This document shows, in pieces, positions 1-43,320 of a stretch of 43,320 nt of DNA. The first letter of the stretch is position 1, and the number at the start of each line of letters is the position of its first letter. Source of the stretch: Rhodopirellula sp. GTDB lineage: Bacteria; Planctomycetota; Planctomycetia; Pirellulales; Pirellulaceae. The stretch covers positions 46,637-89,956 of the forward strand of contig NZHC01000106.1 of the NCBI GenBank assembly GCA_002689655.1. Reading direction: 5' to 3'. A model generated the notes under the pieces. The model worked only from the letters and a program-made list of their open reading frames with translations, did no database searches and had not been told where the DNA came from. The position numbers and the translations under genes were made by a program.

Positions 1-712
1 TTGGGTCAAACGTCGTTTCGCTTCCCTTGGCCGTATGACAAAGTTGGCAACTCTGCTTGAAAAAGACAGGTATGTAGTAGACACAATTTCCGTCATCCGT
101 TTCATATTCATCGAACAGTGGTTGTTCCAGATTGGGTGTGATCTGGCTCAGTGCCTCATTCTCGGCGAATTCAATCGGTTCGGTGAGGTCAGGCCGTTGT
201 TCGCGTAAGGAGTTTGCGTAGAACGTGACCGAATCGCGTCTCAGTTGCTCCAGGATGGCAGCTTCGATTGGATCATCGGGTGTTTCTCGATTGGGCAGCT
301 TGGTGTACTGCCGAGAATCACTGAGTGATAGAAATTCGTGTTTGCTTTTTGATGCTTGCTCACCTTCATCTTCGTCAAAGCTATCGCCAGTGACGCTGGC
401 ACCAATGATGACTTTTCGAAGATCGCTGAGCACCGTTTCCGGATCAACTTGTTCAAGGTTCGAATCGGATCCGGTAGTAACCGTTTCACGCTGATTCTTG
501 GACCACACTGCATCATCGTGAAGCAGCAAGAGTTGGATTGCGGCAAAGTCTTTTGCCCGTTGTCGGGTCGTATTGAGAACCAGTTCACGTCCCAGTTTCT
601 CGACCACGGCAAAAGCCCCAAGCATCAGGACCATCAGCGCTGAACCAAAAAAGAGCAGGCATTTCCGCTCCAGACTCATCGATGCAAAAAGGCCTTTCAG
701 CAGCCGAGTCAT
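1..712 (-). CDS. Membrane-anchored sensor with heme-type CxxCH domain (DUF3365/Tll0287-like), C-terminus outside window
   Basis: An uninterrupted reading frame runs from ATG 712 to the window edge, giving 237 N-terminal residues. A hydrophobic segment at about residues 18-38 (CLLFFGSALMVLMLGAF) is followed by an extracytoplasmic region with acidic stretches. Near residues 221-225 is CQLCH, a CxxCH c-type heme-attachment motif, preceded by YYIPVFFKQ. This arrangement resembles Tll0287/DUF3365-type sensor domains, which in planctomycetes often precede HAMP and histidine kinase or methyl-accepting modules. That output part would lie beyond base 1 and is inferred. No clear Shine-Dalgarno precedes the ATG. 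The frame and CxxCH are seen directly; the family is a moderately confident recognition. A plain c-type cytochrome-like protein is the alternative. Confidence 0.75.
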   Translation of the reverse strand, partial: MTRLLKGLFASMSLERKCLLFFGSALMVLMLGAFAVVEKLGRELVLNTTRQRAKDFAAIQLLLLHDDAVWSKNQRETVTTGSDSNLEQVDPETVLSDLRKVIIGASVTGDSFDEDEGEQASKSKHEFLSLSDSRQYTKLPNRETPDDPIEAAILEQLRRDSVTFYANSLREQRPDLTEPIEFAENEALSQITPNLEQPLFDEYETDDGNCVYYIPVFFKQSCQLCHTAKGSETTFDP

Positions 713-1072
713 GATTTAGTAGTCATCCGGTCGAGGGTGCGAAAGCCCGCATTCAGTTGAGCTTGACGGAGAGTGTGACGGAATTTGTGTTTTGATGGCA
801 CCCGTATTTGTCGACGGTGGGAAGCTCTCCTAATGAACCCCATTTTAGCCGTTTTTTGAGCTGGTGTTCGGGTTTTTGCTTGCTGTGGGTGCATTGTATG
901 GAATCCATGGGGCATGCTTTGATTCCCCGTATCGCAGGTTGGGGGGGCTCTGAAGTCGTAGTTCAGGGCACTAATTCAGCGGTGACTTGACGATGTTGCC
1001 ACAATGTATGGCCTTGAGATGCATCCAAGTGTGCGGATGCCCATCCATCAGAACTCGCGAAATACGATTTGA
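713..1072. other. Intergenic region, no supported gene
   Basis: This 360-base gap separates the divergent sensor (minus) and GrpB (plus) genes. It should hold both promoters, but I see no convincing -35/-10 pair. A small hairpin, GCATCC at 1021-1026 pairing with GGATGC at 1035-1040, sits 33 bases before the GrpB start. Short open frames in both directions have no recognisable protein character. Confidence 0.5.
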
Positions 1073-1624
1073 ATGGAAGAGAACAAAGTACGTTTGATGC
1101 ACTATGATCCGCGCTGGCCGCAGGAATTTCAGCAAACAAAAAGCAGTATTCTGCAAAGTTGCGCGGGTTGGGTTACTGCCGTTGAGCATGTGGGAAGTAC
1201 AGCAATATCGGGGCTGATTGCCCGACCCACCATTGATGTGCTTGCCGGCGTGGAAGACACGAATGCCTTGGCGACAGCAGCCCAACTGATCGAGGGCCTG
1301 AATTTCCGAATCAATGATTCACCGGACTGGTCCGCCGAGCCGATTATCCTCGGTAAACCTCGTCATCTGTCTGTCGCGCAGCCGGATCCTACACACTGTG
1401 TGTGGCTTGTTATTTACGGATCGGATTGTTGGCACAGAATGGTACGTATGCGGGATTGGTTACGGGAACAGAAGGAAACGGCGATTCGATTTGAGGAAGC
1501 GAAAGTTGCGCGTTGGCGAAGCGGTGAGGGTGAACTTTCGGCTTATGAGGCGGATAAAGCCCTCTTCTTCGCTCATTTGGAGGATCAGATGGGAGCATCC
1601 CGACGATCAGGTGACAGTCAGTGA
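1073..1624 (+). CDS. GrpB/UPF0157 family protein (nucleotidyltransferase-like fold)
   Basis: This 183-residue protein has the usual length of the GrpB (UPF0157) family. Family features are VEHVGSTAISGL at about 38-48, with the G-S-T of the nucleotidyltransferase fold, RPTIDV at 51-56 supplying the acidic residue, and the YDPRWPQEF start motif at 11-19. A typical C-terminal part follows, with a conserved YxxxK near YEADKALFF. The reaction of most members is unknown; the fold suggests NTP-dependent transfer. The ATG at 1073 is chosen because the conserved N-terminal motif begins within ten residues of it. It stands alone, 217 bases upstream of the pseudokinase gene, so operon membership is unclear. 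Confidence in the family is high and in any activity low. Confidence 0.9.
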   Translation: MEENKVRLMHYDPRWPQEFQQTKSSILQSCAGWVTAVEHVGSTAISGLIARPTIDVLAGVEDTNALATAAQLIEGLNFRINDSPDWSAEPIILGKPRHLSVAQPDPTHCVWLVIYGSDCWHRMVRMRDWLREQKETAIRFEEAKVARWRSGEGELSAYEADKALFFAHLEDQMGASRRSGDSQ

Positions 1625-1841
1625 TCCAAGACCTGCAGCGGGTGTAGTAACCCGTCTATCCGGTGGCGACCGCCAGCCAAGCAGGCCAAATCAGCCATTC
1701 GCTGGACTTCCAATGTTTCATGGAGATCTGGATACTTTCTCCGCTTGGCATGGTGCGTGGGGGGCGGTCCGCTGAGTATACTCGGGATTAAAATGCTCTT
1801 CTGATCGAATTTCTTGCCCCTCTGAATCGTGATCCCTTTCC

Positions 1842-3479
1842 ATGCCTCGGAGCCGACTTGGACCACTCGCGATAGAATCGAAACTTGGTGACCATCCGTC
1901 GCAGAGTTCGGTATGGCGGGCGATTCATGTGCAGCTCAAGCGAGCTGTCGCCGTCAAAGTATTCGCCGCGCCTTTTGGTGGCACACCAGAAGCACGTTCG
2001 GCGTTTGCGGAGGAGTGGGAGCTGTTAAAGCAAATCCAACATCCAGCCATTGTCCGCTGTTACGGTGGTGGTTTTGAAGAAACAGATGCCTACTTGGCTC
2101 ATGAGCTGATCGAAGGGCCTACCCTGGCCAGTGAGCTGGAACGCCGCTCGCGTCTTTCATGGGAATCCGTTTTGGATCTCGCTGAAGCATTGACAGGTGC
2201 CTTGGAATCATTGCACGAAAAAGAAATTTTGTATGGAGTCATGCAGCCAGAAAAGGTGCTGTTTGCAGGGTTGAGCCCTGTATTAATTGATGTTCGTGTT
2301 GACAGGGCGAACTCGTTGTACTTTACCAATCGCGCGGTAACGCCAAATGAAATGACGTTTTGGTCGCCTGAGTTGGCTGAAAATACAAATGCGTATTCAG
2401 TTCACAGTGATTTGTATTCACTGGGGGCGACTCTCTACAAGGCTTTGACTGGGCGAGCGGTTGTTTCTGGCCACTCCGTCGAAGAAGTGCGCGGGAACAT
2501 TCTTTACGAAACACCTCAGAGTCCTGCTTCGATTGTCATGGACTGCCCTGTATGGATCGACAAGCTGATCATGCAAATGCTTGAGAAAGATCCTAACGAT
2601 CGTCCGCATGGTGCTGCTGCAGTAACACTGGCTTTAAAAGAGGTGCGACGTCGATCAATGTCACGTGCCGGGGTTGCTGAACATGTTTCTCACGGATTCA
2701 GTCCGCTAAATGTTACCGACCAAAAAGAAAGAGACGAAGCACGTATTCTGCTCGGGCATGGCGCATTGGAGGTCGAGGACGATGAAATCGATGCCAAGCC
2801 GGAATGGTATGATCGTGCGATCGTTCTTGTTCTTGGGCTGATCGTCATCGCGTCCATGATCACCTACACACTTTGGCCCCTGAATGAAAATCAAATGAAG
2901 GACCGGGCAGAAGAGTTGTTAACACGTGACAACCGGAATGACTTGAATCAGGCCAAGGTCCGTTTTCTCATTCCCATGCTCGATAAGTATCCTGATGGAG
3001 AGCATGTTGTCTGGGTTGAAGAGCAACTGGAGCGTGTGGAGATGATTCAGGCTGAGCACGTTTTGAAAGTCAAGTTAAAAACCAATCGACCGTTATCCAA
3101 CGAGGGCGAGCGACTTTATGCGGAAGCTTACGAGTTTGAAAAGTTTGGTGATGTGACCACCGCGCTGGATCGCTATCGCAGCATGGAGACGCTGCTCGCT
3201 GATGATGACAACTACAAACCGTTTGTGAATCTGGCGCGGAGGCAGATCGCAAGCATCGAGGAGAATGGTCTGGAACAGGGTGAAGCTGCACGAATCATTC
3301 AAAGCAAGCTTGATCAAGCAGAGGAATCACTCCAAAATGGAAATAGCATTGCAGCCCGAAAAATCTGGTACAGCATTGTGGATCTCTATGGCAACAACGG
3401 TAATGTGGCGCCACTTGTTTCAAAAGCGCAGAAACTGATCGCCGACAATGGTATCCAAGAGCAGGAGCCAACAGAGTGA
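1842..3479 (+). CDS. Transmembrane protein-kinase-like protein, predicted pseudokinase
   Basis: This 545-residue protein has a Hanks-type kinase fold at about 8-275, a single membrane span at about 325-345 and an extracytoplasmic, mostly helical, TPR-like tail. Fold landmarks are the VAVK lysine (Lys39), SPE at 175-177, SDLYSLG with Asp190 and DPNDRP with Arg254. The catalytic residues are gone. The HRDLKPEN loop reads YGVMQPEK (131-138), so the catalytic Asp is Val133 and the Asn is Lys138. DFG reads DVR (150-152), and the glycine loop lacks GxGxxG. It is therefore probably a non-catalytic signalling or scaffold receptor. Its stop overlaps the next start (GTGA), so the two are probably translated together. 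The motif losses are seen in the sequence; loss of activity is inferred. Confidence 0.85.
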   Translation: MPRSRLGPLAIESKLGDHPSQSSVWRAIHVQLKRAVAVKVFAAPFGGTPEARSAFAEEWELLKQIQHPAIVRCYGGGFEETDAYLAHELIEGPTLASELERRSRLSWESVLDLAEALTGALESLHEKEILYGVMQPEKVLFAGLSPVLIDVRVDRANSLYFTNRAVTPNEMTFWSPELAENTNAYSVHSDLYSLGATLYKALTGRAVVSGHSVEEVRGNILYETPQSPASIVMDCPVWIDKLIMQMLEKDPNDRPHGAAAVTLALKEVRRRSMSRAGVAEHVSHGFSPLNVTDQKERDEARILLGHGALEVEDDEIDAKPEWYDRAIVLVLGLIVIASMITYTLWPLNENQMKDRAEELLTRDNRNDLNQAKVRFLIPMLDKYPDGEHVVWVEEQLERVEMIQAEHVLKVKLKTNRPLSNEGERLYAEAYEFEKFGDVTTALDRYRSMETLLADDDNYKPFVNLARRQIASIEENGLEQGEAARIIQSKLDQAEESLQNGNSIAARKIWYSIVDLYGNNGNVAPLVSKAQKLIADNGIQEQEPTE

Positions 3480-3823
3480 CTCAGCAAGATGATTTTGGCT
3501 CTCCCATTGAGGCCCAGCTTGCGGCTCCGCCTAGTGCTGTCGCACCGATGGCTACTTCCACTTTGTCTGATACACCAGGCCATTTTGGTAATGCACCGAC
3601 CGGGTATGGTGGTGCAGAAAAGCTAATTCAGAGCAAACTTGCCGTGTTGGCGTGCTTGTTTCTTGTCACCGGTTTTTTGGGATTACCGTTGCTGTGGATG
3701 AATCGAAGATTTAGTGCAGCAGAGCGACTCCTATGGGCGATTATCGTGACAATTTATACGCTCGTTTTAATCGGGCTTGTCGGAGCCATTGTTATCTGGT
3801 GCTACCAACAGCTTGTGGGATGA
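3476..3823 (+). CDS. Small two-span membrane protein coupled to the pseudokinase
   Basis: This 115-residue protein starts at GTG 3476, inside the GTGA overlap with the upstream pseudokinase stop, which indicates translational coupling. The first 50 residues are polar and rich in Ala, Pro, Ser and Thr. Two hydrophobic spans follow, at about 53-72 (KLAVLACLFLVTGFLGLPLL) and 84-111. The linker WMNRRFSAAERLLWA has positive charges, suggesting a hairpin with a cytoplasmic loop. I recognise no named family. Because of the overlap it is likely to act in the membrane with the transmembrane pseudokinase, which is an inference from context only. Confidence 0.8.
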   Translation: MTQQDDFGSPIEAQLAAPPSAVAPMATSTLSDTPGHFGNAPTGYGGAEKLIQSKLAVLACLFLVTGFLGLPLLWMNRRFSAAERLLWAIIVTIYTLVLIGLVGAIVIWCYQQLVG

Positions 3824-3873
3824 GCAATCGCTTGGGATTGCGTCAACCAGACCATCAGGTTCTATGCGTTTCT

Positions 3874-5250
3874 TTATTTGAGCGTTGATTTCCAGCGATC
3901 AATCTGAAGTCGGACCTGATCTGGCGCTGTTGATCCGTAGCTGACAAACGCAGCAACCGAATTTTTGCAGCCGAGAGAATCAAAAACGGTAGCGTCAATT
4001 TCAGGCGTGTGGCTTTGAAGTAGCTCCAGTGGCAGTTCAGACAGTGGGACATCTCGCTGCATCGCTTCACCAACGATCGCGCCAACAAGGTGATGGGCGC
4101 GTCTTTGCGGCACGCCTTTATCAATCATCCATTCCATCAGGGTAGTTGCATCCAGATAACCACGTTCCAGTCGGCTCTCAATGGATTCACGTTGTAGTTC
4201 GCTTCCTGAGACGATCGGTGCAGCCAATTCAAGCATTGCTAAAACGGTGTCGAATGAGTCAAACAACGGTGGTTTGTCTTCTTGCAAATCACGGTTGTAC
4301 GCCAACGGCAGATTCTTGACCAACAGCATCAGTGTTTGCAGGTTACCCATGACCCGTGCTGATTTTCCCCGAGTCAGTTCGAGTGTATCCGGATTGACTT
4401 TCTGAGGCATGATACTGCTGCCGGTACAGAACTGTTGTGGGATCTTGATGAAGTTGTATTCTACCGTGCTCCATAAAATCCATTCCTCCGCCCAGCCACT
4501 CAGGTGGGAGGCAATGGTCGCCAATACAAACGCACTTTCCAACATGAAGTCACGATCGCTGCTGGTATCAAGGCTGTTTGCAGTGACACCTTCGAAGTCC
4601 AGTTGGCGGGCGGTCTGCTCTCGATCAATCGGCAGCGTTGTTCCAGCGACCGCCGCAATCCCGAGACTGCATTGATTGACTCTGCCGCGACAGTCAGCAA
4701 TTCGGTCACGGTCTCGCTGGAATTTTTCGATGTATGCGAGCCAGTAGTGGGAGGCCAGCACAGGTTGAGCCCGCTGCAAATGCGTGTATGCGGGTAGAAT
4801 GATATCAAAATCACTGTCACATCGACCTAAAAAAGCACGTTGCAATGTTTCGAGACGCGCATCGATGCCGTCGAGGGCCTCACGAACCCACATACGGATA
4901 TCCGTGCTGACTTGGTCATTTCTGCTTCGAGCGGTATGCAATTTCCGCCCGACATCACCGATCCGGTCAATCAAAGCTTGCTCGACATGCATGTGGATAT
5001 CTTCGAGCTCAAATCGAAACGGCAGCTGGTCATTTTCAATTTCAGCTTGAATTTCGACCAAAGTGTCGCGGATGAGCGAAAATTCTTCCTCAGTCAATAA
5101 ACCGACACTGGACAACATCTCCGCGTGCGCGATCGAACCACGAATATCCTGCCGATACAAGCGACTATCGAAACTGATGCTCTCAGCAAAGGCTTCAAGC
5201 CGTTCATCGGTGCTGGCTTGGAAAACACCGCTTCGGGAGGGGCTTTTCAC
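3874..5250 (-). CDS. argH: Argininosuccinate lyase
   Basis: This 458-residue protein has full family length and catalyses the last step of arginine synthesis, splitting argininosuccinate into arginine and fumarate in the cytoplasm. It carries the fumarase/aspartase superfamily signature GSSIMPQKVNPD at 277-288, with the catalytic-loop Ser at 279. It also has the substrate-binding segments HTARSRNDQ (106-113) and YTHLQRAQP with His157, and the AGTTLPIDRE block typical of ArgH. The start is GTG 5250; it is chosen because the conserved N-terminal part begins there and no better ATG is in frame. It appears monocistronic and converges with the small membrane protein gene ending at 3823. The upstream gap holds a perfect inverted repeat (see 5361-5391). 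Confidence 0.97.
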   Translation of the reverse strand: MKSPSRSGVFQASTDERLEAFAESISFDSRLYRQDIRGSIAHAEMLSSVGLLTEEEFSLIRDTLVEIQAEIENDQLPFRFELEDIHMHVEQALIDRIGDVGRKLHTARSRNDQVSTDIRMWVREALDGIDARLETLQRAFLGRCDSDFDIILPAYTHLQRAQPVLASHYWLAYIEKFQRDRDRIADCRGRVNQCSLGIAAVAGTTLPIDREQTARQLDFEGVTANSLDTSSDRDFMLESAFVLATIASHLSGWAEEWILWSTVEYNFIKIPQQFCTGSSIMPQKVNPDTLELTRGKSARVMGNLQTLMLLVKNLPLAYNRDLQEDKPPLFDSFDTVLAMLELAAPIVSGSELQRESIESRLERGYLDATTLMEWMIDKGVPQRRAHHLVGAIVGEAMQRDVPLSELPLELLQSHTPEIDATVFDSLGCKNSVAAFVSYGSTAPDQVRLQIDRWKSTLK

Positions 5251-5763
5251 GGATCGATTGTCCCAATTGCTTTGGTTTCTTAATAATGCACGAGGCGCGT
5301 GCGTTCACTCAGATGACCATTATCACAGACACGCAGAGAATGACGACCCCGCTCATCGAGAAACCTGAGAACGCTCGGCACTCAGGTTTTTCACGATCTG
5401 GCGTTCGTGATCGGATTTCGAGGCAGAGTCCTGTGAAGCCGCTGAAGGTTATCAGTGCATGATCAGGTTCCACTACGTTTCACTGACTTGAACGGTCTGA
5501 AGGCAGTGAGCCGGTAAGGTGGTCGCTGGTTCGCAACCGGTAGCGTCGGGTACTGGAGTGTTTGCAACATTCTCTGCAACAATGGCTCGTGCAGCGGAAA
5601 CGGCAGTATCGATTGATGCTCACTTGGGAGCAATTAACTTCCTTCAGCATGAGACGGGATAAAACAGGGCTGAACTGACTTGTTCGGATTCCACTGAAAC
5701 CTGTCTACTGCAACAAGTTCCAACACTGCGGCACGGGCGATCACCCTCAACTTGAAAATCGAT
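5251..5763. other. Intergenic region between divergent argH and the secreted unknown
   Basis: This gap of about 510 bases has no supported gene on either strand; the open frames crossing it lack protein-like composition. It must contain the argH promoter (minus) and the promoter of the gene starting at 5764 (plus), but I could not pick clear -35/-10 elements. The one distinct structure is the inverted repeat at 5361-5391, listed separately. Confidence 0.5.
5361..5391 (+). terminator. Terminator-like inverted repeat upstream of argH
   Basis: AAACCTGAG at 5361-5369 pairs perfectly with CTCAGGTTT at 5381-5389 across an 11-base loop, and a run of five T residues (5387-5391) closes the plus-strand side. 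This is the geometry of a rho-independent terminator reading in the plus direction, yet no plus-strand gene ends here. It may end a short unannotated RNA, or act as a structure in the argH 5' leader. The repeat is seen directly; the role is uncertain. Confidence 0.4.
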
Positions 5764-8490
5764 ATGCGAATTCTCTCCCAACGATCCTTTGGCCGATTTG
5801 AGCAGCCTTCATTGAGCCATGTTGTGCTTACTGTCACTGTTCTGGCGTGTGCTAATTGTGCCAGAGCGGACGATGTTTTTATTACAGCGGCCGTCGGCGA
5901 GCCGTTTGGGGCGGCGACAATTGAAATGCCTCTCGATGCCGCCATGTTTGGCCGCACTTTTTCTGCACTCAGAGTGAGTGGCGGGGAGGGCCGTGTTTTC
6001 TACCCTGTTTCGAATGATCTGGTCACTACCGGCCGACCTTCCGATCAACCCGTTCCTCAAGCTGGTGGAGGCAGACTTTTGAATCGGGTGGGCAGTTTGA
6101 TTCGTGAGCTTGCCAGTGGTGATGAGGACTTGAAGCAGACTGTAGCTCGTCGGGTTTCGTTCCTGTTTACAGGTTCCGAGCCGCTGACGGTCACTGTCAC
6201 CGATGATCGTGGTGTGATTGGTAGTTATTCAGTCGTTCCACAGCAGGATCGGGCTGTTCATGCGAGCGTTCTCAACACATGGTGGACGGGCTATACAAAT
6301 GCGGTACAAACACTTGTCTTGGCGTCCGAACAACCTGCCGCGGTGCAACTGTATCTGGTTGCGATGTTAGCCAGACGTACGGGCTTACCCCTGCCCAGTT
6401 GGTATAACGAGTCAAGGCAAGCGGAAGACCAGTTGTTGAGTACATTGAAGTTGATTGGCGGTGCTGCCGATGTTGGTGAGGCGATATTTGCAGAGGCTGC
6501 AGTTGAAACAAGGCCACCACAATCGGCGAATGAACCTCTTCCCGCACCACCTCGCTGGATTCCGGAAATTGTTTCCTCAGATGTTACGACTGCAGTTGTT
6601 GAGCCAATTGCCTCGAAGGTCCCGCCTGACTGTTTCTACATTCGATATGGTTCTTTCCAAAATTATTTGTGGTTCCAGGATTTGACTGATGAGTATGGCG
6701 GTGACATCACACGAATGATCACGTTGCGAGGTCTTGTGAATGATGGCACTGAACGACTTGAAACCCAGCTGAACATGAAAATGACACAGTTGTCCCGCAT
6801 GTTGGGCGGTACTGTGATTGAGGATCAGGCACTGATTGGAAGAGATCTCTTTTTGACCGATGGTGCAAGCATGGGTGTGTTGATCAAGTCTAGAAATGCA
6901 TTCTTGCTTACCACCTCGGTCAAAAATGATCGCACCAAGCTTGCACGAGAGGATAAGACAGTCACGTTGGAAAATTTCCAAATTGACGGGCAGCCAGTCA
7001 GTTTGCTGAGTACCGCAGACAACCGCATTCGCTCATTTTTCACCCAGGATGGAAACTACATCTTTGTGAGTAATAGTCGTCAGCTGACTGAGCAATTCAT
7101 CAAAGTTGCCAAATCGGGGAACTCGCTTGCCGCAACTCCTGAATTCATGCTTGCCAGAAAGTTGATGCCTCTCGAGCGTGACGACACGATTTTTGCCTAT
7201 TTCTCTCCAGCAATGCTTCGGGGTTTGGTCTCACCCGAATATCTGATTGAGTTGCGTCGCCGCATGTTTGCCAAGGCAGATATCTCTCTCGTTCAACTGG
7301 CCAGAATGTCGGGGGCCATGGAAGGAAAATTACCACCAACTGACTTGGGCATTGACCAGTTGGTCGCCATGGGCATGCTGCCACCTAATTTTGGGGTTCG
7401 GTCAGATGGCAGCGGTGTGTTTGAATTGAATAACGCTGCGCTGGATACGAAACGCGGTGCTCGGGGCAGCTTTCTTCCAATCGCTGATGTGGAAATCAAA
7501 TCAGTAACTCCTGATGAGTTTGCATGGTACAGTCGGATTGCGAATGAATACACCACCCGATTTCCCAGTATGGACCCGATCATGTTGGGAATTCACCGCG
7601 ATGATCGAGATCCTAATTCAAAGCGTGAACGGCTCACGATTCACGCCGAGGTTGCGCCATTCGATCCAGGTAAGTACGGCAAATATGCGCAGCAACTCGG
7701 GCCGCCTACGCAGGTGGCAATGCAATTCGCGCCCGATGACATCATTTCACTACAAGCTCATGTTGCTTCCCAGCAGCTTGGCCCACCCACTCATTTATTT
7801 GCGGCGATCAAGGATACGGTGCCTCCCACACCTGAACAGTTTGAGGGCATCATCAAAGCCTATCTTTCCTTGCGACAATTACCCGGATACCTCGGTGCCT
7901 GGCCCCAACCAAGTACCCTCGATCGTCTCCCCCTTGGTTTAGGGCGTGGCCAACCGGTGGGGCCCGGAATGAGTCGTCTTTTGGGTGGGCTGTATCGGTT
8001 CACTGATGGCAAATTCAGTATCCTTTCATTTCAGCCAGCAGTGATCACTCAGAGCTTGCCGTTTTTGGCAGCCACGGATGTTCCAAATCCAGCACAGATC
8101 CGAGCCAACATAGGTGATTTGAATGGCAGTCAGTTGGAGGATTGGGCGAATGGGCAACTGTACGCCAGATCCCGAATCAGTAGTGTTGCCACAGCACAGT
8201 TCCTTGATTCCATCACTCGACAGTTCCAGTTGACGCCAGACGAGGTGTTTGTAACCGTGAAGAGTATTCTTGGAGCAGATGTGCAGTGCAGTCTCGGAGG
8301 GCAGTACGAGTGGTCAGAGCAGCGAGGGCAATGGCAGAGCACCGCGTGGAAGGGGCCCTCGGCCAGTCCGATAGCACCTGCGGATTACGTTTCACCGGCA
8401 ATGAAGTGGTTTCGCGGGGCTAACATCTCGTTCACTCAGTTCGACGATCGAGTGATTGCAGACGCGATCATCACTTTGGCACGTGAATGA
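5764..8490 (+). CDS. Large secreted protein of unknown function
   Basis: From ATG 5764 this encodes 908 residues; an in-frame TTG at 5752 would add four. The N-terminus is a signal peptide with basic residues, then LSHVVLTVTVLACANCARA and a likely cleavage before DDVF. No catalytic motif or named domain is recognised in the rest. The protein has mixed alpha/beta character, with a Pro-rich hinge near residues 255-275, few cysteines and no membrane span in the mature part. Segments such as EDKTVTLENFQIDGQPVSLL and NRIRSFFTQDGNYIFVSNS suggest beta-rich DUF3352-like repeats, but that is a weak impression. It is a single-gene unit, probably periplasmic or extracellular. I am confident it is a real exported protein and cannot assign a function. 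Confidence 0.85.
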   Translation: MRILSQRSFGRFEQPSLSHVVLTVTVLACANCARADDVFITAAVGEPFGAATIEMPLDAAMFGRTFSALRVSGGEGRVFYPVSNDLVTTGRPSDQPVPQAGGGRLLNRVGSLIRELASGDEDLKQTVARRVSFLFTGSEPLTVTVTDDRGVIGSYSVVPQQDRAVHASVLNTWWTGYTNAVQTLVLASEQPAAVQLYLVAMLARRTGLPLPSWYNESRQAEDQLLSTLKLIGGAADVGEAIFAEAAVETRPPQSANEPLPAPPRWIPEIVSSDVTTAVVEPIASKVPPDCFYIRYGSFQNYLWFQDLTDEYGGDITRMITLRGLVNDGTERLETQLNMKMTQLSRMLGGTVIEDQALIGRDLFLTDGASMGVLIKSRNAFLLTTSVKNDRTKLAREDKTVTLENFQIDGQPVSLLSTADNRIRSFFTQDGNYIFVSNSRQLTEQFIKVAKSGNSLAATPEFMLARKLMPLERDDTIFAYFSPAMLRGLVSPEYLIELRRRMFAKADISLVQLARMSGAMEGKLPPTDLGIDQLVAMGMLPPNFGVRSDGSGVFELNNAALDTKRGARGSFLPIADVEIKSVTPDEFAWYSRIANEYTTRFPSMDPIMLGIHRDDRDPNSKRERLTIHAEVAPFDPGKYGKYAQQLGPPTQVAMQFAPDDIISLQAHVASQQLGPPTHLFAAIKDTVPPTPEQFEGIIKAYLSLRQLPGYLGAWPQPSTLDRLPLGLGRGQPVGPGMSRLLGGLYRFTDGKFSILSFQPAVITQSLPFLAATDVPNPAQIRANIGDLNGSQLEDWANGQLYARSRISSVATAQFLDSITRQFQLTPDEVFVTVKSILGADVQCSLGGQYEWSEQRGQWQSTAWKGPSASPIAPADYVSPAMKWFRGANISFTQFDDRVIADAIITLARE

Positions 8491-8512
8491 GCGTTCAGAT
8501 TTGAGTCAGCGT

Positions 8513-9262
8513 TCAATGCATTCCTGTTCTGTTGGCGATGGCGTTCGCAAGTAATGGATCTGGGCCAAGGTAAGCCGATGTCAGCCATTGTAGAGATGGG
8601 TACCTGCTTGCAGCTAACTTGGTTTGATCTAGGATCGCCTGATTTAATTTTCCTTCAAAGATCAAGTGCGGCTGGACCACCACCGTATCAAACCGACCAC
8701 TGACAGCTACCGACTCAAGCGTGTCTGGTAAGCGTGGTTCGGTCATAGCGTAAAACGTTGTGAACACTTCAGCCACAAATGATCTTCGGCTAATGATCTC
8801 GCTGAGAACCAGCATGTCGGCTTTGGCACAGGGATCGTGACTGCCACGACCCACCATGATGACAGCTGTACGTTCGGGGGAATCTTGGTTGGAAGCCAGT
8901 GCTGTATCTAATCGCTGGACCGCAAGATCGAGGATCGCTGCATGCCGAGATAGGGGACGCGATTGATCAAACGTGACGTGAGGGTTACGGGCTTGGCATT
9001 CCATCAAGATGTCGGGGATGTCCTGTTTGGCATGGCCAGCTGCAAACAACAACAAGGGTGCAACATGGATATGAGTCACTCCTTTGGACAACAGTTCATC
9101 CCATGCCTCTGGGATGGATGGACTTTGGAATTCCAGTAGGCCTGCCGTTACTGGCGCGGGGGCAACCAAGTCGCTCAAGTGTTTTTCAAGCTCAAAGAAT
9201 TGTCGAGTTCCATCCGCGTTTCGTGTTCCATGCCCTACCAGCAAGATACCGGCTTTATCCAT
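8513..9262 (-). CDS. cbiX: CbiX-type sirohydrochlorin cobaltochelatase, two-lobed
   Basis: This 249-residue protein has the length of long CbiX, formed by two CbiX half-domains. The N-terminal lobe begins VGHGTRN with metal-ligand His11 and continues with APLLLFAAGHAKQDIP, giving the second His at 77. The C-terminal lobe has VGRGSHDP near 137 and VVQPHLIFEGKLNQAI. That is the usual pattern in which only the first lobe keeps the full His pair. The enzyme inserts cobalt into sirohydrochlorin in anaerobic-type cobalamin synthesis; a ferrochelatase-like SirB role cannot be excluded by motif alone. It lies 51 bases downstream of an HMA-like gene on the same strand, suggesting an operon. A second cobalamin gene (CobL) is about 31 kb away. 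Confidence 0.88.
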   Translation of the reverse strand: MDKAGILLVGHGTRNADGTRQFFELEKHLSDLVAPAPVTAGLLEFQSPSIPEAWDELLSKGVTHIHVAPLLLFAAGHAKQDIPDILMECQARNPHVTFDQSRPLSRHAAILDLAVQRLDTALASNQDSPERTAVIMVGRGSHDPCAKADMLVLSEIISRRSFVAEVFTTFYAMTEPRLPDTLESVAVSGRFDTVVVQPHLIFEGKLNQAILDQTKLAASRYPSLQWLTSAYLGPDPLLANAIANRTGMH

Positions 9263-9313
9263 TGGGTTGCATACCTTGGCGTGAATGGGGCTCTAGGAGG
9301 CTGCTGTGAAAGT

Positions 9314-9691
9314 TCACTGAACGACAACAGAGTTTGGGAACCCTTCCTCATCTAGTGAAGACAACGCCGTGTTCAGATGGAATCCATTGTCATAGTTCAC
9401 GATCACTTGGCGATTATCCAGTACACCCTTTTCTCGTTGAACTGCCAGTTCAACAGACTGAACACCATCGTTGCGTTCTAGTGTTGTTTTTACTCTCGGA
9501 AAACAGGCTATTTCGCAGTGCATGGTGGGAACAGCAATCGTCAAGGTGCCCGATTCTGTCATCAGGGTAGTAGGTGCAGCTGTCGTTGCAGCGCGACGAT
9601 TGGGAGACTCAGCTGGGTTGGGATAGGAGACAATGCCAATTATGATTCCGATAGCAGCAAAAACAGCAATGACATAAGCAATTCCACGCAT
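9314..9691 (-). CDS. Membrane-anchored HMA-like metal-binding protein
   Basis: This 125-residue protein has an N-terminal hydrophobic anchor or signal at residues 4-22 (AYVIAVFAAIGIIIGIVSY), a short Pro/Ala/Thr linker, and a heavy-metal-associated-like domain at about 50-122. The domain contains MHCEIAC (57-63), a Met-His-Cys-x3-Cys variant of the usual M-x-C-x2-C loop. It then continues FPRVKTTLERNDGVQSVEL, matching the first helix and second strand of HMA folds. It could bind a soft metal at the periplasmic face. It precedes cbiX on the same strand, so a link to cobalt or another metal for the chelatase is conceivable but inferred. Fold assignment is moderately confident. Confidence 0.75.
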   Translation of the reverse strand: MRGIAYVIAVFAAIGIIIGIVSYPNPAESPNRRAATTAAPTTLMTESGTLTIAVPTMHCEIACFPRVKTTLERNDGVQSVELAVQREKGVLDNRQVIVNYDNGFHLNTALSSLDEEGFPNSVVVQ

Positions 9692-9911
9692 CGTACGATC
9701 TCTTCAAGAGGGGTGGGTTAAACTTCCACTAGTATCGTCAAAACTATTACATGCGGGCAAGATGCAAAACTGGTTGAAGCTTCTTTGCTCTCAGACACAG
9801 GGGTTGTTTGAGTACTGTTTTAGGTTCAGGAACTAATGTTCCGGCAGAATGGTCCAGCGAAGAAATGTTTGTTTTTTCAGTCCATTGACTGAAAGTTTGG
9901 ATGGTGGGGAT

Positions 9912-9968
9912 GGTAACAGACAGGGGATTGGCCGTGGCCAATCCCCTTTCGTGACTTGAAATGTTACC
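9912..9968 (-). terminator. Nested palindrome downstream of the DUF3500 gene
   Basis: An inner perfect 12-bp stem, AGGGGATTGGCC at 9922-9933 and GGCCAATCCCCT at 9936-9947, is enclosed by an outer 7-bp repeat, GGTAACA at 9912-9918 and TGTTACC at 9962-9968. It lies 9-65 bases beyond the stop of the minus-strand DUF3500 gene. The stem is strong enough to terminate or stabilise a 3' end, but no U-tract follows on the minus strand. Confidence 0.6.
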
Positions 9969-9976
9969 GATGAATA

Positions 9977-10984
9977 TCAGGCATTAGTTTTCACATCCGC
10001 TGAATCGGCGACATTAACCCAAACGTGTACGTGAGGTGCACCGCGATAGTGCCATACAAACGATGGTCCTTCCAGTCGCCAGTTATCCCACACCTTGTCG
10101 TTGCCTAGATCTTTATCGGTGTAAAACGAGAGGGTGCAGGCATCGAGGCCGCCTTGTTTCGCGAGGCATTGCATTGCCTCTTGCTGATCACTGGTGCGGT
10201 ACATTTCGGTAAGCGTACCGAGGACCTTCTGCAAATGCTCCTTCTGATCCGAACTCATGTCGCTGACAGGAAGACCTGTCATGCCACCTTTTGCACCTCG
10301 GAAGGCAACGGCTTGCTCTCTTGGTGTCTTGGCGACCTGAGCCTGTTTTTGTTGCTTACCCCCGAGCATTTGATAGAGCTTGTTAGCTTCTACCGCCTGA
10401 CCCCAGAAGACGTTGTCGGTGTGTTTCGGGTTCTCATTAAACTCAGGTGCATGACCATAGAAAATGGGTCCACCAAAGGCAACGTGATCTGCTGAATTTC
10501 CATCACACCTCAATGTCATGTGCCGACCCGTCAGAACGAGTTCGAATTTACCTTCGCCCGGTTTTCCAAAGATCGCAATTGACTGTTCATTGCCAAATCC
10601 ACCTGCATCGTCTTCAAGTTGCTGGTAATAACGTTCGTGCCATGCTGGGTGGACTATCGACTCGAATACTTTCGTGACCAACTCACGTTGCTCATCGGTA
10701 TAGAAATCATCATTGATTTCCGGTTTGGTGATATTCCAGTTATTGGCGACGAAGGTTCTCAATAATCCTCTTTTTTCGTCTTGGTGATTCCAGTCAAAGC
10801 AGATCGATTTTTTTTGTTTATCACTGAGTGTTGAGTACAGCGTGCCTACAACGGACTCAGCACTTTTGGCGGTGTCGGCTGCCGAAACCTGTAAGCCAGA
10901 GTGGAGAACCGAGCCAGTAGCAATTGCCGCTGCAGCGGTGGATTCAAGAAAGACACGTCGATTGATTGAATGGGGGTCACGCAT
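9977..10984 (-). CDS. DUF3500 domain protein with Tat-type leader
   Basis: From ATG 10984 this gives 335 residues; an in-frame GTG at 11029 would add 15 residues that do not look like part of a leader. The N-terminus SINRRVFLESTAAAAIATG is a twin-arginine-type export signal, with likely cleavage after VSA. The body matches DUF3500: WHERYYQQLEDDAGGFGNEQS, then SIAIFGKP, RHMTLRCDG, FGGPIFYGHAP and the C-terminal FVWHYRGAPHVHVWVNV. Several His residues cluster at HRY, GHAP and PHVH, but no catalytic role is established for the family. It is probably exported in folded form. The strong hairpin at 9912-9968 follows the gene. Family recognition is good and function unknown. Confidence 0.88.
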   Translation of the reverse strand: MRDPHSINRRVFLESTAAAAIATGSVLHSGLQVSAADTAKSAESVVGTLYSTLSDKQKKSICFDWNHQDEKRGLLRTFVANNWNITKPEINDDFYTDEQRELVTKVFESIVHPAWHERYYQQLEDDAGGFGNEQSIAIFGKPGEGKFELVLTGRHMTLRCDGNSADHVAFGGPIFYGHAPEFNENPKHTDNVFWGQAVEANKLYQMLGGKQQKQAQVAKTPREQAVAFRGAKGGMTGLPVSDMSSDQKEHLQKVLGTLTEMYRTSDQQEAMQCLAKQGGLDACTLSFYTDKDLGNDKVWDNWRLEGPSFVWHYRGAPHVHVWVNVADSADVKTNA

Positions 10985-11155
10985 CGTGGCGGCTACCTCG
11001 GGGCTGGAATGAAAAAAGGAAGGACACACTCATTGTACGCATGATCTGTCAGGGTTTCACCCGGCAAACGTTTGAAATACGGAGGACGATTTTCGCAGGC
11101 CGAATGATCATTGACTTGGAAAGCCCTTCGGGGGTCTTACGAAGCATGTGAATGC

Positions 11156-12835
11156 CTAGTTTGCCGATTTAATACGGTAATGGCGAGCAAGAGTCAGCAT
11201 GCTGATCAGCCACATGGTACCCAACAACAGTGGCGAGATTGATGGGGCAAAAGCAATGGCCACGGCAACGGCTAGAAACCCCAGCCCCAAGGGGGCCGCG
11301 CCACCCCAGATGTGCCCCGACATGGCGATAAACGCAAAACCACTCAGTCCAGCTGCCGTCTGGAAAACATTGTGCTGTTCGCTATGACTGACCACGGAGA
11401 TCAAATTGAGTACGGCGAGCGTCACGAGATATGCGATCCAGATCGACCAGACTGGGCGTTCTGCCATACTGCTTGGCAGCATCACTCCCTCTCGCGCCCG
11501 ATAAATCACGACGAAAATAGCGCACATCATCAGGCCTCTTGCAGGCCAGTAGGCAAGCCAGTCGCTTGGTGTGTTGGATAACCACTGCAAGCCGTACATA
11601 AGCAGATGGGCTAAGAACACAATGAAACCGATATTCTCAAGTGCGCGATCCCAGTTCTTGAAATAGGTCTGATGCTGATCTCGTCGAAACTCACGTGCCA
11701 TGCGGTCTAGCAAACCGCTACTCCCTGCCTGAGTTGGCTCACCGGAGAGATAGCGTTCGAGATCAAGTGCGATGTCTTCGGCTGTTTCGTAACGGGCAGT
11801 CGGTTCAGGTCGCATTGCCCTCAAACAGATATTCTCAAGGTCTGCAGGGACATCCTTGCGTATCTGCCGTGGTGTAGGAGGTTCGTCTTCCGCGAGGCTG
11901 CGGAGAATTTGTGCAGCAGTATCGCCTTCATGGGGTGGTTGACCCGTGAGCATCGCGTACAGGATAGCACCGAGTGAGTAGACGTCGGAGGAGGCATCAG
12001 AGTCGCGACCCCCACTCGCTTGTTCCGGGCTCATGTAATGCGGTGTACCGAGGACCTGACCTGTTTGTGTGAGGATGCTTCCTCCGCGAGGCGTTTTTGC
12101 CAGACCGAAGTCAGCCACCAGTGGATAGCCATCGGAATTGATTAAAATATTGTCGGGCTTCAGGTCACGGTGCACGATACCCGCACGGTGTGCATAGTGA
12201 ACAGCATCAGCGATGTCGCGCAGTAAGTTCGCTATATGCTCGTAACTTAGGTCACGTGCATCGACGTGTGCCTGTAGCGTGGGACCATCGATGAATGCCA
12301 TCGAAAAATATTCATAGCCACGCCATGAGCCGATATCAAAAATTGAGATGATGCCAGGGTGATCAAGGCGGGCTGCTGCTTCCGCCTCCAGTCGGAAGCG
12401 ACTCCGTTCTTCTTTACCTGCCAACACACCACCACTGATCAATTTCAATGCAACCCTTCGGTCGAGACCCTCTTGATGCGCCTGATACACGATTCCCATC
12501 CCGCCTCGCGCTATTTCCCTTTCGATCTGATAGGGCCCAATCTGCGCGCCTAGAAGAGACGGGGTATCGGGGGTCGAATTCCCCCCAAGCCAATGGTGAT
12601 TACGGAAAAACGTAGCAAGTTCGTTTGCATGTTGTGGATGCGCTTCCAGATAAGCCGCAGGGTCAGGATTGTTTCCGGCATCAAGCTTTTCGAGATAATC
12701 AGCCATGACAGCCTCAAGCACCTGTTGATCATCCTCAGGCAGGTGTTGGGGTGAATTCGCAGATATCTCATCCGAGTCGTTTGAGGTAACTGGCATGCTA
12801 CGTTGATTTTGTGGCGGTTTCTCCATGCGCCACAT
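11156..12835 (-). CDS. Membrane Ser/Thr protein kinase (Hanks type, catalytic motifs intact)
   Basis: The longest frame opens with TTG 12913 (585 residues, numbering used here); I take the first ATG at 12835, with 12826 and 12796 also possible. No start has a clear Shine-Dalgarno. An N-terminal segment typical of planctomycete kinases (LDAGNNPDPAAYLEAHPQH, about 77-95) precedes the kinase domain at about 128-390. The motifs are ARGGMGIVY, VALK with Lys157, HRDLKPDN (248-255), DFG (268-270) and SPE (295-297), so it should be active. The C-terminal 160 residues contain about six membrane spans rather than the usual single span, placing the kinase on the cytoplasmic face. Substrate and signal are unknown. 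It is divergent from the sulfatase at 12964 and shares a short promoter region with it. Confidence 0.9.
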   Translation of the reverse strand: MWRMEKPPQNQRSMPVTSNDSDEISANSPQHLPEDDQQVLEAVMADYLEKLDAGNNPDPAAYLEAHPQHANELATFFRNHHWLGGNSTPDTPSLLGAQIGPYQIEREIARGGMGIVYQAHQEGLDRRVALKLISGGVLAGKEERSRFRLEAEAAARLDHPGIISIFDIGSWRGYEYFSMAFIDGPTLQAHVDARDLSYEHIANLLRDIADAVHYAHRAGIVHRDLKPDNILINSDGYPLVADFGLAKTPRGGSILTQTGQVLGTPHYMSPEQASGGRDSDASSDVYSLGAILYAMLTGQPPHEGDTAAQILRSLAEDEPPTPRQIRKDVPADLENICLRAMRPEPTARYETAEDIALDLERYLSGEPTQAGSSGLLDRMAREFRRDQHQTYFKNWDRALENIGFIVFLAHLLMYGLQWLSNTPSDWLAYWPARGLMMCAIFVVIYRAREGVMLPSSMAERPVWSIWIAYLVTLAVLNLISVVSHSEQHNVFQTAAGLSGFAFIAMSGHIWGGAAPLGLGFLAVAVAIAFAPSISPLLLGTMWLISMLTLARHYRIKSAN

Positions 12836-12963
12836 TATAAAGGCAACTTTACCCGTAGATTGTCTTGGACCGAGCGCTTTCGGAGAATCGGTTGCGTTGC
12901 TTGATTGACTCAACCAAATTAGGCTGTTGGCAGAACATGGCTATCCACGAGAAAGAATGAAAA

Positions 12964-14796
12964 ATGTTGTCGAATCTGGTCTGGAAAAAACTCTCTTTTT
13001 GTTTGTTTGTAACTTTTGCAGGCCTCCTACTTCCATCCGATAAATGTCTGGCGGATGACGGCGTTAAACAACCGAATGTGGTTGTGATATTGACTGACGA
13101 TCAGGGTTGGGGGGACCTGAGCTTGCATGGAAATCCCAATCTTTCCACACCCAACATTGACGCAATGGCACGTGACGGTGCCGAGATTGATCGTTTCTAT
13201 GTTTGTGCCGTTTGTTCGCCAACCAGAGCTGAGTTTCTTACAGGCAGATACCACAACCGATTGGGTGTTTACAGCACATCGGCTGGTGGCGAACGATTCA
13301 ATTCTGACGAGCAGACGATAGCCGAGGTGTTTCGTGAGGGTGGTTATGCGACCGGCTGTTACGGGAAGTGGCACAGTGGAATGCAGTACCCCTACCATCC
13401 CAATGCCCGGGGTTTTGATGACTATTACGGTTTTTGCAGTGGGCACTGGGGCAACTATTTCTCACCCATGCTGGAACATAATGGTCGTCTTGTGAAAGGT
13501 GATGGTTTCATCATTGATGATTTGACCAATCGCACGATCCAGTTTATCGATTCGCATCACGACCAGCCCTTCTTTGTTTACCTCGCTCTGAATACGCCGC
13601 ACTCACCCATGCAGGTACCAGACCAGTATTGGCAAAAATTTGCTGACAAGGACATTGTGTCCGATCCCGAAGCGGCCAATGCAAAGAAAGAAAACTTGGA
13701 ACATACACGTGCTGCTTTGGCGATGTGTGAAAACATCGATGCCAATGTGGGAAGATTAATTCACCATCTTGATAGGATTGGAGTCGGTGAAGATACCATT
13801 GTGATTTACTTTTCGGACAATGGTCCCAACGGGTCACGTTTTAACGCTGGAATGCGGGGGCGTAAGGGTTCTACAAATGAAGGTGGATTGCGGTCGCCTT
13901 GCCTGATTCGATACCCGCGCTGCATTGACCCAGGAACCAAGGTCAAACGGATTGCAGGCGCGATCGATTTATTACCGACCCTCGCAGACTTTGCAGGAAT
14001 CAAATTTGATGCCCCCAAGCCCCTTGATGGCAAATCCATCAAGCCTCTGTTGACGGGTGGTGCAGGTGCCTGGAAATCTCGCGTGATGTTCAGCACCTGG
14101 AACACAAAGGCAACCGTCCGTGATGACCGATATCGGCTGCAATCCAATGGGGGCCTCTATGACATCATCAACGATCCTCGCGAGAAGAGTGATTTGACGG
14201 AAGAAAAGCCACAGGTGGTGAAAAGACTTAAGAAAGAGCTGGCTGGCTGGCTGGCAGAAACTTCTCTGAAGTCCACTCGAGCTCCAGCAACACGACCCAT
14301 CACTTTGGCTCATCCAGACGCAGAATACACCCAATTGCCTTCACGTGATGCTCGCGCTCATGGTGGCGTGCGACGTAGCAATCGTTTTCCAAACTGCACT
14401 TTCATGACAAATTGGAAAACGCCGGAGGATTCGATCACCTGGGACGTGCAGGTTTTGGATCGTGGGGCTTATGAGGTTCAGATGTACTATGCCTGCAAGC
14501 AAGACGATGTCGGGTCGGAACTTGAGCTTACCATTGGTGATGAAAAAATTGGAAAAAGGATTGAAGTTGCGAATGAAGTCCCTTTGATCGGAGCTGCTGA
14601 GGACCGTTTTAAACGCGTTGAGGGTTATGTGCGTGATTGGCGACCCATGACGCTTGGCGTCGTACAACTTGTTCCTGGTAAGACGACGCTGACGTTGCGA
14701 GCTCGGAAGGTCGCAGGGGAAGAGGTCGCTGACATGCGTCTGCTGCTGTTTCGACGTCTTGGCGCGTCTGAAAACCGTGGTACTTCTGAAAAGTAG
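12964..14796 (+). CDS. Secreted arylsulfatase (family S1) with C-terminal beta module
   Basis: This 610-residue protein has a signal peptide (LSFCLFVTFAGLLLPSDKCLA, about 10-30). The alkaline-phosphatase-superfamily sulfatase domain follows, with metal-binding Asp-Asp at 45-46 in ILTDDQGWGD. The formylglycine motif is CSPTR at 84-88, where Cys84 is converted to formylglycine, followed by FLTGR. GYATGCYGKWH and YFSDNGPNG supply further active-site residues. After about residue 440 an added domain of about 150 residues (CTFMTNWKTPEDSITWDV onward, through LELTIGDEKIGKRIEV) resembles a jelly-roll carbohydrate-binding module; this is inferred. It probably desulfates algal or other sulfated polysaccharides outside the cytoplasm. 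No formylglycine-generating enzyme is encoded in the window. ATG 12964 is directly upstream of the leader. Confidence 0.94.
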   Translation: MLSNLVWKKLSFCLFVTFAGLLLPSDKCLADDGVKQPNVVVILTDDQGWGDLSLHGNPNLSTPNIDAMARDGAEIDRFYVCAVCSPTRAEFLTGRYHNRLGVYSTSAGGERFNSDEQTIAEVFREGGYATGCYGKWHSGMQYPYHPNARGFDDYYGFCSGHWGNYFSPMLEHNGRLVKGDGFIIDDLTNRTIQFIDSHHDQPFFVYLALNTPHSPMQVPDQYWQKFADKDIVSDPEAANAKKENLEHTRAALAMCENIDANVGRLIHHLDRIGVGEDTIVIYFSDNGPNGSRFNAGMRGRKGSTNEGGLRSPCLIRYPRCIDPGTKVKRIAGAIDLLPTLADFAGIKFDAPKPLDGKSIKPLLTGGAGAWKSRVMFSTWNTKATVRDDRYRLQSNGGLYDIINDPREKSDLTEEKPQVVKRLKKELAGWLAETSLKSTRAPATRPITLAHPDAEYTQLPSRDARAHGGVRRSNRFPNCTFMTNWKTPEDSITWDVQVLDRGAYEVQMYYACKQDDVGSELELTIGDEKIGKRIEVANEVPLIGAAEDRFKRVEGYVRDWRPMTLGVVQLVPGKTTLTLRARKVAGEEVADMRLLLFRRLGASENRGTSEK

Positions 14797-15034
14797 AAAA
14801 GTCGCTGACGCGCAAGCTGCCAGTAAGCGTTTAGAGGAAGTCCTTGGACGTTAAACTGTGACGAATTTTCTGTTTGGCGAATTGTGTTTGCGGACAGGAA
14901 TTCTTTGTATCTTCGGAAAAACTGTGCTGATCGGTACGAGTGTGACGATCTAACCCAACTGTCAGCGGGAAGATTATTGCTAAGAAAGAACTGTTTTTTT
15001 TAAGCACCATATGATGCCCTTCACTTGGATGTTT

Positions 15035-15049
15035 CTGTCACGTTGACAG
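15035..15049. repeat. Short inverted repeat ahead of the soluble kinase
   Basis: CTGTCA at 15035-15040 and TGACAG at 15044-15049 form a perfect 6-bp inverted repeat with a 3-base spacer, directly upstream of both possible kinase starts (TTG 15051 and ATG 15075). The dyad could be an operator half-site pair or a small hairpin over the ribosome-binding region. There is no direct evidence for either. Confidence 0.4.
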
Positions 15050-15074
15050 TTTGATTCGTTACGCGACCGATGAG

Positions 15075-15965
15075 ATGCCTGTGGCCCCCTCCCTGAAGAT
15101 TTTTTGTGCCGAAGGTGAAGAAACGGCTGCCCTTCGTGTCGGCCGACGCTTGGATAAATACAGGCTGTTGCGACGCTTGGGGGAAGGTGGTTTTGCGACA
15201 GTTTTTGCCGCGCACGATCTGATAGAGGATCGTAAGCTGGCGCTGAAAATTCCGGACCAGCGGTACATCAGTAATTCGCAGTCGTTGGAAGATATGCAGC
15301 GGGAAGTCCGCATCATGGCGAGGCTGGATCACCCCTGCGTGCTACCTCTGAAAGATGCTCGTTTCATTGATGGACACTTTGTCATCGTTTTTCCGTTAGG
15401 TGAAGAAACGTTGGCCGATCGATTGAGTCGGCGTATTTCTCGGGCTGCCGCGATAGATTATGTCGTGCAAATGACCAGCGCCGTGGCGTACGCTCATGAG
15501 AATAAGGTCCTGCATCGGGACATCAAACCCGAGAATTTTATTCTGTTTCCGGGGCAATCGATTCAGTTGACCGATTTCGGTTTAGCAAGAATTGAAAGGG
15601 GCGTTCACGACATGTCAGCTTCTGGAACACTGGGTTACATGGCGCCAGAGCAGGCGATGGGGCATCCATCTTACCGCAGTGATGTGTTTTCGTTGGGTCT
15701 CGTGATCTATCGTACGCTTTCTGGAGAGGTTCCTGAGTACCCGTTCGAGTCTCTTCCCGCTTTCAATAAGTTTCGACGTGGGCTTTCCAGCGACTTGGTT
15801 GCATTGATTCGCAAAGCAATTGATCCGAGTCCCAAGAAACGTTTTCGTGATGCCGTCGCCATGCGGAACGCCATGGAAAAAATACGGTTCCCATTGACCG
15901 ATCGATCGCTCAGTCTGAAGTCCGAGCCGTCACCCAGCACGCTAGCCGTTCGACGTGTTGCCTGA
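15075..15965 (+). CDS. Soluble Ser/Thr protein kinase (catalytic motifs intact)
   Basis: From ATG 15075 this is 296 residues; a TTG at 15051 would add eight. A single kinase domain fills nearly the whole protein, with RLGEGGFATVF (glycine loop), LALK, HRDIKPEN, DFG, and GTLGYMAPEQ in the activation segment, which contains Ser/Thr for autophosphorylation. SDVFSLG and the terminal KKRFRDA helix complete the domain. No membrane span or sensory domain follows; the last 30 residues are a short Ser-rich tail. This is the compact cytoplasmic form, unlike the two membrane kinase-fold proteins nearby. Its last 24 bases overlap the 3' end of hemY on the other strand. Substrate unknown. Confidence 0.88.
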   Translation: MPVAPSLKIFCAEGEETAALRVGRRLDKYRLLRRLGEGGFATVFAAHDLIEDRKLALKIPDQRYISNSQSLEDMQREVRIMARLDHPCVLPLKDARFIDGHFVIVFPLGEETLADRLSRRISRAAAIDYVVQMTSAVAYAHENKVLHRDIKPENFILFPGQSIQLTDFGLARIERGVHDMSASGTLGYMAPEQAMGHPSYRSDVFSLGLVIYRTLSGEVPEYPFESLPAFNKFRRGLSSDLVALIRKAIDPSPKKRFRDAVAMRNAMEKIRFPLTDRSLSLKSEPSPSTLAVRRVA

Positions 15966-17381
15966 TTCTTTCAATGATGCGATGACTTCATGGGCGACTT
16001 GATCGGCCTGTTTGATCACAGGAGCGATCCCTACTCCATGTAAAGCATTGCTGGTGAAAGAGAGGCCGGGCGTGCTGGCAATTTCTTCGTCGATGATGCG
16101 AACACGATCACCATGCCCTATATGGTACTGGGGCATGGCATCGTTCCAGCGGACGACGCGGCTTACTAGTGGATCACCTGTCAGTCCAATGAGCTCACTC
16201 AGTTCTTCCTGAGCAATCGTGGTAAGTTCTTCATCTGACTTTTCCAGCAGCTCAGATTGCATTGCACCACCCATGAAAACGCGGATCAAAACGTGGTCTT
16301 CCGGTGATCGACCACTGAATTTATGGCTCGCAAAACTGCCTGCGAGAATTCTCCGCTTTTCAGAAAGAGGAACGACAAAACCAAACGTGTTCACGGGACG
16401 TTTAATGTTAGTTGCTGACACTCCTAGCACGACGATCGCTGCTGATGCGGATTCGATCTTGGCCAACTCGGCTGATGCCAGTGGCGCAATGGGCTCTAAC
16501 AGATTGACCGCCGCCTTGGGCGGTACAGCGACGACCACATGATCAAACTTGTGATCTGTTCCTGATTCAGTGACGATCCACTGATTACCAATTGAACGAA
16601 TCGACTCCACCGAGCAATTCAGATGGATCGAATCGTCGGGCAACGATTGTGCGATACCGTTGATGAGTCCAATCATCCCGTCTTGAAATGTCCGGAATTG
16701 GCCATATCTGGCACCAGTGCTGCCACGCTCGACTGAATCCTCACCTTTGCGGCGGCGAACTGCCGTTGCTCGGGCAAGTGATCCATGTTTCTTTTCCATG
16801 CGCGCGATGGCTTGCATGGTCGTTTGCATGCTCAATTTGGTGACATCTGCCGTGTAGATTCCAGCTGCCAAGGGGGCAACGATTCGGTCGAGAACCTCGT
16901 GCCCCATTCTCCGTTGAACGAATGTCGATACCGATTCGTCTTTGTCACCCTTGGTGGGAGAAATCCAGCGTTCCAGTAAGAAACGCAGCTTGCCCTGCAG
17001 GCTCAGCAACGGCGTGAATAGCATCGGCCATAGTTGGGTCGCCCGCATCAGGACAAAGCCTTCCGGAATTGGTACGAGCTGACCATTTCGAACGATGCGG
17101 GCGCCTCGACCCTCGGGTTTGGGTTCAATTAGCTGGTCTTCCAGTCCCAATTCACAGCAAAAATCAATTGCTGCTGAGGGTTTCGTAGAAAACATATCAG
17201 CACCATGGTCGATGAGGTATTCACCGACCTGCTCAGTATGGATGACCCCGCCCAGACGTTCCCCACTCTCAAACAAGACCAATTGAATTGACTGATCAAG
17301 ACGATGCAGCTTAGCGGCCGTTGAAAGTCCGGAGAGGCCTCCGCCAATGATTGCCACGCGGCGGAGCGTTTTATCGTTCAA
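15942..17381 (-). CDS. hemY: Protoporphyrinogen oxidase, oxygen-dependent HemY type
   Basis: This 479-residue protein is the expected size for the FAD-containing HemY-type enzyme (often labelled hemG in databases). It oxidises protoporphyrinogen IX to protoporphyrin IX or coproporphyrinogen III to coproporphyrin III. The Rossmann FAD motif AIIGGGLSGLSTAAKL is at about 10-25, followed by VLFESGERLGGVIHT and IDHGADMFST. The central PLAAGIYTADVTKLSM block and the C-terminal FAD-contact segment TSNALHGVGIAPVIKQAD are also typical. It starts at ATG 17381 and ends inside the tail of the soluble kinase gene, giving a 24-base convergent overlap. No other heme genes are adjacent. Which porphyrinogen it uses cannot be read from sequence. 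Confidence 0.94.
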   Translation of the reverse strand: MNDKTLRRVAIIGGGLSGLSTAAKLHRLDQSIQLVLFESGERLGGVIHTEQVGEYLIDHGADMFSTKPSAAIDFCCELGLEDQLIEPKPEGRGARIVRNGQLVPIPEGFVLMRATQLWPMLFTPLLSLQGKLRFLLERWISPTKGDKDESVSTFVQRRMGHEVLDRIVAPLAAGIYTADVTKLSMQTTMQAIARMEKKHGSLARATAVRRRKGEDSVERGSTGARYGQFRTFQDGMIGLINGIAQSLPDDSIHLNCSVESIRSIGNQWIVTESGTDHKFDHVVVAVPPKAAVNLLEPIAPLASAELAKIESASAAIVVLGVSATNIKRPVNTFGFVVPLSEKRRILAGSFASHKFSGRSPEDHVLIRVFMGGAMQSELLEKSDEELTTIAQEELSELIGLTGDPLVSRVVRWNDAMPQYHIGHGDRVRIIDEEIASTPGLSFTSNALHGVGIAPVIKQADQVAHEVIASLKESGNTSNG

Positions 17382-17523
17382 ACGAATAAATTTCCGTGTT
17401 TATTGAAAGAGCCCAGCGTTGTATCTGCTTCACAGAGACGACTCGCAGTGGGCGATTGAGTTGGGATCTTGGTTTGGTTGAAAAACCTTGTAGCAAAGAC
17501 TGTGAAATACCTGCGGTATCTGC

Positions 17524-19137
17524 TCAGCTAGCGCCGGGTCCACCCGGAGCTCCAGGTGAAGGCGGTCGACCGTTGCTACCACCGGGGCCGCCAGGTGCTC
17601 CGGGAGAGGGAGGGCGGCGACTGTTGCTACCGCCGGCACCGGGACCCCCGGGTGCTCCAGGTGACGGAGGTCGTCCATTGCTACCTCCAGCTCCCGATCC
17701 ACCAGGTGCTCCGGGAGAGGGAGGGCGTCCGTTGCTACCGCCATATCCGCCCCCGGGTGCTCCCGGAAATGCGGCGGGTCCACCGCTCCCATAACCACCC
17801 GACATGTCATCACCCATGTCATCACCCATATCATCACCCATATCATCACCGTACCCTTCGTTGTATCCACCGAAGCCGCCGTTACCACGACCGTTGCTTT
17901 GGTTCGAGGCGACGACTGGAGCTTTGCCGAGAGCGGTCGCGAGAGTGATTAGGGCCGTTTGAATGGTGGGGGAAAATAAACCATCCATTGCCGCATGGAA
18001 TTGGTCAGAGGATTGTGAATTTGCCAGCGGGCTAAGGGCTGGGTTGAAGGCTCCGACCACCGCGCCCAGGGAATCGATCATTCCGGTGGTGCCCGTGATA
18101 TCGCCTTTGATTGACTCAATGTTTGCGGTCCAATCGTCCGCAATCGTTTTTGGAACCCAATAACCATCAATGGAAACAAGTTGGATTTCTCGCGTGCCAC
18201 CATCCTGTTCTACGTTAATGATCGCGACTTCGTCTTTTTCTGACTTGACGGTGATCTGTCGACCGATGCTCAAACCAATTCGGTCAACCAATTGAGCCAG
18301 GTAGGGAGCAATCACTTTGTCCCGTTCGGTTAGCCATTGACCGAAACTGACTGTTTGCAGCTGATCCAGACTTGTAGCTTCTGGTGAAAGTCCGACTCGC
18401 ATCAGATCAGCGAGAGGCAGAATCTGTTCTTCGACGGCATCGAAGTCTTTCGGAGGTAGAGCTTGAATGCGCGGGCTTGAGAGGAACCAGGTTTGATGAT
18501 TGATAACGACGTCACCGAATCTTTGGGCAGTTCCAACCAAACCTTGCCATGAAGTTTGATTCAGCTGAGATGCTGTCAGCTTCACCACATCATCAACATC
18601 TTTCCGGTAGCCCGGTGGTAATGCATCGTAAACGGCTATCAGATGGCCATCGGTGATTGCATCGTCGATTTGGTTAATGAAGTCGGCGACATTGGCATTG
18701 GCTTGTGGAGGTTGGTAGGCAGGTGCTGGAGCCGGAGTGGGAAGTGGCTGGGGGGCAGCTGCGGAAGCGGCGGCTGCGTTTCCCTGCAACTCGGCGACGC
18801 GATCGGCGCGGGACACTTTCAGTTGACGTGCCAGCTTTTGCGCTTGAATACGACTTTCGCTGCGTAGATCCTCCATTTTGACAGCAACGCGTTTGCCCCC
18901 TGTCAGCTCTAGGACGACAGCGTCACCCCACAATCCGATCATTCGAGCTTCGACCGTGCGAGTGCCCTGAAGGTCGGTCCAGAGTTCCGCTTCTGCATCG
19001 CACATGCCGATCGCTGAGAAAGCAGCGACCATGGCAAACCGCGATGCTGTTGCGATGCTCCCACGCCATCGATGCTGAAGAAAGCGCCATTGATGCTGAA
19101 GGAAGGAGTTGCGGTTGCAGCCTTTCGATGTATCCAT
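17524..19137 (-). CDS. Secreted SHD1-domain protein with acidic and collagen-like C-terminal repeats
   Basis: The frame can open as far up as TTG 19251 (575 residues, numbering used here). I prefer ATG 19137 (Met39), which has AAGG 11-14 bases upstream and a leader after a basic n-region. The hydrophobic core is FAMVAAFSAIGMC with likely cleavage after AEA (about 88). An SHD1 domain spans about 89-145 (LWTDLQGTRTVEARMIGLWG). An Ala/Pro linker (150-180) leads to a middle domain of about 260 residues that I do not recognise. The tail has four GDDM-type tetrapeptides and four 18-residue units containing PPSPGAPGG, collagen-like Gly-x-y sequence. It is probably exported and could be a matrix or envelope protein. 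Confidence 0.8.
   Translation of the reverse strand: MDTSKGCNRNSFLQHQWRFLQHRWRGSIATASRFAMVAAFSAIGMCDAEAELWTDLQGTRTVEARMIGLWGDAVVLELTGGKRVAVKMEDLRSESRIQAQKLARQLKVSRADRVAELQGNAAAASAAAPQPLPTPAPAPAYQPPQANANVADFINQIDDAITDGHLIAVYDALPPGYRKDVDDVVKLTASQLNQTSWQGLVGTAQRFGDVVINHQTWFLSSPRIQALPPKDFDAVEEQILPLADLMRVGLSPEATSLDQLQTVSFGQWLTERDKVIAPYLAQLVDRIGLSIGRQITVKSEKDEVAIINVEQDGGTREIQLVSIDGYWVPKTIADDWTANIESIKGDITGTTGMIDSLGAVVGAFNPALSPLANSQSSDQFHAAMDGLFSPTIQTALITLATALGKAPVVASNQSNGRGNGGFGGYNEGYGDDMGDDMGDDMGDDMSGGYGSGGPAAFPGAPGGGYGGSNGRPPSPGAPGGSGAGGSNGRPPSPGAPGGPGAGGSNSRRPPSPGAPGGPGGSNGRPPSPGAPGGPGAS
17527..17760 (-). repeat. 54-base tandem repeat encoding collagen-like PPSPGAPGG units
   Basis: Four diverged copies of a unit of about 54 bases encode 18-residue blocks of the form GGSNGRPPSPGAPGG plus a Gly/Pro/Ser/Ala tail. 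Copies differ mostly at synonymous or Gly-rich sites, and one carries an extra Arg (SRRPPSP). The array lies at the extreme 3' end of the SHD1 gene, and all units keep the reading frame. Confidence 0.85.
17803..17850 (-). repeat. 12-base tandem repeat encoding GDDM
   Basis: Four contiguous 12-base units (catgtcatcacc twice, then catatcatcacc twice, plus-strand reading) encode GDDM-GDDM-GDDM-GDDM in the SHD1 gene. The single base difference between the two types is synonymous. The resulting acidic, Met-rich patch could bind metal; that is speculation. Confidence 0.9.
19064..19105 (-). repeat. 21-base duplication in the leader of the SHD1 gene
   Basis: Two adjacent 21-base units (starting cgccatcgatgctgaag and cgccattgatgctgaag) encode FLQHRWR and FLQHQWR in the basic region preceding the hydrophobic core of the signal peptide. 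The duplication lengthens the n-region by seven residues. Confidence 0.75.
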
Positions 19138-19357
19138 CGCTATTTGTGCCTTAAAATCGTCGAGAATGCCCATTTCGGCAGTGGGGCGGAGTTGATTGCG
19201 GTTCATCCGCATGAGGACTTCCGAATCCATTATATTGAGATTGCGTTTCAAATGCGGCCCCGAAAACGGAGCTTATTTTGCGGAGTTTTGAGGTTTTCAG
19301 CCGTTTGTTACGCTTGGGAGGAAATGGATTCAGCGATCAATCCTGCGGAGAGCCACA

Positions 19358-20326
19358 TTGAGTGACATGATCGGTTCGGCACCCTTGGAAGCCGCCGAAG
19401 CAACTCAGCTTCGGGAAAAATTTTATAATGCAACGATCATCGAACGAATCGATGCTAATGATGAATTGGCTCGCTTCAGGATTCGTCCGGATAACCCCAT
19501 CCCGGAATTTGAGCCCGGCCAGTACGTTGCGCTGGGAATCGGAAATTGGGAGCGGAGGCTTCAAGGCACCCAACCCGAAGAGGTTCCTGAGAAAAAGCTA
19601 CGAAAACTCACGCGGCGGGCATATTCGATTTCCTGCCCCATGTTGGATGCCGATGGCCAGGTCGCTCCGGTCGCTTCTTTGGACCACTTTGAGTTTTATA
19701 TCACGCTGGTGCGTCAAGCGAGTTCACCTGACAACAAGCCGCCGGTATTGACCCCGAGGCTATTTGATTTTGTCGTTGGCGATCGGTTGGAAGTCCAGAA
19801 GAAAATTACCGGGCATTACACCCTCCGAGACGTGGGTGGCAACGACACGGTGTTGATGCTTGGTACAGGAACTGGTGAAGCTCCTCATAACGCAATGACC
19901 GCCAAGCTGCTTGCCGAAGGACATCAGGGTAAAATTGTCAACGTGACCAGTGTTCGGCACCGTGTTGACCTCGCGTATGCGGTGGAGCATGCGGAGCTGA
20001 TGCGGCAGTATTCGCAATACCGCTATTTGCCATTCACGACCAGAGACCCGGAAAATCTTGATGAGTCTCATCCCAACTTTGTGGGCAAACAGTATCTGCA
20101 ACAACTCTTTACATCAGGGCAGCTCGCGGAAGCTGCTGGTGATCCGCTTTCCGCCGAGAATACGCATGTCTTCTTGTGCGGAAATCCAGCCATGATTGGC
20201 TACGTGCCACCTGGTGCGGATCCACCTTCCACACCCGGAATGTTACCTCTGCTGAGGGCGGCTGGGTTTAGTGATGAGGGAGACTCGAAAGGTCCGGGGA
20301 GCATTCGTTTTGAAAAGTACTGGTGA
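19358..20326 (+). CDS. fpr: Ferredoxin/flavodoxin-NADP(+) reductase, bacterial Fpr-like
   Basis: This 322-residue protein has FAD and NADP domains in order. The FAD-binding RAYS motif is at 87-90 (RRAYSISCP), the pyrophosphate-loop GTGTGEAP at 169-176, and the NADP-domain VFLCGNPAMIG near 270. It ends in FEKYW, the C-terminal aromatic residue typical of bacterial subclass Fpr enzymes. It moves electrons between NADPH and ferredoxin or flavodoxin in the cytoplasm. Insertions near 63-85 and before the C-terminus make it longer than the usual ~250-residue Fpr. The TTG start is supported by GGAG at 19347-19350, seven bases upstream; the next ATG (19367) would sit too far from it. It is divergent from the SHD1 gene and lies 91 bases before glgC. 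Confidence 0.9.
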   Translation: MSDMIGSAPLEAAEATQLREKFYNATIIERIDANDELARFRIRPDNPIPEFEPGQYVALGIGNWERRLQGTQPEEVPEKKLRKLTRRAYSISCPMLDADGQVAPVASLDHFEFYITLVRQASSPDNKPPVLTPRLFDFVVGDRLEVQKKITGHYTLRDVGGNDTVLMLGTGTGEAPHNAMTAKLLAEGHQGKIVNVTSVRHRVDLAYAVEHAELMRQYSQYRYLPFTTRDPENLDESHPNFVGKQYLQQLFTSGQLAEAAGDPLSAENTHVFLCGNPAMIGYVPPGADPPSTPGMLPLLRAAGFSDEGDSKGPGSIRFEKYW

Positions 20327-20417
20327 AGATTGAAAACGGAGCCTATCGGAATTTTGGATTGCCGGTTAAAAAATGTGGGCAAGCAATCTTCAAAGTATTA
20401 CCAGCAGAGTCTCTCTC

Positions 20418-21701
20418 ATGGATCTCTCCAAAACCATCGCTCTGATCCTCGGTGGTGGCCGCGGAACACGTCTCTTTCCGCTGACGAAAATTCGGGCCAA
20501 GCCAGCCGTTCCGCTCGCTGCGAAATATAGACTGATCGATATCCCGATTAGTAATTGCATCAATAGTGGACTGAATCGGGCATATGTTCTCACTCAGTTC
20601 CTGTCAGAAAGTCTGCATCGACATCTGCGACAAACTTACACGTTTGATCATTTCAACGGCGGTTTTGTTGAGCTGCTCGCTGCTCAACAAACCGTCAATC
20701 AGGGAACTGATTGGTACCAGGGCACTGCTGATGCAGTGCGAAAGAACTTGGTACATCTCGAAGAAGACTGGATTGAGCATGTTCTGATTCTCTCAGGTGA
20801 TCAACTTTACCGTATGGATTTTCGCGAGATGATGCAAACGCACATCGAATCGGGAGCTGACGCTACCATTGCGGGAATTCCTGTTTCTCGTAAAGACGCA
20901 TCGGCACTTGGTATCATGCAAGTTGACGATAGTGGTCAAGTTCGCGGTTTTGTTGAAAAACCGCAGACTGAGGAGGAAATCGAGAGCGTCCGCATGGAGC
21001 CCAGTTGGATCGACGCCCATGGTATTCCCAGCCGAGGTCGCGATTGTCTGGCGAGTATGGGACTCTATATCTTCAACAAAGCAACCATGGTCGATCTGCT
21101 TAACAGCAATGAGCATCAAGATTTCGGTAAGGAAGTTTTCCCCGAGGCTATCAAGTCCCACAAAGTCCAAGTACATCTTTTTGACGGGTATTGGGAAGAC
21201 ATCGGAACGATTCGTGCCTTCTATGAAGCGAATCTGAATTTGGCAGGCAATGCGCCACCTTTTGATATACGTACACCCGACGCCCCTATCTACAGTCGCC
21301 CCAGGTTTTTACCGCCAACCATCATGGGTGATACGAAAATCACCGGCAGTTTAATTGCTGACGGTTGCCGTATCGGTCACAACGTTACCATCTCAAATAG
21401 CGTGATCGGATTACGAACAGTCGTTGGAGACAATGTTGTTATCAAAGACAGTGTCGTGATGGGGGCCGATTTTATGGACGACCCGACAAAATTAGCCGAC
21501 GGTACACTGCCAGTTGGAATCGGGTCAGGATCTACGATCTCGGGTACGATTCTCGACAAAAATTGTCGAATTGGTTCCAACGTGCAAATCCTTAATAAGT
21601 CAGGTGTTGAAAACCAGGGTGAAGACGATGTGCTGCAGGTTCGCGATGGAATCCCAATCGTCATCAAAAATGGCCAAATCGAAGACGGATTCACCTTTTG
21701 A
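20418..21701 (+). CDS. glgC: Glucose-1-phosphate adenylyltransferase
   Basis: From ATG 20418 this is 427 residues. An in-frame ATG at 20373 would add 15 residues ahead of the family's usual N-terminus, so I prefer the later start. The nucleotide-binding loop ALILGGGRGTRLFPLTKIRAKPAVP is followed by DIPISNCINSG and the adenylyl-site segment GTADAVRKN. GDQLYRMDF carries the metal-binding Asp, and VRGFVEKP and YWEDIGTIRAFY complete the catalytic domain. A left-handed beta-helix domain rich in hexapeptides (ITGSLIADGCRIGHNVTISNS) closes the protein. It makes ADP-glucose for glycogen synthesis and is expected to be allosterically regulated. No other glycogen gene is adjacent. Confidence 0.96.
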   Translation: MDLSKTIALILGGGRGTRLFPLTKIRAKPAVPLAAKYRLIDIPISNCINSGLNRAYVLTQFLSESLHRHLRQTYTFDHFNGGFVELLAAQQTVNQGTDWYQGTADAVRKNLVHLEEDWIEHVLILSGDQLYRMDFREMMQTHIESGADATIAGIPVSRKDASALGIMQVDDSGQVRGFVEKPQTEEEIESVRMEPSWIDAHGIPSRGRDCLASMGLYIFNKATMVDLLNSNEHQDFGKEVFPEAIKSHKVQVHLFDGYWEDIGTIRAFYEANLNLAGNAPPFDIRTPDAPIYSRPRFLPPTIMGDTKITGSLIADGCRIGHNVTISNSVIGLRTVVGDNVVIKDSVVMGADFMDDPTKLADGTLPVGIGSGSTISGTILDKNCRIGSNVQILNKSGVENQGEDDVLQVRDGIPIVIKNGQIEDGFTF

Positions 21702-21855
21702 AATTTGCTGTGCAAAAAGAGCACGATAGATCTTGCCAATAGCCATTTTGAGCGTCAGCATGGTGCACCAGCTGAATGCCATAAGTGACAACTGTTGGGG
21801 TGGTTCTTGTCGACGGTTGTAGGTGCGACTGGATGCTTGCCGTGGAAAATTAAAT

Positions 21856-24210
21856 TCACGGTAACGCAAGCAATCGTTTGGACTCCTTCAGCAGAAACTC
21901 AGCATCATTGAATGGTTCATAGCTGATGTCTTGCCAACGCACTTTTCCGCGGTGGTCAATCAGAAATGTTCCGTGAAGAGGCTGGTCTTCAAAGTCATCC
22001 CAACAGCGGAATTGTTTGAAGATCTGCTTGTCGCCATTACTGAACAACGGAATCACAATTTCTTCACCATAGTTTTCCAAGCCCTGTTTGAGCTCCTGAA
22101 CTGTTTCAGTGCTGATCGCAACTACATCGATCCCAGCCTTTTTGTACTCCTCATAAAGTGGTGAGAACTCGTGAATCTGCTCTATGCAGTGCAAGCAACC
22201 AAAACCGAGATAAAAGATAATGACACGTGGCTTGCCATCAAATTCTTCCCCAGCAACCAGTGTTCCATCAGGTGCTTTTGCGCCCCAAGTGGGCGACTGA
22301 TAAGGTTGCCAACGGAATGGTCCGAGTTCGTTCAATGGTGGACGATCACCTAAGTCTTCTTTGGGTGGATCTGGCAATCGCCAGTCGGTTTTTGCTCCGG
22401 CAGCTTTTGCAATGGGAGCAAGTTTGGCGAGCATGGGGGTGCTGAGGTCAGCAGTGCTTGCCGTTTTCTGCAGAGTTGCAAAGTGTTTTTTCGCCTCGTC
22501 CTTTTTGCCTTTTTTCCATAGCAGGTCGACCAAGACTGCTAGGGGGCGGACTTGGCTGGGGCCGTCTTTGACAGCTTTTTCCGCGAGCTTGATTCCTTCA
22601 TCAAGTTGCCCGATTTTCGCTTGCCATTGTGCCTGAATTAATGGATTCAAGCGTCCTTTGGGCAATTCCTCTTTGAAGACCTTCAGGTCTTTCTTCTTGA
22701 CCGCTTCGGCGACCTTGACACGTGCAAGTATCTGATCAAGTTGCGTGATGTGGCGTTTTACTTCATCGAGCGTTGGTCCAGGTAGCTCTTCATCTTCTGG
22801 TTTTGCACTGTCTTCTGGTTTTGCACTGTCTTCTGGTTTTGCACTGTCTTCTGGTTTTTTATCTGCTTCGTCTTCCTGCTTGTCTTCAAGATCCAGAACC
22901 GTTGTTTGCAGTACCAAGCTGCGACGCTGCAATGACCGCAGGGTGCGAGCACCTTGCTTTTTATCACCAGTCATGAATTGTGCGACGGCAAGCCAGCCAA
23001 GCCATGTTTCCTGCTGCGCGTCGTCCTCCGTGGGTGGCAGGTAGGTGCCGCCCGCTTCTTTAATCAGTTCATCCCACAACGCATATTCTGTCAATGTTTG
23101 AATCAATCGTTGGCGACCGTATTTGTGGCTGCCACGTTTGTTCAATGTGTTGTAGCGGGGATGTTGCGGCAGCGAGACCAGATTGCGGGAAAGATCCAAA
23201 GCATCTTGAACACGGCCAACATATAGCAAGTTCCGAACCAACCATTCGTTGTTGTGCGCAAAGTTGTGAATCTGATCAGGCATCAATCTTGTTCGGATCA
23301 TGTGAGCATGATCGACTCGTGCAGATGCCTCCTGTTGCCAAGCAGCGTCGTTGTATCGTTTCAGCTTCGAGTAGATGTGTCCGGGCATGTGCCACATGTG
23401 GGCAATTCCGGGGCTGGCAGGTCCGCACATTGCAGCTGACTGGACAGCATTGTCCGGGCGTGCCGAATCCCATAAGTGAATTCGGTAGTGATGGGATGGG
23501 TGCATCGGGTTGGCTGTGAAGACTTCACCTAGCAAGGCATTGACAGCGTAGCGACTGGTAATCTTCACGCCGCTTCGTTCCGCAAGCCAAAGTTGGAGAG
23601 CGAGTAATGCACGAGCTTCGATGTCATCAGGGAAATCATGTAACAGTCGTTCCATGTCACTGAGGTAGCGTTCCGTCCGTTTCTTTTTCTCTTCACGTTC
23701 GGCTTCGCGGTCGGGTTTCTTGTCATCTGTTTTCGGTTTGGGAATCAAACGATCCAGTGCTTCGATGTAGAGCGTTTCTCTCCGCGTTGTATTCGCTTTC
23801 CGCAGTTCCATGGCTTTATCAATAAAGCTTCGAGCGCGACTTGTGTTATTGGCATTTGCCATTGTCATGCCCCAATATGCAATAGCGAGTTCAGGATCTT
23901 CTTTGGCCGCCTGTCGAAACGAGCGTTCTGCTTCCAAGTACCAAAACCCGTGCAGTTGCGCGATTCCCTGCTCAATGAACTTCTGCGCGGTGGGTGTTTT
24001 TGCCGAGGTCTCAAACTTGATGGGTGACATCCCATCAATCAAAACAGCGGCTTGGCGTGGCCCTTCATTGAATGCCTCCCCGTGATAGCTGTGGCCAGCC
24101 GCAGGGCCATCAGTACTGGCCTCCGCTGTAGCCTTTGCTGGTTCAGCGGCGAAGTTTGCTGGGCAGGGAGCCAGAAAAACAAATAACAGCAGGACGTTTC
24201 TTACGCACAT
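21856..24210 (-). CDS. Secreted TPR protein with C-terminal thioredoxin-like (redoxin) domain
   Basis: This 784-residue protein has a signal peptide (NVLLLFVFLAPCPANFAA). The N-terminal two thirds are helical, TPR-like repeats, starting QLHGFWYLEAERSFRQA with EDPELAIAYWG. A His-rich core follows (HMWHMPGHIY, DHAHM, HNFAHNNEW) that could hold a metal. After a charged linker with KPEDSA repeats and a second helical stretch, residues from about 650 form an AhpC/TSA-like domain with CLHC at 672-675, then IDVVAIS and HGTFLIDHRGKVRW. CLHC is a CxxC redox motif, so a thiol-disulfide role in the periplasm is likely but not proven. ATG 24210 directly begins the leader. It converges with glgC. Confidence 0.87.
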   Translation of the reverse strand: MCVRNVLLLFVFLAPCPANFAAEPAKATAEASTDGPAAGHSYHGEAFNEGPRQAAVLIDGMSPIKFETSAKTPTAQKFIEQGIAQLHGFWYLEAERSFRQAAKEDPELAIAYWGMTMANANNTSRARSFIDKAMELRKANTTRRETLYIEALDRLIPKPKTDDKKPDREAEREEKKKRTERYLSDMERLLHDFPDDIEARALLALQLWLAERSGVKITSRYAVNALLGEVFTANPMHPSHHYRIHLWDSARPDNAVQSAAMCGPASPGIAHMWHMPGHIYSKLKRYNDAAWQQEASARVDHAHMIRTRLMPDQIHNFAHNNEWLVRNLLYVGRVQDALDLSRNLVSLPQHPRYNTLNKRGSHKYGRQRLIQTLTEYALWDELIKEAGGTYLPPTEDDAQQETWLGWLAVAQFMTGDKKQGARTLRSLQRRSLVLQTTVLDLEDKQEDEADKKPEDSAKPEDSAKPEDSAKPEDEELPGPTLDEVKRHITQLDQILARVKVAEAVKKKDLKVFKEELPKGRLNPLIQAQWQAKIGQLDEGIKLAEKAVKDGPSQVRPLAVLVDLLWKKGKKDEAKKHFATLQKTASTADLSTPMLAKLAPIAKAAGAKTDWRLPDPPKEDLGDRPPLNELGPFRWQPYQSPTWGAKAPDGTLVAGEEFDGKPRVIIFYLGFGCLHCIEQIHEFSPLYEEYKKAGIDVVAISTETVQELKQGLENYGEEIVIPLFSNGDKQIFKQFRCWDDFEDQPLHGTFLIDHRGKVRWQDISYEPFNDAEFLLKESKRLLALP
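22793..22858 (-). repeat. 18-base tandem repeat encoding KPEDSA
   Basis: Three identical 18-base copies at 22793-22810, 22811-22828 and 22829-22846 (plus strand tcttctggttttgcactg) are followed by a 12-base partial copy. They encode repeated KPEDSA in an acidic/basic linker of the TPR-redoxin protein. Perfect identity at DNA level suggests recent slippage. Confidence 0.95.
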
Positions 24211-24376
24211 GAGCAGAGAAGCTTCAGGTTGGGAATTAACAGGCCTTGGACGTTCCCATTGTAACTTGCTTGAGAATTACCGCTTGGTCTCCACGCTCGT
24301 TCACAGTGTACCGAGGGATTTGGGGTCGAGAATTTCTCGGAACTTGGTCGGATTGGCGATCTTTGTGCCAAAAAGT

Positions 24377-24406
24377 GGCAGGTGAGCACTCCTTTACTCC
24401 CCTGCC
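24377..24406 (-). terminator. Likely rho-independent terminator of the small gene at 24459
   Basis: On the minus strand GGCAGG (24406-24401) pairs with CCTGCC (24382-24377), followed two bases later by five T residues. It lies 53 bases beyond the stop of the small unknown gene. The loop is long (18 bases) and the stem short, so this is a moderate call. Confidence 0.45.
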
Positions 24407-24458
24407 TGTTGGGTACCTTTGACGCTTTTAACAGTGATTTAATTCAGTTAGCTTCAGA

Positions 24459-24731
24459 TCAGAGGCGATGCTGCACGATTCTGACAGCTCCGGCGAGCGG
24501 AATCCCAAATTCGTTTGCATAGGCCTCTGCGGTCGCTCTTTGGGGAAAAAGCGTCGCGTACTCGGCTGAGCACCACTGACCAGTACCAATTTGCAGGAAT
24601 CTCGGGATCAGGGTGAAACGCTGATCAACGGCTGGCAGTTTCCATTCAATCAGCCATCCTGCCGTGGGACGGCCAAGATGCCCCGTTTCAGCTTGTTGTT
24701 CATCCCAGCTCTCTTCGTCGAACTCGTACAT
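24459..24731 (-). CDS. Small protein of unknown function
   Basis: From ATG 24731 this encodes 90 residues; a GTG at 24743 would add four. GAGG lies seven bases before the ATG, supporting that start. The protein is soluble, acidic at the N-terminus (MYEFDEESWDEQQAETG) and aromatic-rich in the middle (GWLIEW, GQWCSAEYATLFPQ). It ends with an Ala-rich helix and VRIVQHRL. I recognise no family. Its placement between two larger genes, a ribosome-binding site and a plausible terminator downstream support a real gene. Confidence 0.6.
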   Translation of the reverse strand: MYEFDEESWDEQQAETGHLGRPTAGWLIEWKLPAVDQRFTLIPRFLQIGTGQWCSAEYATLFPQRATAEAYANEFGIPLAGAVRIVQHRL

Positions 24732-24948
24732 CGTGTACCTCACTCTGTAATCACTTGGAAATTTGCTGACATTTCAAGGATGACACGAGCGTGTGACACG
24801 TTTGGTCACGGGTGTAAATTTTGGTGCCCAATGCACGATTTGTTACAATTCGGATTGCCCTCTCGGACTCCTGCCCGCAACATGCACTTTTCTCCCTCTT
24901 CCATTGAAGACGTTTGTTTCTCTCAATGGATCATCATTAGGGTGGCTG

Positions 24949-25872
24949 ATGTTTCCCAAGTCTCCACGCTGCCAAGTAGTACCGCTACCACAAAAACAGG
25001 TTGCATTCGTCGTTGATGGTCAGGAGCGATTGCGATGGCATGCCGCGGATGATACCCCAAGACCATTCTTCTTTCCGCTGATAGGACCCTCCGGCTTTCC
25101 ATTGACGCGAATGGGTCACCCAGGGGCACCCAATCATGATCATCATCGATCTATCTGGTTTGCACATTACAAAGTTCTCGGGATCGATTTTTGGTCAGAT
25201 ACTTCTGATGCGGTCATTCGACAGGAACAATGGCTGGCTTATCAGAATGGCCAAGAAGAGGCGAGTATGGCAGTCGAGCTTGGCTGGTACGACGGGCATG
25301 ATCCCGCCCCCTTAATAAAACAGAAATTAGTGACAGCCATAGCGCCAGCGGATGATAACGGTATTCTTATCGAAATCCAGATTACCTTGAGTTCCTTGGC
25401 GGAGTCCCTTGAATTGGAGCAGACCAATTTTGGTTTGCTGGCTGTGCGAGTGGCTGACTCCATTTCGGCGGTTTTTGGTGACGGTGTTTTGACTGGCAGT
25501 AACGGCGTGCGCACAGAAAAAAAACTGTTTGAAAAAGCTTTAGCTTGGATGGATTACAGTGGGTCAGTTGACGCAGGAATCACGGAAGGACTCACGTACT
25601 TTGACCACCCGGCCAATGCGACTTACCCAAGTAAATGGCATGTGCGAGATGATGGCTGGATGGGAACATCCGTTTGCGGGGATGCACCGGTCATGTTGTA
25701 TCGAGCGAGACCGACAACATGGCGATATTTGATCCATGCTCACGCTGGACCTGCGGACATCGAACTCGCCAACCGACTTGCTGATGAATTTGGACGTCGG
25801 CCACCCTTTAATATACAACTCGCCAAGAAACCACATCATAAATATCAGATAGAGAGAGCATTCAATGAGTGA
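24949..25872 (+). CDS. PmoA-like (DUF6807) family protein
   Basis: An open frame extends up to 24793, but the added 52 residues have non-coding character. ATG 24949, preceded by AGGGTGG, gives 307 residues of normal family length. Features of the DUF6807/'methane oxygenase PmoA' family are PFFFPLIGPSGFPLTRMG, then HPGAPNHDHHRSIWFAHYKV with its His cluster, GWMGTSVCGDAPVML and WRYLIHAHAG. Despite the name, these are soluble beta-rich proteins common in planctomycetes and not methane monooxygenase; their reaction is unknown. The HDHHRS cluster suggests a metal or sugar site, which is inference. It overlaps the following Gfo/Idh gene by 8 bases. Confidence 0.88.
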   Translation: MFPKSPRCQVVPLPQKQVAFVVDGQERLRWHAADDTPRPFFFPLIGPSGFPLTRMGHPGAPNHDHHRSIWFAHYKVLGIDFWSDTSDAVIRQEQWLAYQNGQEEASMAVELGWYDGHDPAPLIKQKLVTAIAPADDNGILIEIQITLSSLAESLELEQTNFGLLAVRVADSISAVFGDGVLTGSNGVRTEKKLFEKALAWMDYSGSVDAGITEGLTYFDHPANATYPSKWHVRDDGWMGTSVCGDAPVMLYRARPTTWRYLIHAHAGPADIELANRLADEFGRRPPFNIQLAKKPHHKYQIERAFNE

Positions 25873-27229
25873 TTTTATCCGCAAGCCAGTAGCGATCATG
25901 GATTCGCTTACAGCGATTCGTGGCAATCAGCATGAACGAGATCGCCGATTGTTCTTAAAGTCGGGTGCGGCGTTAGCTGCTGCGGGGGTCATGGCTTCAT
26001 CGGCTCATGCTGATGATTCAGAGACTCAAAAGCAAGACTCGCCTGGTGATCGCGTTGTCATGGGCATCATGGGAGTCAATGGTCGTGGCAGTGCGATTGC
26101 AAGGGGAATGATGGCAGCGGGTAACACGGAGGTTGCCTATATCTGTGATGTTGATACTCGAGCAGCTGGTCGAGCCAGTGAATTGGTAGGTGAGATTCAG
26201 AAGAAAGAGCCCAAGGTTGTCGGTGATTTTCGCCGTATTCTCGATGATACTGGTGTTGATGTTTTGGTGGTGGCGGCGCCAAATCATTGGCACGCGCCGG
26301 CTACCATTTTGGGTTGTTCGTCCGGGAAGCATGTGTACGTAGAAAAGCCGTGCAGCCACACACCCGAGGAAGGTGAAATGGCAGTCGCTGCGGCCCGGAA
26401 AAACAAACGTATCGTTCAAATGGGAACGCAGCGTCGTTCATGGCCCGGTATTGTTGAGGCCATTCGGCGCATTCATGGGGGCGCGATCGGTGAAGTGCTT
26501 TATTCACGTACTTGGTACAACAATCGTCGACCTTCCATCGGGGTAGGCAAGTCGGTGGATATTCCAGATTGGCTGGATTGGCGTTTATGGCAGGGACCAG
26601 CCCCAGACCGACCTTATAAAGACAATGTCGTGCACTACAACTGGCATTGGCACTGGGATTGGGGTAACGGTGAATTAGGCAACAATGGAGTGCATGGTAT
26701 CGATGTGGCACGCTGGGGCCTGCAGGTAGACTACCCCAGTCGTGTGACCACCGGCGGAGGGAAGTACCGTCATGATGACGATCAGGAAACGCCTGATACT
26801 CTGATGGTGACGATGGATTTCCCTGACGGAAAATCCATTTCCTGGGAAGGACTGAGCTGGTCCCCGTTGGGACCTCACGATTCCGGCTTTGGAATCAGTT
26901 TTCATGGCTCTGAGGGTTCACTTGTGCAACAGGGAACAGGTTATGTCATGTACGACATGAAGGGAAAAGAAATAGCAACAGGGAATGGTGCTGGTGGGGA
27001 TAAAGACCATTTTGCTGATTTTCTCAATGGTGTACGTACTGGACAATTAACTAACGCCGATATCGAGATCGCTCATAAAAGTACATTGCTGTGTCATCTC
27101 GGCAATATTGCGTATCGTACTGGGAGTGTTGTCAACACAGATCCGGCGAATGGCCATATCAAGGGCAACCCCGAAGCTGAGGCACTATGGGGACGGGAGT
27201 ATGCTCCTGGCTGGCAACCGACAGTTTGA
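25865..27229 (+). CDS. Gfo/Idh/MocA-family oxidoreductase with Tat-type leader
   Basis: This 454-residue protein begins at ATG 25865, inside the tail of the DUF6807 gene, with GAGAGAG about six bases upstream. The leader DRRLFLKSGAALAAAG has the twin-arginine pair at 27-28, and export of the folded, cofactor-bound enzyme is expected. The Rossmann region contains MGVNGRGSAIARGMM, and the family motif VYVEKPCSHTPEEG supplies the EKP lysine. GNGELGNNGVHGIDVARWGL carries the second conserved His. These enzymes use NAD(P) to oxidise or epimerise sugars and derivatives. Coupling to DUF6807 points to a shared carbohydrate pathway; the substrate is unknown. Confidence 0.93.
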   Translation: MSDFIRKPVAIMDSLTAIRGNQHERDRRLFLKSGAALAAAGVMASSAHADDSETQKQDSPGDRVVMGIMGVNGRGSAIARGMMAAGNTEVAYICDVDTRAAGRASELVGEIQKKEPKVVGDFRRILDDTGVDVLVVAAPNHWHAPATILGCSSGKHVYVEKPCSHTPEEGEMAVAAARKNKRIVQMGTQRRSWPGIVEAIRRIHGGAIGEVLYSRTWYNNRRPSIGVGKSVDIPDWLDWRLWQGPAPDRPYKDNVVHYNWHWHWDWGNGELGNNGVHGIDVARWGLQVDYPSRVTTGGGKYRHDDDQETPDTLMVTMDFPDGKSISWEGLSWSPLGPHDSGFGISFHGSEGSLVQQGTGYVMYDMKGKEIATGNGAGGDKDHFADFLNGVRTGQLTNADIEIAHKSTLLCHLGNIAYRTGSVVNTDPANGHIKGNPEAEALWGREYAPGWQPTV

Positions 27230-27380
27230 GCTAGTGAAGAGTTCACCATGCATTTTCAAGATGAGATGCAGAGTGGGCTTTGACATTCTGGTGGTGCGTC
27301 ACCCCGCTGAGCACAGTATCTTCCTGAATGCAGGCTTGTTCCGCGTTTGATGGTTCTAGCTATGATCGTCGCGTCACGCA

Positions 27381-29660
27381 TTGACGTTGCCGGATTACGT
27401 GACAGAATGCCGGGACATCACGCCACAATTCAGCGAGTATGCGGTGGTTCCAGATAACGAACGACATATCGGACTTGGATCGGCAACCGGTATAGGTGTT
27501 GGTGCGATAGTGGGCGGCGGGATCCTCGCTCTCGCTGGTGTTGCTTTTGCCACGACTGGACCAGCTGCCTTGTTGGCATTTTCCCTGAATGGTCTCATTG
27601 CTTTGTTGACGGCATTGAGCCTTGGGGAGATGGCTTCGAAGTTTCCTGAGTCCGGCGGCACTTACGCATTCAGTCGTAAGGTATTGTCGATCGAGGCTGC
27701 TTTTGCTGTTGGCTGGATTGTCTGGTTCGCATCGATCGTTGCTGCCATGCTCTACGCGGTTGGCTTTGGATACTTTTCGTTGTTATTGCTTCGTGAGGGT
27801 ATCGATGCGTTGGGGTATTCAGTACCTGGTTGGGCAATGGACCAGCGGTTGGTGCCATGGATTGCAATTTTTGCCGTATTGATACTGGCACTTGGTCTGG
27901 TGATGAAAGCAGGAGGAGGCGGCAACTGGGCAAACGCGGGCAAGGTTCTTGTCTTCGGTATTCTGATTCTCGGTGGTTTTTGGTCGGTTGCTTGGCAACC
28001 AATATCGCAAACGCAGGTTTCACTTCAGCCATTCTTTTCGTCGGGCGCGTTGGGACTTTTTGAGGCGATGGGATTCAGTTTCATTGCTTTGCAGGGTTTT
28101 GATTTGATCGCAGCGGTAGGCGGCGAAATCCGCAATCCTGCTCGTAATATTCCACGGGCGATGGTGTTTTCGCTCATCATTGCTCTTCTGATTTATCTGC
28201 CCTTGTTGTTTGTTATTACAACAGTGGGTGTTTCTGCAGGACAAGGCATTGCGGATGCTGCGGCCGAGAATCCAGAGGGAATTGTTGCTATTGCTGCCAG
28301 AAACTATCTCGGTCCGGCTGGATATGGATTCGTGCTCGTAGCTGCAGTGCTATCGATGTTCACCGCCCTGCAGGCGAATCTCTTCGCAGCATCGCGGATT
28401 GCGTTGGCGATGTCGCGTGACCATACGTTGCCATCAGTGATGAGTCGTTTGTCACCTCGTCGACACACCCCTATTCATGCGATTGCCGTGACGGCTGCAC
28501 TGATTTCTGTGCTTGTGATTGCGTTGCCAGATGTCGCGGCTGCGGGGGCTGCCGCCAGCTTAATCTTCTTGATTACTTTTGCGATGGCACATTGGCTGGC
28601 TGTATTAGTGAGGCGTCGCAGCGTTGTTCCGCCACCGTTTCAAACACCTTGGTACCCTGCCGTGCCTTTGACGGGTGGCTTAGCTTGCTTGGCTCTGGCT
28701 GTATTTCAGGGATTGGTAGTGCCTTCCGCTGGAACGATTGCGGTGGTTTGGCTCAGTGTGGGCGGTATCCTGTTCTTGACGCTATTTGCTCGGCGGGCAC
28801 GGTTGAAAGATGTTTCCAGCATGGCTGCCAATCCAGAGCTGCGCAGGTTGCGGGGTAATTCCCCGTTAGTGTTGGTGCCAATTGCCAATCCTCGTAACGC
28901 CGAAGCAATGATTTCACTCGCCAATACGTTGGTGCCTGCTGCTGCCGGACGTGTACTATTACAGACGGTTGTGGTAGCCCCCAGTGCGTGGGATCCCGAC
29001 TTGGATCCTGTGCCAGCCGATCAGTCTCAGGCTGTGTTGAGAGAATTGATTCGAGCCTCGTCTAAGCTCAATGTCCCAGTGGAGACTCTGACGACGGTAT
29101 CTCCAGATCCGATGCCCGAGATTGCTCGTGTTGCCAAGCTGCACCGTTGTGAATCTGTGCTACTGGGACTTAGTCAAATCAATAGCGACGAGACGGATTC
29201 ACCGCTGGAAACATTGTTGGGGCAGCTTGAGAGTGACGTTGTTGTTCTCAGAGCTTCCGGTTCATGGAGCTTGTCAGAGACTCAAAGAATTCTTGTACCG
29301 GTCGCCGGGCGTGGAGGGCACGATCATTTACTTGCTCGACTTCTGGCAAGTTTTGCGCGGCAACAAAAATGTATGGTGACTTTCTTGAGAGTGCTTCCAA
29401 CTGCCATCGATGCAACTGAATTCAAACGTGCCAAGCGTGATTTGGATCGGATGGCTTACGATAATGTTTTTGGCAACTCCGAGCAGGTCATTATCAAGAG
29501 TGATGACCCTGTACACGTGATTTCCACTGCTGCCGAGGGGCAGCTTGTGATACTGGGTGTCCAACGTATCGGACCTCGACGCAAGCTCTTCGGCCAATTC
29601 ACTCGCAAAATTGCCAGCCAAACCGATAGCCCGTTGATCGTGATCAGTCGTCGGGGTTAA
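27381..29660 (+). CDS. APC-family permease fused to two universal-stress (USP) domains
   Basis: This 759-residue protein has about 12-14 membrane spans of the APC amino-acid/polyamine permease superfamily at about 30-475. The signature GIGVGAIVGGGILALAG is in span 1, with ESGGTYAFSRKV and EIRNPARNIPRAM further on. The C-terminal 280 residues are two tandem USP-like domains, one from about LVLVPIANPRNAEAM (495) and one from RILVPVAGRGGHDHLL (about 632) to the end. The USP part is cytoplasmic and may sense ATP/AMP to gate transport; that is inferred. A stop at 27363 leaves only non-ATG starts upstream of span 1: TTG 27381, TTG 27387 or GTG 27399. None has a clear Shine-Dalgarno, so the first is given. 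Substrate unknown. Confidence 0.88.
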   Translation: MTLPDYVTECRDITPQFSEYAVVPDNERHIGLGSATGIGVGAIVGGGILALAGVAFATTGPAALLAFSLNGLIALLTALSLGEMASKFPESGGTYAFSRKVLSIEAAFAVGWIVWFASIVAAMLYAVGFGYFSLLLLREGIDALGYSVPGWAMDQRLVPWIAIFAVLILALGLVMKAGGGGNWANAGKVLVFGILILGGFWSVAWQPISQTQVSLQPFFSSGALGLFEAMGFSFIALQGFDLIAAVGGEIRNPARNIPRAMVFSLIIALLIYLPLLFVITTVGVSAGQGIADAAAENPEGIVAIAARNYLGPAGYGFVLVAAVLSMFTALQANLFAASRIALAMSRDHTLPSVMSRLSPRRHTPIHAIAVTAALISVLVIALPDVAAAGAAASLIFLITFAMAHWLAVLVRRRSVVPPPFQTPWYPAVPLTGGLACLALAVFQGLVVPSAGTIAVVWLSVGGILFLTLFARRARLKDVSSMAANPELRRLRGNSPLVLVPIANPRNAEAMISLANTLVPAAAGRVLLQTVVVAPSAWDPDLDPVPADQSQAVLRELIRASSKLNVPVETLTTVSPDPMPEIARVAKLHRCESVLLGLSQINSDETDSPLETLLGQLESDVVVLRASGSWSLSETQRILVPVAGRGGHDHLLARLLASFARQQKCMVTFLRVLPTAIDATEFKRAKRDLDRMAYDNVFGNSEQVIIKSDDPVHVISTAAEGQLVILGVQRIGPRRKLFGQFTRKIASQTDSPLIVISRRG

Positions 29661-29694
29661 GCAAGCCATGCATTGTTATCGTGCAAGGCTTGCT
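29660..29694 (+). terminator. Hairpin at the end of the APC-USP gene
   Basis: AGCAAGCC at 29660-29667 pairs with GGCTTGCT at 29687-29694. An inner TGCA/TGCA pair extends the stem across one mismatch, leaving a 9-base loop. It overlaps the stop codon of the transporter gene. No T-tract follows, so it is a probable 3'-end structure rather than a textbook terminator. Confidence 0.55.
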
Positions 29695-29875
29695 GCTGTA
29701 TCGCGTGCACAAAATCGAATGTTGTTGAGCATTCATCCCGATGCAATGCAAAGGTGTGGTATCGAGGCGCAACGAACGACCAAAGCACATTTGGGAGTGA
29801 ATTCTGGCAACAACGGTGAATCTGTAATGCATGCCGGAAGTGGCTTTTCGGGTCATGGTCGCATTCGAAGATGTC

Positions 29876-31081
29876 TCATCTCTGGTCAGAAGTTGAATCC
29901 ACATCAGTCAACAATTGCTTCAATTTTGGACGGCGTTTTCGGCGAGTTTTTTCCGGCACCATTCCACGCATGGCTTCCAGTTTCCCAAAGCACAGTAGTC
30001 GATCGTTTGGCTCCAATGTTCGTTTAAGCCGGGGATTGGGGATGACCGAGTGACCTCGGTACAGGGTCAGTACATTGATGTCCTGCTCTGGGAGGCCAGA
30101 CTCATCTATTGATTTCCCGATGAATTCGGAACCTTCCGGAATGTGGATCTCGGTGACCCCATATCCTCGACTGACGGATAGTCGTTGGCGCACATCCACC
30201 TCGGGGAAGTCGATCTGAGCAGCGATGTAATCAACAATTGCACCCGCGATGTCCAGTTGAGTACAGGCCTCGATTCCCTCAAGCCCGGGTGATGAATTGA
30301 CTTCCATGACTTGTGGGCCTTCGTCACTTTCAAGCATGTCAACACCAGCAACGCGCAGTCCCATGATTTGCGTGCATCGTACGGCTGTTTGGCAGTAAGT
30401 TTCATCCAGTATGACTCGTTCGGTTCGACCACCACGGTGAACATTACTGCGAAACTCTTGTCCCTGAGCGACACGCCTGATTGCAGCAACGACACGATCA
30501 CCAACAACAAATGCACGAATATCTTTGCCTTTACTTTCAGACACAAATTTCTGAATCAAGACGTTTTGTCTTGTGCTCTGAAGTGTTTCGATGATTGCCT
30601 CAGCAATCTTCACACTTTCTGCAAGGATGACTCCTACGCCCTGCGTCCCCTCAAGTAGTTTGATGATGATGGGGACTCCGCCTACTCGTTCGATCGCAGG
30701 CAGAACATCACGTTTCTCGCGGACAAACGTTGTTTCAGGAATACCAATTGCATGTCGGCTGAGAATTTGCAAACAGCGCAGCTTGTCACGGGAGTTGGCA
30801 ATGCCAGCCGAGGATGCAGCCGAGAAGACATCCATTTGTTCAAATTGGCGAACGACTGCAGTACCAAAGTAGGTAATCGAGGCACCGATGCGGGGCACAA
30901 TGGCGTCGTAGTCACTCAACGACTTTGAGCGATAGTAAAGGTCAGGTTCACCTTTCTCCAAGTCGATGGAGAATCGCAAGGTATCCAGCACCTTCACCTT
31001 ATGGCCTCGTTTGCTGGCTGCTTCTTTCAGTCGACGCGTGCTGTAACAGTTGGAGGCACGCGAAAGAATGGCAAGCTTCAT
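29876..31081 (-). CDS. rimK: RimK-type ATP-grasp ligase with C-terminal RCK_C (TrkA_C-like) domain
   Basis: This 401-residue protein is longer than the ~300 residues of E. coli RimK. Residues 1-95 form the RimK pre-ATP-grasp domain (MKLAILSRASNCYSTRRL, YDAIVPRIGASITYFG). Residues 98-290 are the ATP-grasp fold with IIIKLLEGTQGVGV, KDIRAFVVGDRVVAAI and metal-binding VMEVNSSPGLEG (258-269). Residues about 308-375 resemble an RCK_C/TrkA_C ligand-binding domain (VTEIHIPEGSEFIGKSI), and a basic tail follows. RimK adds glutamate residues to the C-terminus of ribosomal protein S6 or similar acceptors; the acceptor here is unknown. It lies 34 bases downstream of a RimB-like gene on the same strand, as in known rimB-rimK pairs. 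Confidence 0.93.
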   Translation of the reverse strand: MKLAILSRASNCYSTRRLKEAASKRGHKVKVLDTLRFSIDLEKGEPDLYYRSKSLSDYDAIVPRIGASITYFGTAVVRQFEQMDVFSAASSAGIANSRDKLRCLQILSRHAIGIPETTFVREKRDVLPAIERVGGVPIIIKLLEGTQGVGVILAESVKIAEAIIETLQSTRQNVLIQKFVSESKGKDIRAFVVGDRVVAAIRRVAQGQEFRSNVHRGGRTERVILDETYCQTAVRCTQIMGLRVAGVDMLESDEGPQVMEVNSSPGLEGIEACTQLDIAGAIVDYIAAQIDFPEVDVRQRLSVSRGYGVTEIHIPEGSEFIGKSIDESGLPEQDINVLTLYRGHSVIPNPRLKRTLEPNDRLLCFGKLEAMRGMVPEKTRRKRRPKLKQLLTDVDSTSDQR

Positions 31082-31115
31082 CTCAAGATCTCGGTAGAGT
31101 GACTATTTTACTGCT

Positions 31116-31685
31116 TCAGGAGTTATCAGGTTTCTTTCTGCGTTTGGGGCGGCCGCCGAAATAGGATCTTCCTGGATCGACCAGCATGCGTCCTCGCATC
31201 GCCTCACGTCCCACCAGCATTCGAAACCCCATTTGTGATCGGTCTGCCAGCGTCAAGTCAATCGTCCATTTCTGATCCAACCACGAAGCAGTGGTTTGAA
31301 TCACGATACGGTCGGTCGCTTGGCCACTTGAGCTGCGAACACTACGGATATCATGCACCTCAGCAACGCAGCAGATTTCCATTTGTTCGCGGCGCTGGAT
31401 TGGGTGTACCTTAAATCGAACCAAAGAGCGTCCTGCCTGTTGGAACTGTTCGATGTCATAAGCATGGAGGCTTGAAGAGCGGGCACCTGTATCAATTTTT
31501 GCTTTGATTCGTGGCACGCCGAGGTCCGGGAGTGACAACCATTCTCGCCATCCGATGATCATCAACGGCGAATCAGTATTCGAATTGTGCTCGGCTTTGG
31601 ACAAGTGTTTGCTCTTACGATGCTGAATTGCAGACAATCCCACCACATTACCCTCAGTTGAACCCTCAAATCGCTGATTGTCCAT
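31116..31685 (-). CDS. RimB-like retropepsin-type protease (COG4067 'ATP-dependent Zn protease')
   Basis: The frame opens at TTG 31814, but that start would cross the divergent DUF721 start. I use ATG 31685 (189 residues); ATG 31562 (MIIGWREWL) is also possible. The family block IGWREWLSLPDLGVPRIKAKIDTGARSSSLHA contains the Asp-Thr-Gly of a retropepsin-like active site. MGFRMLVGREAMRGRMLVDP is the second conserved block. The C-terminus is basic (GGRPKRRKKP). In Pseudomonas the RimB partner trims or regulates RimK-modified S6; here the role is inferred from adjacency to rimK. It is probably cytoplasmic. Confidence 0.85.
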   Translation of the reverse strand: MDNQRFEGSTEGNVVGLSAIQHRKSKHLSKAEHNSNTDSPLMIIGWREWLSLPDLGVPRIKAKIDTGARSSSLHAYDIEQFQQAGRSLVRFKVHPIQRREQMEICCVAEVHDIRSVRSSSGQATDRIVIQTTASWLDQKWTIDLTLADRSQMGFRMLVGREAMRGRMLVDPGRSYFGGRPKRRKKPDNS

Positions 31686-31784
31686 ATGGGAATTCGACAG
31701 GGTAAATGAGCCTGCTGCCGTCAATGGGATTGGTGCACTCTCGTTGTGTGGTTTAGAATCTGAGCCCCAGATACCGGAGTTATT
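31686..31784. promoter_or_regulatory. Divergent promoter region between rimB-rimK and DUF721-tag
   Basis: About 100 bases separate the two divergent units when ATG 31685 is used for RimB. Both promoters must lie here or inside the RimB 5' end. I see no clear -35/-10 elements. GGAG at 31775-31778 is the ribosome-binding site of the GTG-initiated DUF721 gene. Confidence 0.45.
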
Positions 31785-32132
31785 GTGGAAAAACGTCAAC
31801 AATCTCAGTCCCAACCGACGCCAGGAAAGGATGCTGAAAAACCGCGGGTGCGCCGCATTGGGTCGATTGTGGGCCAGCTGATTTCTCGACGTGGTTATGC
31901 ACAGGTGTCAGCCAATGAGGCGATACAACAATTGATGGTCCTGGAAGTCGGACCAGAACTTGGTGCAGGCTTGCAGGTAGGTAACTTGAGGCAAGGCGTA
32001 CTTCATATCTATGCCTCGGATTCAGTCACTCTTCAGGAATTGAATTTCAGAAAACGTGGCATTCTGAAAAGGATTCAGCGGGAACTCCCTGAGAACAAAG
32101 TCAAGGACTTGAGGTTTCGCATTCAGACATGA
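31785..32132 (+). CDS. DUF721/DciA-family protein
   Basis: This 115-residue protein starts at GTG 31785, with GGAG six bases upstream. After a polar N-terminus (about 1-22) it shows the DUF721 pattern: RIGSIVGQLISRRGYAQV, then VGNLRQGVLHIYASDSVT and LQELNFRKRGILKRIQREL, ending VKDLRFRI. DUF721 includes DciA, the bacterial loader of replicative helicase DnaB, but many DUF721 proteins are shorter and of unproven role. A replication function is plausible, not shown. Its stop overlaps the start of tag (ATGA), linking it to a DNA-repair gene in one transcript. Confidence 0.88.
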   Translation: MEKRQQSQSQPTPGKDAEKPRVRRIGSIVGQLISRRGYAQVSANEAIQQLMVLEVGPELGAGLQVGNLRQGVLHIYASDSVTLQELNFRKRGILKRIQRELPENKVKDLRFRIQT

Positions 32133-32758
32133 GCCCGAGGAAAGAACTGTCAGACTACTCCGTGGGGCCTGATGGTCTGCAAAGATGTTGGTGGTGTGGA
32201 GATGATGAACAATACATCGAGTACCATGACAAGGAATGGGGTAGGCCTGTTGCAGATGATCAGCAGTTGTATGAGAAGATGTGCCTTGAGGGATTTCAGG
32301 CAGGTCTGAGTTGGATCACTATCTTGCGAAAGCGGGCAGCTTTTCGATCTGCGTTTGGCGATTTTGAGATGGAACACGTTGCCAAATTCTCATCGACGAA
32401 AGTTGAGAAACTGATGCTGGATCCGAAAATTGTTCGGCATCGTGGCAAGATCGAGTCGGTGGTCAATAATGCTCAACGCGCGATTGAGTTGCGGGATGAA
32501 TTTGGATCACTGGCTCGATTTTTCTGGCGATTCGAACCGGGTAAATCTCAACCTCTTGATCGCCGCAGTGAGATGAAGGCTTATCGCCCTGAGTCAACGG
32601 CCATCAGCAAAGAACTGAAAAGGCGAGGTTGGTCGTTTGTGGGACCCACGACTTGCTATTCTCTGATGCAAGCCATGGGAATGGTCAATGACCATCTTCG
32701 TGAGTGTCACCGGTGGGAAGTGATCGACCAATTGCGAGCAGAATTCACCAGGCCCTGA
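32129..32758 (+). CDS. tag: DNA-3-methyladenine glycosylase I
   Basis: This 209-residue protein is of family length. The zinc-binding set of Tag is complete, with Cys20, His33, His189 and Cys193 having the same spacing as in E. coli Tag (Cys4, His17, His175, Cys179). The catalytic-site Glu54 is in LEGFQAGLSW, in register with E. coli Glu38. RCWWCGDDEQYIEYHDKEWG and VGPTTCYSLMQAMGMVNDH are family signatures. The enzyme removes 3-methyladenine from alkylated DNA. Its ATG overlaps the DUF721 stop by four bases, so the two are translationally coupled. It converges with the sulfatase gene that ends at 32789. Confidence 0.96.
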   Translation: MSPRKELSDYSVGPDGLQRCWWCGDDEQYIEYHDKEWGRPVADDQQLYEKMCLEGFQAGLSWITILRKRAAFRSAFGDFEMEHVAKFSSTKVEKLMLDPKIVRHRGKIESVVNNAQRAIELRDEFGSLARFFWRFEPGKSQPLDRRSEMKAYRPESTAISKELKRRGWSFVGPTTCYSLMQAMGMVNDHLRECHRWEVIDQLRAEFTRP

Positions 32759-32788
32759 TTGATGTTTCGTTGTGATCTCAATGTCTGA

Positions 32789-34474
32789 TCACTTGGGCTT
32801 TTTTTGCTTTCTTTGGCTGCCATTTCGCTGGAAGGAATCAGTGAAGGGTGGAAACTCAAAAATCACTTTTTCCCGAATTCGTGGATCACCTGTCTGTTTC
32901 AGTTCACTAGTCAAACGCTGGTGAAGGCCTTCCCGAATGTGTTGAGCCGATTCCAAGCCAGCAAGGTTGTTGATGCAATCGGGATCGTTTTTGATGTCAT
33001 AAAGTTCAAATTCTGGGGCTCGGCCAATGGCATACTCAAAGAATTCAGGAGATTCTTCTCGATGCGCGATGATCCATGCTTTGGTCGGACTCGCGTCCAG
33101 ATCACCAAATGCAGAGAAGGTGTTTTCTCGTAGTGTTTCGTAGTCTGGCATCGTCGATTCGTCTGCACCGAATCCGGGACCGGTACCCATCGGCCAACGG
33201 TCGGGTTCAAAATTGATGATGTAAAGATAGCGATCCGTTCGAATTGCTCGCTGGGGATATGGTTTGTTGCCTGTGCGAGCGTGTGCCACATGTCGTTCTC
33301 GACCTGTGAAAACAGAATCTCGGCTTGGATCGATGAGTCCGGACGCAGCACTTCTGAAGATCGGAGAAAGTGACTTCGCGGTCATGTTTGCAGGAATGTT
33401 CACACCCGCAGCTTCTAAGAAGGTTGGAGCCAAGTCCGGCAAGCTGACGAAGTCATCGACCACTCGACCTTTGGATGCGATGCCCTTGGGCCAACGAATC
33501 GCCATTGGCACTTGGGTACCTTGGTCGTAGAGGCTACATTTTCCACGTGTGATACCAGGAATGCCGTGGTCACCGCTGACAACAAGAATGGTGTTTTCGA
33601 ACGCATTGATCCGCTTCAGTTCTTCAATTAGAACTCCAAGGCCTGCATCAAACGCTTGCGCCTCGCCAAGATAGTCTGCAAAATCTTCTCGGACGACTGG
33701 AACATCTGGCAAGAAGGATGGCAACTTTCCTTTCAGTAAGTCAGGATCGATACCCCACAATTCTTTCCCGCTACCGGCGATCCATTTGCGATGACAGTTG
33801 GTCGGACCGAACCAATAGCAAAATGGTTGATCATTATCAGCCTCGCCATCATTGTCAGCGTCGAGAAACGATCGGACATTTTTACGGACTTCTTCGAGCA
33901 AAAGCTGTTTTCCAGCATCGCGGTTCGGATTTTTCATCGCAGATTGCGAGAATTGATTGAATTTGGATCCGTGACGATTGTGGGCTCTTGGTTTTCCACC
34001 GTGAGGAGCATTTGCAGGGGAACCCGGGCTCCATACTTTATACGTATGGCCGATGCGGTACCCGGCATCTTCCAGCAACAACGGGTATGCAGGGATCGTC
34101 ATGTCCCAAATGGCGCCCTGCAGAATCGATGCACGGTTGCATCGCCAGAAATGCTGACCTGAAAGCAATGAGCTTCGGCATGGTGTGCAGGATGGAGCGC
34201 TGACAAATGCTCGCGTGAACAGAATCCCATCTCCCGCTACGGCGTCAAAGTTGGGAGTTGAAACATGGTCATTAATTCCACCAGGTGCCAAGTTTCCATA
34301 GGCACTTGCGTACTTTCCCCAGTCATCAGCAAACGCCATCACGATATTTGGTCTTTCAGCTGCCAGCACTGCTCCCGGCCCGATAGCTGTGGTTAGAGTT
34401 AGCAACAATGCAGCTAAAAAAGGGCTCTGAATAAATTTGTTGATTGACTGGATTTGCTTCATTGATTCATGCAC
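32789..34474 (-). CDS. Secreted sulfatase, heparan N-sulfatase (SGSH)-like
   Basis: This 561-residue protein has a leader with hydrophobic core FLAALLLTLTTAIGPGAVLA and cleavage near AAE (about 39). Metal-binding Asp-Asp is at 50-51 (MAFADDWGKYASAYG). The formylglycine motif is CTPCR at 96-100, followed by SSLLSGQ, the form seen in N-sulfoglucosamine sulfohydrolase-like (SGSH) sulfatases. VVSGDHGIPG supplies later active-site residues. It probably acts on N- or O-sulfated amino sugars outside the cytoplasm; the exact linkage is inferred. The C-terminus is basic (RKQKKPK). It is unlinked to the other sulfatase at 12964, and no sulfatase-maturing enzyme is nearby. ATG 34474 begins with a second ATG 12 bases later. 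Confidence 0.93.
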   Translation of the reverse strand: MHESMKQIQSINKFIQSPFLAALLLTLTTAIGPGAVLAAERPNIVMAFADDWGKYASAYGNLAPGGINDHVSTPNFDAVAGDGILFTRAFVSAPSCTPCRSSLLSGQHFWRCNRASILQGAIWDMTIPAYPLLLEDAGYRIGHTYKVWSPGSPANAPHGGKPRAHNRHGSKFNQFSQSAMKNPNRDAGKQLLLEEVRKNVRSFLDADNDGEADNDQPFCYWFGPTNCHRKWIAGSGKELWGIDPDLLKGKLPSFLPDVPVVREDFADYLGEAQAFDAGLGVLIEELKRINAFENTILVVSGDHGIPGITRGKCSLYDQGTQVPMAIRWPKGIASKGRVVDDFVSLPDLAPTFLEAAGVNIPANMTAKSLSPIFRSAASGLIDPSRDSVFTGRERHVAHARTGNKPYPQRAIRTDRYLYIINFEPDRWPMGTGPGFGADESTMPDYETLRENTFSAFGDLDASPTKAWIIAHREESPEFFEYAIGRAPEFELYDIKNDPDCINNLAGLESAQHIREGLHQRLTSELKQTGDPRIREKVIFEFPPFTDSFQRNGSQRKQKKPK

Positions 34475-34739
34475 CTAAAAGTAGTGGACGCTGTCTGAAA
34501 CGATTTTAGTCGAATTCATCTCGTTAGTGTGCTGAACAAAGGCAGCATCTTTGGAGCAACCCTTGCACGCAATGAGCAGGAAGTGCTTGATTGTGATTTT
34601 CCCTTGCATTACGAATCAACATGCGGACTGAATCTTGCAGGGGCGTTGCCATGAAGATAGATCTGTGATGACAATGCAGGTGGTAATTCATGATTGCCAA
34701 GTCTGGCCCTGTGATTTGACGACCACGTCGAGAGATTTT

Positions 34740-35447
34740 ATGAACGATGAATCTGCTGATGAGACGAAAGCGAGTCCTGTTCCTCTTTCTGCTGCAGCCC
34801 GGCGAGTCTTGGGGGTTTTGGTTGAGAAAGCCAAGACAACTCCTGATAACTACCCTCTCACATTGTCTGGAATCGTGACTGGTAGCAACCAGAAATCGAA
34901 TCGTGATCCCAAGATGGATCTTGATGATGAAGATGCTTTGTTGGCGTTAGATGAATTGCGCAGGCTTGGTGCAGCGCGGGAGGTTCAGGGTTCAGGACGG
35001 GCGGTCAAATATCGGCATGCAGCCTACGATTGGCTGGATGTCGATAGCGCGGGTTCGGCCGTGATGACAGAGTTGTTGTTGAGAGGTCCTCAAACGTTGG
35101 GCGAATTGAGAACTCGCGCGTCTCGCATGCACCCATTCCCTGATCTGAATACGATGAAATCAGTGGTGAGTGGTTTGGCCGAAAAGGGATTGATGGAATC
35201 GCTCACTCCACCCGGTCGTGGCCAGGTTTTCTCGCATACCTTGTATCCGCCACAGGAACGTCAATTTTTGAATGCGAAACTTGAAAAGCAGAATGCAGTA
35301 AAAGGTTCGGTGGTTGCAACCGAAGCTAGCGATACAAATCGAACAGCGGTGGACCAACTTTTGGACCGATTAGCGACGGTGAATACCCGAATTGATACGC
35401 TGGAGCAGCGATTGGCTGATCTGGAGAATTCCAAATCGGCAGATTGA
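34740..35447 (+). CDS. YceH family (DUF480) protein
   Basis: An upstream frame reaches 34635, but ATG 34740 (235 residues) matches the family N-terminus, with GAGAG about ten bases upstream. The YceH pattern is clear: LSAAARRVLGVLVEKAKTTPDNYPLTL, then IVTGSNQKSNRDP and VKYRHAAYDWL. TELLLRGPQTLGELRTRASRM and VFSHTLYPPQ follow. These blocks are two winged-helix-like units. The C-terminal 40 residues form a coiled coil (LATVNTRIDTLEQRLADLE). Family function is unknown. It converges with the GHMP-UDPGP fusion gene, 21 bases away. Confidence 0.9.
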   Translation: MNDESADETKASPVPLSAAARRVLGVLVEKAKTTPDNYPLTLSGIVTGSNQKSNRDPKMDLDDEDALLALDELRRLGAAREVQGSGRAVKYRHAAYDWLDVDSAGSAVMTELLLRGPQTLGELRTRASRMHPFPDLNTMKSVVSGLAEKGLMESLTPPGRGQVFSHTLYPPQERQFLNAKLEKQNAVKGSVVATEASDTNRTAVDQLLDRLATVNTRIDTLEQRLADLENSKSAD

Positions 35448-35468
35448 TTTACTGTGGGCCGATTACAC

Positions 35469-38400
35469 TCACTTCCATTGACAAAGTGATTCGACATAGT
35501 CCGCGCTGCCATCACGTTTCCATGGATCAAGCTGTGCCTGCGTTTTTAGCTGTTGCCCACGCTCCAAGGGTGTCGCAAAGAAGGCGCAATCAATTTCTGG
35601 TAAGGCGGTCATGTCACCCCACAGTTTTTCGAATTGGGCGACGGGAAAGACGTCTTCTTGAGCGTATCCCCACCGCTTTTTGACATCTTTCAGGGTGATG
35701 TAGGTGGGAAGCCGTGAGGCCATCTGTCTAACTGCAGCGCTGACTCGTGTCTCGTCGTCCAGATCTTTTCGCCCGATGCCAAATGACGTAAGCAGTTGAT
35801 CGATACTGATCCACGTCGTCATCGAATTGTAGAAAGTCAAATTGAATTCCGTCTCATCATTGGGCATCGCTAGTCCTTCCAATAGTCTTGGACGACCATT
35901 CACGGACGCCAAGCCTCCACCACGATCATCAATGCGTCGTCCAATGACTTCAAAACTGAGTGTGTTTTTCTCCTTGATATGCACGCCAAGCAAGCCGGGA
36001 TCAACATTCGCACCCAAGGTGTCAATGTTGTGGAGCATCAGGTATTCGAGTTCGGGCTGATCGCTGAGCATTTGTTTCAGTACTCCATTGAGTAACATAT
36101 TGGGCACTTCGTACCAATGACCCACAGGGTGGATGCATTGGTGTGGAAGATTGTCAACGTAATCAGTTCCCTCACCCATCTGATTGGCCCAGCCCATCAA
36201 TGCTGCACGCGCGCTTTCTCTCATTTTCTGTTTTTGTTCATCCAGGATCTGCTGGGCTGTTTCTTCCCAGAGGAAACGAAGATCCCGGATCATGGGGATC
36301 ATCCGCATACCAATACTCCGGCCGGTAGAAACGTAGACTTGATTGTTGAGGCCGTGATTTTGGTGCGTCGTCAGATGCGTCCGAATGGCGTCATCGGTTA
36401 GGTAGCTGGTGGTAAAGACATGAGGGATCGAACCGTTACAATCGTTGCTCGTTTTGCGGTTTTTTGCCAGATGGACCTCAATGAAACTGCGGTGACGACC
36501 TGAGAAGCGGTTGAAGGGATGTAGTGCTTTGCATACTCCTGCACCTTCCGTCCAACGACTCCCCACTCCCGCAGCCAAGGTCACGACCCCCACCTTGCCC
36601 TGATGAATGGCCTGGCGACCAAGTTCCCTGAGTTGCACAGGAACGCCAGATCTTGTTTCGATGAAATCCTCTGGCTTTACATCTTCAATCGTCATGTTGT
36701 TGGAAAGACGATTTTGGGCGAGACCAATTCTTCCGCTTTGTAAATCACTTCGAATCGCGTCATGTTGCTGTTGGTCAAAACCACAGCCATTCAGTATCTG
36801 TTGTAAGTTCGCGGTTTGTGCAGCTGTCGTGGTGGCTTGCGGAAGAATACTGTTCAGCAGTGTTGCGTGTTTCTTATTGTCGTTGCCTCGGCATTGTTGT
36901 CCAAGGTGCTCCAATTCAATACGTTGGTCGGCGCTTAGTTCACGCATTGAGGCACGCAAGAGGCCAGGCAGTACAAGCGAATAGTATTGCTCCGGCATCC
37001 CTGCTGCGGGTTCCTCAATGAAAGTTGCTCTGGAACCGTCGTCATTGATCTTAAAGTCGTAGACAACAGGGTCCATCGCAAATGGTAGTGAGGTTTGCAG
37101 AAGCTGTTTAGTTTTGATCAGAGTACCGCCGAGCCAGTCTTGAGCTGCCTCTTTGATTTCAGGATCAAAAATGAATCCCATGCCTCCACCCGACATCCCG
37201 CCCAGCATCCAAAAACCCCAGAATTGATCACCATATTTTTCGCGGCATTGTGTGATCAATGAGTCGGTAAAGCGATTTGTGGCCCAAGGAATGATTGTTT
37301 GCAGAGGGCCCTCGAAATTACGGGTGGTAGCATTACCAATCCGCTGGAGATCACCCTCACCTAGAGCTTTCACAATTTCATCAAGAATTTTCATTGCATC
37401 GAAACGGCTCTCCCACTCCTTTTCATTGCGAAGCAGATAATGCTCTGTGACCATTTCCAGAATGGGACCGACATTTTGTGCCATTCCACCATGCACCAGC
37501 ACCAGCGAGTCCTGTATTTTCTGTCTCGTTTCATCCGAAATTTCACGTTCGGACATCACATGATGCGTTGGCATTAACCGGCCTTGGCTAATCCCAAATT
37601 CGGGATCACCCTCCTGAGCTTTTGCACCTTGGATGAGTTTGATTCCAGGCCAGACACCACCTGAATCCTGCCAGCCTCCACCGCTGCCGCCAATCCACTC
37701 GCCTAAGATCGCGCGTGCTGCCACAAGCCGTCGATCGCTCTCCTGCAATGTGCCAGTCAGGCTTGTCGTCTGATTGGTGGCCCGCATCATCAAAGAAATC
37801 AACGAGCCGAGGAGATTTGTTGAGACCGCCAGGCGAGAACCCTTGGGAATGTCATTGATCTTGCTGACCACCTCGATTCCCTTGCCGTCGCCCACGATAC
37901 GCGTTAATAGTCCCTTGAGTGAATGTCCACATCCTTCCAGTCCGGGAGGAACAATGCCGGAGGCAATGACAGCGGCTTTGAGGAGTCCCAGATAATCCTG
38001 AGCAAAGTCGAACATGCTGGCGATTGAATCAACCTCCACTGTGGCTCGCAAGTCCACGCTGGTCAGTCGTATCACCGGACGGTCAATCACTCTGAGGTAA
38101 GTCTCGATAGGAGGATTTGTGTTTGTATCACGCCCTCTTACCCCGAGGTCGACGGACGCGTTGAGCACGCGGGCACCTTCCGGGAAGTCCATTCCAAGAA
38201 AGAAAATGTCGCTCCACGCGCTGTGGGAAAAATCCATGCGGACGGCCGTGACTTCACGCAGGATTGGCATCGCACCAGTGGTCGGGTGCGGTTTAAGCAT
38301 CTCCGGTCGAATTCGTAGTGGCTGTTCAGCAGGATGGCCCAAGCGGAACATCCATTGGTTACCTTTGACTGTTCGGACACTTCGGCGAACCTGATCAGCA

Positions 38401-38783
38401 AGTGTTTGGAAAGCCAGTTGATGATATGCTTGTGCCAATGCACTCGCGACGCCATCGCAGGGACCTTGGTCTCGCTGCATCAGCAGAAAGGAATCAATCG
38501 CTTCAACAAAACGTCGCGCAAGTAGGTGCTCGTATCCTGCGTAGGGGATGTACCCAGCTTGTGTAGCTTTGAGTTGTTCGGGCAGATGGTAGCGATAGAT
38601 CGCGGACAAAAAGAAGAGAGCACGAACACGATGGTACAGGTTGTCTTGTTGTCGGCGAAAACGATCCAGCTCCTGGCAATAGTCAAGAAGTGTTTCAAGG
38701 TTGGCCCCGGAGCACACCGAGTCGAGTGAGCGGTTGCGAACTTCCTTCTCGTCGGAAAGAATAATCTCGATCAGAGGACTCAT
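35469..38783 (-). CDS. Fusion of GHMP sugar kinase (fucokinase-like) and UDPGP-type nucleotidyltransferase
   Basis: This 1104-residue protein has two catalytic-type regions. After a helical N-terminus (1-170), residues about 175-610 are a GHMP kinase. VRMDFSHSAWSD (181-192) matches the sugar-binding start, IPKGSRLAVSTNLLGS (312-327) is the phosphate loop, GGGWQDSGGVWPG (368-380) is the fucokinase-type signature, and GGMSGGGMGFIFDPE (528-542) is motif 3. The loop reads GSRLAVST instead of G-S-G-L-G-S-S. Residues about 700-1104 resemble UDPGP/AGX pyrophosphorylases, with LAAGVGSRWTEGAGVCKAL (736-754). The order, kinase then pyrophosphorylase, is the reverse of Bacteroides FKP. It probably converts a free sugar to sugar-1-phosphate and then to a nucleotide sugar. 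Start ATG 38783 overlaps the upstream stop by four bases. Confidence 0.88.
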   Translation of the reverse strand: MSPLIEIILSDEKEVRNRSLDSVCSGANLETLLDYCQELDRFRRQQDNLYHRVRALFFLSAIYRYHLPEQLKATQAGYIPYAGYEHLLARRFVEAIDSFLLMQRDQGPCDGVASALAQAYHQLAFQTLADQVRRSVRTVKGNQWMFRLGHPAEQPLRIRPEMLKPHPTTGAMPILREVTAVRMDFSHSAWSDIFFLGMDFPEGARVLNASVDLGVRGRDTNTNPPIETYLRVIDRPVIRLTSVDLRATVEVDSIASMFDFAQDYLGLLKAAVIASGIVPPGLEGCGHSLKGLLTRIVGDGKGIEVVSKINDIPKGSRLAVSTNLLGSLISLMMRATNQTTSLTGTLQESDRRLVAARAILGEWIGGSGGGWQDSGGVWPGIKLIQGAKAQEGDPEFGISQGRLMPTHHVMSEREISDETRQKIQDSLVLVHGGMAQNVGPILEMVTEHYLLRNEKEWESRFDAMKILDEIVKALGEGDLQRIGNATTRNFEGPLQTIIPWATNRFTDSLITQCREKYGDQFWGFWMLGGMSGGGMGFIFDPEIKEAAQDWLGGTLIKTKQLLQTSLPFAMDPVVYDFKINDDGSRATFIEEPAAGMPEQYYSLVLPGLLRASMRELSADQRIELEHLGQQCRGNDNKKHATLLNSILPQATTTAAQTANLQQILNGCGFDQQQHDAIRSDLQSGRIGLAQNRLSNNMTIEDVKPEDFIETRSGVPVQLRELGRQAIHQGKVGVVTLAAGVGSRWTEGAGVCKALHPFNRFSGRHRSFIEVHLAKNRKTSNDCNGSIPHVFTTSYLTDDAIRTHLTTHQNHGLNNQVYVSTGRSIGMRMIPMIRDLRFLWEETAQQILDEQKQKMRESARAALMGWANQMGEGTDYVDNLPHQCIHPVGHWYEVPNMLLNGVLKQMLSDQPELEYLMLHNIDTLGANVDPGLLGVHIKEKNTLSFEVIGRRIDDRGGGLASVNGRPRLLEGLAMPNDETEFNLTFYNSMTTWISIDQLLTSFGIGRKDLDDETRVSAAVRQMASRLPTYITLKDVKKRWGYAQEDVFPVAQFEKLWGDMTALPEIDCAFFATPLERGQQLKTQAQLDPWKRDGSADYVESLCQWK

Positions 38784-39637
38784 GTACTCGCACCGGCATC
38801 TGTTCGATTTGCTAACAGGTCGATCAGTTCAACGAGTATTTCATCCCGATCTTGACCACTTAGTCCAATGGCGAGTTGGGCCTTGAGCAGACCGTATCGA
38901 ACCCCGAGGTTATGTCGTGTTCCGTCCAAACGATAAGCCAAGTATTTGCCGCGGGTTAGAAGCATCGCGACCGCGTCAGAAAGTGTTGGCTTTACCACTG
39001 TCTGTGAATTTAATAATTGATCAATCAAATCCATGATTTCACCAGTGAAGACATGCATGCCAAAGAAGCCAAGATAATGTCCTGCCCGCAAGCCAGGGGT
39101 CACTAGTTCCTGCTCCGCATAGGTGGGGGTTGGTTTCTCAATGACTCGATCAACTTGATAAAGTCCGTCAGTTCTTGGAGTCGGTGAACCACTGACGATG
39201 CCAAAATAGGGGAGATTGTTTTCTCGAGTTGATTGAACTGCGGATACGGAACATTCGTGCTCGTTGGCCATTTGCACCAGTTGTTTTGCACACGGAATAC
39301 CTGTGTTACTCAGGTACAAATGGTCTCCCACCAAGTGTAGAAATGGCTGGCCATCAACAAATGATCTCGCACGGTGGACTGCGTCTGCATATCCGAGAGG
39401 CTCGGGTTGCTCGACGAAGTGCAGGTTGCCGATTTGTTTTCCAGCTGCTGCTTGGTAAGCCTCCATGTCGCCCGGTTGAATGATCACGCAAACTTCATCA
39501 ATGCCCGCAGCAACTGTCTCTTCGATAATGAGCTGCAACGCTGTTTTTTCCCGTCCATCCCTGTCCACCAATTGTTGGAGCGGGAGACGATTTTGATTTG
39601 GGGCAGCAGCGGTAATGACTGCTTTTTGTATCGGCAT
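38780..39637 (-). CDS. GalU-like nucleotidyltransferase with degenerate nucleotide loop
   Basis: This 285-residue protein has the overall pattern of GalU (UTP-glucose-1-phosphate uridylyltransferase). VEQPEPLGYADAVHRA, then LVGDHLYL with the metal Asp, RVIEKPTP and YLGFFGMHVF are conserved segments. The N-terminal loop that should read G-x-G-T-R-x2-P-x-T-K is AAAPNQNRLPLQQL (11-24), so Gly-Thr-Arg and the following Lys are absent. It may be a non-catalytic or altered subunit. Its stop and the next start overlap as ATGA, so it is translationally coupled to the kinase-pyrophosphorylase fusion and is the first gene of that pair. A GalU with normal activity is less likely. Confidence 0.82.
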   Translation of the reverse strand: MPIQKAVITAAAPNQNRLPLQQLVDRDGREKTALQLIIEETVAAGIDEVCVIIQPGDMEAYQAAAGKQIGNLHFVEQPEPLGYADAVHRARSFVDGQPFLHLVGDHLYLSNTGIPCAKQLVQMANEHECSVSAVQSTRENNLPYFGIVSGSPTPRTDGLYQVDRVIEKPTPTYAEQELVTPGLRAGHYLGFFGMHVFTGEIMDLIDQLLNSQTVVKPTLSDAVAMLLTRGKYLAYRLDGTRHNLGVRYGLLKAQLAIGLSGQDRDEILVELIDLLANRTDAGAST

Positions 39638-39839
39638 TGAGATCTGGCAACTTTGCGTAACGGTGTGTCAGTGAAGAGTCGTTGTCCGTTTCCCATGCTA
39701 CTTAGGGAGTTGGATAACAACAACTGAAACACATCGTACTTCCATCTGAAGAGGTAAAAATGCGTCACTTGGCTATTGTCATGCGATCAATTTCGAACGT
39801 GAACTGCGATTTAGCGCTTCGTCGGCCTTCGTGAAATGC

Positions 39840-41081
39840 TCAATGCCATTGGTGTCCCAAGACCAGAAAGGTCGGATTCAACGCGTCGAAACGCACTCGG
39901 TCCAATTGATACTGGCCTCGGGCAATGTTGATCATGCGAACATCGCTGCGCAGCCCTGCCTCGTCTATTTTTGTTTGTACGGCCACCAGATTATCAGGGC
40001 TGGACACATTCACGACGATGCTTCCCCCGAGCGTGAGTCGTGATAATGCAGCCTGAACAAGATCCGGAACCATGCGTCCACTTCCACCGATGAAAATTGC
40101 ATCAGGATCTGGTAGTTCGTCAAATGCTTCCGGCGCTTGGCCATGAATTGGAACAAGCCCAGGTACGTCGAACATCCTCGCGTTTTCTACCATCAGCCCG
40201 AAATCTTCTGCATCCATCTCGATCGCAAAAACCTTTCCTTGGGATGCAATTGCAGCAGCCTCGATCGCAAGTGAGCCGCTTCCTGCACCCACGTCCCAAA
40301 CAATGCTCTTGTCGGACAACGCGAGTTCAGATAACGCAATGCAGCGTACTTCGGATGGTGTCAGTAAACCCCGTTTGGGACGTGATTGCAGGAAGAGATC
40401 GTCAGGGTTTCCAAACAGACGTTTGCGTCGACTGCCACTGGGGGAATCCGCTGCACCTTGACGGCGGACCAAGATCATCACATTCATTTCGGAAAAGGAC
40501 TGTTCGCGAATCGAACGCAAATCGCCCTGTGTGACGACTTCATCAGGTGTGCCGAGATTCTCGCAGACATAGACAGTGAAATAATCGATCCTTCGATCCA
40601 ATAGAGCTTCGGCGATGACAGACGGTGGTATCACGTCGGTGGTGAATAGTCCTACTCGCTCCGCCGTACGAATGTTGTCGACGACTCTGTCGAGCGATTG
40701 AGTTGCCAAGTTGGTTAGGTAAGCGTCATCCCAACTCTCTTTCACGCGGGCAAATGCTAGCTGCATGCTGCTAACGTGAGGCACCACTTCGAAACGTTCT
40801 TTACCAAACGAATCGGTGAGGTATCGTGCGATCCCATAAAACAGCGGATCACCACCGGCGAGCATCACGGTGGCCCGCTTGGGGAGTTTGACAATGGTTT
40901 CTTTCAGTGATTCCAAACCACCCCCGATCTCAAACCGCTCAGCGTTCGTCTCGGGGATTTTTCGCAACAGGGGTGATGTTCCAAGCAAAACTTCTGCTTG
41001 TTCGATCAACTGTCTCGCATGTCCGGTTAGACCTTGGAACCCGTCATCCCCAATGCCGACGATGTGTATGCGTGATGTCAA
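39840..41081 (-). CDS. cobL: Precorrin-6Y C5,15-methyltransferase (CbiE-CbiT fusion, CobL)
   Basis: This 413-residue protein joins CbiE and CbiT. The N-terminal half (about 1-210) is the tetrapyrrole methylase CbiE: IHIVGIGDDGFQGLT, then VMLAGGDPLFYGIARYL. The C-terminal half (about 230-400) is a class I SAM methyltransferase/decarboxylase, CbiT, with VWDVGAGSGSLAIEAA and AIFIGGSGRMVPDLV. It methylates corrin carbons 5 and 15 and removes the acetate carboxylate in cobalamin synthesis, in the cytoplasm. With cbiX (8513-9262) it implies a cobalamin route, but the genes are scattered. It starts at ATG 41081. Confidence 0.95.
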   Translation of the reverse strand: MTSRIHIVGIGDDGFQGLTGHARQLIEQAEVLLGTSPLLRKIPETNAERFEIGGGLESLKETIVKLPKRATVMLAGGDPLFYGIARYLTDSFGKERFEVVPHVSSMQLAFARVKESWDDAYLTNLATQSLDRVVDNIRTAERVGLFTTDVIPPSVIAEALLDRRIDYFTVYVCENLGTPDEVVTQGDLRSIREQSFSEMNVMILVRRQGAADSPSGSRRKRLFGNPDDLFLQSRPKRGLLTPSEVRCIALSELALSDKSIVWDVGAGSGSLAIEAAAIASQGKVFAIEMDAEDFGLMVENARMFDVPGLVPIHGQAPEAFDELPDPDAIFIGGSGRMVPDLVQAALSRLTLGGSIVVNVSSPDNLVAVQTKIDEAGLRSDVRMINIARGQYQLDRVRFDALNPTFLVLGHQWH

Positions 41082-41213
41082 CGAAAATAGTCCTTCTTAA
41101 TGGGTTGCCAAATTGACTTTGCATCACAGTGCGACGCTTATCAGGCGTAGTTCAGTTTTGTATCAAGTGATCTGGATAACCAATAGACTGGTGCTGGCAA
41201 ACATCTCGCTGAT

Positions 41214-41846
41214 TCAGAGTTTTCTCAATTCGCGAAGGATTTCTTCTACGGTACTTCTTCCAGCAGACGAACCGCTAACTTTTTTCCATGCGACCCGTCC
41301 ATTTTGGTCAACGATAAATGTAGCGGGGTAGGCAGTCTGATTACGTGCTTGCCAACGTATTCCCCACTCCGTCACCATCTGCATATCGTCATCACGAACC
41401 AACCTGATGGGATGAGGTAATTTTCTTGATCCAATGAAACGTTTCGCATTTTTTTCTATTTGATCTGTCTTGTCAGGATAAACCAATACAACGCACTTGG
41501 TTTCCGAGGACAGGGCTTTGGCTCGATTGACAACCGCATTGAATTGACTCTTGCAAATCGGACATTGGTAGCCTGGGTAGCCTCGCAGCACAATCACCAC
41601 AACAGGTCCGTCATGATACTCGTCGCGAAGGCTAAGATAATTTTTCTCTCCGACCAGTGGTAGCTCGAAATCTGGTGCACGCTGTCCGATCGCAGTCTGA
41701 TTCTGTGGGACGCCTTGCCCCCGCAACGGGTTCGTAGTTGGTATCAAAGTGATTAGCAGTTGGCAGCAGCACACTCTTATCAGCAGCCTTGCCAAGGGCG
41801 GGAATGGTTGATCTCTTTGTGAGGAAGTTTGTTTTGGTGCAGTCAT
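41214..41846 (-). CDS. Peroxiredoxin/AhpC-TSA-like exported redox protein
   Basis: From ATG 41846 this is 210 residues; a TTG two codons upstream is also in frame. A long n-region is followed by a hydrophobic core (LLIRVCCCQLLITLIP), with a leader or anchor at about 20-40. The thioredoxin-like domain from about 53 contains QRAPDFELPLVG, and the active-site CPIC (95-98) in GYPGYQCPICKSQF. CVVLVYPD and YPATFIVDQNGRVAWKKV follow. The CxxC pair suggests thiol-dependent peroxide or disulfide reduction in the periplasm. It stands alone between the cobL and rhomboid genes. Its substrate is unknown. Confidence 0.87.
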   Translation of the reverse strand: MTAPKQTSSQRDQPFPPLARLLIRVCCCQLLITLIPTTNPLRGQGVPQNQTAIGQRAPDFELPLVGEKNYLSLRDEYHDGPVVVIVLRGYPGYQCPICKSQFNAVVNRAKALSSETKCVVLVYPDKTDQIEKNAKRFIGSRKLPHPIRLVRDDDMQMVTEWGIRWQARNQTAYPATFIVDQNGRVAWKKVSGSSAGRSTVEEILRELRKL

Positions 41847-41928
41847 GATCAAGATCCATTTGATGTGCTACCAATCGTCTATACGAAAACCTCAGTGCAC
41901 TTGTCAGCTTCAAGTGATCAGTGAAGTG

Positions 41929-42864
41929 TCATTGATTACGCTTTTCACGTTGCCGGCGGCTATATCGTTCCAGCAGTTTTCGTTCTGATGAGGTCAGGCT
42001 TTCTTCACCCGTTTGGTGAATTTTTTCCAGTAATCGGTCAGCCTCATCCGCTTCCTTACGCAGTTTCTTGTCAGGATCATGAAGTTTCAATTTCATGCGT
42101 CTTGATCGTTGCCGCATCTTGCCACGGATATCGGGAGCTGATTCAAAACTCAGCCAGCGGAAATTCCAGTGTCCGTAATGATATGCCAAAGCGAACCCGG
42201 CTCCAGCCAAGTGAACGGTAAATGCTGTGGACGTTTCACCACCAGCAAGAGAGTAAAGTGAACCCAGCAGGTCCATGCCGACGCAAAGAGCCGCTAGAGC
42301 CCAAGCCTTCATTTTCACAATTCCCCACAAGAATAATTCCTGCTGCGGGAAATAGCAGGCGAACATGACAACCAGTGCAAGGACTCCACCACTGGCTCCG
42401 ACGGTGGGCACGCTACTGGGTTCCGCCCCCGCAGGCACTGGGTTCATTATCAAGCCAGTCATCGCTCCGATGAAACCACCAACAATGATGGATATCAGAT
42501 AGAAACGCAGGAATTCGGTACCTCCCATGCGAGCTTCGACCATTCGACCGAACACATAAAGCATGGCCATGTTGAAAACGATGTGCCAGACTGACTTCAG
42601 GTCATGGAAAAAGCCATAGGTAAGGAACTGCCACCACATCGATGGTTCGTGAAGTGTCTGTGGAACGAATCCAAAGGTTTTGAGAATGTTAAATGATTCA
42701 CCATCACTTGAACCATTGTCGAAGAACAACATGCTGATTAAAAAGGTGACGACATTGATGATGATCAAAGTCACCGTCATGCTGCGTGGTTTTTGGACGC
42801 GATCCCAAGACGTTTGGTAGGGATTCTGATCGTTACGTCCGTAATCTCGGTCATAAAGACCCAT
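41929..42864 (-). CDS. Rhomboid-family intramembrane serine protease
   Basis: This 311-residue protein has six predicted membrane spans. The rhomboid catalytic dyad is Ser158 in VGASGG (155-160) and His218 in HLAGAGFA, and HIVFNMAMLYVFG (94-106) is the family's HxxxN motif. The N-terminal cytoplasmic region (1-28) is polar. After the last span (about 215-232) the C-terminal 80 residues are strongly charged and helical (MRQRSRRMKLKLHD, EADRLLEKIHQTGEE, LLERYSRRQREKRNQ), forming an unusual soluble extension. The enzyme cleaves transmembrane segments of client proteins; clients are unknown. It starts at ATG 42864, downstream on the same strand of the gene at 42972, and could share its transcript. 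Confidence 0.93.
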   Translation of the reverse strand: MGLYDRDYGRNDQNPYQTSWDRVQKPRSMTVTLIIINVVTFLISMLFFDNGSSDGESFNILKTFGFVPQTLHEPSMWWQFLTYGFFHDLKSVWHIVFNMAMLYVFGRMVEARMGGTEFLRFYLISIIVGGFIGAMTGLIMNPVPAGAEPSSVPTVGASGGVLALVVMFACYFPQQELFLWGIVKMKAWALAALCVGMDLLGSLYSLAGGETSTAFTVHLAGAGFALAYHYGHWNFRWLSFESAPDIRGKMRQRSRRMKLKLHDPDKKLRKEADEADRLLEKIHQTGEESLTSSERKLLERYSRRQREKRNQ

Positions 42865-42971
42865 GAGCGGAATAGTCCTTGAAGCAAGTTGTACTGGCTA
42901 CTGAGTGGTTTGGTAGAGATAGGATGAATGTTTTTGGGGCGACAACTGAGGCTGTTGTTGGGATGAATCTC

Positions 42972-43320
42972 CTACGCCGTTGTCGGCTGCTTGTTGTCGC
43001 CACTTGATTGTTCTTTCAGGTATTCAACTGCACGTCGCAGTTGTGGGTCCAATTCGAGGCTTGTCTTCTGCCTGTCTTCAGCGCCACCTGCGTCTGGTGT
43101 GTCACCTGAGTCATCGGATTCTGGCTGCTGCGATTCAGGATTTCGGGCCTCGGCTTTTGGCGATTCATCTGTTACCTCTACATCAGATCCCTTGTCAGTT
43201 GCGGATTCTTCGTTTGTCGCTGTCGCATCTGTGTCTGAAGTGTTCGAGTCTGAAGTGTTCGAGTCTGAAGTGTTCGAGTCTGAAGCTTCCTCGCTGGGCG
43301 GGTTCTGCGCAGCGGTATTC
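42972..43320 (-). CDS. C-terminus of a protein with acidic repeat linker, possibly S41 protease (start outside window)
   Basis: A frame enters from the window edge and ends at TAG 42974-42972, giving the last 115 residues. The visible part is a disordered, acidic Ser/Thr/Glu/Asp-rich linker (SDSNTSDSNTSDTDATAT, EARNPESQQPESDDSG). It is followed by a short helix, LELDPQLRRAVEYLKEQ, then a polar end. A D-x-Q-L-x-x-A helix is a common ending in C-terminal processing (S41) proteases, which is my only hint of identity; low confidence. The linker contains a DNA-level tandem repeat. Confidence 0.6.
   Translation of the reverse strand, partial: NTAAQNPPSEEASDSNTSDSNTSDSNTSDTDATATNEESATDKGSDVEVTDESPKAEARNPESQQPESDDSGDTPDAGGAEDRQKTSLELDPQLRRAVEYLKEQSSGDNKQPTTA
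43234..43285 (-). repeat. 15-base tandem repeat encoding SDSNT
   Basis: Three identical 15-base copies (plus strand tctgaagtgttcgag) at 43234-43248, 43249-43263 and 43264-43278, then a 7-base partial copy. They encode repeated SDSNT in the acidic linker of the truncated gene at the right edge. Confidence 0.95.

Follow-up and report, generated by a model that had tools for sequence, protein, structure and literature searches.

The window analyzed here, a stretch of 43,320 nucleotides of Rhodopirellula sp. DNA, carries a gene pair that encodes a kinase-pyrophosphorylase fusion protein and a GalU-fold partner protein (Table 1). In the reading that we prefer, to which we give about an even chance, the fusion protein would be a two-step salvage enzyme that converts a fucose-like sugar to an NDP-sugar, probably a UDP-sugar, and the partner would be its non-catalytic regulatory subunit. 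More generally, the conserved active-site residues allow the sound inference that the enzyme would salvage some free sugar by converting it to its nucleotide-activated form. The GHMP kinase domain would transfer the gamma-phosphate of ATP to C1 of a free sugar with ring hydroxyls presented as in L-fucose (L-fucose, L-galactose, D-arabinose or a related sugar), and the UDPGP domain would then couple the sugar-1-phosphate to a nucleotide, most likely UTP, releasing pyrophosphate and yielding a nucleotide sugar. We regard the partner as a probable former nucleotidyltransferase that lost the signature loop in its main clade and would be retained as a non-catalytic subunit, most likely to adjust the activity of the enzyme by binding its product or another nucleotide sugar related to it, much as GMPPA does for GMPPB. 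The initial annotation had named the pair the best candidate in the window for an undescribed system, and a literature search, judged from its search results, found no description of it.

Table 1. Features of the fusion and partner genes, in positions of the window
Feature	Position	Strand	Basis or remark
Kinase-pyrophosphorylase fusion protein, 1104 aa, ATG start	35469..38783	-	ORF, profile and structure matches
GalU-fold partner protein, 285 aa, ATG start	38780..39637	-	ORF, profile and structure matches
ATGA stop-start overlap of partner and fusion genes, 4 bases	38780..38783	-	
Fusion residues 1-165, all-helical N-terminal region	38289..38783	-	DSSP of model
Fusion residues 170-595, fucokinase-type GHMP kinase domain	36999..38276	-	NCBIfam, structure, alignment, tree
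Fusion residues 313-322, PKGSRLAVST, altered GHMP phosphate loop	37818..37847	-	PKGSGLGTSS in 8 FKPs compared
Fusion residues 368-373, GGGWQD, including D373, equivalent of FKP general base D762	37665..37682	-	
Fusion residues 596-700, linker, mostly helical, confidence lowest at ~640-660	36684..36998	-	Predicted structure
Fusion residues 705-1104, UGPase/AGX-type (UDPGP) pyrophosphorylase domain	35472..36671	-	
Fusion residues 736-756, LAAGVGSRWTEGAGVCKALHP, nucleotide loop with R743 and signature K752	36516..36578	-	
Partner residues 9-28, shortened loop	39554..39613	-	GalU enzymes have GxGTR...PK there

The open reading frames, the UDPGP profile, and the matches to the FKP model and to solved structures agreed with the initial annotation on a single chain with a GHMP kinase and then a pyrophosphorylase, with the GalU-fold protein encoded directly upstream; the chain begins with a helical N-terminus. 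Of the two domains that it had assigned, the pyrophosphorylase was recovered by Pfam, with UDPGP (PF01704) matching at an E-value of 8.3e-12 and 44.9 bits against a gathering cut-off of 22 (best residues 886-996), whereas the kinase was not, since GHMP_kinases_C reached only an E-value of 0.13, under the cut-off, and GHMP_kinases_N gave no match to the fusion protein in the Pfam search. The NCBIfam fucokinase/FKP model NF009948 aligned to residues 180-537 (E 2.9e-17) but scored only 61.7 bits, below its cut-off of 721 bits, and two relatives also scored below it (L043, 75.1 bits; L092, 46.5 bits). The closest solved structures by sequence were UGPases and FKP. A structure search with the AlphaFold model (mean pLDDT 88.3) retrieved the FKP fucokinase, the heptokinase WcbL, and UAP/AGX/UGPase, and Foldseek superposed the kinase on FKP-CTD with a target-normalized TM-score of 0.82. 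The Pfam search gave no match to the helical N-terminal region, which is a possible interface with the partner. The open reading frame of the fusion is no chance product, since records from several phyla contain proteins ~60% identical to it over almost their entire length. Its family is distinct and lacks a curated name. PADLOC defence models gave no matches for the fusion or the partner at an E-value of 0.01, and no RNA family reached its gathering score within positions 34000-41500.

Tested or proposed roles are given for FKP residues R592, W599, D601, E751, Q761, and D762, the last as the general base, in the excerpted text of PMC11982464. These residues aligned with R182, W190, D192, E362, Q372, and D373 of the fusion, equivalences that were also checked by alignment with eight FKPs, and all six were invariant in 99/99 kinase rows, down to ~42% identity. 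The fusion kinase has the GHMP kinase superfamily fold and its catalytic residues (the base Asp, the Glu, and the sugar-contact Trp/Asp). All three GHMP motifs differed from those of the eight FKPs, with only core residues in common: the ten fusion rows compared had HxxWSDIFFL, P(K/R)GSRLAVST, and GGGWQDS, and the FKPs had AGGWTDTPP, PKGSGLGTSS, and GGGWQDQ. Two features of the kinase rows count against the preferred reading: the phosphate loop was altered from GSGLGTSS to GSRLAVST, and the position of FKP T602, which contacts the C3-OH, was occupied by Ile in 99/99 rows. In the tree, a long branch led to a clade of the 18 sampled fusion kinases (100/100). Ten short kinases, called HddA-like from their GGG(S/T)D sugar motif alone, fell outside it and formed a clade of their own (100/100). 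The HddA/WcbL motif GGG(S/T)D did not occur in the fusion kinases, in which the third Gly was replaced by Trp.

Bacteroides FKP (L-fucokinase/GDP-fucose pyrophosphorylase; PDB 5yys, 9iip, 9iit) has the catalytic and most sugar-contact kinase residues in common with the fusion and likewise joins a kinase and a pyrophosphorylase on one chain. The order in the fusion is reversed, as had been noted from the outset, a UDPGP-type domain replaces the N-terminal domain of FKP, and the fusion differs further in its additional helical region at the N-terminus and in having a GalU-like protein as a separately encoded partner. The fusion is unlikely to be a functional equivalent of FKP that makes GDP-L-fucose from L-fucose and was re-invented with a UDPGP-type domain. 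FKP is the nearest relative of the kinase in sequence and fold, the Trp/Asp sugar-contact pair is kept, and no FKP scored over the NCBIfam cut-off in 30 of 39 fusion-bearing genomes; the remaining nine, however, carried an FKP over the cut-off, a co-occurrence that lowers the probability of equivalence (among the control genomes of this search, 5/14 gave matches, one of them over the cut-off). The divergent motifs also speak against equivalence, as does the UDPGP fold, which is known from UTP-using enzymes. Another fusion of a GHMP kinase and a nucleotidyltransferase on one chain is the zebrafish glucuronokinase/putative pyrophosphorylase, which acts in UDP-sugar salvage; as far as the excerpted part of PMC3938481 describes it, a pyrophosphorylase of the bacterial nucleotidyltransferase type comes first, followed by a kinase with kinship to plant glucuronokinase.

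In the pyrophosphorylase domain, R743, K752, G888, and H889 were kept in 99/99 rows and D921 and E969 in 98/98 covering rows, so that K752, the signature lysine of the UDPGP domain, was invariant. The fold, signature Lys, and metal Asp are the same as in UGPase/AGX enzymes (UDPGP, PF01704). Unlike these enzymes, the fusion is kinase-linked, mostly has PxGHW in place of PPGHG (W in 96/99 rows), and has Gln, in 98/98 covering rows, at the position matching their second catalytic Lys, which we take to be K407 of AGX1; this position was read off an hhalign alignment to one bacterial UDPGP-type ORF. Because of this Gln, which also counts against the preferred reading, the chemistry of the domain could be altered. 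Together with the altered GHMP loop and the lack of pathway genes among the Pfam-scanned neighbours, the Gln is consistent with the fusion being no forward salvage enzyme but either a sensor or an enzyme that degrades nucleotide sugars by the reverse reaction. We assign this explanation a low probability, because a sensor would have no need of D373, E362, K752/D921, and the residues that contact the sugar, all of which are invariant.

The partner matched Pfam NTP_transferase over its cut-off (E 3.3e-12) and the GalU model TIGR01099 at an E-value of 5.8e-23, with 81.8 bits, under the cut-off of 326.8. Its closest solved structures by sequence were YngB/GalU, and a structure search with its AlphaFold model (mean pLDDT 92.6) retrieved GalU-type enzymes. 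It shares the fold of the GalU/YngB UTP-glucose-1-phosphate uridylyltransferases and retains their EKP and GY(G/A) motifs as well as the GD(H) metal Asp, but the nucleotidyltransferase loop, GxGTR...PK in those enzymes, was 8 residues short in 84/86 partners, that of the window included. This feature was missed by the initial annotation, whose GalU-like assignment is correct for the fold; because of the short loop, the partner is probably no working GalU enzyme, and the loop suggests a loss of catalysis. A Lys at aligned positions 18-24 was present in one of the 84 short-loop partners (L021) and absent in 83, and a Lys somewhere in residues 9-28 was found in 28 of them; two further partners, L084 and L092, retained a longer loop with Lys. 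In the tree, 14 of the 84 short-loop partners formed one clade (98/97). The first metal Asp was kept, and the second position was Asn in 49, Asp in 37, and Pro in 1 of 87 rows, one of which was an RmlA-type control; loss of the second metal Asp in all partners was rejected on these counts. The kept Asp residues and the Lys of L021 count against the preferred reading. GxGTR and the Lys are both present in a GalU-like relative whose gene appears to share an operon with that of a galactokinase-like kinase.

It is quite unlikely that the partner is an active nucleotidyltransferase, with the kinase feeding two different pyrophosphorylases. Such activity would fit the retained fold and motifs, the Lys-bearing loops of L084, L092, and L021, and the related GalU-like protein beside its kinase, but the deletion in nearly all partners and the missing Lys in 83 of them argue against it. 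For the non-catalytic subunit that we favor, two comparisons are available. GalF (NCBIfam TIGR01105, model title "GalU regulator GalF") is likewise a GalU homologue from bacteria to which the model title gives a regulatory role, although the partner scored 21.2 bits against its cut-off of 659.2 and is tied to the kinase-UDPGP fusion, not to GalU. GMPPA lacks catalytic activity but binds GDP-mannose and is an interaction partner of GMPPB, according to excerpts of PMC11228364 and PMC9168903. The partner would follow the same principle, in which an active enzyme is accompanied by a nucleotidyltransferase homologue without catalysis of its own, although the families differ and the partner is no close paralogue of the domain that it would regulate.

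The partner's co-occurrence with the fusion is real. Of the 78 loci that offered room of 200 bases or more, 73 had the partner upstream on the same strand, with a spacing of -4 in 22 of these 73 related loci; conservation of the pair, for which a survey across Planctomycetota had been suggested, was thus observed but was not confined to that phylum. Among 194 Verrucomicrobiota, the fusion occurred in 18 genomes, and strong partner matches (E 7.7e-99 or lower) occurred in the same 18. The five loci that had room and no adjacent partner came from genomes that each carried a single fusion gene and, on a different contig, a strongly matching partner gene. The distance correlation between kinase and partner was 0.883, equal to that between kinase and UDPGP domain (0.883), and 0/1000 permutations were as high, host kinship being uncorrected. 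Five of 15 fusion-bearing Planctomycetota genomes were without a strong partner match, which means either that some genomes do without the partner or that the bins are incomplete; G111, a genome with no fusion, had a partner relative at 2.1e-62, better than the fusion-adjacent partner of G187 (6.1e-53). Both observations weigh against the preferred reading. The unlinked partners and these five genomes are what could be cited for a chance adjacency of two genes with separate functions, an explanation that is scarcely credible given the matching Verrucomicrobiota, the presence of the partner even where it is unlinked, and the correlated distances.

The motifs of the fusion point to free-sugar activation, and once the sugar were identified, a precursor of glycans used by bacteria of several phyla would come to light. 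If our reading is true, the partner would be a clear bacterial case of a nucleotidyltransferase turned non-catalytic subunit and kept with its enzyme, and relatives that still have the Lys loop are available for comparison. More speculatively, and with clearly less confidence, the pair might represent a widespread bacterial system making a nucleotide sugar undescribed in bacteria (e.g., a UDP-activated L-galacto- or D-arabino-type sugar), in which one kinase-pyrophosphorylase polypeptide would be gated by a separate, catalytically dead GalU homologue sensing the nucleotide-sugar level.

Fusion homologues were found in at least 585 stretches in one genome scan, the best 80 of which were mainly from Planctomycetota, Verrucomicrobiota, and Chloroflexota. 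Gene clustering of 81 loci (L002 left out) placed the fusion in 77 loci and the partner in 64, and the next gene family occurred in 9 loci, all ranking among the nearest relatives of the window. A Pfam scan of 122 of 157 nearest-neighbour ORFs, a set from which ten loci (near copies, fragments, and a plasmid among them) had been left out beforehand, gave 126 families, each represented by 3 members at most. No neighbouring gene named the sugar or its user in the clustered loci, the operon check, or the Pfam-scanned neighbours, a further point against the preferred reading, and the ORFs around unlinked partner genes contained nothing recurrent by eye. In viral contigs, 39 stretches matched the search patterns and none was a relative. 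The sole plasmid match was from Hymenobacter volaticus, in which the fusion gene is in pieces with an internal stop and is only described here; its separate, open partner gene was included in the alignments.

The initial annotation had described a 1104-residue protein with a GalU-fold gene immediately upstream, joined by an ATGA overlap, and both ORFs were recovered exactly so. Its division of the larger protein into a fucokinase-like GHMP kinase and a UDPGP-type pyrophosphorylase was borne out in part by profile searches: the fusion exceeded the Pfam cut-off for UDPGP (E 8.3e-12), whereas GHMP_kinases_C gave only E 0.13, under the cut-off, and the NCBIfam fucokinase/FKP model matched residues 180-537 with 61.7 of the 721 bits required. 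The partner exceeded the cut-off for NTP_transferase (E 3.3e-12) and scored 81.8 bits against the GalU model, whose cut-off is 326.8. In profile searches against solved structures, the fusion matched UGPase and FKP, and the partner matched GalU-type enzymes. The AlphaFold models (mean pLDDT 88.3 for the fusion and 92.6 for the partner) retrieved the FKP kinase (target TM 0.82), the heptokinase WcbL and UAP/AGX/UGPase in the first case and YngB/GalU in the second. The N-terminus of the fusion (residues 1-165) is helical and carries no family assignment. Neither the window protein nor its relatives at loci L043 and L092 reached the cut-off of any NCBIfam model, and among open-access papers on kinase-pyrophosphorylase proteins and their hosts, no title or abstract opening described the fusion family.

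The gene pair and other features of the window
Feature	Position	Strand	Remark
Fusion ORF, 1104 aa	35469-38783	minus	ORF reading of the window
Partner ORF, 285 aa	38780-39637	minus	3' end overlaps fusion start via ATGA
GlgC-type nucleotidyltransferase	20373-21701	plus	NTP_transferase and GLGC beta-helix; about 14 kb from the pair
Sulfatase	32789-34474	minus	
Sulfatase	12964-14796	plus	
TP_methylase and methyltransferase protein	39840-41081	minus	apparent cobalamin gene
CbiX-type chelatase	8513-9262	minus	apparent cobalamin gene
Long ORF, 912 aa	5752-8490	plus	no Pfam match at E 1e-5
Long ORF, 575 aa	17524-19251	minus	no Pfam match at E 1e-5

The kinase domain was further examined by alignment with eight FKPs drawn from pair-bearing genomes. 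An FKP study (PMC11982464) describes roles for R592, W599, D601, E751, Q761 and D762, with mutants of W599, D601, E751 and D762. These residues correspond to R182, W190, D192, E362, Q372 and D373 of the fusion, which were invariant in 99/99 kinase rows, including members only about 42-44% identical. In contrast, T602 of FKP is replaced by Ile in all 99 rows, the phosphate loop reads GSRLAVST rather than GSGLGTSS, and motif 3 is GGMSGGGMG or near rather than GAGGGGY. A 36-kinase tree placed the 18 sampled members of the fusion family in one clade (100/100), which a long branch divides from eight FKPs and from 10 short kinases called HddA-like by motif only. An FKP over its cut-off was also present in 9 of 39 fusion-bearing genomes, so that there, at least, the fusion is not just a remodelled FKP. 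In the pyrophosphorylase domain, R743, K752, G888 and H889 were retained in 99/99 rows, and D921 and E969 in all 98 rows covering them. The position that we take to be that of the second AGX/UGPase lysine held Gln in 98/98 covering rows, as placed by a single profile alignment with a bacterial ORF of UDPGP type. Judged by its residues, the fusion looks like a live enzyme.

One scan of genome contigs yielded at least 585 homologous stretches and at least 590 pattern matches; the best 80 stretches (identity 59-90%) were retained, and 78 of these showed near-full-length homology, L006 and L045 being partial. Besides the window, the 77 tree rows were labelled Planctomycetota (44), Verrucomicrobiota (19), Chloroflexota (9), Armatimonadota (2), Acidobacteriota (1) and Kiritimatiellota (1), with one lacking a phylum; many are incomplete genome bins whose labels may be wrong. 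Strong fusion matches occurred in 15/199 Planctomycetota, 18/194 Verrucomicrobiota (the phylum of Chthoniobacter flavus) and 3/201 genomes from the phylum of a genome titled Anaerolineae. The distribution is thus patchy. The window's own genome carries a single copy and no second fucokinase-like match; its sole other match, a weak one (E 2.2e-4), was to an ORF of 479 aa with a UDPGP-type alignment. A viral scan found no relative. On a Hymenobacter volaticus plasmid (L084:17005-21321), the fusion gene is broken and the partner is open with a Lys-containing loop. A divergent member (L093:2152-6427, minus strand) has its kinase and UDPGP parts in two ORFs, reflecting either a split version of the protein or a frameshift in the bin.

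Of the 78 loci offering 200 bases of room or more, 73 had the partner upstream of the fusion and on its strand. Two of these 73 partners were partial, at contig ends, 61 lay no more than 75 bases from the ORF of the fusion, and 22 overlapped it by 4 bases, with starts assigned mechanically. Five loci had enough room but no adjoining partner (L034, L039, L043, L067 and L079); they belong to genomes with one fusion each and a strong partner (E <=4.7e-132) on another contig, in one case (G790) ending about 100 bases from the contig end. The expectation that the pair is conserved in relatives held in Verrucomicrobiota, where some partner-profile match at 1e-15 occurred in 78/194 genomes, matches at E <=7.7e-99 fell in exactly the 18 fusion-bearing genomes, and the next match was 1.5e-41. 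It held less well in Planctomycetota, where 10 of the 15 fusion genomes had a strong partner and none was found in G035, G045, G150, G179 and G191, a result that depends on assembly quality. One genome without the fusion (G111) carries a partner relative (2.1e-62) scoring better than the fusion-adjacent partner of G187 (6.1e-53). Where both genes were present (84 loci), distances between pairs of loci correlated at 0.883 for the kinase domain against the partner and equally for the fusion's two domains, shared host ancestry included; 0/1000 permutations attained the kinase-partner value. Among the 48 loci most distant from the window, the correlations, likewise including host ancestry, were 0.903 and 0.906, respectively. 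No further neighbour gene was kept beyond close relatives in the gene-context survey. The partner is a real associate of the fusion.

In a structure-profile alignment, GalU enzymes carry a nucleotide loop of AAGxGTRFLPxTKxxPKEMLP or near. This loop is 8 residues shorter in 84/86 partners than in those of L084 and L092, which keep a 28-residue stretch with Lys ahead of xxxP; among the short-loop partners, L021 alone has Lys at aligned positions 18-24. GxGTR and the equivalent Lys are present in related GalU-like proteins of L153-L156. The 14 short-loop partners sampled for a 21-protein tree formed one clade (98/97); L084 and L092 fell outside this clade but inside the all-partner group (93/84), and the intact proteins lay beyond. 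A single loop loss would be the simplest reading, not a proven one, because L092 has a long branch and support for the outer order is weak. D105, the first metal Asp, never varies; the second position holds Asn in 49 rows and Asp in 37 rows out of 87, of which one is an RmlA-type control. The partner looks degenerate, yet some catalytic residues remain. Its best-scoring relative outside the pair lies in an apparent planctomycete operon (L153:4880-9665, plus strand) with what looks by eye like a ROK-type regulator, a galactokinase-like GHMP kinase begun in a 4-base overlap, and a phosphatase-like protein (weak NCBIfam match); the GalU-like protein itself has GxGTR and Lys. This company of an intact relative and a GHMP kinase hints at descent of the partner from a sugar-activation setting.

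In the best-supported reading of these sequences, kinase and pyrophosphorylase would act successively on one chain: the GHMP domain would phosphorylate a free sugar of fucose-like configuration, and the UDPGP domain, whose fold points to UTP as the nucleotide, would convert the product to an NDP-sugar. The partner, which stays with the enzyme yet lacks the usual loop, would fit a regulatory or product-sensing subunit, and the lack of a strong partner in some divergent members is easier to reconcile with a modulator than with an indispensable half of the active site; alternatively, these missing partners could reflect incomplete bins. For a regulatory partner, GalF, titled a GalU regulator by NCBIfam, may be a bacterial precedent, and the precedent in humans and plants is GMPPA, described as non-catalytic, GDP-mannose-binding and interacting with GMPPB (PMC11228364, PMC9168903).

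Elsewhere in the window, the two apparent cobalamin genes are separated by about 30 kb.
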